From IMG/VR virus record IMGVR_UViG_3300030518_000026, positions 1 to 31,079 of that record: a stretch of DNA of 31,079 nucleotides; one strand, written 5' to 3'. This DNA comes from a virus. Below are positions 1-31,079 of the stretch, piece by piece (position 1 is the first letter of the stretch; every line of letters begins with the position of its first letter). The translations under genes were made by a program, and so were the position numbers. A model generated the notes under the pieces. The model was not told the origin of the DNA and did not search any database. It saw only the letters and a program-made list of their open reading frames with translations.

Positions 1-4
1 ATTG

Positions 5-142
5 TCAAACTCTCAATATCCACGATTGCATCCTCCGTATCGGCATGATCGCCGCTGCATGGCACCCGTGAGAATGCCATGCCGTAGTGATCACGAAATC
101 GACTTCCAATTGTCGAAATTCGCGCAGGGCGGTGGGGGTCAT
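5..142 (-). CDS. small hypothetical protein, end of leftward operon
   Basis: A 45-residue frame begins at an ATG whose last bases overlap the stop of the next gene upstream (ATGA arrangement), the same coupling used throughout this phage. The product (begins MTPTALREFRQLEV) has no motif I recognise. A second minus-strand frame starting at the ATG at 78-80 also stays open to the window edge and reads equally protein-like (it contains an acidic DTEDAIVD stretch), so either this tiny frame or a gene running off the left edge may be real. The call rests only on the start/stop overlap. Confidence 0.35.
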   Translation of the reverse strand: MTPTALREFRQLEVDFVITTAWHSHGCHAAAIMPIRRMQSWILRV

Positions 143-495
143 GCCGCGAGCTTCCCGAGCGCGTCTGCCAAAGCGGATATGGCCGGGTCATCATGCGGCT
201 CGCCGATGCGGTATCCAACATCGCACAGGCTATCATGGCGGGCCAGGATAGCGCGCCCGAGGTGGATAAGCTCGCTGGCGTTGGTAGTCTCCAGGACGGC
301 GACAAACAAGGCAATCGGCGATTCATCCTCACCGTAGGTCGCGATGGCGTGCGCCGCGTCCGCAACCGGGACGTGGCGATCATAAAAATCGCGCGCGACG
401 CCAAGCGTAACGCCCGGGCGAAGCGAGTGCAGGATTTTCCAATATTGCAAAAATTGACCGGGGATTTGCCAGTCAATGTCTCTGACAGTGCTCAT
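139..495 (-). CDS. hypothetical protein, 118 aa
   Basis: I do not recognise this protein. The start is the ATG at 493-495 (MSTVRDIDWQ), chosen because a GGAGG lies 5 nt before it; the longer frame to 540 adds 15 residues without a ribosome site and would run through a perfect hairpin. The product is mixed alpha-type sequence without membrane segments, signal peptide or cysteine motif. It is the penultimate leftward gene here, separated from the gene before it by a 63-nt gap with a stem-loop. An early-gene role is only a guess from its position in an operon with tRNAs and other small proteins. Confidence 0.7.
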   Translation of the reverse strand: MSTVRDIDWQIPGQFLQYWKILHSLRPGVTLGVARDFYDRHVPVADAAHAIATYGEDESPIALFVAVLETTNASELIHLGRAILARHDSLCDVGYRIGEPHDDPAISALADALGKLAA

Positions 496-525
496 ATCGT
501 CCTCCATCTGGCCCGATTGCCATGA

Positions 526-548
526 CACGGGACGCAGCACGTCCCGTG
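526..548. other. perfect 9-bp stem-loop between two leftward genes
   Basis: CACGGGACG (526-534) pairs perfectly with CGTCCCGTG (540-548) around a 5-nt loop. There is no T-run on either side, so it is not a standard intrinsic terminator. It sits in the leader of the 139..495 gene and may be an mRNA processing or stability element. Confidence 0.6.
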
Positions 549-558
549 CGCAAAGCGA

Positions 559-936
559 TCAAACAATCGCAAACCGCATCAGTTCATTCCGGGTTCGCGG
601 CTCAATTCGCTTGATTTGGCCGCGATCAATGAGCCGCGAAAGCGCCGTGCGGCACATTTCCTGATAGCGAGTGCCTCCGTTTTTGCGCGGAGCGTCCTCA
701 CCGCGCCGAATTGCGCAAACCCCATCGGCAATATCAATCAATGTGAGCGGCTCGGACGCGGACGCCAAAACCGCCATTACCTGGGTTGACGTGGTGCGGA
801 CGGCAACCGTGTGTCGGGTTGGAATGGGTGGGGCATCACCGGCCAGCGCGGCCATCGCAAGGGCCACGGATTGCCTGGCATTTGCGAGATCGTCCAACGC
901 ATTAACGAGCAAATTGGCAATTTCGACGTTCGACAT
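559..936 (-). CDS. small winged-helix-like protein, 125 aa
   Basis: The first about 30 residues are helical (MSNVEIANLLVNALDDLANARQ cut short here), and residues about 45-120 read like a winged-helix DNA-binding domain: a helix-rich part with TLIDIADGV, then a block with CRTALSRLIDRGQIKRI, the pattern of a recognition helix followed by a wing ending in a basic strand. That suggests a transcription or replication accessory factor, but the family is not identified. The start has GGAGAT 6 nt upstream. The gene begins only 15 nt after the CCA end of the Arg tRNA on the same strand, so tRNAs and gene are probably co-transcribed. Confidence 0.75.
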   Translation of the reverse strand: MSNVEIANLLVNALDDLANARQSVALAMAALAGDAPPIPTRHTVAVRTTSTQVMAVLASASEPLTLIDIADGVCAIRRGEDAPRKNGGTRYQEMCRTALSRLIDRGQIKRIEPRTRNELMRFAIV

Positions 937-951
937 TTAAATCTCCAAAAT

Positions 952-1028
952 TGGCGGACCCGGCAGGATTTGAACCTGCAACGCGCGAATTAGAATTTCG
1001 GTGCTCTATCCAATTGAGCTACGGGTCC
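952..1028 (-). tRNA. tRNA-Arg (anticodon UCU), CCA encoded
   Basis: Full cloverleaf on the minus strand: 7-bp acceptor stem GGACCCG/CGGGTCC, D arm GCTC/GAGC, anticodon loop ATTCTAA with TCT at 992-994, T arm GCAGG/CCTGC with TTCAAAT loop, discriminator G and a genome-encoded CCA at 952-954. The lowest anticodon-stem pair is C opposite C, the only blemish. It reads AGA, a codon usually rare in GC-rich proteobacteria. It lies 4 nt from a second tRNA and within a leftward operon. Confidence 0.95.
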
Positions 1029-1032
1029 GTGG

Positions 1033-1107
1033 TGGTGCGCCGGGCAGGATTCGAACCTACGGCCAAGCCGTTATGAGCGGCCCGCTCTACCGTTGAGCTA
1101 CCGGCGC
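1033..1107 (-). tRNA. tRNA with CAU anticodon, probably tRNA-Ile2 (AUA-reading)
   Basis: Full cloverleaf: acceptor GCGCCGG/CCGGCGC, D arm GCTC/GAGC, anticodon loop CTCATAA with CAT at 1073-1075, T arm GTAGG/CCTGC with TTCGAAT loop, discriminator A and encoded CCA at 1033-1035. A G1-C72 pair and no run of three G-C pairs in the anticodon stem argue against initiator Met. The anticodon arm and TGGCC variable loop resemble bacterial Ile2 (lysidine-modified CAU, reads AUA) as I recall it from E. coli better than elongator Met. The Ile2 reading is an inference and needs the host tRNAs for comparison. Confidence 0.9.
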
Positions 1108-1114
1108 GAAAATA

Positions 1115-1483
1115 TCAGCCGCCGCTCGTGCATCGCACTGTGGCGACCAGATCGCAATCCCGTCGCACCGCCTCAATCGTATCAGCGTCCTGGCCGTCCT
1201 GCACAATGCAAACGGTATCGCTGCCGTTGCCGTCTGCACGATAGACGAGATAGCCGGTTTCATTGCTGGCGAGGCTATGGACGGTCGCATAGGCGCGACC
1301 ATGCTCGCCAATCACGGCCTCATCCAGCCACCGCGCGGCCAAGATCGGGCCGTCACTGCCGGACAACTCCGATTGAGTCATCGGGAATCCCTCACTGGTG
1401 GAAATCGGCACGCGCGGCATGTCCGCTGTATCGCCGAAAATGTAGCCAGAGCAATTGTCAATCAGGATGTAGCGCATTTTCAT
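1115..1483 (-). CDS. hypothetical protein, 122 aa
   Basis: I do not recognise this protein. It begins MKMRYILIDNCSGYIFGD after a good GAGGAG ribosome site 4 nt upstream, and ends just 7 nt before the 5' end of the CAU tRNA. The sequence looks like a small soluble alpha/beta protein: an N-terminal strand, a middle helix (ILAARWLDEAVI) and repeated beta segments (AYATVHSL, TGYLVYRA, TVCIVQDG), which could be a compact regulatory or host-interaction protein. Four cysteines are present but not in a zinc-type spacing. Its place directly upstream of the tRNAs implies one leftward transcript. Confidence 0.75.
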   Translation of the reverse strand: MKMRYILIDNCSGYIFGDTADMPRVPISTSEGFPMTQSELSGSDGPILAARWLDEAVIGEHGRAYATVHSLASNETGYLVYRADGNGSDTVCIVQDGQDADTIEAVRRDCDLVATVRCTSGG

Positions 1484-1575
1484 ATCTCCTCAATGTGCGC
1501 TTGATTGCGCGATAGACCGCACTGGCGATCAGGACATCCCCCGCGCGAACGGGAGATGCGCCAAACCGTCAACGA

Positions 1576-2430
1576 TTAGGCTTTGAGACGCGCCATTTCC
1601 TCCGCAAGCGCAAACAGCGCCTGGTTGAGACGCACATTCGCGTCAATCCCGTTGATTTCCCGCGTGGTGGTGCGACGCAATGCATTATTCGCATCGCGCC
1701 CCATAGCAGACAGTCCTCCGCGCAAGGCGTTCTCTTGGATGCGGTTAAATGTCGTCCAGAGATCAGACGAGGCATCCTCGCGACGGCGCGCACGGAGAAG
1801 CTGATCAGCCTGGATAGGCGTCTCAACAACGCCTTCGCTATCCGCAAATCGCACGGTATGAGCGGCATTTGCCAGCGCGCGGCTTTCGTCGTGCGATAGC
1901 TGGATTTGCTGCCACTCTTCGGCCTGCCCGATGGCGCGCATGCTGTCATCGATGACGGTAAATGTGCCATCGATCACGCGACCCACAACGTCCCCCTTGT
2001 GCGGGATGGAAAGCGACCCACGCGCGCCAGCCGGTGCCACCATGCCATTAAGGCAGACAAGCCGCATCAAGCCCGCGTCCAGCTTATAGGCTGACGTGCC
2101 ATCATGCGCGTTGCGCAACACCACCTCGGCAAACGTCATCCCCAGCACGCGCACGCCGGTATCGTCCGCGCGGCGCAGCCGGATCATGTGTTTTGTAAAC
2201 TCGGCTTTGCCGGGGATGCGCGAACGTCCCTGAGAGACGCGCGTTACCTCAAAACCCTCGCGACGCAGCCCAGCGAGAACGTCCATCGTCGGGATATACG
2301 CGAATTTCTGCGAGCGGCTTTCGTGCGCGGTTTCCGCAAACACTGAGGGCGCGAAGTGGCGGATTTGCTCGTCCGTGAGGAACTGCGAGCCGTTGTTGAT
2401 ACGCGGGGAAATACGAGAGATGAACGACAT
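1576..2430 (-). CDS. DUF932-family phage/plasmid protein, 284 aa
   Basis: The sequence fits the DUF932 family, recurrent in phages and plasmids and of unknown biochemical role: an N-terminal SQFLTDEQIRHFAPSVFAE segment, a central beta-rich part with VLGMTFAEVVLRNAHDG and AGLMRLVCLNGMVA, then a helical C-terminus (DLWTTFNRIQENALRGG). In that family the LRLVCxNGM-type segment is characteristic. The start is the ATG at 2428-2430 because GGAGG is 6 nt upstream; the longer frame to 2526 would read back over a stem-loop and part of the previous gene. It is the largest gene of the leftward operon. DUF932 proteins are often abundant early proteins, which would fit, but no activity can be assigned. 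Confidence 0.85.
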   Translation of the reverse strand: MSFISRISPRINNGSQFLTDEQIRHFAPSVFAETAHESRSQKFAYIPTMDVLAGLRREGFEVTRVSQGRSRIPGKAEFTKHMIRLRRADDTGVRVLGMTFAEVVLRNAHDGTSAYKLDAGLMRLVCLNGMVAPAGARGSLSIPHKGDVVGRVIDGTFTVIDDSMRAIGQAEEWQQIQLSHDESRALANAAHTVRFADSEGVVETPIQADQLLRARRREDASSDLWTTFNRIQENALRGGLSAMGRDANNALRRTTTREINGIDANVRLNQALFALAEEMARLKA

Positions 2431-2470
2431 TTTAGCCTCCGTTGTGTTACCGATCCAAACGCTCGCCAAA

Positions 2471-2489
2471 CCTCCCGCAATACGGGAGG
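2471..2489. other. perfect 7-bp stem-loop upstream of the DUF932 gene
   Basis: CCTCCCG (2471-2477) and CGGGAGG (2483-2489) pair around CAATA. In the leftward transcript it is followed by TTTGG, too short a U-run for a convincing terminator, and it lies 41 nt upstream of the DUF932 start. Its arms contain CCUCC and GGAGG, so it could act as a weak attenuator or on translation. Confidence 0.6.
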
Positions 2490-2500
2490 AAGGGCCAGAG

Positions 2501-2707
2501 TTAGACAGCCTCGCGAGCACCTGCAAAACGAACGATCCCGTTCAATTGCGCGCGAATTGCGTTTAGCGATCCGACATTCGCCCAAGTCACATCATCGGGC
2601 GCTATGTTGAAATGATCGTCACATAGCGCGGAAAGCTCTTTCAGCATCTCCGCAATATCCGTGTTGTGCGCGATGAATGCAGCCAAGGCGCGGTTATTAT
2701 TTGTCAT
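2501..2707 (-). CDS. small hypothetical protein, 68 aa
   Basis: An unrecognised, mostly helical and slightly acidic protein (begins MTNNNRALAAFIAHNTD). The ATG has a GGAGG 8 nt upstream; that ribosome site sits inside the last codons of the small membrane-protein gene ahead of it, so the two are translationally linked. No transmembrane segment, cysteine motif or nucleotide-binding loop. It is one of the first genes of the leftward operon, where phages commonly place small host-takeover proteins, but that is inference from position only. Confidence 0.7.
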   Translation of the reverse strand: MTNNNRALAAFIAHNTDIAEMLKELSALCDDHFNIAPDDVTWANVGSLNAIRAQLNGIVRFAGAREAV

Positions 2708-2710
2708 GGA

Positions 2711-2860
2711 TCAGCCCTCCTTACGGGGGGCTTTAACGCGCGCCATGAACTCACGATGTTCGCGAGCGTTCAAAACATCAATAATGCACGACGCCACCCA
2801 CATGATGCCGAACAAAATTGCAGGGATTCCAATAACCGAAAAACAAACCAGCAATTCCAT
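2711..2860 (-). CDS. small single-pass membrane protein, 49 aa
   Basis: The frame from the ATG at 2858-2860 gives a 49-residue protein. Residues 3-28 are strongly hydrophobic (LLVCFSVIGIPAILFG, then MWVASCIIDV), one membrane-spanning helix, followed by a charged, basic tail ending RVKAPRKEG. A TAA in frame upstream leaves this ATG as the only ATG choice. The stop lies 3 nt before the next gene and the tail codons carry that gene's GGAGG. Its own ribosome site is weak. As the first gene of the leftward operon it could act on the host envelope or in superinfection exclusion; that role is a guess. Confidence 0.65.
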   Translation of the reverse strand: MELLVCFSVIGIPAILFGIMWVASCIIDVLNAREHREFMARVKAPRKEG

Positions 2861-2901
2861 GATACCCGCATCCGTTAGCGTCGGATGATCCCGACAACAC
2901 C

Positions 2902-2930
2902 GTTATGTCATCGGGGAACGGAAACCACAA
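2902..2930 (-). promoter_or_regulatory. candidate leftward promoter
   Basis: On the minus strand TTGTGG (2925-2930) is followed after 17 nt by CATAAC (2902-2907), a fair sigma70-type pair, about 35 nt upstream of the first leftward gene. It lies in the divergent region where transcription must start in both directions. Match quality is moderate. Confidence 0.3.
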
Positions 2931-3000
2931 GACGGAAAACATGCCAAACTGGAAAAATCTTACGGAAAAGATTACACGCGACGGATCATTAGGAGGATGA
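2905..3000 (+). CDS. possible leader peptide, 31 aa
   Basis: ATG at 2905 opens a frame of 31 codons ending in TGA at 2998-3000 (starts MSSGNGNHKTENMPNW); an internal ATG at 2941 would give 19 residues. The stop overlaps the AGGAGGATGAG ribosome site of the 3004 gene, so a ribosome finishing here would be placed at the next start. No clear ribosome site of its own. The same DNA carries repeated CGGAAA units, so the open frame may be incidental. Confidence 0.25.
   Translation: MSSGNGNHKTENMPNWKNLTEKITRDGSLGG
2918..2969 (+). repeat. direct CGGAAA-type repeats in the divergent region
   Basis: ACGGAAA occurs at 2918-2924, 2932-2938 and 2962-2968, with a degenerate CTGGAAAAA at 2949-2957 between the last two. 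Similar GACGGAAA copies occur in other gaps (3805, 4992, 5007, 5727, 14062, and reversed at 14700-14707). They could be operator or initiator-binding sites. Confidence 0.4.
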
Positions 3001-3003
3001 GGG

Positions 3004-3591
3004 ATGGGAGCGCCAGGACCGGCTCGCTGCTACGATGCCTTTGAGATCGACGGGCAGCGATACACATGGGCAGGCGATTACGCGCACACACGGCGCGATA
3101 ACAAAATTAGCATCATGGCGTCATGGCAAACGGATTGCCGGACGTGTGGGCAACCATTCCTTCTGCACCACCCGCAACGGCCCGCTCCGACCTATCCAGT
3201 GCGCAACTGCCCGCGATGCGTGATCAATAACCGCGCCGAGAAGGCTGCAACAGCACTTAACCCAGCAACCCCCAGCCAAACCAAACAGCCCGCCCAGCAC
3301 CCCGCAAAAGAGGCGAGAGAGGCATACCGCACGCAACCCACGGATCAAACATCCCGCGTTACGGAACAAGAGCAATCCCCCCCCATAAACACTCCCCACA
3401 ACCAGCACACTCTCAACACCACCACCACCATCACCACGCGCAACAACGCAAACGCAACAGCGAACGGGCAGGGTGAACCACGCACGGCGCTTTCGTCGCA
3501 CCAAACGCCGATCAACACCGCCTCGCAACCCAGCCCGGTTCAGCCACCAAACCCGGCAGCAACATCGCGTCGAGTGTTCACTGATCGATGA
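3004..3591 (+). CDS. zinc-ribbon protein with long low-complexity tail, 195 aa
   Basis: An AGGAGG 7 nt upstream supports the ATG at 3004. Residues 40-75 hold two CxxC pairs (C45/C48 and C69/C72), a zinc-ribbon arrangement with an aromatic-rich segment between them. From about residue 80 the protein is rich in Thr, Asn, Gln and Pro, with a run ITTRNNANATAN, and looks disordered. The DNA of the tail is strikingly rich in A and C on the coding strand (3360-3590). It is the first confident rightward gene, opposite the leftward operon. The function is unknown; DNA or RNA binding through the zinc site is the simplest guess. Confidence 0.65.
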   Translation: MGAPGPARCYDAFEIDGQRYTWAGDYAHTRRDNKISIMASWQTDCRTCGQPFLLHHPQRPAPTYPVRNCPRCVINNRAEKAATALNPATPSQTKQPAQHPAKEAREAYRTQPTDQTSRVTEQEQSPPINTPHNQHTLNTTTTITTRNNANATANGQGEPRTALSSHQTPINTASQPSPVQPPNPAATSRRVFTDR

Positions 3592-3859
3592 TATGCGCGA
3601 AAACTGGTCGCAATATCAACACGTTATCACAACACCACACGACCGTTTGGGCATTGCACGGAACGCCGGGGAGGGCGGGGAGGGGCCGTCCGGGCCGGTC
3701 TGAGCCGCATCTGCACAGCCGCGCACGCGCACATCGCGATGGGACGCCAGTTATGCGAGGGCGGGGGCGCACGTCCGTTTTTCCCCCAGAAAAAATCGCA
3801 ATCAGACGGAAAGGTTGTGGGTTATGGGGTGGGTTAGATATGGAAAGTGTTGTTTATGA

Positions 3860-3888
3860 TTGACAGAATGTTGTTTCCGCCGTAGCGA
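3860..3888 (+). promoter_or_regulatory. candidate promoter for the HTH gene
   Basis: A perfect TTGACA at 3860-3865 is followed after 17 nt by TAGCGA (3883-3888), a poor -10. The -10 lies inside the first operator-like repeat. A strong -35 with a weak, operator-covered -10 would fit a repressed or autoregulated promoter. Confidence 0.35.
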
Positions 3889-3927
3889 GTATCCGCTTTC
3901 GTAAACTATGGTAGCGAATACGCTATC
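3882..3927 (+). promoter_or_regulatory. operator-like repeat pair upstream of the HTH gene
   Basis: GTAGCGAGTATCCGCT at 3882-3897 and GTAGCGAATACGCTA at 3911-3925 share GTAGCGA-TA-CGCT, 29 nt apart. The second contains TAGCG-4 nt-CGCTA, a perfect inverted repeat. The spacing (just under three helical turns) and position 27 nt before a HTH gene suggest cooperative binding by that regulator. Confidence 0.5.
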
Positions 3928-3953
3928 AATGAGTTGTCAAAAAGGTTGTTTTT

Positions 3954-4211
3954 ATGAAGGGTTCGCGGGTTCGGAAGATTATGGATGACATGTCTATGAC
4001 GGCTTCGGGGTTTGCGGAGAAGTTGGGTTACACGCGCCAGGGTGTTGTTCAGTGGCGGACTGGTCGGAACCGCGTTCCTGATGATGTGAGTTTGTGGTTG
4101 GTTGCGTTGGAGGTTTGGCTTGCTGCGCATCCTTATCCGGTTCGTCGGGTTCGCGAGGATGCGGTGGCTGATGTGAAGCCTGCGCCGATTGATTTTGACG
4201 ATGATTTGTGA
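3954..4211 (+). CDS. HTH transcriptional regulator, 85 aa
   Basis: Residues about 15-55 form a helix-turn-helix of the XRE/Cro type: SASGFAEKLG-like first helix (here TASGFAEKLG), then YTRQGVVQWRTGRNRVPDD, where QGVVQWRTG is the usual recognition helix and turn. The rest is a short acidic tail ending IDFDDDL. The length fits a small phage repressor or Cro-like protein. The ribosome site is weak (AAAGG upstream). Paired GTAGCGA repeats lie directly upstream and are likely its operators. It precedes the kinase and nucleotidyltransferase genes by 12 nt, so it may control them. Regulation is inferred from position. Confidence 0.8.
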   Translation: MKGSRVRKIMDDMSMTASGFAEKLGYTRQGVVQWRTGRNRVPDDVSLWLVALEVWLAAHPYPVRRVREDAVADVKPAPIDFDDDL

Positions 4212-4223
4212 GGGAGAAGATTG

Positions 4224-4661
4224 GTGCGCGTGAAGGTTCTGATCATGGGCTTGAGCGGGACCGGCAAGACGACGCTTGCGGATAGCGCGGCCAAGGAGTT
4301 GCGCAAGCTGGGCGTGAAAGTAACGCGGGTGAACGGGGATAAGGTTCGCGCGGAGACGGGAAATAAGGATTTCACGCGCGAGGGCCGGTTGCGCCAAGCG
4401 AGCGATATGGCGGCGCGGTGTGACGTGGATGGTGTGGTAATTGCGGACTTCATTTGCCCGACTTGGGAGACGATGGCGGTATTTGAGGCGTCGCGTCCGT
4501 GCGATTTGATTGTGTGGATGGATACGCGCTCGTCATCTGGGTATGCGGACACGGACGCGATGTTCCAGTATCCGAAGGTTTACGATGCGCAGGTGATGTG
4601 GTTCTACGATAAGTTGGTGCCGGATTTGGTTGAGAGGATCACAATTCTTGTGGGACGATAA
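4224..4661 (+). CDS. APS-kinase-like P-loop kinase, 145 aa
   Basis: Residues 9-17 are a Walker A loop, GLSGTGKTT, with the GLSGxGK sequence characteristic of adenylylsulfate kinase. Further family features follow in order: VNGDKVRAE (compare LDGDxxR), KDFTREGRLRQASDMA (compare the FSxEDRxxNIRR helix) and VVIADFICPTWETM followed by CDLIVWMDT. In true APS kinases the third block is usually SPFRxxR; here it is CPTWETM, so the substrate may differ. At 145 residues it is shorter than cellular CysC. GTG at 4224 is preferred over TTG at 4221 because of the spacing to GGGAGA. It overlaps the next gene by 14 nt. APS kinases make PAPS, the sulfuryl donor. Confidence 0.8.
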   Translation: MRVKVLIMGLSGTGKTTLADSAAKELRKLGVKVTRVNGDKVRAETGNKDFTREGRLRQASDMAARCDVDGVVIADFICPTWETMAVFEASRPCDLIVWMDTRSSSGYADTDAMFQYPKVYDAQVMWFYDKLVPDLVERITILVGR

Positions 4662-4992
4662 GAATCCGACGGTTCAGATGATGGGGCGTTTTCAGCCTTG
4701 GCATGACGGCCACATGGCGTTGTTCCGGCGTGCGGTTGAAAAAACTGGTCAGGTTTGCGTGATGGTTCGCGATTGCGACGGCGACAACAATCCATTTCCG
4801 ACGACGGTTGTGGTTGATACGATCCATCGCGCGCTTGCAGATTATGTTGGTCGGTATCGGGTTGTTGTGGTTCCGAACATTGTTGATATCACATATGGCC
4901 GCGACGTGGGTTACACGATGACGCGGGAGCATTTAGGGGCGGAACTAGAGGCGATATCCGCCACCGCGATACGCCGCAAGATGTGCGAATAG
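4648..4992 (+). CDS. HxGH nucleotidyltransferase, 114 aa
   Basis: The motif GRFQPWHDGHMALF (from residue 13) is the nucleotide-binding HxGH signature of the cytidylyltransferase/NMN adenylyltransferase/ATP sulfurylase superfamily, and ISATAIRRKM near the C-terminus matches its second signature (ISxTxIR). These enzymes transfer an NMP from an NTP to a phosphate-bearing substrate. At 114 residues it is minimal. TTG at 4648 is preferred (GAGAGG 9 nt upstream); TTG at 4630 or ATG at 4678 are alternatives. The start lies inside the kinase gene, so the two are probably made together. The sequence looks closer to NMN/cytidylyl enzymes than to ATP sulfurylase, so the substrate is open. Confidence 0.75.
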   Translation: MWDDKNPTVQMMGRFQPWHDGHMALFRRAVEKTGQVCVMVRDCDGDNNPFPTTVVVDTIHRALADYVGRYRVVVVPNIVDITYGRDVGYTMTREHLGAELEAISATAIRRKMCE

Positions 4993-5019
4993 ACGGAAAA
5001 CATATTGACGGAAATCATG
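4992..5019 (+). repeat. tandem GACGGAAA repeats before the recombinase gene
   Basis: GACGGAAAACAT at 4992-5003 and GACGGAAATCAT at 5007-5018 differ at one base over 12, 15 nt apart. They overlap the candidate -35 and match copies in the 2918-2969 region and elsewhere. Confidence 0.45.
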
Positions 5020-5033
5020 TGACGTAGGATTAT
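5005..5033 (+). promoter_or_regulatory. candidate promoter of the recombinase gene
   Basis: TTGACG (5005-5010), 17-nt spacer, GATTAT (5028-5033): five of six and four of six consensus bases. A start near 5040 would give a very short leader ending in the GGGAGG ribosome site at 5046-5051. Confidence 0.4.
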
Positions 5034-5056
5034 TGAGCCTCGTTAGGGAGGTTCCG

Positions 5057-5728
5057 ATGATTGCATATTTCCGCGTGTCCACTAGTTCTCAGGGCCGTAG
5101 CGGTTTGGGGATTGAAGCCCAACGCGCCGCCGTGGATCGGTTTGCAGAGGCGCAAGGCGCGGAGATTTTCGCGGAGTATGTTGAGGTTGAGACGGGCAAG
5201 GGTTCGGATGCTTTGGACCGCCGCCCGCAACTCGCCGCCGCTCTTGCCCATGCGCGCCGTGCGAAGTGTTCTGTTGTGGTGGCGAAGCTGGATCGGCTTT
5301 CGCGTGATGTGCATTTCATTTCCGGGTTGATGGCGCATCGTGTTCCGTTTGTGGTTGCGGAGTTGGGGCCGGATGCCGATCCGTTCATGCTGCACATTTA
5401 TGCGGCGCTTGCGGAAAAAGAGCGCGCGTTGATTTCGGATCGGACGAAGCAAGCTCTTGCACAACGGCGTGCGCAGGGCGTGTTGCTCGGGAACCGGGCC
5501 AATCTTGCGGACGCTGGCAAGGTGGGTGCGGCGGCGAACCAGAACGCAGCGAGGGCGTTTGCATCCAACGTCATCCCAATTGTGCGGCAAATCGAAGCCA
5601 GTGGCGTGAGTGGGTATCACGGTATTGCGTCGGCTTTGAATGCGCGCGGCGTGAAAAGTTCTCGGGGAGGCGAGTGGCACGCAACAACGGTTCGCAATTT
5701 GATGATCCGTAACTATGGCGCTGTTTGA
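5057..5728 (+). CDS. serine recombinase (resolvase/invertase family), 223 aa
   Basis: The N-terminus [16 protein letters not shown] carries the catalytic serine (S8) in the YxRVST motif; [13 protein letters not shown] and [10 protein letters not shown] supply the conserved active-site Arg region, and [22 protein letters not shown] is the long E helix linking to the DNA-binding part. The C-terminal 80 residues (ending in [11 protein letters not shown]) include a recombinase-like [21 protein letters not shown] segment. The length fits small resolvases or DNA invertases rather than large integrases. The ATG at 5057 has GGGAGG 5 nt upstream, preferred to the 5033 start. Possible roles are integration, dimer resolution or inversion of fibre genes. 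Confidence 0.92.
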
Positions 5729-5771
5729 CGGAAAGGGTTAGAAACGGAAACCACTTACAAGGAGTTTCGGA

Positions 5772-5975
5772 ATGTTTACGTGGCAACCTCCCGGCGATCC
5801 GAACGGTATCGTTGATAACAAAACCCTCACAGAAGCGGTGCAGGCTCTTCATGCGTTTGTTCTCGCTTCTACCGGCCAGACGCCAATCCAGCCTCAGACT
5901 GTCCATACTGAGACTACCATTGCCGGTCAGCCTGTTGATGTGGCTGTTACAGTCGGATCGACAGTTAATGGCTGA
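5772..5975 (+). CDS. small hypothetical protein, 67 aa
   Basis: An unrecognised 67-residue protein with AAGGAG 8 nt before the ATG. It begins MFTWQPPGDPNGIVDNKTL, continues with one helix (EAVQALHAFVLAS) and finishes as a Thr/Val-rich strand segment (ETTIAGQPVDVAVTV), so it may be a small structural protein. The last 8 nt overlap the next gene (ATGGCTGA). Two ACGGAAA copies lie in the 43-nt gap upstream. No function can be assigned. Confidence 0.65.
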   Translation: MFTWQPPGDPNGIVDNKTLTEAVQALHAFVLASTGQTPIQPQTVHTETTIAGQPVDVAVTVGSTVNG

Positions 5976-6198
5976 TATCCAGATGGATAAGTTTTGGCAG
6001 GATCGCGGGCTTTTGCCGGGTGCCGAAACGCCGGACCAGACGCCCGAGCCAGAACCAGAACCAGAACTGAATTACGCCGCGCGCACTGAGGCTTTGCGCG
6101 CGGCTATTCAGTTCTGCCAGGACGATCCGAGTGTCCAATCGGCGCAAGTTGTGGAATCCGCAACCGCGTTCTTTGCGTTTTTGACTGGAAAATCTTGA
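5968..6198 (+). CDS. small hypothetical protein with PE-repeat linker, 76 aa
   Basis: It starts at the ATG overlapping the previous stop (ATGGCTGA) and begins MADIQMDKFWQDRGLLPG. Residues about 26-34 are a Pro-Glu repeat (EPEPEPEPE), a stiff acidic linker, followed by a helical domain (ARTEALRAAIQFCQDD...ATAFFAFLTGKS). The product is unknown. Its stop overlaps the next ATG (TGATG), so it is part of the tightly coupled run 5772-6733. The longer frame upstream to 5725 runs through the 67-aa gene and is not used. Confidence 0.65.
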   Translation: MADIQMDKFWQDRGLLPGAETPDQTPEPEPEPELNYAARTEALRAAIQFCQDDPSVQSAQVVESATAFFAFLTGKS

Positions 6199-6419
6199 TG
6201 GATGACGGCGTTCCGGTTTCAAGAAATCAAGCCATTAAGGAAGGTCTTGCTCGCGCTCGGGAGAAAGGGAAGCGAGTAGGCCGTCCGCCGTCTGCGAAAG
6301 AGGCAGAGATCGAGCGTCTGTTGCGCGAAGGGTGGACGAATGAACGTGTGCGGATTGAAACCAAATCGGGCACCGAGATCGTTCGTCGTGTGAAAAAACG
6401 TATCATGGGGAGATGCTAA
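6198..6419 (+). CDS. stand-alone serine-recombinase-type DNA-binding domain, 73 aa
   Basis: The sequence QAIKEGLARAREKGKRVGRPPSAKEAE is the typical junction of serine resolvases and invertases, where the end of the E helix (xxGLARARxxGxxxGRP) leads into the DNA-binding hinge. It is followed by EIERLLREGWTNERVRIETKSG and IVRRVKKRIMG, a helix-turn-helix-like arrangement. No catalytic domain precedes it: the protein starts MDDGVPVSRN and the frame upstream belongs to another gene. It may be a regulator, a DNA-binding subunit or a small-terminase-like factor. Start and stop overlap neighbours (TGATG and TAATG). Whether it partners the recombinase 470 nt upstream is unknown. Confidence 0.65.
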   Translation: MDDGVPVSRNQAIKEGLARAREKGKRVGRPPSAKEAEIERLLREGWTNERVRIETKSGTEIVRRVKKRIMGRC

Positions 6420-6733
6420 TGTTTTCGTTGTTGGTGATGATTACCGGGCAAGCGCCGTTTAATTTGAACTTTCGCACCGAGGCGGCTGCGTTGAAGGCCA
6501 ATGAGACACTGCATGAGGATCGCAGTTTTGCGATGCGCAAGATCGAGGATCATTACGGCCAGACGTTGTATTTCATTCCGGGCGGTTTGGTCGGCACGAT
6601 GGTTCAAAATGTGGAACTTGTGATGAAGTCACAGATGGACCTCGCCAAATTGCAGAACGATGTTCAACGCAAGTCCATGGGTTCGCTGGCTATGCCGCAA
6701 GGCGGGATTATCAATCTTGGTCCGCGCAACTGA
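6419..6733 (+). CDS. hypothetical protein, 104 aa
   Basis: The ATG at 6419 overlaps the preceding stop (TAATG) and has GGGGAG 6 nt upstream; the ATG at 6413 sits too close to it. The first 14 residues are hydrophobic (MFSLLVMITGQAPF), not long enough for a firm membrane anchor. A strand-rich middle (QTLYFIPGGLVG) and a helical stretch (NVELVMKSQMDLAKLQNDVQ) follow. It ends IINLGPRN. No family recognised. It closes the coupled group of small genes before the glycosyltransferase. Confidence 0.65.
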   Translation: MFSLLVMITGQAPFNLNFRTEAAALKANETLHEDRSFAMRKIEDHYGQTLYFIPGGLVGTMVQNVELVMKSQMDLAKLQNDVQRKSMGSLAMPQGGIINLGPRN

Positions 6734-6759
6734 CGCTGGACGATATTCTGTTTGGTGAT

Positions 6760-8211
6760 TTGCCTGATTGGTTTGATCGCGGCATGGATTTGATGAAAGA
6801 TACTGGCGTGACGCCTTTGGTTGAAAAACTTATCGAACGGCTTCACGCATTAGACGAGATCGGCGGGCAAGCCGTGATTGCGGAAATGGAAGCCGCAGAA
6901 GAACCCGCATGGATGATTGCGCAGATGCGGGGCCGGGTGGCGCTGATGACGCGCGATTGGGTATCGGCGCACGATCATTTCCATATGGCGGTGCATCTCA
7001 ATCCCGACGATTGGGATTCGTGGATATGTCTCGCGTCGGCTTGCTACGAAATGGGGTTGTTTGAACAATCCATTTTGCACGCGCGGGAAGCCGCTGTGCG
7101 GTATCCCGAGCACGGCAGGGCATGGTTGAAGCTGGGGGCCGCACACGCGCTCCTACAACACCATGCGGAGGCGTTGGCGTGCTTTGAGCGGGCGCTGTTC
7201 TTATCGCCCAACGACGCGGAAACGCATCACAGCATTGGGGCCATGTTCTCGTCTATGGCGCTTCCCGAGTTGGCACTGCGTCATTTCCGCGCCGCGCAAC
7301 AGATTGAGGGCGTTTACGTTCAATCGGCATGTGGTGAAGCCGCTGAATTGCTTCGCATGGGGGAATGGCTTGAAGGGTGGGAGAAATTCGAGGATCGGTT
7401 CCGCCTGCCCGCGTTTGCGTTGCCGTGGTGGTTCACCGGCCAGCCGCCTTATACGGGCGATCTGGACGGCTTGCGCGGCAAGCGAGTGCTATTGTGGGCC
7501 GAACAAGGCTATGGCGATAGCCTGCAATTCTCGCGGTATATCCCGAAAGTTATGGAAGTGGCGTCACACGTCACGATTGAGACGCATCAACCGCTTGAAC
7601 GCCTATTCAAATCGTTTGGTTGCGAAGTGACGGTGCATCGGCGTGACGCGCCTCCTGATGTGGATGTGACGGTATCTCTCATGTCGTTGCCTCGGCTGTT
7701 CGGCACCACGCCAGAGAATTGCCCGCCGCCTTCTGTGTTTGATGTGGAACCTAAACCGCAACGCGCGAAGATTGGCGTGTGTTGGGCGGGTGGTGCGCGG
7801 CCAGATGAGCCTCTTGCGAACGCTATCGACAACCGCCGATCCATCGGACCGGATCGGATCATCCCGGTTATTGAAGCGTTAGGCGCGGGAAATTGGATAT
7901 CGTTGCAGCAAGAAGATTTGCCGAAAGGCGACTGGCAAGATACGGCCAACATCGTTGCAGGGCTTGATCTGGTGATCACAGTAGATACCGCTATGGCTCA
8001 CTTGGCGGCGTCGTTGGGCGTTTCGACGTGGCTTATGTGCCGGTTTGATACGTGCTGGCGCTGGGGCCAATACGCCGAGCATACGGTTTGGTATCCGTCC
8101 ATGCGGATATTCCGGCAACGGTTCCTCGGAGATTGGGGCGGCGTTGTAAAGCAAGTCATCGCGGCAATAGGAGAGCGCCATGCGGCGGCGTCGGCAGGTA
8201 CGGGGATTTGA
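6760..8211 (+). CDS. TPR-containing glycosyltransferase, 483 aa
   Basis: Residues about 55-200 are tetratricopeptide repeats (for example WICLASACYEMGLFEQSILHA, cut here, then AWLKLGAAHALLQHHAEALACFERAL). Residues 240-470 resemble the GT-B/heptosyltransferase-type domain common after TPRs: KRVLLWAEQGYGDSLQF, then IGVCWAGGARPDE around 338-350 and DLVITVDTAMAHLAASLGV at 403-421, the usual sugar-nucleotide site. Such proteins are frequent in phages and may modify host surface sugars or a virion protein. The start is uncertain: TTG at 6760 lacks a ribosome site and ATG at 6784 is an alternative; the frame is open further upstream. The end overlaps the next gene by 32 nt. Confidence 0.8.
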   Translation: MPDWFDRGMDLMKDTGVTPLVEKLIERLHALDEIGGQAVIAEMEAAEEPAWMIAQMRGRVALMTRDWVSAHDHFHMAVHLNPDDWDSWICLASACYEMGLFEQSILHAREAAVRYPEHGRAWLKLGAAHALLQHHAEALACFERALFLSPNDAETHHSIGAMFSSMALPELALRHFRAAQQIEGVYVQSACGEAAELLRMGEWLEGWEKFEDRFRLPAFALPWWFTGQPPYTGDLDGLRGKRVLLWAEQGYGDSLQFSRYIPKVMEVASHVTIETHQPLERLFKSFGCEVTVHRRDAPPDVDVTVSLMSLPRLFGTTPENCPPPSVFDVEPKPQRAKIGVCWAGGARPDEPLANAIDNRRSIGPDRIIPVIEALGAGNWISLQQEDLPKGDWQDTANIVAGLDLVITVDTAMAHLAASLGVSTWLMCRFDTCWRWGQYAEHTVWYPSMRIFRQRFLGDWGGVVKQVIAAIGERHAAASAGTGI

Positions 8212-8395
8212 TCCCGTCCGGGATTGGGATGGCCGTGTGACGGCTCCTAATCACACGCTGATCACGGCTGAACAGATGCAGTGGAACGCGCAGAACAATC
8301 TGCGCATGATGGAACAGATACCGCGCATCGCAAAAGAGGACGCGGAAGCCAACGCAACGCCTATTGGCGGCATGCAGTTTAGACGGAGAGATTGA
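8180..8395 (+). CDS. small hypothetical protein, 71 aa
   Basis: Its ATG follows AGGAGA by 6 nt and lies within the end of the glycosyltransferase gene. The protein is basic at both ends (MRRRRQVRGFD... and MQFRRRD) with a helical, Asn/Gln/Met-rich centre (AEQMQWNAQNNLRMMEQI). A nucleic-acid-binding or virion-internal role is possible but not shown. The stop overlaps the next ATG (TGATG). Not recognised as a known family. Confidence 0.7.
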   Translation: MRRRRQVRGFDPVRDWDGRVTAPNHTLITAEQMQWNAQNNLRMMEQIPRIAKEDAEANATPIGGMQFRRRD

Positions 8396-8667
8396 TGGAC
8401 GACGCAAGCGATAACATTGCGATGTTGCCAGGGGCAACCATTTCTGATCGCTTGATGAAGCCAAGTCCCGAAGTGATGGAAATGGCGGAAAATTTCCTTG
8501 ATCGTGTAAAATCTGGTGAAACGACTGGGTTTGCGATTGTCGAAATTCGATATGATCTACTTGGTATCCGAACAACTTGGCACGCGACAAACAACACCAT
8601 GCTGATGGGGGCAACATCTCGCATGCTGCATGAAATGAATGTATCAGCCTATGATGGCGCTTCGTGA
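8395..8667 (+). CDS. hypothetical protein, 90 aa
   Basis: ATG at 8395 (MDDASDNIAMLPG) with GGAGAG 5 nt upstream, coupled to the previous stop. An acidic helical N-terminus (SPEVMEMAENFLDRVKSGET) leads to strands (GFAIVEIRYDLLGIRTTWHATN) and a short helix. It resembles small host-defence- or packaging-region proteins of phages, without a family I can name. The DNA from here through the front half of the terminase is noticeably more AT-rich than the structural genes downstream. The stop overlaps the next start (GTGA). Confidence 0.7.
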   Translation: MDDASDNIAMLPGATISDRLMKPSPEVMEMAENFLDRVKSGETTGFAIVEIRYDLLGIRTTWHATNNTMLMGATSRMLHEMNVSAYDGAS

Positions 8668-8828
8668 TATTCGAACCCGGCTATTATTGGGCGCGCGGAG
8701 ATGACGGAACACATTTCGTTGTGCTTTTGGAAGATGGGGAATGGTATTGTTGCGGCGTGGAAAATCCGATCAATTCCAATTTTGATGAGCGACAAATTAT
8801 TGTCCGCATCCAACCGTTGATGAACTGA
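8664..8828 (+). CDS. small hypothetical protein, 54 aa
   Basis: A GTG at 8664 overlaps the preceding stop (GTGA) and opens a 54-residue frame beginning MIFEPGYYWARGDDGTHF, then VVLLEDGEWYCCGVENP and ending IIVRIQPLMN. The rhythm, strands with aromatic residues separated by Gly/Asp turns and ending in a hydrophobic strand, looks like a genuine small beta protein, similar in style to small 'YWAR...W' proteins of phages. It ends 7 nt before the terminase start. No ribosome site is evident, so expression probably depends on coupling. Confidence 0.7.
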   Translation: MIFEPGYYWARGDDGTHFVVLLEDGEWYCCGVENPINSNFDERQIIVRIQPLMN

Positions 8829-8835
8829 GGTCCAT

Positions 8836-10827
8836 ATGGCTAAGCATCCCAAGTGGTTTCCGCTTTTCAAGAAATACCTTGGGGCGTTGCGCATTCAATC
8901 TAAGCACGCGGTGTCTGATGCCACAGGCGAAGGCACTAAGTTGAAACTATGGACTTCGCAACAACGAGTGCTTGACGGAATTGCCGAGGGTTTAGAAAAC
9001 GGGATTCACACGTTTTACATTTTGAAAAGCCGACAGCTAGGCGTGACTACCATCACGATGGCGCTTACAATCTTTTGGTTGGCTCTAAACCCTGGAGTGA
9101 TTGGTGTATTTGTTTCGGATAATGATGATAACTCGGTAAAGAACCGAGTTACGATCCGAACATACATTAAATCCCTTTCCCCTTTTATGGGCAAAAGTTT
9201 TGCAGTCGTAACTGACAACAAACAAGGGTTTACGTTTTCTAACGGCTCTCGTTTGGATATGCGCGTTGCAGGAAAATCAAAAGAGAATTGGGGTGAAGGT
9301 GAAGGCTACTTGCTTGGCCATCTCACTGAATTATCAAAATTTGGTAAAGCGCAAGGCGTGGCAAACTTTCGTCACGCAATGGCACCTGAAAACCCGCGCG
9401 CTCTTTACATCATGGAGAGCACAGCGAACGGTCCCAACCACTGGAAAGAAATATGGGATGGTGCTCGCGCCGATCCTTATTTCTCGAAAGCCATTTTTGT
9501 TGGATGGTGGGCAAACGAAACAAATCGTATCAAAATGACTGACAAACGGTTTCGCGTGTTTGGAACTGCTGGTTTAACACCAGAAGAAAACGAAAAAGTT
9601 AAGAAAGTCAAAGATTTATACCATTTTGAAATTACGATGGAGCAAATCGCTTGGTATCGCGCCGAACAAACAAAGCCAGCTTCCAATGAAGATGATATGG
9701 GGCAGAATCAACCTTGGACGGAAGAGGAAGCGTTCATCACCACAGGCTCATCGTTCTTTCAGCCACGCCGGTTGATGGAAGCACGAGAGCGCATCACATC
9801 CGCACCAGAGGCGCTGGTTGACGAAGGCGGATATGGATATTGGGGTTACACTTTTCACCTTGATGACGAGTATTATATGTCAAAGGTTGAAGAGGTGACG
9901 GACGGAGCGCATCACGATTTAATCAAATTGCGTGTGTGGGAAAAACCTCACAAAGATGGTTTTTACGTTATTGGAGTCGATGTGGCTGGCGGTCGCAGCG
10001 AAGATAGTAATTTACACAGTGCATCGGTCTGGCGCGTGTATGCAGACAAGATGGTGCAAGTTGCGGAATGGGCCGATAGCATCCCCGAGACGCGGCACTG
10101 CGCATGGGTGACGGCTTATCTTGCAGGCCAATATGCAAATTGCCAGATCAATATCGACATGACTGGCGGGATTGGTATCGCCGTTATGCAAGCGTTTGAA
10201 GATTTACGATCCCGTATGCGCTCGGATATGTATGGCGACAAAATGAAAGCGGCTATTGCTTTGGCGAGAATTGAGCGTGACGCCAAACGCGAAGCCGAAG
10301 GACTGCCGCCGTTGCGGGATTTACCTACGAACGGATTTGGCGGCAATTTTGCTTTTGACGATTTTTTATCGTCAGCTAATTGGTATTTGTATCGCCGTGT
10401 GGACAGCCCAGGGCCGGGGTTCATGTATAACACTGTGATGAGCTACAAGCTCAAATTCCACATGATGAACGCTCTGCGCGATAGCTGGGTCACGAACTTG
10501 CTGGAAATCCGGTCAGTTCCGTTGCTAGACGAAATGGCAACGGTTGTGCAGACAAGATCAGACATTGGGGCGTCCGCCCCTGGACGCGAACGTGATGATC
10601 GGACGTTTGCAATGGCTCTGGCAAACATGACTTGGATTGAGAACCTTCGCGGCGGGTTAATTGCTCAGGGCGTGACGTGGGAGGGCAGCAAAGCCAAGGA
10701 GGCGGGTTCTATCTCGCCCGTGGCGGAAACCCTCAATCGTCGGATATACAGCATCCTACGGGCCGCAGATGAGGATCGGGATGCACCGCCGCCGTTGACG
10801 TTCTTTGAGCAAAGGGGATTTTCTTAA
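8836..10827 (+). CDS. terL: terminase large subunit (DNA-packaging motor), 663 aa
   Basis: The ATPase half is clear: Walker A KSRQLGVTT at residues 64-72, a Walker B-like strand YLLGHLTELSKF at 158-169 with the catalytic Glu in HLTE, and the coupling motif ESTANG at 194-199. The RNase H-like nuclease half begins with FYVIGVDVAGG (Asp382) and continues with INIDMTGGIG (Asp441), the acidic residues that bind the metals cutting concatemeric DNA. The length is typical. The ATG has GAGG 5 nt upstream. It starts the virion gene run and its stop overlaps the next ATG (TAATG). The front half is AT-richer than the back half. Confidence 0.95.
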   Translation: MAKHPKWFPLFKKYLGALRIQSKHAVSDATGEGTKLKLWTSQQRVLDGIAEGLENGIHTFYILKSRQLGVTTITMALTIFWLALNPGVIGVFVSDNDDNSVKNRVTIRTYIKSLSPFMGKSFAVVTDNKQGFTFSNGSRLDMRVAGKSKENWGEGEGYLLGHLTELSKFGKAQGVANFRHAMAPENPRALYIMESTANGPNHWKEIWDGARADPYFSKAIFVGWWANETNRIKMTDKRFRVFGTAGLTPEENEKVKKVKDLYHFEITMEQIAWYRAEQTKPASNEDDMGQNQPWTEEEAFITTGSSFFQPRRLMEARERITSAPEALVDEGGYGYWGYTFHLDDEYYMSKVEEVTDGAHHDLIKLRVWEKPHKDGFYVIGVDVAGGRSEDSNLHSASVWRVYADKMVQVAEWADSIPETRHCAWVTAYLAGQYANCQINIDMTGGIGIAVMQAFEDLRSRMRSDMYGDKMKAAIALARIERDAKREAEGLPPLRDLPTNGFGGNFAFDDFLSSANWYLYRRVDSPGPGFMYNTVMSYKLKFHMMNALRDSWVTNLLEIRSVPLLDEMATVVQTRSDIGASAPGRERDDRTFAMALANMTWIENLRGGLIAQGVTWEGSKAKEAGSISPVAETLNRRIYSILRAADEDRDAPPPLTFFEQRGFS

Positions 10828-11096
10828 TGCCGATTGAGAAGTGCTTTACGAAAGACGTTATGCCTTCATGGCTTGTAGAGGTCGGCACGCGGTATCTAGC
10901 CAACGCCACGCATCGACTTTGCTTTTTGCAATTGGCGGGGGAAACGGAAATCTTATACGTTGTGAGCGATCAGCCTTTGCCCGAAACGGTGGACGCTGCG
11001 ATTGCGATGGTTGAGGCATGGAGGATTGCAGATGAAATCGACCGAGACGAAAGAAGCGGTAAAGGCTCCCGTAGAAACCGCAAAGCCCAAATCTGA
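10827..11096 (+). CDS. hypothetical protein, 89 aa
   Basis: Starts on the last base of the terminase stop (TAATG). Predicted alpha/beta: MPIEKCFTKDVMPSWLVEV, strand RLCFLQLAGETEILYVVS, then a helix (DAAIAMVEAWRIADEID) and a very basic tail (GKGSRRNRKAQI). The product is not recognised. The next gene starts inside its 3' end by 65 nt in a different frame, an unusually long overlap. Its position directly after the terminase suggests a packaging or head-related helper. Confidence 0.65.
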   Translation: MPIEKCFTKDVMPSWLVEVGTRYLANATHRLCFLQLAGETEILYVVSDQPLPETVDAAIAMVEAWRIADEIDRDERSGKGSRRNRKAQI

Positions 11097-11355
11097 TGGC
11101 CGTCCGTGGCAGTTGATTGACGACGATACGCCTCGCGACAATACCCTGCTTGAAGTGAAAGCCGATCCTGACGATGACGCAGAAGCGATCAGTCATGTGG
11201 TGTGGCGTATCACGCGCCGCCGTGACGCCGAAAACCGCCGATGGGAAGTTGTTGGGTTTTGGGCCAACGCTTTGACGCGAGAAGAACTCACGTTTGAGCC
11301 GATGGTGTGGCGGTTGCCAGAAGGTTTTCTCTATCCGGGCATGGTGATGCGATGA
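11032..11355 (+). CDS. hypothetical protein, 107 aa
   Basis: ATG at 11032 (MKSTETKEAVKAP) is chosen because GGAGG lies 7 nt upstream; the longer frame from 11002 lacks one. A charged disordered front (residues 1-30) is followed by an Asp-rich region and a beta domain (HVVWRITRRRDAENRRWEVVGFWAN, cut here, then TFEPMVWRLPEGF). No family assigned. It begins within the previous gene and ends in an ATGA overlap with the next, all typical of a compact phage operon. Confidence 0.65.
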   Translation: MKSTETKEAVKAPVETAKPKSDGRPWQLIDDDTPRDNTLLEVKADPDDDAEAISHVVWRITRRRDAENRRWEVVGFWANALTREELTFEPMVWRLPEGFLYPGMVMR

Positions 11356-11891
11356 GCGAAGAACGGTATCAACATCGCTTTCGTTGCTGCGTCTGTGCGA
11401 CGCAGTTCACGCGCACGCGCAATTCGGCGGAATGGATCGGACCGCGCCCTAACTGCCCGAAGAAATGCGAAGGCCGGGTGAAGGACAGCTACGTTCCTGA
11501 TGTGGAGCGGACGGAAGTTCAAGCTCCGGCTATCGTCGGCTCGATCAGCGCCAAGGCGTTCGATACGGCAATGGAAATGACGATGCAGGATCAGGGGATG
11601 ACAAACATCAACGATTCGTATCGGCAAGGGGAACCGACTGCACCGAAATTGCGGCCAGATTTACAGGCCAAAGCGGATTCGTTCTTCGCTGGGCCGCAAC
11701 GCAAGCCAGCCAACCGTGGGCGCGTGGATATGTCTCCCATATTTGGCGAGCGAGCGACGCAAGCGCAAAGCGGTATGCCGCCTGCCAAATCGTTTGACGC
11801 GCACATGCCCACGTCCATTGCGCCGATTATGGAAGCTGCAAAAAACCAATCTTCTGCCGTTCCGAACTACCGCGTCGTGGCGGAAGGATAA
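11352..11891 (+). CDS. zinc-finger-like hypothetical protein, 179 aa
   Basis: Starts at the ATG overlapping the preceding stop (ATGA), MSEERYQHRFRC. Cysteines at 12, 13, 15, 35 and 39 (RCCVCATQF ... NCPKKCEG) form a probable zinc-ribbon knuckle, perhaps for nucleic-acid binding. The remainder is Pro/Gln/Ala-rich and probably disordered, with repeated AKxF-type segments (ISAKAFDTAM, PAKSFDAHM). It lies between the terminase and the portal. The function is unknown; the position suggests a packaging or connector-associated protein. Confidence 0.65.
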   Translation: MSEERYQHRFRCCVCATQFTRTRNSAEWIGPRPNCPKKCEGRVKDSYVPDVERTEVQAPAIVGSISAKAFDTAMEMTMQDQGMTNINDSYRQGEPTAPKLRPDLQAKADSFFAGPQRKPANRGRVDMSPIFGERATQAQSGMPPAKSFDAHMPTSIAPIMEAAKNQSSAVPNYRVVAEG

Positions 11892-11937
11892 CAACGGATT
11901 ATAGACCGCGCCTCGCGTTGCGTGTTAACTGCACTGC

Positions 11938-13725
11938 ATGAAAATACCATCGCGAGGCCGCGCCCGCTGGGCATCTGAAATCATCGGGGCTTGCACAGCC
12001 TCGCGCGCCATCCGCGTTCAGCGTGGTTCGGCATATCGCAATCTGTTCCTGACAGGTGATGAAAACGGCGTCCCGCAAACATTTCTGCGCACGCAAGATT
12101 TCATTCGCGACGTGCAAGCGTTCCTTTACTCGCCTTCTGACTTGCGGTTTTCTGTGGACTATTTTGGGCAAGTTTCGCCTGTCGAACGCGCCAAAGGCCA
12201 CGCTGCCGCCGCTGGTTTGTATCAGCACATTTGCGCGGGCGATGTGGACGATGCGATATCAGACGCCGTGCTTTGGTCTTTGATCAAAGGCAAAACGATT
12301 GAGCAGATTGTGTGGTCGCGGGGCGGTTTTGAACCATATCTGGTCCAGCCCGAGAGCTTTGGCGTGTTCAACGAAAGCATCGCTTCTCTGGAACGCCAAG
12401 AAGCATTTGTTCACACCACGTTCCCTACGCGGTCGCGGTTTAAGCAAATCATCTCGGGACTGCCCGAGGCGCGGCAAGAAGCGTTGATGCGCGCAGCCAC
12501 AAACATGCAAACCAAAACCGAGGGCGGTCCTGACAGCAACTCGATGCTGAAACAAATCCTCGTTGGAGGGCTGTATCCCTACACGACGAGCGGCACCAGC
12601 CCGTCAACCAACGCAGGCCGCGTGATGCACCTTTTTGCACCGCAGGCACAGATTGAAACATCTGTGCAGGATCAAATGGTGCCTATGGATGAATTGTGGG
12701 TGTGGAACGACGAGCAAGACGATTGGGCGACTATCACAATGATAGGCGATGAGATCGTGTTTGGCGGCGAAATCCTATTCAACGCTTTTGCGGAACCGAT
12801 GGCAAAACGCGATGCGTATGGCCGCGTGGTGTCAGATGATTCCAACCCGTTGCGCGGCCAGCATGGGTTTACCGAGTTTTGCGCCATGCCGTTGCCCGAT
12901 AACTTTTGGGGCATTTCGTTCATTTCGTTGGTGGCGCTTTTGCAACGTGCGCTCAATGAGCGGATCGACGGTATCAACAAGATGCTCCGCAAGCAGGAAG
13001 ATCCGCCACGGTTCGCGACGGGTTCAACATCCGTCAATCAGAACGCTTATGCGAAGTTGAACAAGCCCGGGGGTTTTTTCACAGACGGATCGCCCAATGC
13101 CAAAATGCAAGACATTGTGTCGCAAATCCCGCCCGATATCTGGCGGTCTTTTCAAGAACTCAACAGCATGTTTGACGTGATCGGCGGCATGCCTGCGATC
13201 ATGCGAGGCGAGGGCGAAGGGTCTGTGCGGTCGCAAGGGCAGTCTGACACGCTTCTCCGCACGGGTTCGGCGCGGCACAAGGATGCGTCTCTGAAAATCG
13301 AACGATCCGTGGAGCGCATCGGCGGGCTTTGCTTCTCCATGCTGCGCGCCAAATGCCCGGATCAACTTATTGCGTGGGTGCCGCCAGGAACGAAAAGCGT
13401 TCAACTCGACACGGAATTAGACCCCACGTTGGAACCGCCCGCGCCGGGAATGCTGCCGGTCACATTCAACTATGCGGACGTATCACCCAAAGCCAAAATC
13501 GAAATCGACAGTCACTCGTCCTCGCCCGCGTTCCGGCACGAAAGCCGAGAACTGGCGTTTGCGCTTGCGAAAGCTGGGGCTATTGACGGCAAGCGGCTTA
13601 TCGAAATGGTGCATCCGCCGATGGAAGATGCTCTTGTAGAGGATTTGGAGCGCAAGGATATCGCGCAACAGGCGCTTATCGCCCAACACCCAGAACTGCT
13701 GACCGGCAAAAAGAGCCACCATTGA
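11938..13725 (+). CDS. portal protein, 595 aa
   Basis: Length, position between terminase and scaffold/capsid, and content fit a phage portal (head-tail connector) that forms the ring through which DNA passes. Typical stretches include an N-terminal helix-rich wing, a strand-turn region with LWVWNDEQDDW, the long helix LVALLQRALNERIDGINKMLRKQEDPPRF (cut here) that resembles the portal stem, and MFDVIGGMPAIMRGEGEGSVRS. The ATG at 11938 is the first after a TAA and has no visible ribosome site, unlike most genes here; the 46-nt gap upstream has no strong feature. The family is assigned by pattern and context, not by a search. Confidence 0.85.
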   Translation: MKIPSRGRARWASEIIGACTASRAIRVQRGSAYRNLFLTGDENGVPQTFLRTQDFIRDVQAFLYSPSDLRFSVDYFGQVSPVERAKGHAAAAGLYQHICAGDVDDAISDAVLWSLIKGKTIEQIVWSRGGFEPYLVQPESFGVFNESIASLERQEAFVHTTFPTRSRFKQIISGLPEARQEALMRAATNMQTKTEGGPDSNSMLKQILVGGLYPYTTSGTSPSTNAGRVMHLFAPQAQIETSVQDQMVPMDELWVWNDEQDDWATITMIGDEIVFGGEILFNAFAEPMAKRDAYGRVVSDDSNPLRGQHGFTEFCAMPLPDNFWGISFISLVALLQRALNERIDGINKMLRKQEDPPRFATGSTSVNQNAYAKLNKPGGFFTDGSPNAKMQDIVSQIPPDIWRSFQELNSMFDVIGGMPAIMRGEGEGSVRSQGQSDTLLRTGSARHKDASLKIERSVERIGGLCFSMLRAKCPDQLIAWVPPGTKSVQLDTELDPTLEPPAPGMLPVTFNYADVSPKAKIEIDSHSSSPAFRHESRELAFALAKAGAIDGKRLIEMVHPPMEDALVEDLERKDIAQQALIAQHPELLTGKKSHH

Positions 13726-13874
13726 TGTTTAAAGTCCATTACACTGCTACCGATGGTCCGTTTGTGACGCACATCGAAGTGGTATGGCATCGGCTATGCC
13801 AAGCGTGGGCATTCGTTCGGTCGTGCCGGGAAATGCCGGGTTATTCCAATGTGCATATTTTGCACATTCCTTAA
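13725..13874 (+). CDS. possible small protein after the portal, 49 aa
   Basis: The ATG at 13725 overlaps the portal stop (TGATG) and opens a 49-residue frame ending in TAA at 13872. It begins MFKVHYTATDGPFVTHIEVV and ends YSNVHILHIP, with a plausible beta-alpha-beta rhythm and a central WAFVRSCREMPG helix. No ribosome site is obvious, so it would need coupling to the portal. It is the last plausible gene before the 1-kb non-coding region. It might be incidental, but the start/stop overlap matches the style of its neighbours. Confidence 0.5.
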   Translation: MFKVHYTATDGPFVTHIEVVWHRLCQAWAFVRSCREMPGYSNVHILHIP

Positions 13875-13914
13875 CATGTTCCCTGTAACCTGTAAGGATT
13901 GCTTACAAGTTGCC

Positions 13915-13941
13915 AAAAAAAACCCGACCACTAGGGCCGGG
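13915..13941 (-). terminator. intrinsic terminator facing left
   Basis: On the minus strand CCCGGCC (13935-13941) pairs with GGTCGGG (13923-13929) around CTAGT, followed by eight T (13915-13922): a textbook rho-independent terminator with one GU pair. On the + strand the stem has an A-C mismatch and no T-run. All neighbouring protein genes point right, so it would stop a leftward transcript before it runs into the portal gene. Confidence 0.8.
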
Positions 13942-14053
13942 CAAGTTTGGGAGGAAACGTCCAAGAATGCCGTGGGTCCAACGCGCGCATCGTCCACGGC
14001 AACGATGACTGACCGGCTCGATTTGATCCGACCGCGCGCCTACCACTTCATTC

Positions 14054-14715
14054 TGCACATAGACGGAAAGGTTGCAAGAGGGTTTCCGTTCGCGTTCTTT
14101 CTTTTCCGTGCGTGATTGCAGAAAGGAACAAAGGCTTTTTGGTGAGGGTTAGGAGGCAGACATACTTTCCCTTGCGAGAAAATATGCCACGCGGCGGCTT
14201 TTTGGAGCCGGGCCTTTCGTTCTGACATCCTCATTTGAGATTTAGGCGGGAAGGGTCACTCGGTTCCCCGCGCGGCACGAAGCCGACTATTTCAGACTTT
14301 GCTCTTGCGAGCATGACGGCACGGCATTGAACGGACCAATGAGGCGATCCGGTTCGCCGCTGGATGTTGTGGTTTAGTCACAGCGCATCCCCAACAGTTT
14401 TACCTTGTCTGTCTAACAAGTCGCTTGGTTAGCGGCGGTTGCGAGGGCGTCACGCCGGATCGGGCCGGTGGCTGTTTCGCAGTAAGATGATGCCGTCCAA
14501 ACAAATCACGGACGGCAGCGACATCGGGGCTTTCACCAAACGGAAAACCTGCATATTATGCAAGCAATGCTGGTGTAACCCATAGAAAAGATTGAGCACT
14601 GGTGGCTCTCTTTCCTGCGATGCCACGGTTGCATCCCGTGAGTATCGCCAGCAGAATAACCCTCCATTTCAAAAACAGTCAAACCATTTCCGCGCAACAT
14701 TTCCGTCTATTTGCA
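14054..14715. repeat. 22-nt inverted repeat pair, 618 nt apart
   Basis: Bases 14054-14075 are complementary to 14694-14715 at 20 of 22 positions: 4 pairs, mismatch (14058/14711), 11 pairs (ATAGACGGAAA with its complement), mismatch (14070/14699), 5 pairs. The arms are too long and too well matched for chance in a 1-kb region. They could be the closing helix of the structured RNA, or terminal inverted repeats of an inserted element. I see no duplicated target site outside them. Confidence 0.8.
14653..14682 (-). promoter_or_regulatory. candidate leftward promoter
   Basis: On the minus strand TTGACT (14677-14682) is followed after 18 nt by TATTCT (14653-14658). Transcription from about 14646 would reach the leftward terminator at 13915-13941 after roughly 720 nt. 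GGAAA-containing repeat copies lie just upstream of the -35. It supports, but does not prove, an antisense transcript. Confidence 0.35.
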
Positions 14716-14830
14716 AGCGAAAACAACAACCTGTTGCGCAATCCTGATAATCTGGTTTAGGTTGCGCGTGTCGTTGCACTTCGCAGCGATCCAGGTGGAA
14801 GGTTTCCCTGGAACTTGAAAGGACATCCAA

Positions 14831-14872
14831 ATGATTCGTTTTCGCAAGGGCCGCAAGCATTCCCGCAAGTGA
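14831..14872 (+). CDS. possible 13-aa very basic peptide
   Basis: ATG at 14831 opens MIRFRKGRKHSRK then TGA; eight of thirteen residues are Arg or Lys, plus His. AAAGGA lies 8 nt upstream (14818-14823). It ends 6 nt before a perfect 10-bp hairpin and 57 nt before the next gene, the geometry of a leader peptide with an attenuator. A tiny DNA/RNA-binding peptide is another option. A chance frame within the structured region cannot be excluded. Confidence 0.3.
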   Translation: MIRFRKGRKHSRK

Positions 14873-14878
14873 ATGCTT

Positions 14879-14908
14879 CTCCCCACGCTCTTAATTGGGC
14901 GTGGGGAG
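14879..14908 (+). terminator. 10-bp perfect hairpin before the capsid-assembly genes
   Basis: CTCCCCACGC (14879-14888) pairs with GCGTGGGGAG (14899-14908) around a 10-nt loop. The following CCTTTCTC is only a weak T-run, so this may be a leaky terminator, an attenuator, an RNase processing site or the 3' end of the structured RNA. Genes downstream must still be expressed. Confidence 0.5.
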
Positions 14909-14929
14909 CCTTTCTCAAAAGGATTTAAC

Positions 14930-15364
14930 ATGGAACCGATGGCTATGCCTCCCGGTGTTCCGGGTGGGGGATTACCGCAGGGGATGCAGGCACCGCCGCA
15001 GGGTGGGATGCCTCCGAGCCTTGGCGCGCCTCCTGCTAATGTTGGTCCGCACACGATTCCGCAGCACAACCCTGGCAACATTTTGCAAGCGATGCAGAAG
15101 TTGGCCGCTGCGAACCAGATGATCAATGACGCGATCCCGCAGGTTCCGATGGGAACGCCGCTTCATACCAAGATTATGAAGATTTCGATGGAACTCACAA
15201 AAGAGTTGGGTTCCGCAACGGAACAGATGAAGCAGCAAATTCCTGCGCTTCTCCAGCAACTTCAAGCGGCGAAGGCACAAGGCCAGATGGGCATGTTGCA
15301 GACAGCCGCGCCTCCCGCGCCTAACTCGCCCCCCGCCATGCCCGCCCCGCAGCAAGCCGCATAA
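14930..15364 (+). CDS. Pro/Gln/Met-rich hypothetical protein, 144 aa
   Basis: ATG at 14930 (MEPMAMPPGVPGGG) has AAAGGA 7 nt upstream; the longer frame from 14873 runs through the hairpin and is not used. The first 45 residues and the last 30 are Pro/Gly/Gln/Met-rich and probably disordered; residues 50-120 are helical (ILQAMQKLAAANQMIND, ELTKELGSATEQMKQQIPALLQQL), a likely coiled coil. It precedes the scaffold-like and capsid genes, so it may take part in head assembly. The family is not recognised. Confidence 0.75.
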   Translation: MEPMAMPPGVPGGGLPQGMQAPPQGGMPPSLGAPPANVGPHTIPQHNPGNILQAMQKLAAANQMINDAIPQVPMGTPLHTKIMKISMELTKELGSATEQMKQQIPALLQQLQAAKAQGQMGMLQTAAPPAPNSPPAMPAPQQAA

Positions 15365-15375
15365 GGATTTTGATC

Positions 15376-15573
15376 ATGTCTGAAACCCGCAACAATCCCC
15401 CAGGCCCGTTTGCTCCTTACGTTTCCAGCGTGACGGAAAACGATCCGCTGATGAAGCGCGTTCCGTTCAAGCAGATGGACATTGGCGCAAACTCCGCTTC
15501 GATGCCGAACGGCATGCTGGATCGCCCGCCCGGTATTGATCATGTCGGTTCGACCGTGCGGAAGGGCCGTTAA
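15376..15573 (+). CDS. small hypothetical protein, 65 aa
   Basis: ATG at 15376 (MSETRNNPPGPFAPYVSSV) with AAGGA about 8 nt upstream. The sequence is rich in Pro, Asn, Met and Gly with few helices, ends basic (STVRKGR), and looks like a small extended structural or head-assembly protein. It sits between the Pro-rich protein and the scaffold-like protein with gaps of only 11 and 3 nt. No known family is recognised. Confidence 0.7.
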   Translation: MSETRNNPPGPFAPYVSSVTENDPLMKRVPFKQMDIGANSASMPNGMLDRPPGIDHVGSTVRKGR

Positions 15574-15576
15574 TCC

Positions 15577-16194
15577 ATGTCGGGAAATCAGGAAGAATAC
15601 ATCCAGATCCCGCGCCAACAGGCGGAATTGCACGCTCGTTCGGCGGCTCTGTTGGATAAGTTGCTCGGTGATCCGCGCGTTGCTCCGCAGGCCGAAGAAC
15701 TGATCGCTAAGGTAAACCCGGATGCGAAGTTTCCGGGGCGTGACATGCGCGATGCGATGCTCACGCCGGTTAAGGCTCAGTTGGATCAAGAACGTGCTGC
15801 TCGCGAGGCTCTTGAGGCCCGTTTGAATGCTCGTGATGCTGCCGACGCCGCTGCGAAGCAGACGCAAGCCGAACAGGACTTGATGAACCGTCTCAACTCG
15901 GTGAAGTCCAAGCGCGGCTTTTCCGACGATGTGATGAACCGCGTTATGGATCGCATGCGCGAACAGAACAATCCCGATGTGGACGCCGCCGCCGCTTACG
16001 TGGCCGAAAGCATTCCGAAGCCGTCTGCCGTCGCTGGCCTCGATTACCTTGGCGGCAATGTCGACGTTTACGGGGCCGTGTCGGGCGATACGGCGTGGAA
16101 GGGTTTGCATGAGAACCCGAACGGATGGCTGACACAAGAGCTTCGCAATATTGCCCACGACCCCGAGTTCGCCCGCATGGGCAACGTCGCATAA
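15577..16194 (+). CDS. probable scaffold protein, 205 aa
   Basis: It lies immediately before the major capsid protein, the usual place for a scaffold. Residues about 60-120 are a long charged coiled coil (AQLDQERAAREALEARLNAR, DAADAAAKQTQAEQDLMNRL), and the C-terminal third is smaller and mixed (ESIPKPSAVAGLDYLGG). Scaffolds guide procapsid assembly and are then removed. Ala/Arg/Glu-rich helices and the length of 205 fit. The ATG at 15577 has GAAGGG about 9 nt upstream. Assigned by position and helix content. Confidence 0.7.
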   Translation: MSGNQEEYIQIPRQQAELHARSAALLDKLLGDPRVAPQAEELIAKVNPDAKFPGRDMRDAMLTPVKAQLDQERAAREALEARLNARDAADAAAKQTQAEQDLMNRLNSVKSKRGFSDDVMNRVMDRMREQNNPDVDAAAAYVAESIPKPSAVAGLDYLGGNVDVYGAVSGDTAWKGLHENPNGWLTQELRNIAHDPEFARMGNVA

Positions 16195-16205
16195 GGAATC
16201 CATAG

Positions 16206-17294
16206 ATGTCCGGCTCAACCCAATTCACCGGCCCAAGCAGCGGCGGGCTTGTTCCCGGCGGTTTGACCGGGCAGCAGCTTTCCTACATCACGCGGCGCGC
16301 GATCATTCCGACTGTGTTTGTTCAGGTGTATCAGGCGCATCCGCTGCTTTCGATGCTCCTCGCCAACACGCAGGCCGCAATGGGCGGCGTCGGTCAGATT
16401 ACGTTCCCTGTGCAGGGTTCTTCGTTCACGTCCTTCCAATGGGGCGGTTTCGGCGGCGATTTCGCAATTCCGCAGGACCAGGTTGCGCTCAACAACGCGC
16501 AATTCAACCTCAAAGCGGGCATGGTTCCGATTGGGTTCTTCGGCTTTGAGAGCATCATTCAATCGTCGGAAGTGGTGATCCCCAAGCTTCGCGCCGTGAC
16601 TTCGGATGCGGCTGTGGTGATGAAACAGTCTCTTGCCACGTCGCTCTACAGCTACAACACGCAGAACAACCTCGCGCTGGACAGCTTGGCGGCGGCATAC
16701 GACAACGGCACCAACTTCTCGTCTTACGGTGGCATTGCGCGCAGCAACGCTTATTGGCAAGGCCAGTATTACCCGAACTCGGCAACCATCTGTAACCGCG
16801 TCGGCATCGCAGAAGCCATCGTGAAGGTTCAGACGGGCGCTGGTGGCGAAAGCCCTGATTTCATCGTGATGAACCCGGTTAACTGGGCGTCTCTGATGGC
16901 GGACTTCATGAGTTCCGAAATGTTCCAGACGACGCCGCGTTCCGTATATGGGCGCGATAGCGTTGTGAACGCCGGGTTCCGCGCCATCCGCGTGTTGGAT
17001 GTGCCGATTTTCTCCGATCCGTTCTGCCCGGTGGGCGAGATGTATATGATCAATTCGCGATACCTCGCGATGTTCATGCACCCTTCGCTTCAGATGTATT
17101 TCACCGGCTTTGAAAGCATGATCCCGCAGGGTCAGCTTGCGTCTATCGGCGTGCTGGTTGCCGCACTGAATATGTGCTGCATGAAGCCTTCGTCTGGCGC
17201 TCACTTCACTGGACTGCAAAACCCTGGCTGGACTGGCACGGTGTCACCGGCTATCGCCTCTCAAACCGCCTTTAACGGCCAACCTCTGGTTTAA
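16206..17294 (+). CDS. major capsid protein, HK97-fold type, 362 aa
   Basis: The size, position after the scaffold and composition fit the coat protein. An N-terminal arm (GLVPGGLTGQQLSYITRRAI) leads to strands and helices typical of the HK97 fold: PLLSMLLANTQAAMGG, ITFPVQGSSFTSFQWGGFGG, VVMKQSLATSLYSYN, then PDFIVMNPVNWASLMADFMSS in the spine/P domain, and VGEMYMINSRYLAMFMHP near the end. Codons are clean and GC-rich, as expected for an abundant protein. AAGGA lies 8 nt upstream. The next gene follows after 12 nt. The exact subfamily cannot be told without a profile search. Confidence 0.88.
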   Translation: MSGSTQFTGPSSGGLVPGGLTGQQLSYITRRAIIPTVFVQVYQAHPLLSMLLANTQAAMGGVGQITFPVQGSSFTSFQWGGFGGDFAIPQDQVALNNAQFNLKAGMVPIGFFGFESIIQSSEVVIPKLRAVTSDAAVVMKQSLATSLYSYNTQNNLALDSLAAAYDNGTNFSSYGGIARSNAYWQGQYYPNSATICNRVGIAEAIVKVQTGAGGESPDFIVMNPVNWASLMADFMSSEMFQTTPRSVYGRDSVVNAGFRAIRVLDVPIFSDPFCPVGEMYMINSRYLAMFMHPSLQMYFTGFESMIPQGQLASIGVLVAALNMCCMKPSSGAHFTGLQNPGWTGTVSPAIASQTAFNGQPLV

Positions 17295-17306
17295 GGAACT
17301 GCAACA

Positions 17307-18386
17307 ATGGCAAATCGTTTTGGTGGTGTCGGGGTTACGCTTCCTCTGAACCAGATCGGCACCAACGCTATCGCTCTCCAAGCTGGGGAAGCCTTCTATA
17401 TTCCATCTGGCTTCTACAACATCCAGCGTGGGCCGTATTCCACGATCCAAGTGTTTGATCCCGTGATGAACGTGTGGTCGCCGCTTGGTTCCGACAGCAC
17501 TGGCTGGATTCAAGTGGATTCGGACGGCAACAACTATCGCGTGGTAAACCAGTCTGGTTGTCCGGTAGCGGCGGTTCTTTCGGCGGCTGGCGCGGGTTAT
17601 ACGTCTGCTCCGACTGTGACGGCTTCGGCGGGTGGATCGTCTTGGACGGCCATCATGGGGCAGGTTGTCAGCACGGCAGTCACGATCCCCACGGGTGGTT
17701 CCAATTACACCTATCCACCGGCTGTGATTTTCTCGGCACCGCCCACTCCGGGCATTCCGGCGACGGGCTATGCGACGATCAGTGCGGGCGCGGTTACGGC
17801 TATTACCGTCACCAACCAAGGCGCGGGGTATCTGTCGGCTCCGTTCGTGACGTTGCTTAACGACCAGCGCGACACGACCGGCGCGAACGCCACGGCGGTT
17901 GCCACTCTGACGGGTTCCGGCACCGTTACCGGCCTCATCTGCACCAACCACGGCACGGCGATCACGTCTGGCACTGTGCCGTCTCTGACGTTCGCAGGAG
18001 GCGGCTACACGACCACGGCGGCTGGCACCATCATTATGAACTGGGCCGTCACGTCCTATGCCGTCACGGCTGGCGGTGCGGGCTATACCGGCGCGGTGCA
18101 GGTTTCAACTTTGGGCGCAGGCACTCCGACGATTGCTCCGGCCTACACCAACCCGAACTCGCAGGCGTCGTTCTTCCGGTCGCGTCCGGCCTCGATTTAC
18201 GCGGCGCTTTCCGGTGGTGCTGTGACGGCAACGGGTCAGGTTGTGGTTGACGGCGGTGCTATCGGCGGCAGCGTGGCGCAGTCCAATTTGGGCGTGGTGA
18301 TTGCTGGCGGCACGGCAACGACGGTTGCGACGCTCACTTTGGGTGTTGGCGGCGTGAGCGACTATCTGCGTATCCAAGCGGGCTAA
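17307..18386 (+). CDS. repeat-containing capsid/decoration protein, 359 aa
   Basis: It follows the major capsid gene directly. Residues 1-85 form a distinct N-terminal domain (FYIPSGFYNIQRGPYSTIQV). From residue 90 the protein consists of Gly/Thr/Val/Ala-rich beta repeats with a GYTSAPTV-type motif: Tyr at about 98, 134, 175 and 260, spaced roughly 40 residues. The same motif is repeated six times in the tail-tube protein. A surface decoration or head-stabilising protein is the likeliest role, with the repeats as beta-solenoid-like or Ig-like extensions. AAGGA lies 9 nt before the ATG. Confidence 0.7.
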   Translation: MANRFGGVGVTLPLNQIGTNAIALQAGEAFYIPSGFYNIQRGPYSTIQVFDPVMNVWSPLGSDSTGWIQVDSDGNNYRVVNQSGCPVAAVLSAAGAGYTSAPTVTASAGGSSWTAIMGQVVSTAVTIPTGGSNYTYPPAVIFSAPPTPGIPATGYATISAGAVTAITVTNQGAGYLSAPFVTLLNDQRDTTGANATAVATLTGSGTVTGLICTNHGTAITSGTVPSLTFAGGGYTTTAAGTIIMNWAVTSYAVTAGGAGYTGAVQVSTLGAGTPTIAPAYTNPNSQASFFRSRPASIYAALSGGAVTATGQVVVDGGAIGGSVAQSNLGVVIAGGTATTVATLTLGVGGVSDYLRIQAG

Positions 18387-18399
18387 AAAGGATGTTCGG

Positions 18400-19155
18400 G
18401 TGCAACTCTCACAGTATATCTATGAGTTTCGCAACCTAATCCGCGATCCGCAGGGCTTATTTGTCTCGGACTTCAACGCGACACAATACGTCAATGAGGC
18501 CAGAACGGCGACATCACTCCTCACGGATTGTTGTCGCCGTCTCATTGTGGGGAACGCGCCGTTCGGTGCGCAAGCCAATGTGGGATACGCGGTGCCGGGT
18601 GGTGCGCAACCAGGGGCGGATCAGAACCTCACGTTTGCCACCATCGCGGGGCAAGAACGATACCCGTATCATGGGTTCGCCAATCCGTATCTGAAAAGGC
18701 AATATGCGGGGATTCAAGGTATCCGCGACGTGATCTCTGTATCTGGATCATGGGGCGGGAGCGTGCGTCCTTCGCTGGATTGGATGCCTTTTGAGGATTT
18801 CCAAGCGTATTGCCGGTCCAATCAGATATTGGTGACGAACTATCCGTGCGTGTTTTCCGTCTATAATGACGGCGCGCAAGGCGAGGTCTTTCTATTCCCC
18901 GTTCCTCAAACTTCAAACGAGATGGAATGGGATGTATTTTGCCTTGTGGCACCGTTGAACACCAACGACGACTATGACGCGATCCCGGCTCCGTTTGACG
19001 CCACGGTGAAGTATTATGCGGCTGGTAGGGCGTTTGAGGCGTCTGGCCGATACGGCGCGGCTGCGTTAATGTTTGCGCAGTTTGAGGATCACAACGTGTT
19101 GCGTCGCGGTGCGGTAGATCGCGGAAAAGTCCCGCAAAGATATTGGAAAACCTAA
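18400..19155 (+). CDS. head-to-tail adaptor (tail tube A-like), 251 aa
   Basis: The place after the capsid genes and before the long tube protein, and the length of 251, fit the connector/adaptor of podoviruses (T7 gp11/P22 gp4-type). The N-terminus MQLSQYIYEFRNLIRDPQG, FNATQYVNEARTATSLLTDCCRRLI is helical, as in those proteins, with a middle of beta and turns and a C-terminal helix (ATVKYYAAGRAFEASGRYG). A GTG start at 18400 follows AAGGA. Function assigned by order and general shape. Confidence 0.75.
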   Translation: MQLSQYIYEFRNLIRDPQGLFVSDFNATQYVNEARTATSLLTDCCRRLIVGNAPFGAQANVGYAVPGGAQPGADQNLTFATIAGQERYPYHGFANPYLKRQYAGIQGIRDVISVSGSWGGSVRPSLDWMPFEDFQAYCRSNQILVTNYPCVFSVYNDGAQGEVFLFPVPQTSNEMEWDVFCLVAPLNTNDDYDAIPAPFDATVKYYAAGRAFEASGRYGAAALMFAQFEDHNVLRRGAVDRGKVPQRYWKT

Positions 19156-19158
19156 GAC

Positions 19159-21456
19159 ATGTCGGGGCAACTCGCCAAACTATCGCAGGCCGAAGGTCAA
19201 CGCTTAGGGCTTCCGAACGACTTTAAATCGTGGTCGCCTTTTCCGTTTGCGGGAATCAACCAACAGGACGCTCGCACCGCAATCGAAGATGGTGAGTTCT
19301 ATTGGGTTGAGAATTTCTTGCTTACGGGGCGAGGAAGCTACCGCACTTTATGGGATAAAGGGTCCGCTCTTTACACCGCAAGCGGAAACACCATCGTCTA
19401 TTTTCAGTGGTTCAACATCGGTGCAAGTTCATATTGTGCGTTGTTCTTCTCGGACGGCACGGCGGCGCAGGTAGCGTATCCGTCTGGCGCAGTGACGACG
19501 ATCACAAGCACGACTGGCACGTTCTACAACGGCGGGCAGTTGCCGGTTGCGTGTCAAAGTGGTTCGCAATTCCTGTTGATCGGCAACAACCTCACGACGA
19601 ATAGTTATTGGGTATGGGATGGATCGGTCCTGTATTCCGCAGGCTCGCTTGGGCCGTATCAGATTGGTGATTTAACCAGCGGCGGAAGCGGATACACGTC
19701 TGCACCCACGGTGTCTTTTGTCGGCGGATCAGGAAGCGGGGCGACGGGAACTGCTACGATTTCCAACGGTTCTGTGGTGTCGGTTCAACTCACAAATCCA
19801 GGCACGGGATATTCGCCTACCGATCAAGTGCAGATTGTGTTTACGGGAGGCGGATCGGATAACGGAGCGCAATTGACCGCAGTGCTCGCATCATCTGCTG
19901 TCACCTTTGCCGAAGTGATTTCGGGTGGTTCTGGCTACACAACCGCGCCATCGGTGGCGATTACGGGCGGCGGCGGGTCTGGTGCCACGGCAACAGCTAC
20001 GGTATCAGGCGGCGTTGTGACTGGCATCTCGATCACGGCTGGCGGCTCGGGTTATACATCCACGCCAAGCATAGGTTTTTCGGGAGGCGGCGGAACTGGG
20101 GCTTCTGCAATTGCAGTTCTCAGTTCGGGTGCTGTGGCCTCTGTGACGGTGGTATCTGGTGGCAGTGGGTTCACCGGCACGCCAACGCTGACGTTTAGCG
20201 GCGGCGGCGGATCGGGCGCTACAGCTACAGCAACTCTCACATCAGGCGTTATCACGTCGGTCAGCGTCACGGCTGGGGGGGCAGGATATTCGACGGCCCC
20301 GGCTGTTGTTGTGGCAACCACGTTCAACAACGCGGCGGCTGGTTCCAACAACGTCATGCCGTTCGGCATTTCCGGCACATCTATTGAGACGTTTCTAAGC
20401 CGCGTGTGGATCAGCAACCCATGCCAAGTCGGCCCTGCGTCTAATGGTGGGGTGATCCAAAATAGCGCGCCGGGTTCGATTACGAATTTCTCTACATCGT
20501 CGGGCGGCAATTTATTCACCAATTCGGATCGGTTTCTACGCGCGCAATACGTCGCATTGCACCAATCGAATGGGTATTTATACCCTATGGGCGATTCGTC
20601 GGTTTCGGTGATTTCCAACGTCCAGACAACGGGCAGTTCCGCCACCACGACATTCAACTATCAGAATACGTCCTCGCAGATCGGCGTAGCGTGGCGCGAT
20701 ACCGTGCAGGATTATGGGCAGGCGGTGCTGTTCGGGAACGCCAACGGCGTGCAGGGGCTTTACGGCGGCGCTGTGCAGCGTGTGTCTAAGAAGGTAAACA
20801 ACATTTTTGATAAGGTGGTTCTGCCCGCGTCGGGCGGCGTCACGCCATCGGCGGCGGTCGCAAACATCCATACCATTCCGGTCTATTTGATCCTGCTAAC
20901 CGTTACCGATCCGTTCACGCAATCGCCGCGCACTGTGATGTTGGGTTGGGATGAACGGAATTTCTTGGTCGCATCGCAAAGTGTCTCATTGACGTTTATC
21001 GGAACGCAGGAAGTCAATTCTGCAATGACGGCGTGGGGAACGGATGGCACAAATCTCTATCCGTTGTTCGCATCGCCTTCTACGGCTATGACAAAAGCCT
21101 TGGTGACGAAGATGTTCAACGCGGAACGTCCTTACATCGTCAAGCAGCCTTTGGCAGTGTATCTCCGTGCGACGGATAAAACATCCGGTCAAACCGGCGT
21201 AGCGGCAACGGTCACGATGGAGAGCGCCGGAATTGCGCAACAGGTGGGGCAACCGTCTCAATTGCCGTCCACCAGCTACCCTAACACCGTGCAACCAAAC
21301 TTCTATGCGCCAGACTACACCTATCCAGTATGGGGTGCGGAAACATCAACCGTGCCTGGAACGGCTCTAGGTGCTACAATCAGTTCGACTTCTGCTGATT
21401 TTGTGCTGGAAGATATCACCATCGCTTACACCGATATCCAAGCGATCTACTCGTAA
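19159..21456 (+). CDS. tail tube/packaged-DNA stabilisation protein with repeat insert, 765 aa
   Basis: The first 165 residues match the style of tail tube B (T7 gp12) or P22 gp10 proteins: FPFAGINQQDARTAIEDGEF, YWVENFLLTGRGSYRTLWDKG, then repeated WxxSDG-type propeller strands. An insert at residues 171-390 has six repeats of GSGYTSAPTV plus GGGGSGATATATV, with Tyr at 179, 218, 260, 299, 338 and 377, that is a 39-residue period except one of 42. The tube-like fold resumes after 390 (FLSRVWISNP, RFLRAQYVALHQSNGYLYPMG). The protein probably closes the portal and forms the tail nozzle, with the insert as a spoke. Confidence 0.8.
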   Translation: MSGQLAKLSQAEGQRLGLPNDFKSWSPFPFAGINQQDARTAIEDGEFYWVENFLLTGRGSYRTLWDKGSALYTASGNTIVYFQWFNIGASSYCALFFSDGTAAQVAYPSGAVTTITSTTGTFYNGGQLPVACQSGSQFLLIGNNLTTNSYWVWDGSVLYSAGSLGPYQIGDLTSGGSGYTSAPTVSFVGGSGSGATGTATISNGSVVSVQLTNPGTGYSPTDQVQIVFTGGGSDNGAQLTAVLASSAVTFAEVISGGSGYTTAPSVAITGGGGSGATATATVSGGVVTGISITAGGSGYTSTPSIGFSGGGGTGASAIAVLSSGAVASVTVVSGGSGFTGTPTLTFSGGGGSGATATATLTSGVITSVSVTAGGAGYSTAPAVVVATTFNNAAAGSNNVMPFGISGTSIETFLSRVWISNPCQVGPASNGGVIQNSAPGSITNFSTSSGGNLFTNSDRFLRAQYVALHQSNGYLYPMGDSSVSVISNVQTTGSSATTTFNYQNTSSQIGVAWRDTVQDYGQAVLFGNANGVQGLYGGAVQRVSKKVNNIFDKVVLPASGGVTPSAAVANIHTIPVYLILLTVTDPFTQSPRTVMLGWDERNFLVASQSVSLTFIGTQEVNSAMTAWGTDGTNLYPLFASPSTAMTKALVTKMFNAERPYIVKQPLAVYLRATDKTSGQTGVAATVTMESAGIAQQVGQPSQLPSTSYPNTVQPNFYAPDYTYPVWGAETSTVPGTALGATISSTSADFVLEDITIAYTDIQAIYS
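19669..20328 (+). repeat. six-unit in-frame coding repeat
   Basis: Six copies of a 117-nt unit (one of 126 nt) encode GSGYTSAPTV-type segments within the tail-tube gene. Copies differ enough at the third codon position to suggest they are old or kept diverse. The same peptide motif recurs in the capsid-associated protein at 17307-18386. Confidence 0.8.
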
Positions 21457-21468
21457 AGGAAACCCCCT

Positions 21469-21711
21469 ATGGCTCGCGATAAATTTGTGGACTTTCTCGC
21501 CAAGGGTGAAAATCCAGGCGGGTTTGTGGCGGTGACGCCGAACGGCAATTCGTCGGATCGTGGCGATGGTATCAATCACGATTGGCACTTTGGCAACAAC
21601 ATCAACGGTGATCGTTGGGCCATGCCGGTCAGCGAGCCTTCGTTTGATCAGCCAGAACCCAAACTGCGCAGCACGGCGCGAACCGGGAACCGAAACCGAA
21701 GCGGCGAATGA
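21469..21711 (+). CDS. small hypothetical protein, 80 aa
   Basis: AAGGA lies about 8 nt upstream of the ATG at 21469 (MARDKFVDFLAKGENPGGF). A short amphipathic helix is followed by a Gly/Asn/Asp/Pro-rich, probably disordered chain and a basic end (RSTARTGNRNRSGE). It lies between tube and later tail genes. No known family; a tail or internal small protein is plausible. Confidence 0.65.
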   Translation: MARDKFVDFLAKGENPGGFVAVTPNGNSSDRGDGINHDWHFGNNINGDRWAMPVSEPSFDQPEPKLRSTARTGNRNRSGE

Positions 21712-21714
21712 TCC

Positions 21715-22050
21715 ATGCTCGCAAATCTGCTTGTGGCACCACAGACGGAATTGCAATGGTCTAGGTGGTCTTTTGACCATCGGGACCAGCACAATCTAAT
21801 CCGGCAAGCCATCCGTAACATTTACGGCGTGAACCTGACCGAATATCCGATTGATCCGATTGCGCTGGAAGATTTCTCGCAGTTTGCAAACTGGAATCAG
21901 CAAATGCACAACGATTTTAACGGCGTGCTCGGCCTTCAATCCAGCAACCTCCAACAAGTTGATATTCGGAATAAAGCCGAGTTGGAGGCGTGGATTTATC
22001 TGCATCGCCGCGAGCATGAGGCGGCGGCTTTCAAACTGGGGATATCATGA
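21715..22050 (+). CDS. hypothetical tail-region protein, 111 aa
   Basis: It follows the previous gene after 3 nt and ends in an ATGA overlap with the sulfotransferase-like gene. The sequence is helical with Trp/His/Asn (RWSFDHRDQHNLIRQAIRNI, FANWNQQMHNDFNGVLGL), and its last part is ELEAWIYLHRREHEAAAFKL. Proteins of this look and length often accompany the tail genes of podoviruses, but I cannot name a family. Possibly a virion or tail-assembly factor. Confidence 0.7.
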   Translation: MLANLLVAPQTELQWSRWSFDHRDQHNLIRQAIRNIYGVNLTEYPIDPIALEDFSQFANWNQQMHNDFNGVLGLQSSNLQQVDIRNKAELEAWIYLHRREHEAAAFKLGIS

Positions 22051-22589
22051 CGCCTTTCGTTATTATTGGAACACCTAGATCGCGCACCGCATGGTTAGCG
22101 CGATTTTTGTCATATGGGGGCCGGACATGCTTGCACGAACCTTCTCTGCAATTTGACAAAGAAGCCAGTTTGTCCAATTTCCTATCTGATGACAGTGCAT
22201 CGGCGGCTGATTGCATGATGAGTTTCATGGCGCGAGATATTCGAGTTTTGAGGCCGGATTGCGTGATTGTCTCTGTTCGGCGTCCATTGCCAGAGGTTCA
22301 TGAAAGTTTCGCCAAACTCGGGATTGCAGTTCCAGAGTGGTATTTGAAATTGATGGATGATGACGCTGCTTCTGCCGATGTTGATTTGGCCGTATCGTTC
22401 AATGATCTCAACTCTGAGCATGTATGTCGCATGGTGTTTGAGACGTGCTTAAAACAACCGATGGATCGGGAATGGTGGTTGCACTTGAAAGATGAAAACA
22501 TTCAGAGTGATGTGCAAGCAACCATGAGGACAATTGTTCGCGACAATGCCCGCCTTGGGGCGGTGTTTGGAAAATACTATGCCCTATGA
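22047..22589 (+). CDS. sulfotransferase-like protein, 180 aa
   Basis: The opening FVIIGTPRSRTAWLARFL has the 5'-phosphosulfate loop of the sulfotransferase superfamily (GTPRSRTA, residues 8-15), and IVSVRRPLPEVHESFAKLG (residues 74-92) matches the 3'-phosphate site pattern RxPxxxxxS with Ser87. These enzymes move a sulfuryl group from PAPS to an alcohol or amine. It is short (180 residues), so it is a minimal form or acts on a simple acceptor. DNA here is more AT-rich than in the tail genes. Start and stop overlap neighbours. Together with the APS-kinase-like gene at 4224 it suggests sulfation, though a simple P-loop kinase is possible. Confidence 0.7.
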   Translation: MTPFVIIGTPRSRTAWLARFLSYGGRTCLHEPSLQFDKEASLSNFLSDDSASAADCMMSFMARDIRVLRPDCVIVSVRRPLPEVHESFAKLGIAVPEWYLKLMDDDAASADVDLAVSFNDLNSEHVCRMVFETCLKQPMDREWWLHLKDENIQSDVQATMRTIVRDNARLGAVFGKYYAL

Positions 22590-23043
22590 AATGGAATGGG
22601 AAAGCGTAGAGCACATGCTCGCATCGGGCATGGATCAAAACACACGTATTCAATGGGAGGAAACCGGCTCACATCGCGACGTGGTTCCGATTGATGTTGA
22701 TTGGGATAAATATGCCAGTCTGCAAAAAGCGGGCGTATTTCATCTGCTTTCGCTGCGGAAAGACGGAAAATTGATTGGGCATGCCGCATTTTTCATGGCA
22801 CCGCACACAATGTATCGCACAACGATCCACGTTTTCTGCGATAGCATTTTCATTTTGCCCGGTTTTCGTGCTCGCGCGGTTCACATGATCCGAAAAGCCG
22901 AACGGTATTTTTCAGAAAAAATCGGGAAACCGTTTCGGATTATCTATTTTGCGCCGATTGACGGCAAATTACCCAAAGTGTTGGAGCATTTGGGATACCC
23001 AGCGGCAGAGTTTGTTCACACGAAACTTGTGGTGGTGTCATGA
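22579..23043 (+). CDS. GNAT-like acetyltransferase, 154 aa
   Basis: ATG at 22579 (MPYEMEWESVEHML), overlapping the previous gene by 11 nt. A GNAT-type fold is suggested by FHLLSLRKDGKLIGHAAFFM, HVFCDSIFILPGFRARAVHM and IRKAERYFSEKIGKPF, then KVLEHLGYPAAEF, which is the usual beta6/beta7 end. The pyrophosphate loop is unusual: FRARAV instead of the normal Q/R-x-x-G-x-G/A, so acetyl-CoA binding is uncertain. Such proteins recur beside tail genes in podoviruses. The target is unknown. Confidence 0.7.
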   Translation: MPYEMEWESVEHMLASGMDQNTRIQWEETGSHRDVVPIDVDWDKYASLQKAGVFHLLSLRKDGKLIGHAAFFMAPHTMYRTTIHVFCDSIFILPGFRARAVHMIRKAERYFSEKIGKPFRIIYFAPIDGKLPKVLEHLGYPAAEFVHTKLVVVS

Positions 23044-23501
23044 CGCTTGATGAATTTGTTGATGATTGGCTTGACCGTTCGCCCATTCGCCCGCCTGCGG
23101 AGCCTTATGAGAAGGTGGCAGAGAATATTGGCGTGACGTTGTATCGCGACGATGAATTTCAGGTGCAGTTGTGGGCTTGCGCGCCGAACACCGAAATCTG
23201 TGATCATACGCATCCTGATGTGGACGGTATGGCCGTGCGCGTCGCCGGAGATATCCGGTTTCGGAAACATGGCAAACCAGTCAGCCATCGTGATATGAAG
23301 ATTATGACATGGCGCGGAATGCGGACGCCTGCGGTTCATCTTGGGCCAAACGATTCTCACGGCGTCAGTATTGGTCCGTCCGGCGGATCGTTTCTGGCGA
23401 TCACTCGGTGGTTGAACGGCGGACCTCAATCTGTGCATCTGAATTGGCAAGGTGATCCGTTGGATGAAACTCACGCCAAAGAACTTGAAAGGGTTGTGTG
23501 A
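23040..23501 (+). CDS. cupin-domain protein, 153 aa
   Basis: Overlaps the previous stop (ATGA). A small beta-barrel pattern: QVQLWACAPNTEICDHTHPD has two histidines (H56, H58) in a cupin motif 1-like arrangement, and PAVHLGPNDSHGVS carries motif 2 with His107, so a metal site is likely. It is a probable metal-binding enzyme or sensor. It is the third member of the 22.0-23.5 kb cassette, co-transcribed with the sulfotransferase-like and GNAT-like genes. The substrate cannot be inferred. The stop overlaps the next ATG (TGATG). Confidence 0.75.
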   Translation: MTLDEFVDDWLDRSPIRPPAEPYEKVAENIGVTLYRDDEFQVQLWACAPNTEICDHTHPDVDGMAVRVAGDIRFRKHGKPVSHRDMKIMTWRGMRTPAVHLGPNDSHGVSIGPSGGSFLAITRWLNGGPQSVHLNWQGDPLDETHAKELERVV

Positions 23502-25030
23502 TGGGTATCGGCGCGGCCATAGCGGCAATTGGATCTGCAATCGCTGAAGTCGGGACAGCCGCAGCGGTTGGGCTTGGTGCTGCCGAGGGCGGTTCTTTGG
23601 CGCTCGGGGTTGGCACTGCATTGGAGGGCGGCGTTGCTGGTGCTGCGTTGGGCGCTGGTGAGGCGGCGATCACTGGCGGTGATATCGGCAAGGGCGCTCT
23701 TGCAGGCGGGCTGACAGGCGGCATAACGGGCGGTTTTGGTGGTGCTCTTGGTTCGAGCTTAGGTATCGGTTCAACTGCGGGGTTCGGGTTGGCAGGTGCA
23801 GCGGGCGGGGCGTTGGGTGCAGAAGCTTCCGGTGGCAACCCTTTGACGGGCGCTCTTACGGGTGCGGCGTCTGGCGCAATTGCGGGGGCCACGGCTGGAA
23901 GTGCGACGCCTGGAACGTCTGGCGGCGGCCCGGGTGTGGGTGCCGCTGCGTCGCAAGCCCCTATCGGTTCTGACATTTATACGCCAGGGGCAGGAACTGA
24001 CACAGGCGCATCGGTATTGAACGCGGGTGCGTCGCCCAATCCGGTTGCCGCTTCATCCTCTGCACCGTCATCTGACATTGGGGCCGATCTAAGCGGCGCG
24101 TCGGCGGTTCAAGGTGCGACAAACGGGGTTGAATTGGCTCCGCTTCCGCCGGTTGCGCCGAATCTTGATGCGGCTGGCAATCCTGTTTTAAGCTCGGCAG
24201 GGCAACTCACATATCCATCGCAGGGTTTGGCATCGGCGGCGAATACAGCCGATGTTGTAAACGCAGCGGGTGGCATAGTCCCGAAAGAGAGTTTTCTAGC
24301 CGATCCATCGGCGGCAATCGGGCAGGCAACAGGGCAAACGCCAGCGGCAGGCACGCTTGGGTATCAGGTCAACCCGTCATTGGGTGTCGCTCCGGGCGGT
24401 TCTGGTCCTGGGGGTAGCTTTACCTACGGGCAGGGCGCGGCGGGGGCGACAAGTGGCAGCGGCGGCACATCGCCAAGCGCGGGGAACTCCCTAGTCAATT
24501 TTGCAAAAAACCCGTCTATCGGCACGTTAGGGTCCGCGTTGGGCAACAACGCAAACCTGTTGCTTCCTGCCGCCGTAGCTGGGTTGGATATTGCAAAAGG
24601 GAACCAAGCTCCCGCCGGTTTGGGCGCGATTGAGGCGCAAGCTGCAAGTTTCGCAAGCCAAGGCAAACAATTGCAATCGTATCTCGCAAGCGGCACGCTT
24701 CCGCCTGGGGTGCAAACGTCCATCAACCAAGCAACGGCGGCGGCGCAAGCGGCTATTCGCAGCCAGTATGCGTCACGCGGCATGTCTGGATCGTCTGCCG
24801 AGGCACAAGATTTGGCGAACGTGCAGAACACCGCAGTTTCACAAGGCGCGACGATTGCACAATCGTTGTTGAATACAGGCGTGAACGAAAGCAACCTATC
24901 GGCTTCGCTTTACGCACAGATCATGCAGCAATCCATCTCGCAAGATTCCGCGATGGCTTCGGCTCTCGCATCGTTGGCGGCTTCTACTGCCACGCCAACC
25001 CGCGTCACGCTCAACACCACATCGGGGTAA
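23501..25030 (+). CDS. Gly/Ala-rich glycine-zipper ejection protein, 509 aa
   Basis: ATG at 23501 with GAAAGGG 7 nt upstream. Residues 1-140 are almost only Gly, Ala, Leu, Ile and Thr with glycine-zipper repeats (GAAIAAIGSAIAEVG, GALAGGLTGGITGGFGGALG), which can form membrane pores. The middle is Pro/Ser/Ala-rich and disordered; the C-terminus (about 380-500) is a Gln/Ala/Ser-rich helix (AAQAAIRSQYASRGMSG). Proteins like this are ejected from podovirus heads and form a channel through the host envelope. Assignment is by composition and position after the tail-tube genes. Confidence 0.7.
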   Translation: MGIGAAIAAIGSAIAEVGTAAAVGLGAAEGGSLALGVGTALEGGVAGAALGAGEAAITGGDIGKGALAGGLTGGITGGFGGALGSSLGIGSTAGFGLAGAAGGALGAEASGGNPLTGALTGAASGAIAGATAGSATPGTSGGGPGVGAAASQAPIGSDIYTPGAGTDTGASVLNAGASPNPVAASSSAPSSDIGADLSGASAVQGATNGVELAPLPPVAPNLDAAGNPVLSSAGQLTYPSQGLASAANTADVVNAAGGIVPKESFLADPSAAIGQATGQTPAAGTLGYQVNPSLGVAPGGSGPGGSFTYGQGAAGATSGSGGTSPSAGNSLVNFAKNPSIGTLGSALGNNANLLLPAAVAGLDIAKGNQAPAGLGAIEAQAASFASQGKQLQSYLASGTLPPGVQTSINQATAAAQAAIRSQYASRGMSGSSAEAQDLANVQNTAVSQGATIAQSLLNTGVNESNLSASLYAQIMQQSISQDSAMASALASLAASTATPTRVTLNTTSG

Positions 25031-25033
25031 CTC

Positions 25034-26491
25034 ATGGCAGACGATACCCTCACGACAGACGACACGAAGCCAAAGGCAGACGCAAAGACCGTTGCGCCGA
25101 AAACCCCTATGGTTTCAGATTCATCTCCGCTGGCCGGTGCCGTTCGCGGCATTGAAGCCGATCCGATTATCAAAGCGGATCGGGCGCGAGTGACGGAAAT
25201 GCAACAGAAAGTTGACGCTCCGGTGATGACAAAGCCACCGCCAGAGCCGACGCCTACCGATCCGTTGTTGGCGTTCGGCCAGCCTGCGATGTGGCTTGGT
25301 CTGTTCGGTTCTCTTGCGACACGCCAGCATCTAACCAGCGCGATCCAGTCAGCGGCGGCGGTTCAAAATTCAGTCAAGAACCAAGACGAGGACGCATACA
25401 AGCGCGCGTATGCGCAGTGGAAGTTAGACACTGAAAACGCGCAACGTATGTCCGAACGCGAACAGAAGTCGCTGCAAAACGCAGTGACGACGTTGAACAC
25501 GGACACGCGATTGGCGGACGCTCAAATCCGCAACCATGTCGCGGAATACAAGAACGAGGTTGTTGATCAAATTTACCGCACGCAAGGATGGCAGGGCGTT
25601 AAGGACTATCTCAGAGCGCACGGCAAGCAATCGGAGGCGATGGCAGATGGCGCAAACGCACTGACCAAAAAAGCCGCTGAGAAAGAACTGTGGGATGCAT
25701 GGCGGGAAGCGAACCCTGGTGCAGACGCTCGCACGCAAGCTGTAGCCAAACTTGCGATTGCGGAAGGGAAAGACCCTGACGCGGCAAAAGACGGCGGATT
25801 TACGCCAGAAATGTCTCAATTGATGGGCAAAATGGCGCAACTTGGCATTACGCTTCCGGCGGGCCTCCGGTCGAAAGGCCAACAAATTGCGGCATATCAA
25901 GGGGTGATTGATTCCACGCCGGGTATGAGCATGGCGGAACGCGCTCAAAAGATTAAGGACGGCCAAATTCAACTTGCAGCCGAACGCAAGGAAACGCAGA
26001 CGGCGGCGGCGCAAGCAGGCCGTGTGTCTGTCGCTGTGAACGAATTGCGGACGATGGCACCGTTGGCACAAGCATCATCCGAAGCGGTGCCGCGCACTGC
26101 TTGGGTGCCTCTCACCAAACTGTTGCAGATGGGCGATGCGTCAATTTCCGATCCTGCGTTGAAGGATTTGAAGATCAAAACAAACGCCATCTTGAATGCT
26201 TACGATCAGTTGGCGGCGCGAGGCGGAACGGATTCGGCCAAGCGCGAATACGCTCACAGTTTGCTTACGACTGCCGAAAGTCCCGAATCCTATCGTGCTG
26301 CGTTGAAAGCGTTTGGTCAGGAAGCCGACGCCGCAAAACAAGCAGCCGAACAAGCCGAACGTGTGGATCGTGAAAACAAGGGCGGACAAAAAGACGGCCA
26401 TGCGACCGCACTTCCGGGCGAACCAATATATACCGACAAAGACGGCAATCGTGCGGTGAATCGCGACGGTAAATGGGTTGAGGTGCAATAA
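25034..26491 (+). CDS. internal virion/ejection-type protein, 485 aa
   Basis: A mostly helical, charged protein with a disordered Asp/Thr/Lys-rich front (MADDTLTTDDTKPKAD) and a possible hydrophobic helix near residues 75-105 (DPLLAFGQPAMWLGLFGSLA). Residues 110-420 are helical (YKRAYAQWKLDTENAQRMSE, VAKLAIAEGKDPDAAK). The end, PIYTDKDGNRAVNRDGKW, is a short beta hairpin often seen at the C-terminus of such proteins. It lies between two other ejection-type genes and its stop overlaps the next ATG (TAATG). Function inferred from order only. Confidence 0.65.
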   Translation: MADDTLTTDDTKPKADAKTVAPKTPMVSDSSPLAGAVRGIEADPIIKADRARVTEMQQKVDAPVMTKPPPEPTPTDPLLAFGQPAMWLGLFGSLATRQHLTSAIQSAAAVQNSVKNQDEDAYKRAYAQWKLDTENAQRMSEREQKSLQNAVTTLNTDTRLADAQIRNHVAEYKNEVVDQIYRTQGWQGVKDYLRAHGKQSEAMADGANALTKKAAEKELWDAWREANPGADARTQAVAKLAIAEGKDPDAAKDGGFTPEMSQLMGKMAQLGITLPAGLRSKGQQIAAYQGVIDSTPGMSMAERAQKIKDGQIQLAAERKETQTAAAQAGRVSVAVNELRTMAPLAQASSEAVPRTAWVPLTKLLQMGDASISDPALKDLKIKTNAILNAYDQLAARGGTDSAKREYAHSLLTTAESPESYRAALKAFGQEADAAKQAAEQAERVDRENKGGQKDGHATALPGEPIYTDKDGNRAVNRDGKWVEVQ

Positions 26492-28545
26492 TGGCGTTCG
26501 ATCCCGATAGCGCACGATTAATTGCCCCGGCGTCGGCAACACGATCCAAATTCGATCCCGATAGCGCAAAACTAATAGAGGCATCGCGTCCTCTCATTCC
26601 CGGCGATGACGGGTTCCGGCCCAAACTTGACGCGCAAGGGAAGGTGGCGGGGGCCGCGCCTGTTGATCCAACAAGACAGCGGAACGCCGAAGGGTTTGTG
26701 CAGCCAACGCCGGAAGAACGGCAATATGGTGATTTGACCGAGGGGCAAATTGCGGCGCTTCGGCAATCCCAAAAAGCCGACATGGCAACCCCATTTGCAA
26801 CGCCTCTCGGTTCGACTCGTGGAAGCGTAATCCCGTGGATGACGAACGATAAAGGCCGTGGCACGCTGGCTATGCCAGAGATGATTGCGGCTCCGTTGCG
26901 CGGGGCCGTAAAAGGCGGTCAGGAAATTCTAGGGCAACGCCCTGTCAATGACCCAACCGCGCGTGGTGACATTCTGACGGCGGCTACTATGGGCATAAAG
27001 CCGTCTCCCGGGTTCTCTCCAGAGATGGCCGCGAAAGGCATGTCCATATCGGGCGAAACTCCGAAACAAAAAACGCCGAATTTCGGTGTGAAATCATCGG
27101 TTCCCGATCTGGTCAAAGAAGGGTTTGTGTTCTCGCCCGCAGATATTCCGAAACTTGGAGAAAAACCCGATCTTGCCACGCGGATGATGTCTGGCGAAGC
27201 GGGCAAAATCAAATTGTGGCAAACGGCATCGTCCAAAAACCAACTCCTTGTGAATGATTTGCAGGCCGAAGATATCGGATTGCCTCGCGGCACGTTCTTG
27301 AACAATGAAGCATTCGCCAAGGCTGAGGCCCCCGCTAAAGCAGTGTATGAACAGGTCCGCACCGCAGTTCCGGAAGTGACGTTTGACCAAGAATTTAAAG
27401 CGGACGTAGCCAAACTCTCGGCGGCTGATAAGAAGTTGGAGGGTCTGTTCCCGTCCACAAGCGCCAATCCGAAAATTGCGCAACTGCACGATGAATTGCT
27501 TGGGAAATTGAACAACCAGACGTTCAGCGGCGAACATGCGCCAACCGATTCCGTGATGAAATACATCGCGCAATTGCGGGCCGACGCCTCGACCAACCTC
27601 AAAGCAATTGGCAAGCCTGATCAGCACCGTCTTGGCCTTGCGCAGCGCCGTGCGGCAGACTTGGTGGAAAGCACGATGGAGCGGAGCATTGAGAATGCGC
27701 CATCCTATTGGACGTCCAAATGGAAAAGCGCGCGATCCGAATTGAACAACGCCCATAGCGAACTTGAATCCGCATCGTCAGAAATGACGAATGCCGCCAA
27801 CGCAACGCGCCGCGCGGCTATGGATGCGCCTCGTCGCGAACAAGAGGCCGGTGCGGCTGCGGAGAAAACCACATACGCGCGATCGCACGGGAATCGCGAG
27901 AAAGCGGTTGAAGCCGAGCGCGTTGCAAACGAAGCGGAATTGCAAAAGCTCACCGAAGCCGAGCGCCAAGCCCAGCAACGGTTTCAATCCGCGTATCAAA
28001 AAGTCTCGGAACTTCAATCGCGGGTAACGTCTTACCGCGAAAATTTGGCACAAGCGTATCAGGAACGACCGTTCCGCCAAGGTCTGGCCGATCAATTCCG
28101 TGAGGCACGCGAGATGTTCGCCAAAATTTATGACGCGCGCGATCTTACAAATCCGACAACGGGAGACGTAAACTCTCAAGGTTATGCGAAAATGTTGGCG
28201 GCAGATAAACCGTTGTCTGGTAACGCAAAGAAAATTGCGGATGCATACAACACCGCGCCGAAATCCATGCAGAACCCAGCCCGGTTCGGGCATGCCGAAG
28301 ATTACAGTGCAGTAGATTTCTTCGGTGCGGCGGCTGCTATTGGAGCGCATGAACCTGCGCTAGCGTTGGGAATTTTGCAGCGACCTTTGGTAAAAAACAT
28401 GCTTCTTTCCAAAGGATATCAAGAACGGTTGACCGGAGTAAACGCGAGCAAACCTCTTGCTCCAACATATCCCGCATTCACGCCGCAAGCTGCGGTTGCA
28501 CTTCCGTTCGCGAGCGGTGCAGCACATGGAATGGAAAACAAATGA
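26491..28545 (+). CDS. large internal virion/ejection-type protein, 684 aa
   Basis: The N-terminus has two tandem FDPDSA segments (residues 3-8 and 19-24), a repeat style I associate with phage internal proteins. An Ala/Gly/Pro-rich front is followed by a globular part and, at about residues 415-530, a long coiled coil (ARSELNNAHSELESASSEMT, ERQAQQRFQSAYQKVSELQS). The last 60 residues contain hydrophobic segments (FFGAAAAIGAHEPALALGIL). The third large gene in the position of podovirus ejection proteins. No lytic-transglycosylase motif was recognised. Start overlaps the previous stop, and the end overlaps the next start by ATGA. Confidence 0.7.
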   Translation: MAFDPDSARLIAPASATRSKFDPDSAKLIEASRPLIPGDDGFRPKLDAQGKVAGAAPVDPTRQRNAEGFVQPTPEERQYGDLTEGQIAALRQSQKADMATPFATPLGSTRGSVIPWMTNDKGRGTLAMPEMIAAPLRGAVKGGQEILGQRPVNDPTARGDILTAATMGIKPSPGFSPEMAAKGMSISGETPKQKTPNFGVKSSVPDLVKEGFVFSPADIPKLGEKPDLATRMMSGEAGKIKLWQTASSKNQLLVNDLQAEDIGLPRGTFLNNEAFAKAEAPAKAVYEQVRTAVPEVTFDQEFKADVAKLSAADKKLEGLFPSTSANPKIAQLHDELLGKLNNQTFSGEHAPTDSVMKYIAQLRADASTNLKAIGKPDQHRLGLAQRRAADLVESTMERSIENAPSYWTSKWKSARSELNNAHSELESASSEMTNAANATRRAAMDAPRREQEAGAAAEKTTYARSHGNREKAVEAERVANEAELQKLTEAERQAQQRFQSAYQKVSELQSRVTSYRENLAQAYQERPFRQGLADQFREAREMFAKIYDARDLTNPTTGDVNSQGYAKMLAADKPLSGNAKKIADAYNTAPKSMQNPARFGHAEDYSAVDFFGAAAAIGAHEPALALGILQRPLVKNMLLSKGYQERLTGVNASKPLAPTYPAFTPQAAVALPFASGAAHGMENK

Positions 28546-28820
28546 AGGGCAAGCCATCCTCACTTATCAACAAGATGGATGCGTTCTTTGAGAGATTGCT
28601 TGAACAAACGTCTCCGAGTATGGTTGAAAGCGAAGGCCAGCCAGCCGAAGCCAAGCCTACCGTAGCTTTGTTGGACCAACTCAAGGTTTTTGAAGCTGGC
28701 ACTCGTTGGATACACACTCGTAACCGATTGACGCCAGAGGATGACACAGATGAGTTCGGCAAGCTCCGCGACGGTTACAGTGGTTCACGAGGGCGTCGTC
28801 GCTCTCCCGCGTCGGGTTAA
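28542..28820 (+). CDS. small hypothetical protein, possible small terminase, 92 aa
   Basis: Starts in an ATGA overlap with the preceding gene. A helical N-terminus (SSLINKMDAFFERLLEQTSP), a second helix (ALLDQLKVFEAGTRWIHTRN) and a basic tail (GSRGRRRSPASG). No family is recognised. In T7-like phages the small terminase is of this size and sits beside the holin and fibre genes, which fits the neighbourhood here, but sequence evidence is weak and the small terminase is otherwise unaccounted for. The next gene starts inside its 3' end. Confidence 0.6.
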   Translation: MKGKPSSLINKMDAFFERLLEQTSPSMVESEGQPAEAKPTVALLDQLKVFEAGTRWIHTRNRLTPEDDTDEFGKLRDGYSGSRGRRRSPASG

Positions 28821-29085
28821 GTCGGAACCCGAACAACCGTCTGTCCAAATGGACAAACCGCTTCCGCCACCGAAGGTGGATCAAGCGTTCATCGGGACTT
28901 TGAGCGCGATTGCAGCGGTTCTTGCGTCGCGATTTTTGTTGTTGCTTTCGGTGATCGGCGCTTTTGTGCTCGCCGTGCGGGTTTCCGATACCGCTGGGCT
29001 TTACGTGATGATCGCGTATTGCATTTTCACTGTTATTCCGTTGGTCACGTTGGACATTTTCACGCGGTTGCGGGGAGCACAATAA
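28750..29085 (+). CDS. holin-like membrane protein, 111 aa
   Basis: ATG at 28750 has AGAGG 9 nt upstream; ATG at 28741 sits right against it. The first 45 residues are hydrophilic (SSASSATVTVVHEGVVALPR, then PEQPSVQMDKPLPPPK). Two membrane helices follow, IGTLSAIAAVLASRFLLLLS/VIGAFVLAV (about 48-75) and GLYVMIAYCIFTVIPLVTLD (about 80-100), with a charged end. A small two-helix membrane protein next to the fibre gene is a good holin candidate, although no endolysin gene is in the window. It may instead be a structural membrane-interacting protein. Confidence 0.7.
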   Translation: MSSASSATVTVVHEGVVALPRRVKSEPEQPSVQMDKPLPPPKVDQAFIGTLSAIAAVLASRFLLLLSVIGAFVLAVRVSDTAGLYVMIAYCIFTVIPLVTLDIFTRLRGAQ

Positions 29086-29088
29086 CCC

Positions 29089-30498
29089 GTGGCAGTTCCG
29101 TCTAACGCCACCTATTCCAACGGATCGGGCGTAGTTTCTGGAGATCAGTTAGATACGTTTGTGCAAGGCGGGATGCTGGTTGCAAATCTGCGCGTGTTCA
29201 CCGGATTGTCGAATATGACGGTGGTTACGCTCGGGACCAGCACGGCTGGCGATGGCGGCGGTGGTGAGTTTTTTTGGAACTCTACCAGCACGGCCACGGA
29301 TGACGGAGTGACGGTAATTCGGCCCTATGGCTTGACGGTGGGGGCTTGGCTCCGTGTGCCGCAACAGATCAGCGGCGGTTACATTTCCAACGTCGCGATT
29401 ACAGGTTCATCGTTTGGCTCTGGCACGATTAGCAATACCGCGATCTCAAACGGGACTGTTGCTAATGCCGCGATCTCGGGCGGGACAATTGCAAACGCAA
29501 CCATCTCCAATGTTACCTATGCTGGCAATTTGTCAGTTGCAGGAACTGTTGCGATGGGCAGCAGCTTTCTGCGCAACAAACTGATCAACGGGGGGATGGC
29601 TGTAGATCAACGCAACGCGGGGGCGTCGCAGACGATCACGGCTGGCGCTGCTTTGGCCTACACCGTAGATCGTTGGTATGGCTACTGCACGGGCGCGAAC
29701 GTCACAGGGCAACGGGTGTCGGCCAGCGCGCCAAACCAATACGTTTACCAAATCACAGGCGCGACGGGGAATACCGCAGTCGGGTTTGGGCAGAGGATCG
29801 AAACTGCCAACTCATATGATTTGGCCGGAACCACATCCACGTTATCGGTCGCGTTGGCCGCGTCGTCTATCACGACTGTCAATTGGACGGCTTCGTATGC
29901 CAATTCGACAGACACGTTCGGCACGCTCGCAAGCCCCACGGTTACGCAAATTGCGACCGGAACCTTCACCGTATCTTCCGCGCTCACGACCTACAACAAA
30001 CAGATTTCTATCCCGTCTGCGGCGATCACTGGTTTGCAGATTGTGTTTACCACGGCGGCGCTCACTGGCACGCTATCAATCGGCACCGTGCAACTTGAGC
30101 CGGGTTCTGTGGCCACTCCGTTCGAACGAACAGATATAGGGCGCGAGCTAATCAGGTGTCAGAGGTATTTTGAAACTACTTACAACACTGGTGTAGCTCT
30201 TGGTACTGCAGCTCAGAATGGACAAGGAGATTTTCAAACAATTTCTTATAGTAGTACTTATGGAACTTCTATTGTTTATCCATTTAAAGTTACAAAAAGA
30301 ATTTCTCCTACAATAGTAGGTTATAATCCAGTGTCAGGTGCAGTAAGTACTTTTCAAGATTATAGTGTCAGTGCTCCAAACGGCTCTTTAGGAATAAGTG
30401 TAACTGGCCCACAATCGGTAGGTGTATATAATGTATCATCCAGTTGGTCAGTCGGGCACATCATGGCAATACACCTAGCAATCAACGCGGAGTTGTAA
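29089..30498 (+). CDS. tail fibre protein, 469 aa
   Basis: The N-terminus [20 protein letters not shown] and LDTFVQGG matches the virion-attachment segment of a second fibre gene starting at 30982. After a Thr/Ala/Ser/Gly-rich part with tandem [20 protein letters not shown] repeats, [18 protein letters not shown] and [10 protein letters not shown] start a domain typical of phage fibres, ending [14 protein letters not shown]. The tip (residues about 350-469) lies in AT-rich DNA unlike the rest. GTG start; GGGGAG lies 11 nt upstream. It is probably the receptor-binding protein. Confidence 0.9.
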
Positions 30499-30600
30499 AA
30501 TGTCAACAGGTTATCAGCTTACTTCAGGACTTTCTGTTATACGTCTAGTTGATGGAGCAACTATTCCTAATTCGCCATCAAACATCGATTGGCAAGAGTA
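30150..30600 (+). other. AT-rich block covering the fibre tip and start of the next gene
   Basis: GC counted by hand is 35 of 120 at 30241-30360 (29%), against 35 of 60 (58%) at 29701-29760 in the same fibre gene. The block runs across the fibre stop into the first about 100 nt of the assembly gene and uses codons scarce elsewhere, such as ATA and AGA. It looks like a recently acquired cassette. Confidence 0.8.
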
Positions 30601-30985
30601 CCAAGCATGGCTGGCGGCAGGTAATACGCCGTCCAGTGCTCCAACGATCACTCAGACGCCCTCGCAACTTGCCTCCGCCGCTCTCGTTTCCGTTCCTGTG
30701 ACGTTCACCACGTCCACATCTCTCAGCGCGACATACGGCATATCGTCGGAGGATCGGATGGACATGATGGCAGAAATGGCGGAACTGGCAAAAGCGGCAA
30801 CATTCACCAACGGCACCACTTCGATTGCGTGGCATGACGTGTCGGGAAATGCTCACACGATGAACCTGGCGCAATTTTCCGCTTTCGTGAGTGCCATCGG
30901 CACCTACGTCACGCCGTTGCGCGCCATCGTTAAATCCAACTCAGGCACCGTCCCGCAACCCGAAGCGGTGACGGTGAACGCATGA
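30500..30985 (+). CDS. tail fibre assembly-like protein (DUF4376-type C-terminus), 161 aa
   Basis: The opening [40 protein letters not shown] matches the tail-fibre assembly proteins that help fold the fibre tip. The C-terminus (residues about 85-160), with [40 protein letters not shown], resembles the DUF4376 domain in such proteins. GGAG 6 nt upstream. The first third shares the AT-rich base composition of the fibre tip, as expected if tip and chaperone moved together. Its stop overlaps the next start by ATGA. Confidence 0.8.
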
Positions 30986-31079
30986 GCATCCCGGCCAACG
31001 GAACATTCAGCAACGGTATCGCGGTTATCTCGGGCGACGAGCTTAATACGTTCGTCCAAGGCGATCAGACAGCCGCACA
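30982..31079 (+). CDS. second tail fibre, N-terminus only (runs off the window)
   Basis: The 32 visible residues begin [29 protein letters not shown], closely matching the start of the first fibre at 29089 (pattern P-N-T-SNG-V-SGD-L-TFVQG). So the phage carries two fibres using the same attachment domain. The start overlaps the previous stop (ATGA). The rest is outside the window. Confidence 0.85.

What the first reader, a model, noticed from the sequence alone, without database searches (positions are those of the whole stretch)
13885..14912. Large structured RNA candidate inside the virion operon
About 1 kb between the portal and the capsid-assembly genes has no convincing gene in an otherwise gene-packed phage, yet contains at least ten stable stem-loops plus a long-range helix. 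Seven positions form U-G pairs only on the + strand, which is hard to explain by DNA-level inverted repeats alone. Large phage-associated RNAs such as GOLLD and ROOL are known, as is the phi29 packaging RNA that acts on the portal; I recognise none of their conserved parts here. It may be a new class.
Basis: partly seen in the sequence, partly recalled or inferred. Interest (0 to 1): 0.85.

Follow-up and report, generated by a model that had tools for sequence, protein, structure and literature searches.

The report
Overlooked micro-gene beside phage cargo slot
The supposed giant RNA is mostly a one-off non-coding insert that no other sequence searched shares, but at its right edge sits a tiny, very positively charged 13-amino-acid gene with its own folded RNA leader, kept by nearly all related phages examined and missing from the two deposited annotations I could check.

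Summary
The gap between the portal gene and the next virion gene holds two different things. (1) Left and centre, about 13875-14720: a lineage-specific non-coding insert with no protein gene and no detectable relative except fragments of the same phage. Its folding is marginal on + (z -1.7) and better on - (z -2.9), but coding stretches of this genome reach about -3. Its 22-nt long-range inverted repeat is real (0/400 shuffles). In relatives this site is empty or carries unrelated MINUS-strand genes (Thg1, HNH, RTX-like), so it is a cargo slot. The insert ends, on the minus strand, in an MmgR-like sRNA/terminator below the Rfam cut-off. (2) Right edge, 14734-14908: a conserved + strand cassette of promoter-like site, two stem-loops, a 13-codon hyper-basic micro-ORF (MIRFRKGRKHSRK) and a GC hairpin. 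A 10-18-codon Arg/Lys/His-rich ORF stands at this site in 53 of 58 related loci (0.011 expected per locus). The leader stems covary (21 double-changed cells; 7.7 in shuffles). A large new RNA class is not supported; a small structured leader plus unannotated micro-gene is. Best guess for the peptide, inferred only: a J-like DNA-condensing virion peptide.

The parts
11938..13725 (+). Portal gene (left boundary)
   Evidence: tblastn to annotated portal proteins of MW202825/MW202753, 27% identity over 96%
13725..13874 (+). Possible 49-aa ORF whose ATG overlaps the portal stop; doubtful, no homologue
13908..13977 (-). MmgR/suhB (alpha-r8)-like sRNA element with UUUCCUCC segment; below Rfam cut-off
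   Evidence: RF00519 full-length, 32.5 bits, cut-off 41, E 1.5e-4; same element in L064, L006, L146-L148
13921..13942 (-). Intrinsic terminator GCCCGGCC-CTAGT-GGTCGGGT-TTTTTTT for leftward transcription
   Evidence: P 0.99 stem in minus-strand fold
13978..14720 (.). Lineage-specific non-coding insert (cargo-slot occupant)
   Evidence: no codon periodicity, no homologue, slot empty or protein-filled in relatives
14054..14075 (+). Left arm of the 22-nt long-range inverted repeat
14694..14715 (-). Right arm of the long-range inverted repeat
14653..14682 (-). Best leftward promoter-like match TTGACT-18-TATTCT (9/12); not significant on its own
14734..14763 (+). Rightward promoter-like site TTGCGC-18-TAGGTT at the place of the family's TTGAC-18-TA.G.T sites
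   Evidence: read from the sequence by position; family promoters enriched, 20/33 at 9+/12 against 2.7% of controls, though this phage's own site is weak
14771..14789 (+). Leader stem-loop 1 (TCGTTGC-ACTTC-GCAGCGA)
   Evidence: covarying helix 1
14790..14812 (+). Leader stem-loop 2 (TCCAGG-TGGAAGGTTTC-CCTGGA), loop U...UC
   Evidence: covarying helix 2; motif enriched family-wide
14831..14872 (+). 13-codon hyper-basic micro-ORF MIRFRKGRKHSRK, SD AAAGGA upstream
14879..14908 (+). 12-bp GC hairpin after the micro-ORF, weak U-tract (CCTTTCTC)
   Evidence: similar hairpins in relatives
14930..15364 (+). Next virion gene, 144 aa, scaffold-like by position only
   Evidence: homologues in relatives; no Pfam or PHROG family

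Best explanation
The interval is a cargo slot followed by a conserved micro-gene, not one large RNA. SHOWN by comparison: the slot between portal and the next virion gene is empty or filled with unrelated leftward genes in relatives; in this phage it holds about 0.85 kb of non-coding DNA that ends, on the leftward strand, in an MmgR-like UUUCCUCC element and an intrinsic terminator. SHOWN: to its right is a rightward cassette kept across the phage family: promoter-like site, structured leader (two covarying stem-loops in the close relatives), ribosome-binding site, a 10-18-codon Arg/Lys/His-rich ORF, and a GC hairpin. INFERRED: the insert is transcribed leftward and its most likely stable product is a small RNA from the MmgR-like 3' end, which could compete with or imitate host alpha-r8 sRNAs. 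INFERRED: the leader hairpins and downstream hairpin protect a short (about 140 nt) mRNA so that the peptide is made in quantity when heads assemble, and the peptide neutralises and condenses packaged DNA or links it to the capsid interior, as J/VP8 does in microviruses.
For: Cargo slot: gaps of 163-290 bp in seven distinct relatives and 0.5-1.35 kb in others, mostly with minus-strand genes incl. Thg1, HNH and RTX-repeat proteins. Insert non-coding and orphan. MmgR-like element, also at the same site in L064. Micro-ORF on site in 53/58 loci against 0.011 expected per locus, down to 37% capsid identity; differences at codon positions 1/2/3 = 23/20/50. Leader: 21 double-changed cells against 7.7+/-2.4 in shuffles, covariation score 0.418 against 0.194, 0/500 (sequence-only alignment agrees); stem-loop motif 28/48 against 1.6%; promoter enrichment. 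J/VP8 peptides are Arg/Lys-rich and important for DNA packaging (PMC11281519).
Against: No expression data. The MmgR-like element misses the Rfam cut-off and its first stem is poorly formed. The insert's minus strand folds better than all its shuffles and has a significant long-range inverted repeat, so a large RNA is not excluded. This phage's own promoter match is weak. The peptide's role rests on charge, position and analogy; J proteins are longer. The wide stem-loop motif was defined after viewing most leaders, and none of the seven loci added afterwards showed it. Many loci are close relatives of one another, so counts are not independent.
Confidence: 0.55

Rival explanations
1. The insert is one large structured RNA (probably leftward, 650-800 nt, closed by the 22-bp long-range helix, 3' end at the 13921 terminator), the first seen member of a new class of phage RNA.
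For: Minus strand folds better than 100/100 shuffles of the core; long-range repeat 0/400; hairpins with GCAA tetraloops on the minus strand, e.g. 14159-14188; leftward terminator.
Against: No second sequence exists to test covariation; other stretches of the genome reach similar z; the only decent leftward promoter match lies inside the right arm, so that transcript would lack half of the closing helix; relatives keep nothing here.
Confidence: 0.13
2. The insert is decayed or neutral filler left by a lost cargo gene; only the terminator is functional, and the inverted repeat is a regulator site (operator pair) or a remnant of a mobile element's ends.
For: Slot turns over between protein genes and emptiness; right arm lies between the rightward -35 and the leftward promoter match; no homologue.
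Against: No coding remnant in any frame; no target-site duplication seen flanking the arms (read); structure is slightly above shuffled on the minus strand.
Confidence: 0.3
3. The micro-ORF is an attenuation leader peptide: ribosome stalling at Arg/Lys codons sets whether the GC hairpin after it terminates transcription into the capsid genes.
For: Short peptide rich in two or three residues followed at once by a hairpin; the phage carries a tRNA-Arg gene.
Against: Hairpins lack strong U-tracts in most relatives; residues are a mixture of R, K, H, G rather than one amino acid; tandem duplicates in several lineages; no antiterminator fold was tested.
Confidence: 0.15
4. The peptide is an arginine-rich RNA-binding regulator of its own leader hairpin, in the manner of lambda N and boxB.
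For: Arg-rich peptide next to a hairpin with constrained loop ends and variable, covarying stem.
Against: No co-variation between peptide and loop was tested; plain DNA binding explains the charge equally well; other copies of the hairpin in these genomes were not looked for beyond the model search.
Confidence: 0.2

Closest known systems
Microvirus J protein / gokushovirus VP8
   Same: Very small Arg/Lys-rich peptide encoded beside the capsid genes of a phage; likely function in DNA packaging (PMC11281519)
   Different: 10-18 aa instead of ~25-40; dsDNA tailed phages; no aromatic capsid-anchoring C-terminus in the peptides listed; presence in virions untested
MmgR / suhB (alpha-r8) sRNA family, RF00519
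   Same: UUUCCUCCC segment, ACUU, terminator with U-tract, full model length matched
   Different: 32.5 bits against cut-off 41; first stem poorly formed; phage-borne and at the end of a longer leftward unit
GOLLD and ROOL RNAs
   Same: Phage-encoded region of similar length with a long-range helix
   Different: No Rfam match; not beside the tRNA genes (952-1107, 13 kb away); no conserved homologues
phi29 packaging RNA
   Same: Lies near a portal gene in a tailed phage
   Different: No Rfam match; neither sequence nor architecture kept in relatives
Amino-acid biosynthesis leader peptides (attenuators)
   Same: Short peptide rich in few residues followed by a hairpin
   Different: Mixed basic residues, weak U-tracts, tandem duplicates, virion operon

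Membership tests
MmgR/suhB sRNA RF00519 | Score at or above the curated gathering cut-off (41 bits) | tested here: not met
   32.5 bits; L006 36.4, L064 29.8; Acidiphilium plasmid L045 50 bits passes
MmgR/suhB sRNA RF00519 | Anti-SD segment UUUCCUCCC between two stems, second stem a terminator | tested here: met
   CGUUUCCUCCC and terminator aligned
MmgR/suhB sRNA RF00519 | First stem-loop (UGCCC-UUCUU-GGGCG) | tested here: inconclusive
   only partial pairing in the alignment
MmgR/suhB sRNA RF00519 | Expressed, Hfq-bound ~77-nt RNA | not testable with these tools
   needs RNA-seq
GOLLD / ROOL | Match to the Rfam covariance models | tested here: not met
   no match at gathering threshold over the window, nor at E<=10 over 13726-14935
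GOLLD / ROOL | Covariation-supported ornate secondary structure | tested here: inconclusive
   no homologue of the insert to test
phi29 packaging RNA | Match to the Rfam model | tested here: not met
Microvirus J / VP8 | Small Arg/Lys-rich peptide encoded near the coat protein gene | tested here: met
Microvirus J / VP8 | Aromatic C-terminus buried in the coat protein; ~25-40 aa | tested here: not met
   10-18 aa, mostly ending RK; VP8 of SpV4 is 38 aa ending in Phe (PMC11281519)
Microvirus J / VP8 | Present in the virion and binds the genome | not testable with these tools
   needs virion proteomics
Transcription attenuator leader | Intrinsic terminator with U-tract after the peptide | tested here: inconclusive
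   hairpin present, U-tract weak: CCTTTCTC here, better in L025

The most novel reading that the evidence does not exclude
A family of tailed phages carries one of the smallest conserved phage genes, a 10-18-residue Arg/Lys peptide made from a short mRNA with a dedicated covarying leader hairpin, acting as a protamine-like head peptide or as an RNA-binding regulator of its own leader.
Probability: 0.45. Interest if true: 0.75.

Novelty: new variant of a known kind. Interest (0 to 1): 0.58.

Why it matters
Genes of 10-18 codons fall below the limits of gene finders, so a conserved phage gene can stay invisible: in the two deposited relatives checked, reverse-strand ORFs are annotated over it. 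If the peptide is packaged it would be a tailed-phage counterpart of the microvirus J protein, directly testable by virion proteomics. The covarying leader hairpin is a small RNA motif without an Rfam entry. The case also shows how a one-off cargo insert can look like a giant RNA until relatives are compared.

Tried and rejected
Protein gene or pseudogene in the insert: ORFs and six read-through frames gave nothing in Pfam, PHROGs or related phages. Homologues of the insert by exact patterns in IMG/VR: TATTTTCTCGCAAGGGAAA hit one unrelated contig by chance; ATAGACGGAAANGTTGC hit 25 other contigs, none with the second inverted copy. Weak Azospirillum, Sinorhizobium and related-phage hits judged short chance matches. 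Rfam sub-threshold hits c4-a1b1, Cgb105 and Entero_OriR judged chance. Minus-strand ORFs annotated in GenBank over the micro-ORFs judged spurious, because the basic micro-ORF is what relatives share. The two-hairpin model R1 found only its 12 training phages. The first alignment misplaced L060, which was dropped. The mean fold energy of 53-nt leaders alone is uninformative (mean z -1.1 on +, -1.3 on -). A genome-wide folding control timed out and was repeated smaller. Host: a capsid search of 84,980 species genomes found only one Geobacteraceae MAG contig, so the host is unsettled; the MmgR-like element hints at Alphaproteobacteria. Literature searches for a comparable tailed-phage peptide found none in the held library, which lacks most subscription papers.

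Full report
WHAT IS THERE. The window is a tailed-phage contig. No normal gene lies between them, and 13900-14800 lacks the codon periodicity of its neighbours.

FOLDING. The 996-nt piece scores z -2.4 on + and -6.1 on - (20 shuffles each). In 120-nt windows the most negative minus-strand values are at the left-end terminator (-4.9) and at 14120-14239 (-4.1). For the core 13905-14720, + gives z -1.7 (8/100 shuffles as good) and - gives z -2.9 (0/100). Elsewhere in the genome 700-nt stretches reach -2.7/-2.6 (inside the terminase gene) and -1.8/-3.0, against -1.5/-3.3 here. The long-range helix is real: 22 nt, two mismatches, 0/400 shuffles. Whether it is an RNA helix or a DNA site is open; its right arm lies between the rightward -35 and the best leftward promoter match.

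COMPARATIVE EVIDENCE. Capsid-protein searches brought 27 and then 80 IMG/VR loci; only one MAG contig among 84,980 species genomes has a relative, which suggests virulent phages. The portal-to-next-gene gap is 163-290 bp in seven distinct relatives and 0.5-1.35 kb in others. Most long gaps hold minus-strand genes: Thg1 (L017), HNH (L027), RTX-repeat proteins (L002, L009) and unknowns (L008, L015, L022); L020 has a degenerate short repeat instead. The window's insert is thus one occupant of a cargo slot. It has no relative of its own in the collections searched; for IMG/VR this rests on exact patterns only, so diverged copies could be missed.

LEFT END. On the minus strand 13977-13908 aligns end to end with Rfam RF00519 (MmgR/suhB), 32.5 bits against a cut-off of 41. 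The element occurs, also below the cut-off, in L064 at the same site and in Synechococcus phage MinM2; an exact 18-base core occurs in three further IMG/VR contigs. An Acidiphilium plasmid copy passes the cut-off. The alpha-r8 family is Hfq-associated and widely conserved in Alphaproteobacteria (PMC12559287). In MinM2 the element follows a gene on the same strand, so it may simply be a 3' UTR terminator with sRNA potential.

RIGHT END. The same order recurs in the relatives: promoter-like site, short leader, ribosome-binding site, a 10-18-codon ORF made mostly of R, K, H and G, a GC hairpin, then the next gene. With fixed criteria (start codon, SD-like motif, 10-20 codons, at least half R/K/H), 53 of 58 loci have such an ORF on the + strand 0.9-2.0 kb upstream of the capsid match; the off-site frequency predicts 0.011 per locus. 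Two of the five misses just fail the criteria: L066 lies 2.2 kb upstream, and L075 has a 9-residue ORF. MW202753 and MW202825, about 37% identical in capsid protein, each have two in tandem. The loci include near-duplicates, so counts are not independent events. Differences between similar micro-ORFs fall 23/20/50 on codon positions 1/2/3, as expected of a coding sequence.

LEADER STRUCTURE. On 12 relatives the two-helix structure has 74% of cells paired against 60% in shuffles, 21 cells with both sides changed against 7.7 +/- 2.4 (0/500) and a covariation score of 0.418 against 0.194 (0/500). Slid versions have fewer cells paired and lower covariation scores, although the +1 slide comes close in double-changed cells (19). 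The sequence-only alignment gives nearly the same. The structure was partly chosen from these sequences, which favours it. A wider pattern (stem of at least 5, loop of 8-14 starting U and ending UC) is found in 28 of 48 leaders and 1.6% of control windows; it was defined after viewing most of these leaders, and the seven loci added afterwards lacked it, so its reach is the closer part of the family. Pairs that switch between U-A and U-G or G-C and G-U point to the + strand. Promoter-like sites are also enriched (20/33 at 9+/12 against 2.7%), but this phage's own site is weak.

INTERPRETATION. Shown: a cargo slot; a lineage-specific non-coding insert; a covarying small leader; a conserved micro-gene. 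Inferred: leftward transcription of the insert, sRNA function, and the role of the peptide. I favour a J-like DNA-neutralising head peptide because charge is conserved more than sequence, the gene stands at the start of the capsid block with its own promoter-like site and hairpins on both sides, and it is duplicated in several lineages. J/VP8 peptides are Arg/Lys-rich and important for packaging (PMC11281519). Attenuation and RNA-binding rivals remain open, and a large leftward RNA is not excluded.

NOVELTY. Rfam has no entry for the leader, and paper searches found no description of such a peptide in tailed phages. The library is incomplete, and large small-ORF surveys may hold it without comment, so novelty is likely but not proven.

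Noticed in passing
L017:3221-4027 (minus): A Thg1-family (tRNA-His guanylyltransferase) gene in the cargo slot of a related phage, Pfam PF04446 E 7.8e-29.
   Followed up: partly
L146, L147, L148, L006:2980-3070, L064:4478-4565: MmgR/alpha-r8-like UUUCCUCC elements with terminators recur in several phage contigs; phage-borne mimics or 3' UTR sRNAs of host regulators.
   Followed up: partly
L020:5290-5480 and L002:1580-1645: Degenerate short repeats (TGCC/CGCC-type units) right after the portal gene.
   Followed up: no
window 14736-14767: Palindrome GCGCAATCCTGA...TTAGGTTGCGC lying over the rightward promoter-like site, possibly an operator.
   Followed up: no
L017, L021, L027, L087, L107, L117, L005, L119: Two micro-ORFs in tandem, in L021 and L027 with overlapping GTG/TGA start and stop.
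   Followed up: partly
L005:7779-8039 and L119:2871-3169: GenBank records MW202825 and MW202753 annotate minus-strand ORFs over the micro-ORFs.
   Followed up: yes
window 5033-5725 and 6760-8211: A serine-recombinase-type resolvase gene, and a TPR protein with a weak glycosyltransferase-9 match.
   Followed up: no
window 952-1107 (minus): tRNA-Arg(UCU) and tRNA-Met genes.
   Followed up: no

Follow-up and report, generated by a model that had tools for sequence, protein, structure and literature searches.

A probable exchangeable adhesin cassette spanning an AT-rich fibre tip and the start of the downstream chaperone-like gene in a phage record

The window analysed here is the whole of IMG/VR virus record IMGVR_UViG_3300030518_000026, a linear record of 31,079 bases that probably represents a genome fragment. 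Contig L003 is 100% identical to the window across the overlap searched and extends beyond the window end. A prophage-host scan of genomes returned matches in only three metagenome bins (Proteobacteria, Rhodoferax, and Alphaproteobacteria). The feature studied consists of the 3' end of a fibre gene (29089-30498) and the 5' end of the adjoining gene (30500-30985), and both genes, their parts, and the second fibre gene described below lie on the plus strand. The fibre gene has a GTG start and encodes a protein of 469 amino acids, residues 162-469 of which match the tail fiber protein profile phrog_4492 (E 1.5e-43), a match that spans both the fibre body and the tip. Viral contigs contain 77 loci related to this gene, which were sampled through peptide patterns taken from the window fibre, and very different bodies are under-represented as a result. 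The conserved fibre body comprises residues 161-340 (29569-30108), with a mean pairwise identity of 79% among 46 relatives. In the structural model it forms a CBM4-like beta-sandwich, which superposes on CBM4-2 with a VIA Z of 15.6 and an rmsd of 2.4 across 152 residues. The body is followed by a left junction motif of 18 amino acids (residues 344-361, 30118-30171), for which the family consensus is PFERR.YG.ELALCQRYY.

The fibre tip (30172-30498) has 108 amino acids and a GC content of 0.385, and its divergence together with its VIA matches marks it as a putative lectin-like receptor-binding head. The mean identity of the tip among relatives is 21%. The tip model has a pLDDT of 73, which is a modest confidence, and its best VIA matches, with Z of 5.3-6.4, are the C-terminal domains of the LKA-1 and phi297 tailspikes, H-type (snail) agglutinins, R-pyocin foot domains, and an octocoral lectin. 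A Foldseek comparison of the tip model with the PDB gave no significant match, and a PDB sequence search with a profile of body and tip gave no match. The modelled tip thus weakly resembles an R-pyocin-foot or H-type-lectin-like head and may act as the receptor binder; because the VIA match is weak by score, the lectin reading of the tip is offered as a suggestion. A second fibre gene starts at 30982 and is cut by the window end at 31079, and its N-terminal anchor is that of the first fibre (57% identity over 30 amino acids). In L003 this second gene (7894-10947) is an ORF of 1017 amino acids in which the N-terminal anchor of the first fibre is repeated, and the two fibres therefore probably share one attachment site. 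Elsewhere in the window, a protein of 765 amino acids (19159-21456) carries Gly-rich GGSGYT-type repeats and matches virion structural and baseplate families.

The small downstream gene (30500-30985) encodes 161 amino acids and is a putative tail fibre chaperone gene according to its profile matches and its relatives. The N-terminus of the protein matches phrog_34019 (E 3e-9) and phrog_20370 (E 2e-8). The C-terminal part matches DUF4376 (PF14301) with an E of 2e-4 and 22.1 bits, which does not reach the Pfam gathering cut-off of 25. The Phage_tail_APC domain (PF16778) is absent from the window protein and present in five relatives that have the same N-terminal module. Among the relatives, many of the downstream proteins share a common N-terminal module, and the C-terminus varies between Phage_tail_APC, a tail fiber assembly domain, and nothing recognisable; in many relatives the protein has only 50-80 amino acids and no recognised chaperone domain. 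A PDB sequence search with the window protein gave no match. The protein is probably a fibre chaperone, a role predicted from gene position and from the relatives. Within this gene two parts can be distinguished. The first, of about 30 codons (30500-30590), has a GC content of 0.385, and its end is set by a change point in composition and by the position at which homology resumes in sister phages. The rest (30591-30985) has a GC content of 0.58 and is native in composition and codon usage. A right junction motif of 17 amino acids (30581-30631) lies at the transition, and its equivalent in relatives is PANTDYQAYLxWLxxGNTP.

The composition of this region was recomputed. The earlier note had described a fall in GC from 58% at 29701-29760 to 29% at 30241-30360, and both values are exact (0.583 and 0.292); the recovery that it placed about 100 nt into the fibre-assembly gene occurs about 90 nt in. 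The AT-rich block is therefore real as it was described. The lowest-GC windows of 100, 120, 200, 380, and 500 nt in the whole record all fall within the fibre-tip block. Maximum likelihood places the AT segment at 30149-30590 with a log-likelihood gain of 23.7, and the GC content is 0.382 inside versus 0.579 outside. The 95% interval is 30106-30224 for the left edge and 30539-30628 for the right edge. When the window was shuffled 2000 times by triplets, no 441-nt segment fell below a GC content of 0.426. The GC3 is 0.63 in the fibre body, 0.23 in the tip, 0.28 in the opening 120 nt of the downstream gene, and 0.66 in its remainder. The codon-usage score relative to the other window genes follows the same course, from +0.09 in the body to -0.18 in the tip and -0.22 over the initial 90 nt of the downstream gene, and then back to +0.09, while none of 107 control windows scored below +0.02. 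Codon usage in the window is thus foreign only between the two junction motifs. Gene ends in general do not behave in this way, as the last 330 nt of 174 other long ORFs of related loci show a GC change of -0.004 (SD 0.044), and the change of -0.19 in the last 330 nt of the window fibre lies outside the range of all 174. The second-lowest GC content in the window (0.385) is found at 9473-9672, within an ORF of 663 amino acids at 8836-10827.

The relatives reveal how such blocks move. About thirty pairs of relatives, which do not represent independent events, have near-identical flanks and unrelated cassettes. The DNA of the pair L014/L028 matches at 97.8% to a point 3 nt short of the tip, and high identity (98.9%) returns 98 and 86 nt beyond the fibre stop, inside the downstream gene; between these points the DNA is non-alignable and the tip proteins are 17% identical. 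Similar pairs with the same flanks and different cassettes are L005/L011, L033/L036, L036/L042, and L059/L060. The converse arrangement is also found. L028 and L099 share a block of 530 nt at 95.1% identity that begins 51 nt ahead of the tip, inside the PFER..CQRY motif, and extends 140 nt beyond the stop, inside the GNTP motif, so that its end marks the right junction motif. Outside it, the fibre bodies upstream are unrelated and the downstream sequence is divergent. L005 and L102 likewise carry the same cassette on different bodies (613 nt shared at 85%). Scans with the tips of L005 and L028 found a second body, and scans with the tips of L014, L036, and L044 found none. The Mantel correlation is 0.766 between the two halves of the body and 0.081 between body and tip (p 0.053). 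The tips depart from the body tree, so that a block with the same tree as the rest of the gene, which the earlier note had named as evidence against its reading, is not what the family presents. In most pairs the tip and the chaperone start move together, and the proposal that they do so is strongly supported by the exchange seen in relatives. In some pairs (L024/L031, L066/L079, and L082/L083) the tip has been swapped without the chaperone start. L082 and L083 have the same junction motif, a nearly identical downstream gene, and unrelated tips.

The ends of the exchanged piece are narrowly placed. The homology of sister phages ends within 5 nt of the position equivalent to 30171, where the tip starts, in most pairs and mostly restarts 50-116 nt past the fibre stop, within the downstream gene. 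Where a relative shows a strong GC drop, its AT segment begins 18-39 nt ahead of the tip and in most cases ends no more than 92 nt past the fibre stop. The window change points coincide with both motifs (30118-30171 and 30581-30631). Because these change points sit on the same motifs and the AT starts match those of the relatives, the window block is assigned to the same kind of cassette. The AT-rich block is very probably an exchangeable adhesin cassette that consists of the tip, about 108 amino acids after CQRY, and the first approximately 30 codons of the probable chaperone gene. For the window cassette itself, viral contigs and phage records yielded neither a donor of the tip nor a sister phage in which another cassette takes its place. 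A single-protein scan of viral contigs with the window cassette returned only the overlapping contig L003/L080, its DNA had no match in phage records, and the best match of its protein in those records was 30%.

The low GC content could instead be a native property of the tip, which would be intrinsically AT-rich as a mutational equilibrium reached through fast evolution, relaxed codon selection, or amino-acid preferences. A comparison of 67 non-redundant relatives sharing the fibre body lends this reading some weight, as the GC content of the tip is below that of the body in 59 of the 67 (p 8e-11; mean change -0.06) and GC4 is lower in the tip in 62. The mean tip change is -0.105 for high-GC bodies and remains negative (-0.02) where the body GC is below 0.45. 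Since the tips of low-GC phages also shift down slightly, a common tip pool with equal exchange fails to explain the one-sided AT shift, and regression to such a pool was found insufficient as the sole cause of the AT-richness. A native origin is nevertheless improbable. The window has the largest negative residual from the family trend among the 67 (z -2.25), its block spans a gene boundary and stops at a motif inside the next gene, and relatives can be seen to have exchanged the same block. In addition, cyanophage S-2L (L108, MW334946), a high-GC isolate with the same body family and the same N-terminal chaperone module, has no GC drop. As the tips are AT-richer in most relatives, composition by itself argues only weakly for a recent swap, and dating the swap by composition was rejected. 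The window composition points to import without proving or dating it. The "recent cassette swap" of the earlier note thus divides into two parts: the cassette is strongly supported, given the same flanks with different cassettes, the same cassette with different bodies, and the coinciding ends, and "recent" is unproven, given that neither a donor nor a pre-swap sister was found and that AT-richness is family-wide.

Two further explanations dispense with import from another phage. The cassette could have been diversified in place by accelerated mutation, through a diversity-generating retroelement or under strong positive selection. The tips do share a weak framework (KR..PT, ...ASAEL), and they are therefore homologous and very divergent, as such diversification would leave them. 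Bodies with 98.5% identity next to tips of 17% identity and unequal lengths are, however, beyond what point changes would achieve on that time scale, and L028 and L099 carry the same tip on unrelated bodies, which leaves this explanation with very little credibility; for the family, the signs of exchange make a retroelement superfluous. Site-specific DNA inversion that switches alternative tips, as in the G segment of Mu, would find its substrate in two tandem fibre genes with paralogous N-termini, but inverted repeats of at least 16 nt are absent around the block and across the 7.5 kb of L003 that were searched, and inversion appears just as implausible.

For the exchangeable cassette, the most likely route would be its replacement as one piece by homologous recombination, either during co-infection or with a prophage. 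The crossovers would fall in two short conserved coding stretches, PFER..CQRY and N-D-x-Q-x-Y-x-x-W-L-x-x-G-N-T-P. Identity rises within the conserved motifs in the pairs inspected and the sequence searched contains no inverted repeats of at least 16 nt, so homologous recombination is the simplest route, and the recombination may well have been of this kind. The exchange would generate a hybrid fibre with the resident CBM-like body and a new lectin-like tip, together with a hybrid downstream protein with a new N-terminus and the resident C-terminus. By analogy with Pam3, the N-terminus would probably travel with the tip as the part that contacts the fibre. The window's own block presumably came by such an exchange from an AT-rich donor, and the swap of a cassette may be accompanied by a change of host. 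A broader proposal is that this family draws its tips from a large, mobile stock of "tip plus chaperone-start" cassettes that have an AT-leaning composition of their own and are exchanged between unrelated bodies at the two fixed motifs, with the tip and the fibre-contacting chaperone segment never separating; this proposal is tentative and is given slightly less than even chances. The cassette family amounts to a natural, repeated experiment on adhesin change in phages. The exchange unit has marked limits on either side and runs over a gene boundary; it follows as a prediction that a match with the tip is required of the opening part of the downstream protein and not of the rest. The family also carries a warning, because most relatives show a GC drop at the fibre end and such a drop alone is no sign of recent transfer.

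Phages are known to exchange adhesins through recombination at short conserved motifs in coding sequence, with the end of the fibre and the neighbouring gene both taking part. The motifs and the fold of the window family are unrelated to those of the known cases, and the cassette of this family reaches only about 30 codons into the downstream gene, which creates a hybrid gene. No phage paper turned up when the literature was searched for the motif strings. As far as the limited literature search reaches, the principle is known, and the form seen here, which covers two genes, splits both, and ends at fixed motifs, is an undescribed variant. The Pam3 chaperone gp25 binds the fibre through a variable N-terminal domain and trimerises through a conserved C-terminal one (PMC9608196). 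As with the putative chaperone of the window, the chaperone gene of Pam3 gp24-gp25 and of Mu Tfa lies 3' of the fibre gene, and the protein has a variable fibre-binding N-terminus and a more conserved C-terminus; a cassette that joins the tip to the first chaperone codons would fit this division of labour. The two systems differ in that a joint exchange of the N-terminus and the tip is not described in the available part of that report (PMC9608196), and in that the window protein has no PDB sequence match. In the Alteromonas phages, DUF4376 proteins are fibre chaperones, and in A5 and V22 a fibre is exchanged jointly with its cognate chaperone between distant phages (PMC10579305). The window gene has a weak DUF4376 match; whole genes or modules move in the Alteromonas phages, whereas only the tip and the chaperone start move in the window family. 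The metaviromic islands of marine and cryoconite phages are similar in that near-identical phages differ in fibre C-termini and host-recognition genes (PMC3909814, PMC7468147). Those islands were recognised by read recruitment, whereas the window family has defined ends and a two-gene span. The neighbours reported for the R-pyocin foot with its H-type lectin fold, namely LKA-1, phi297, agglutinin, and octocoral lectin (PMC6363177), are the best VIA matches of the tip model; the Z of these matches is low, and Foldseek gave no significant PDB match.
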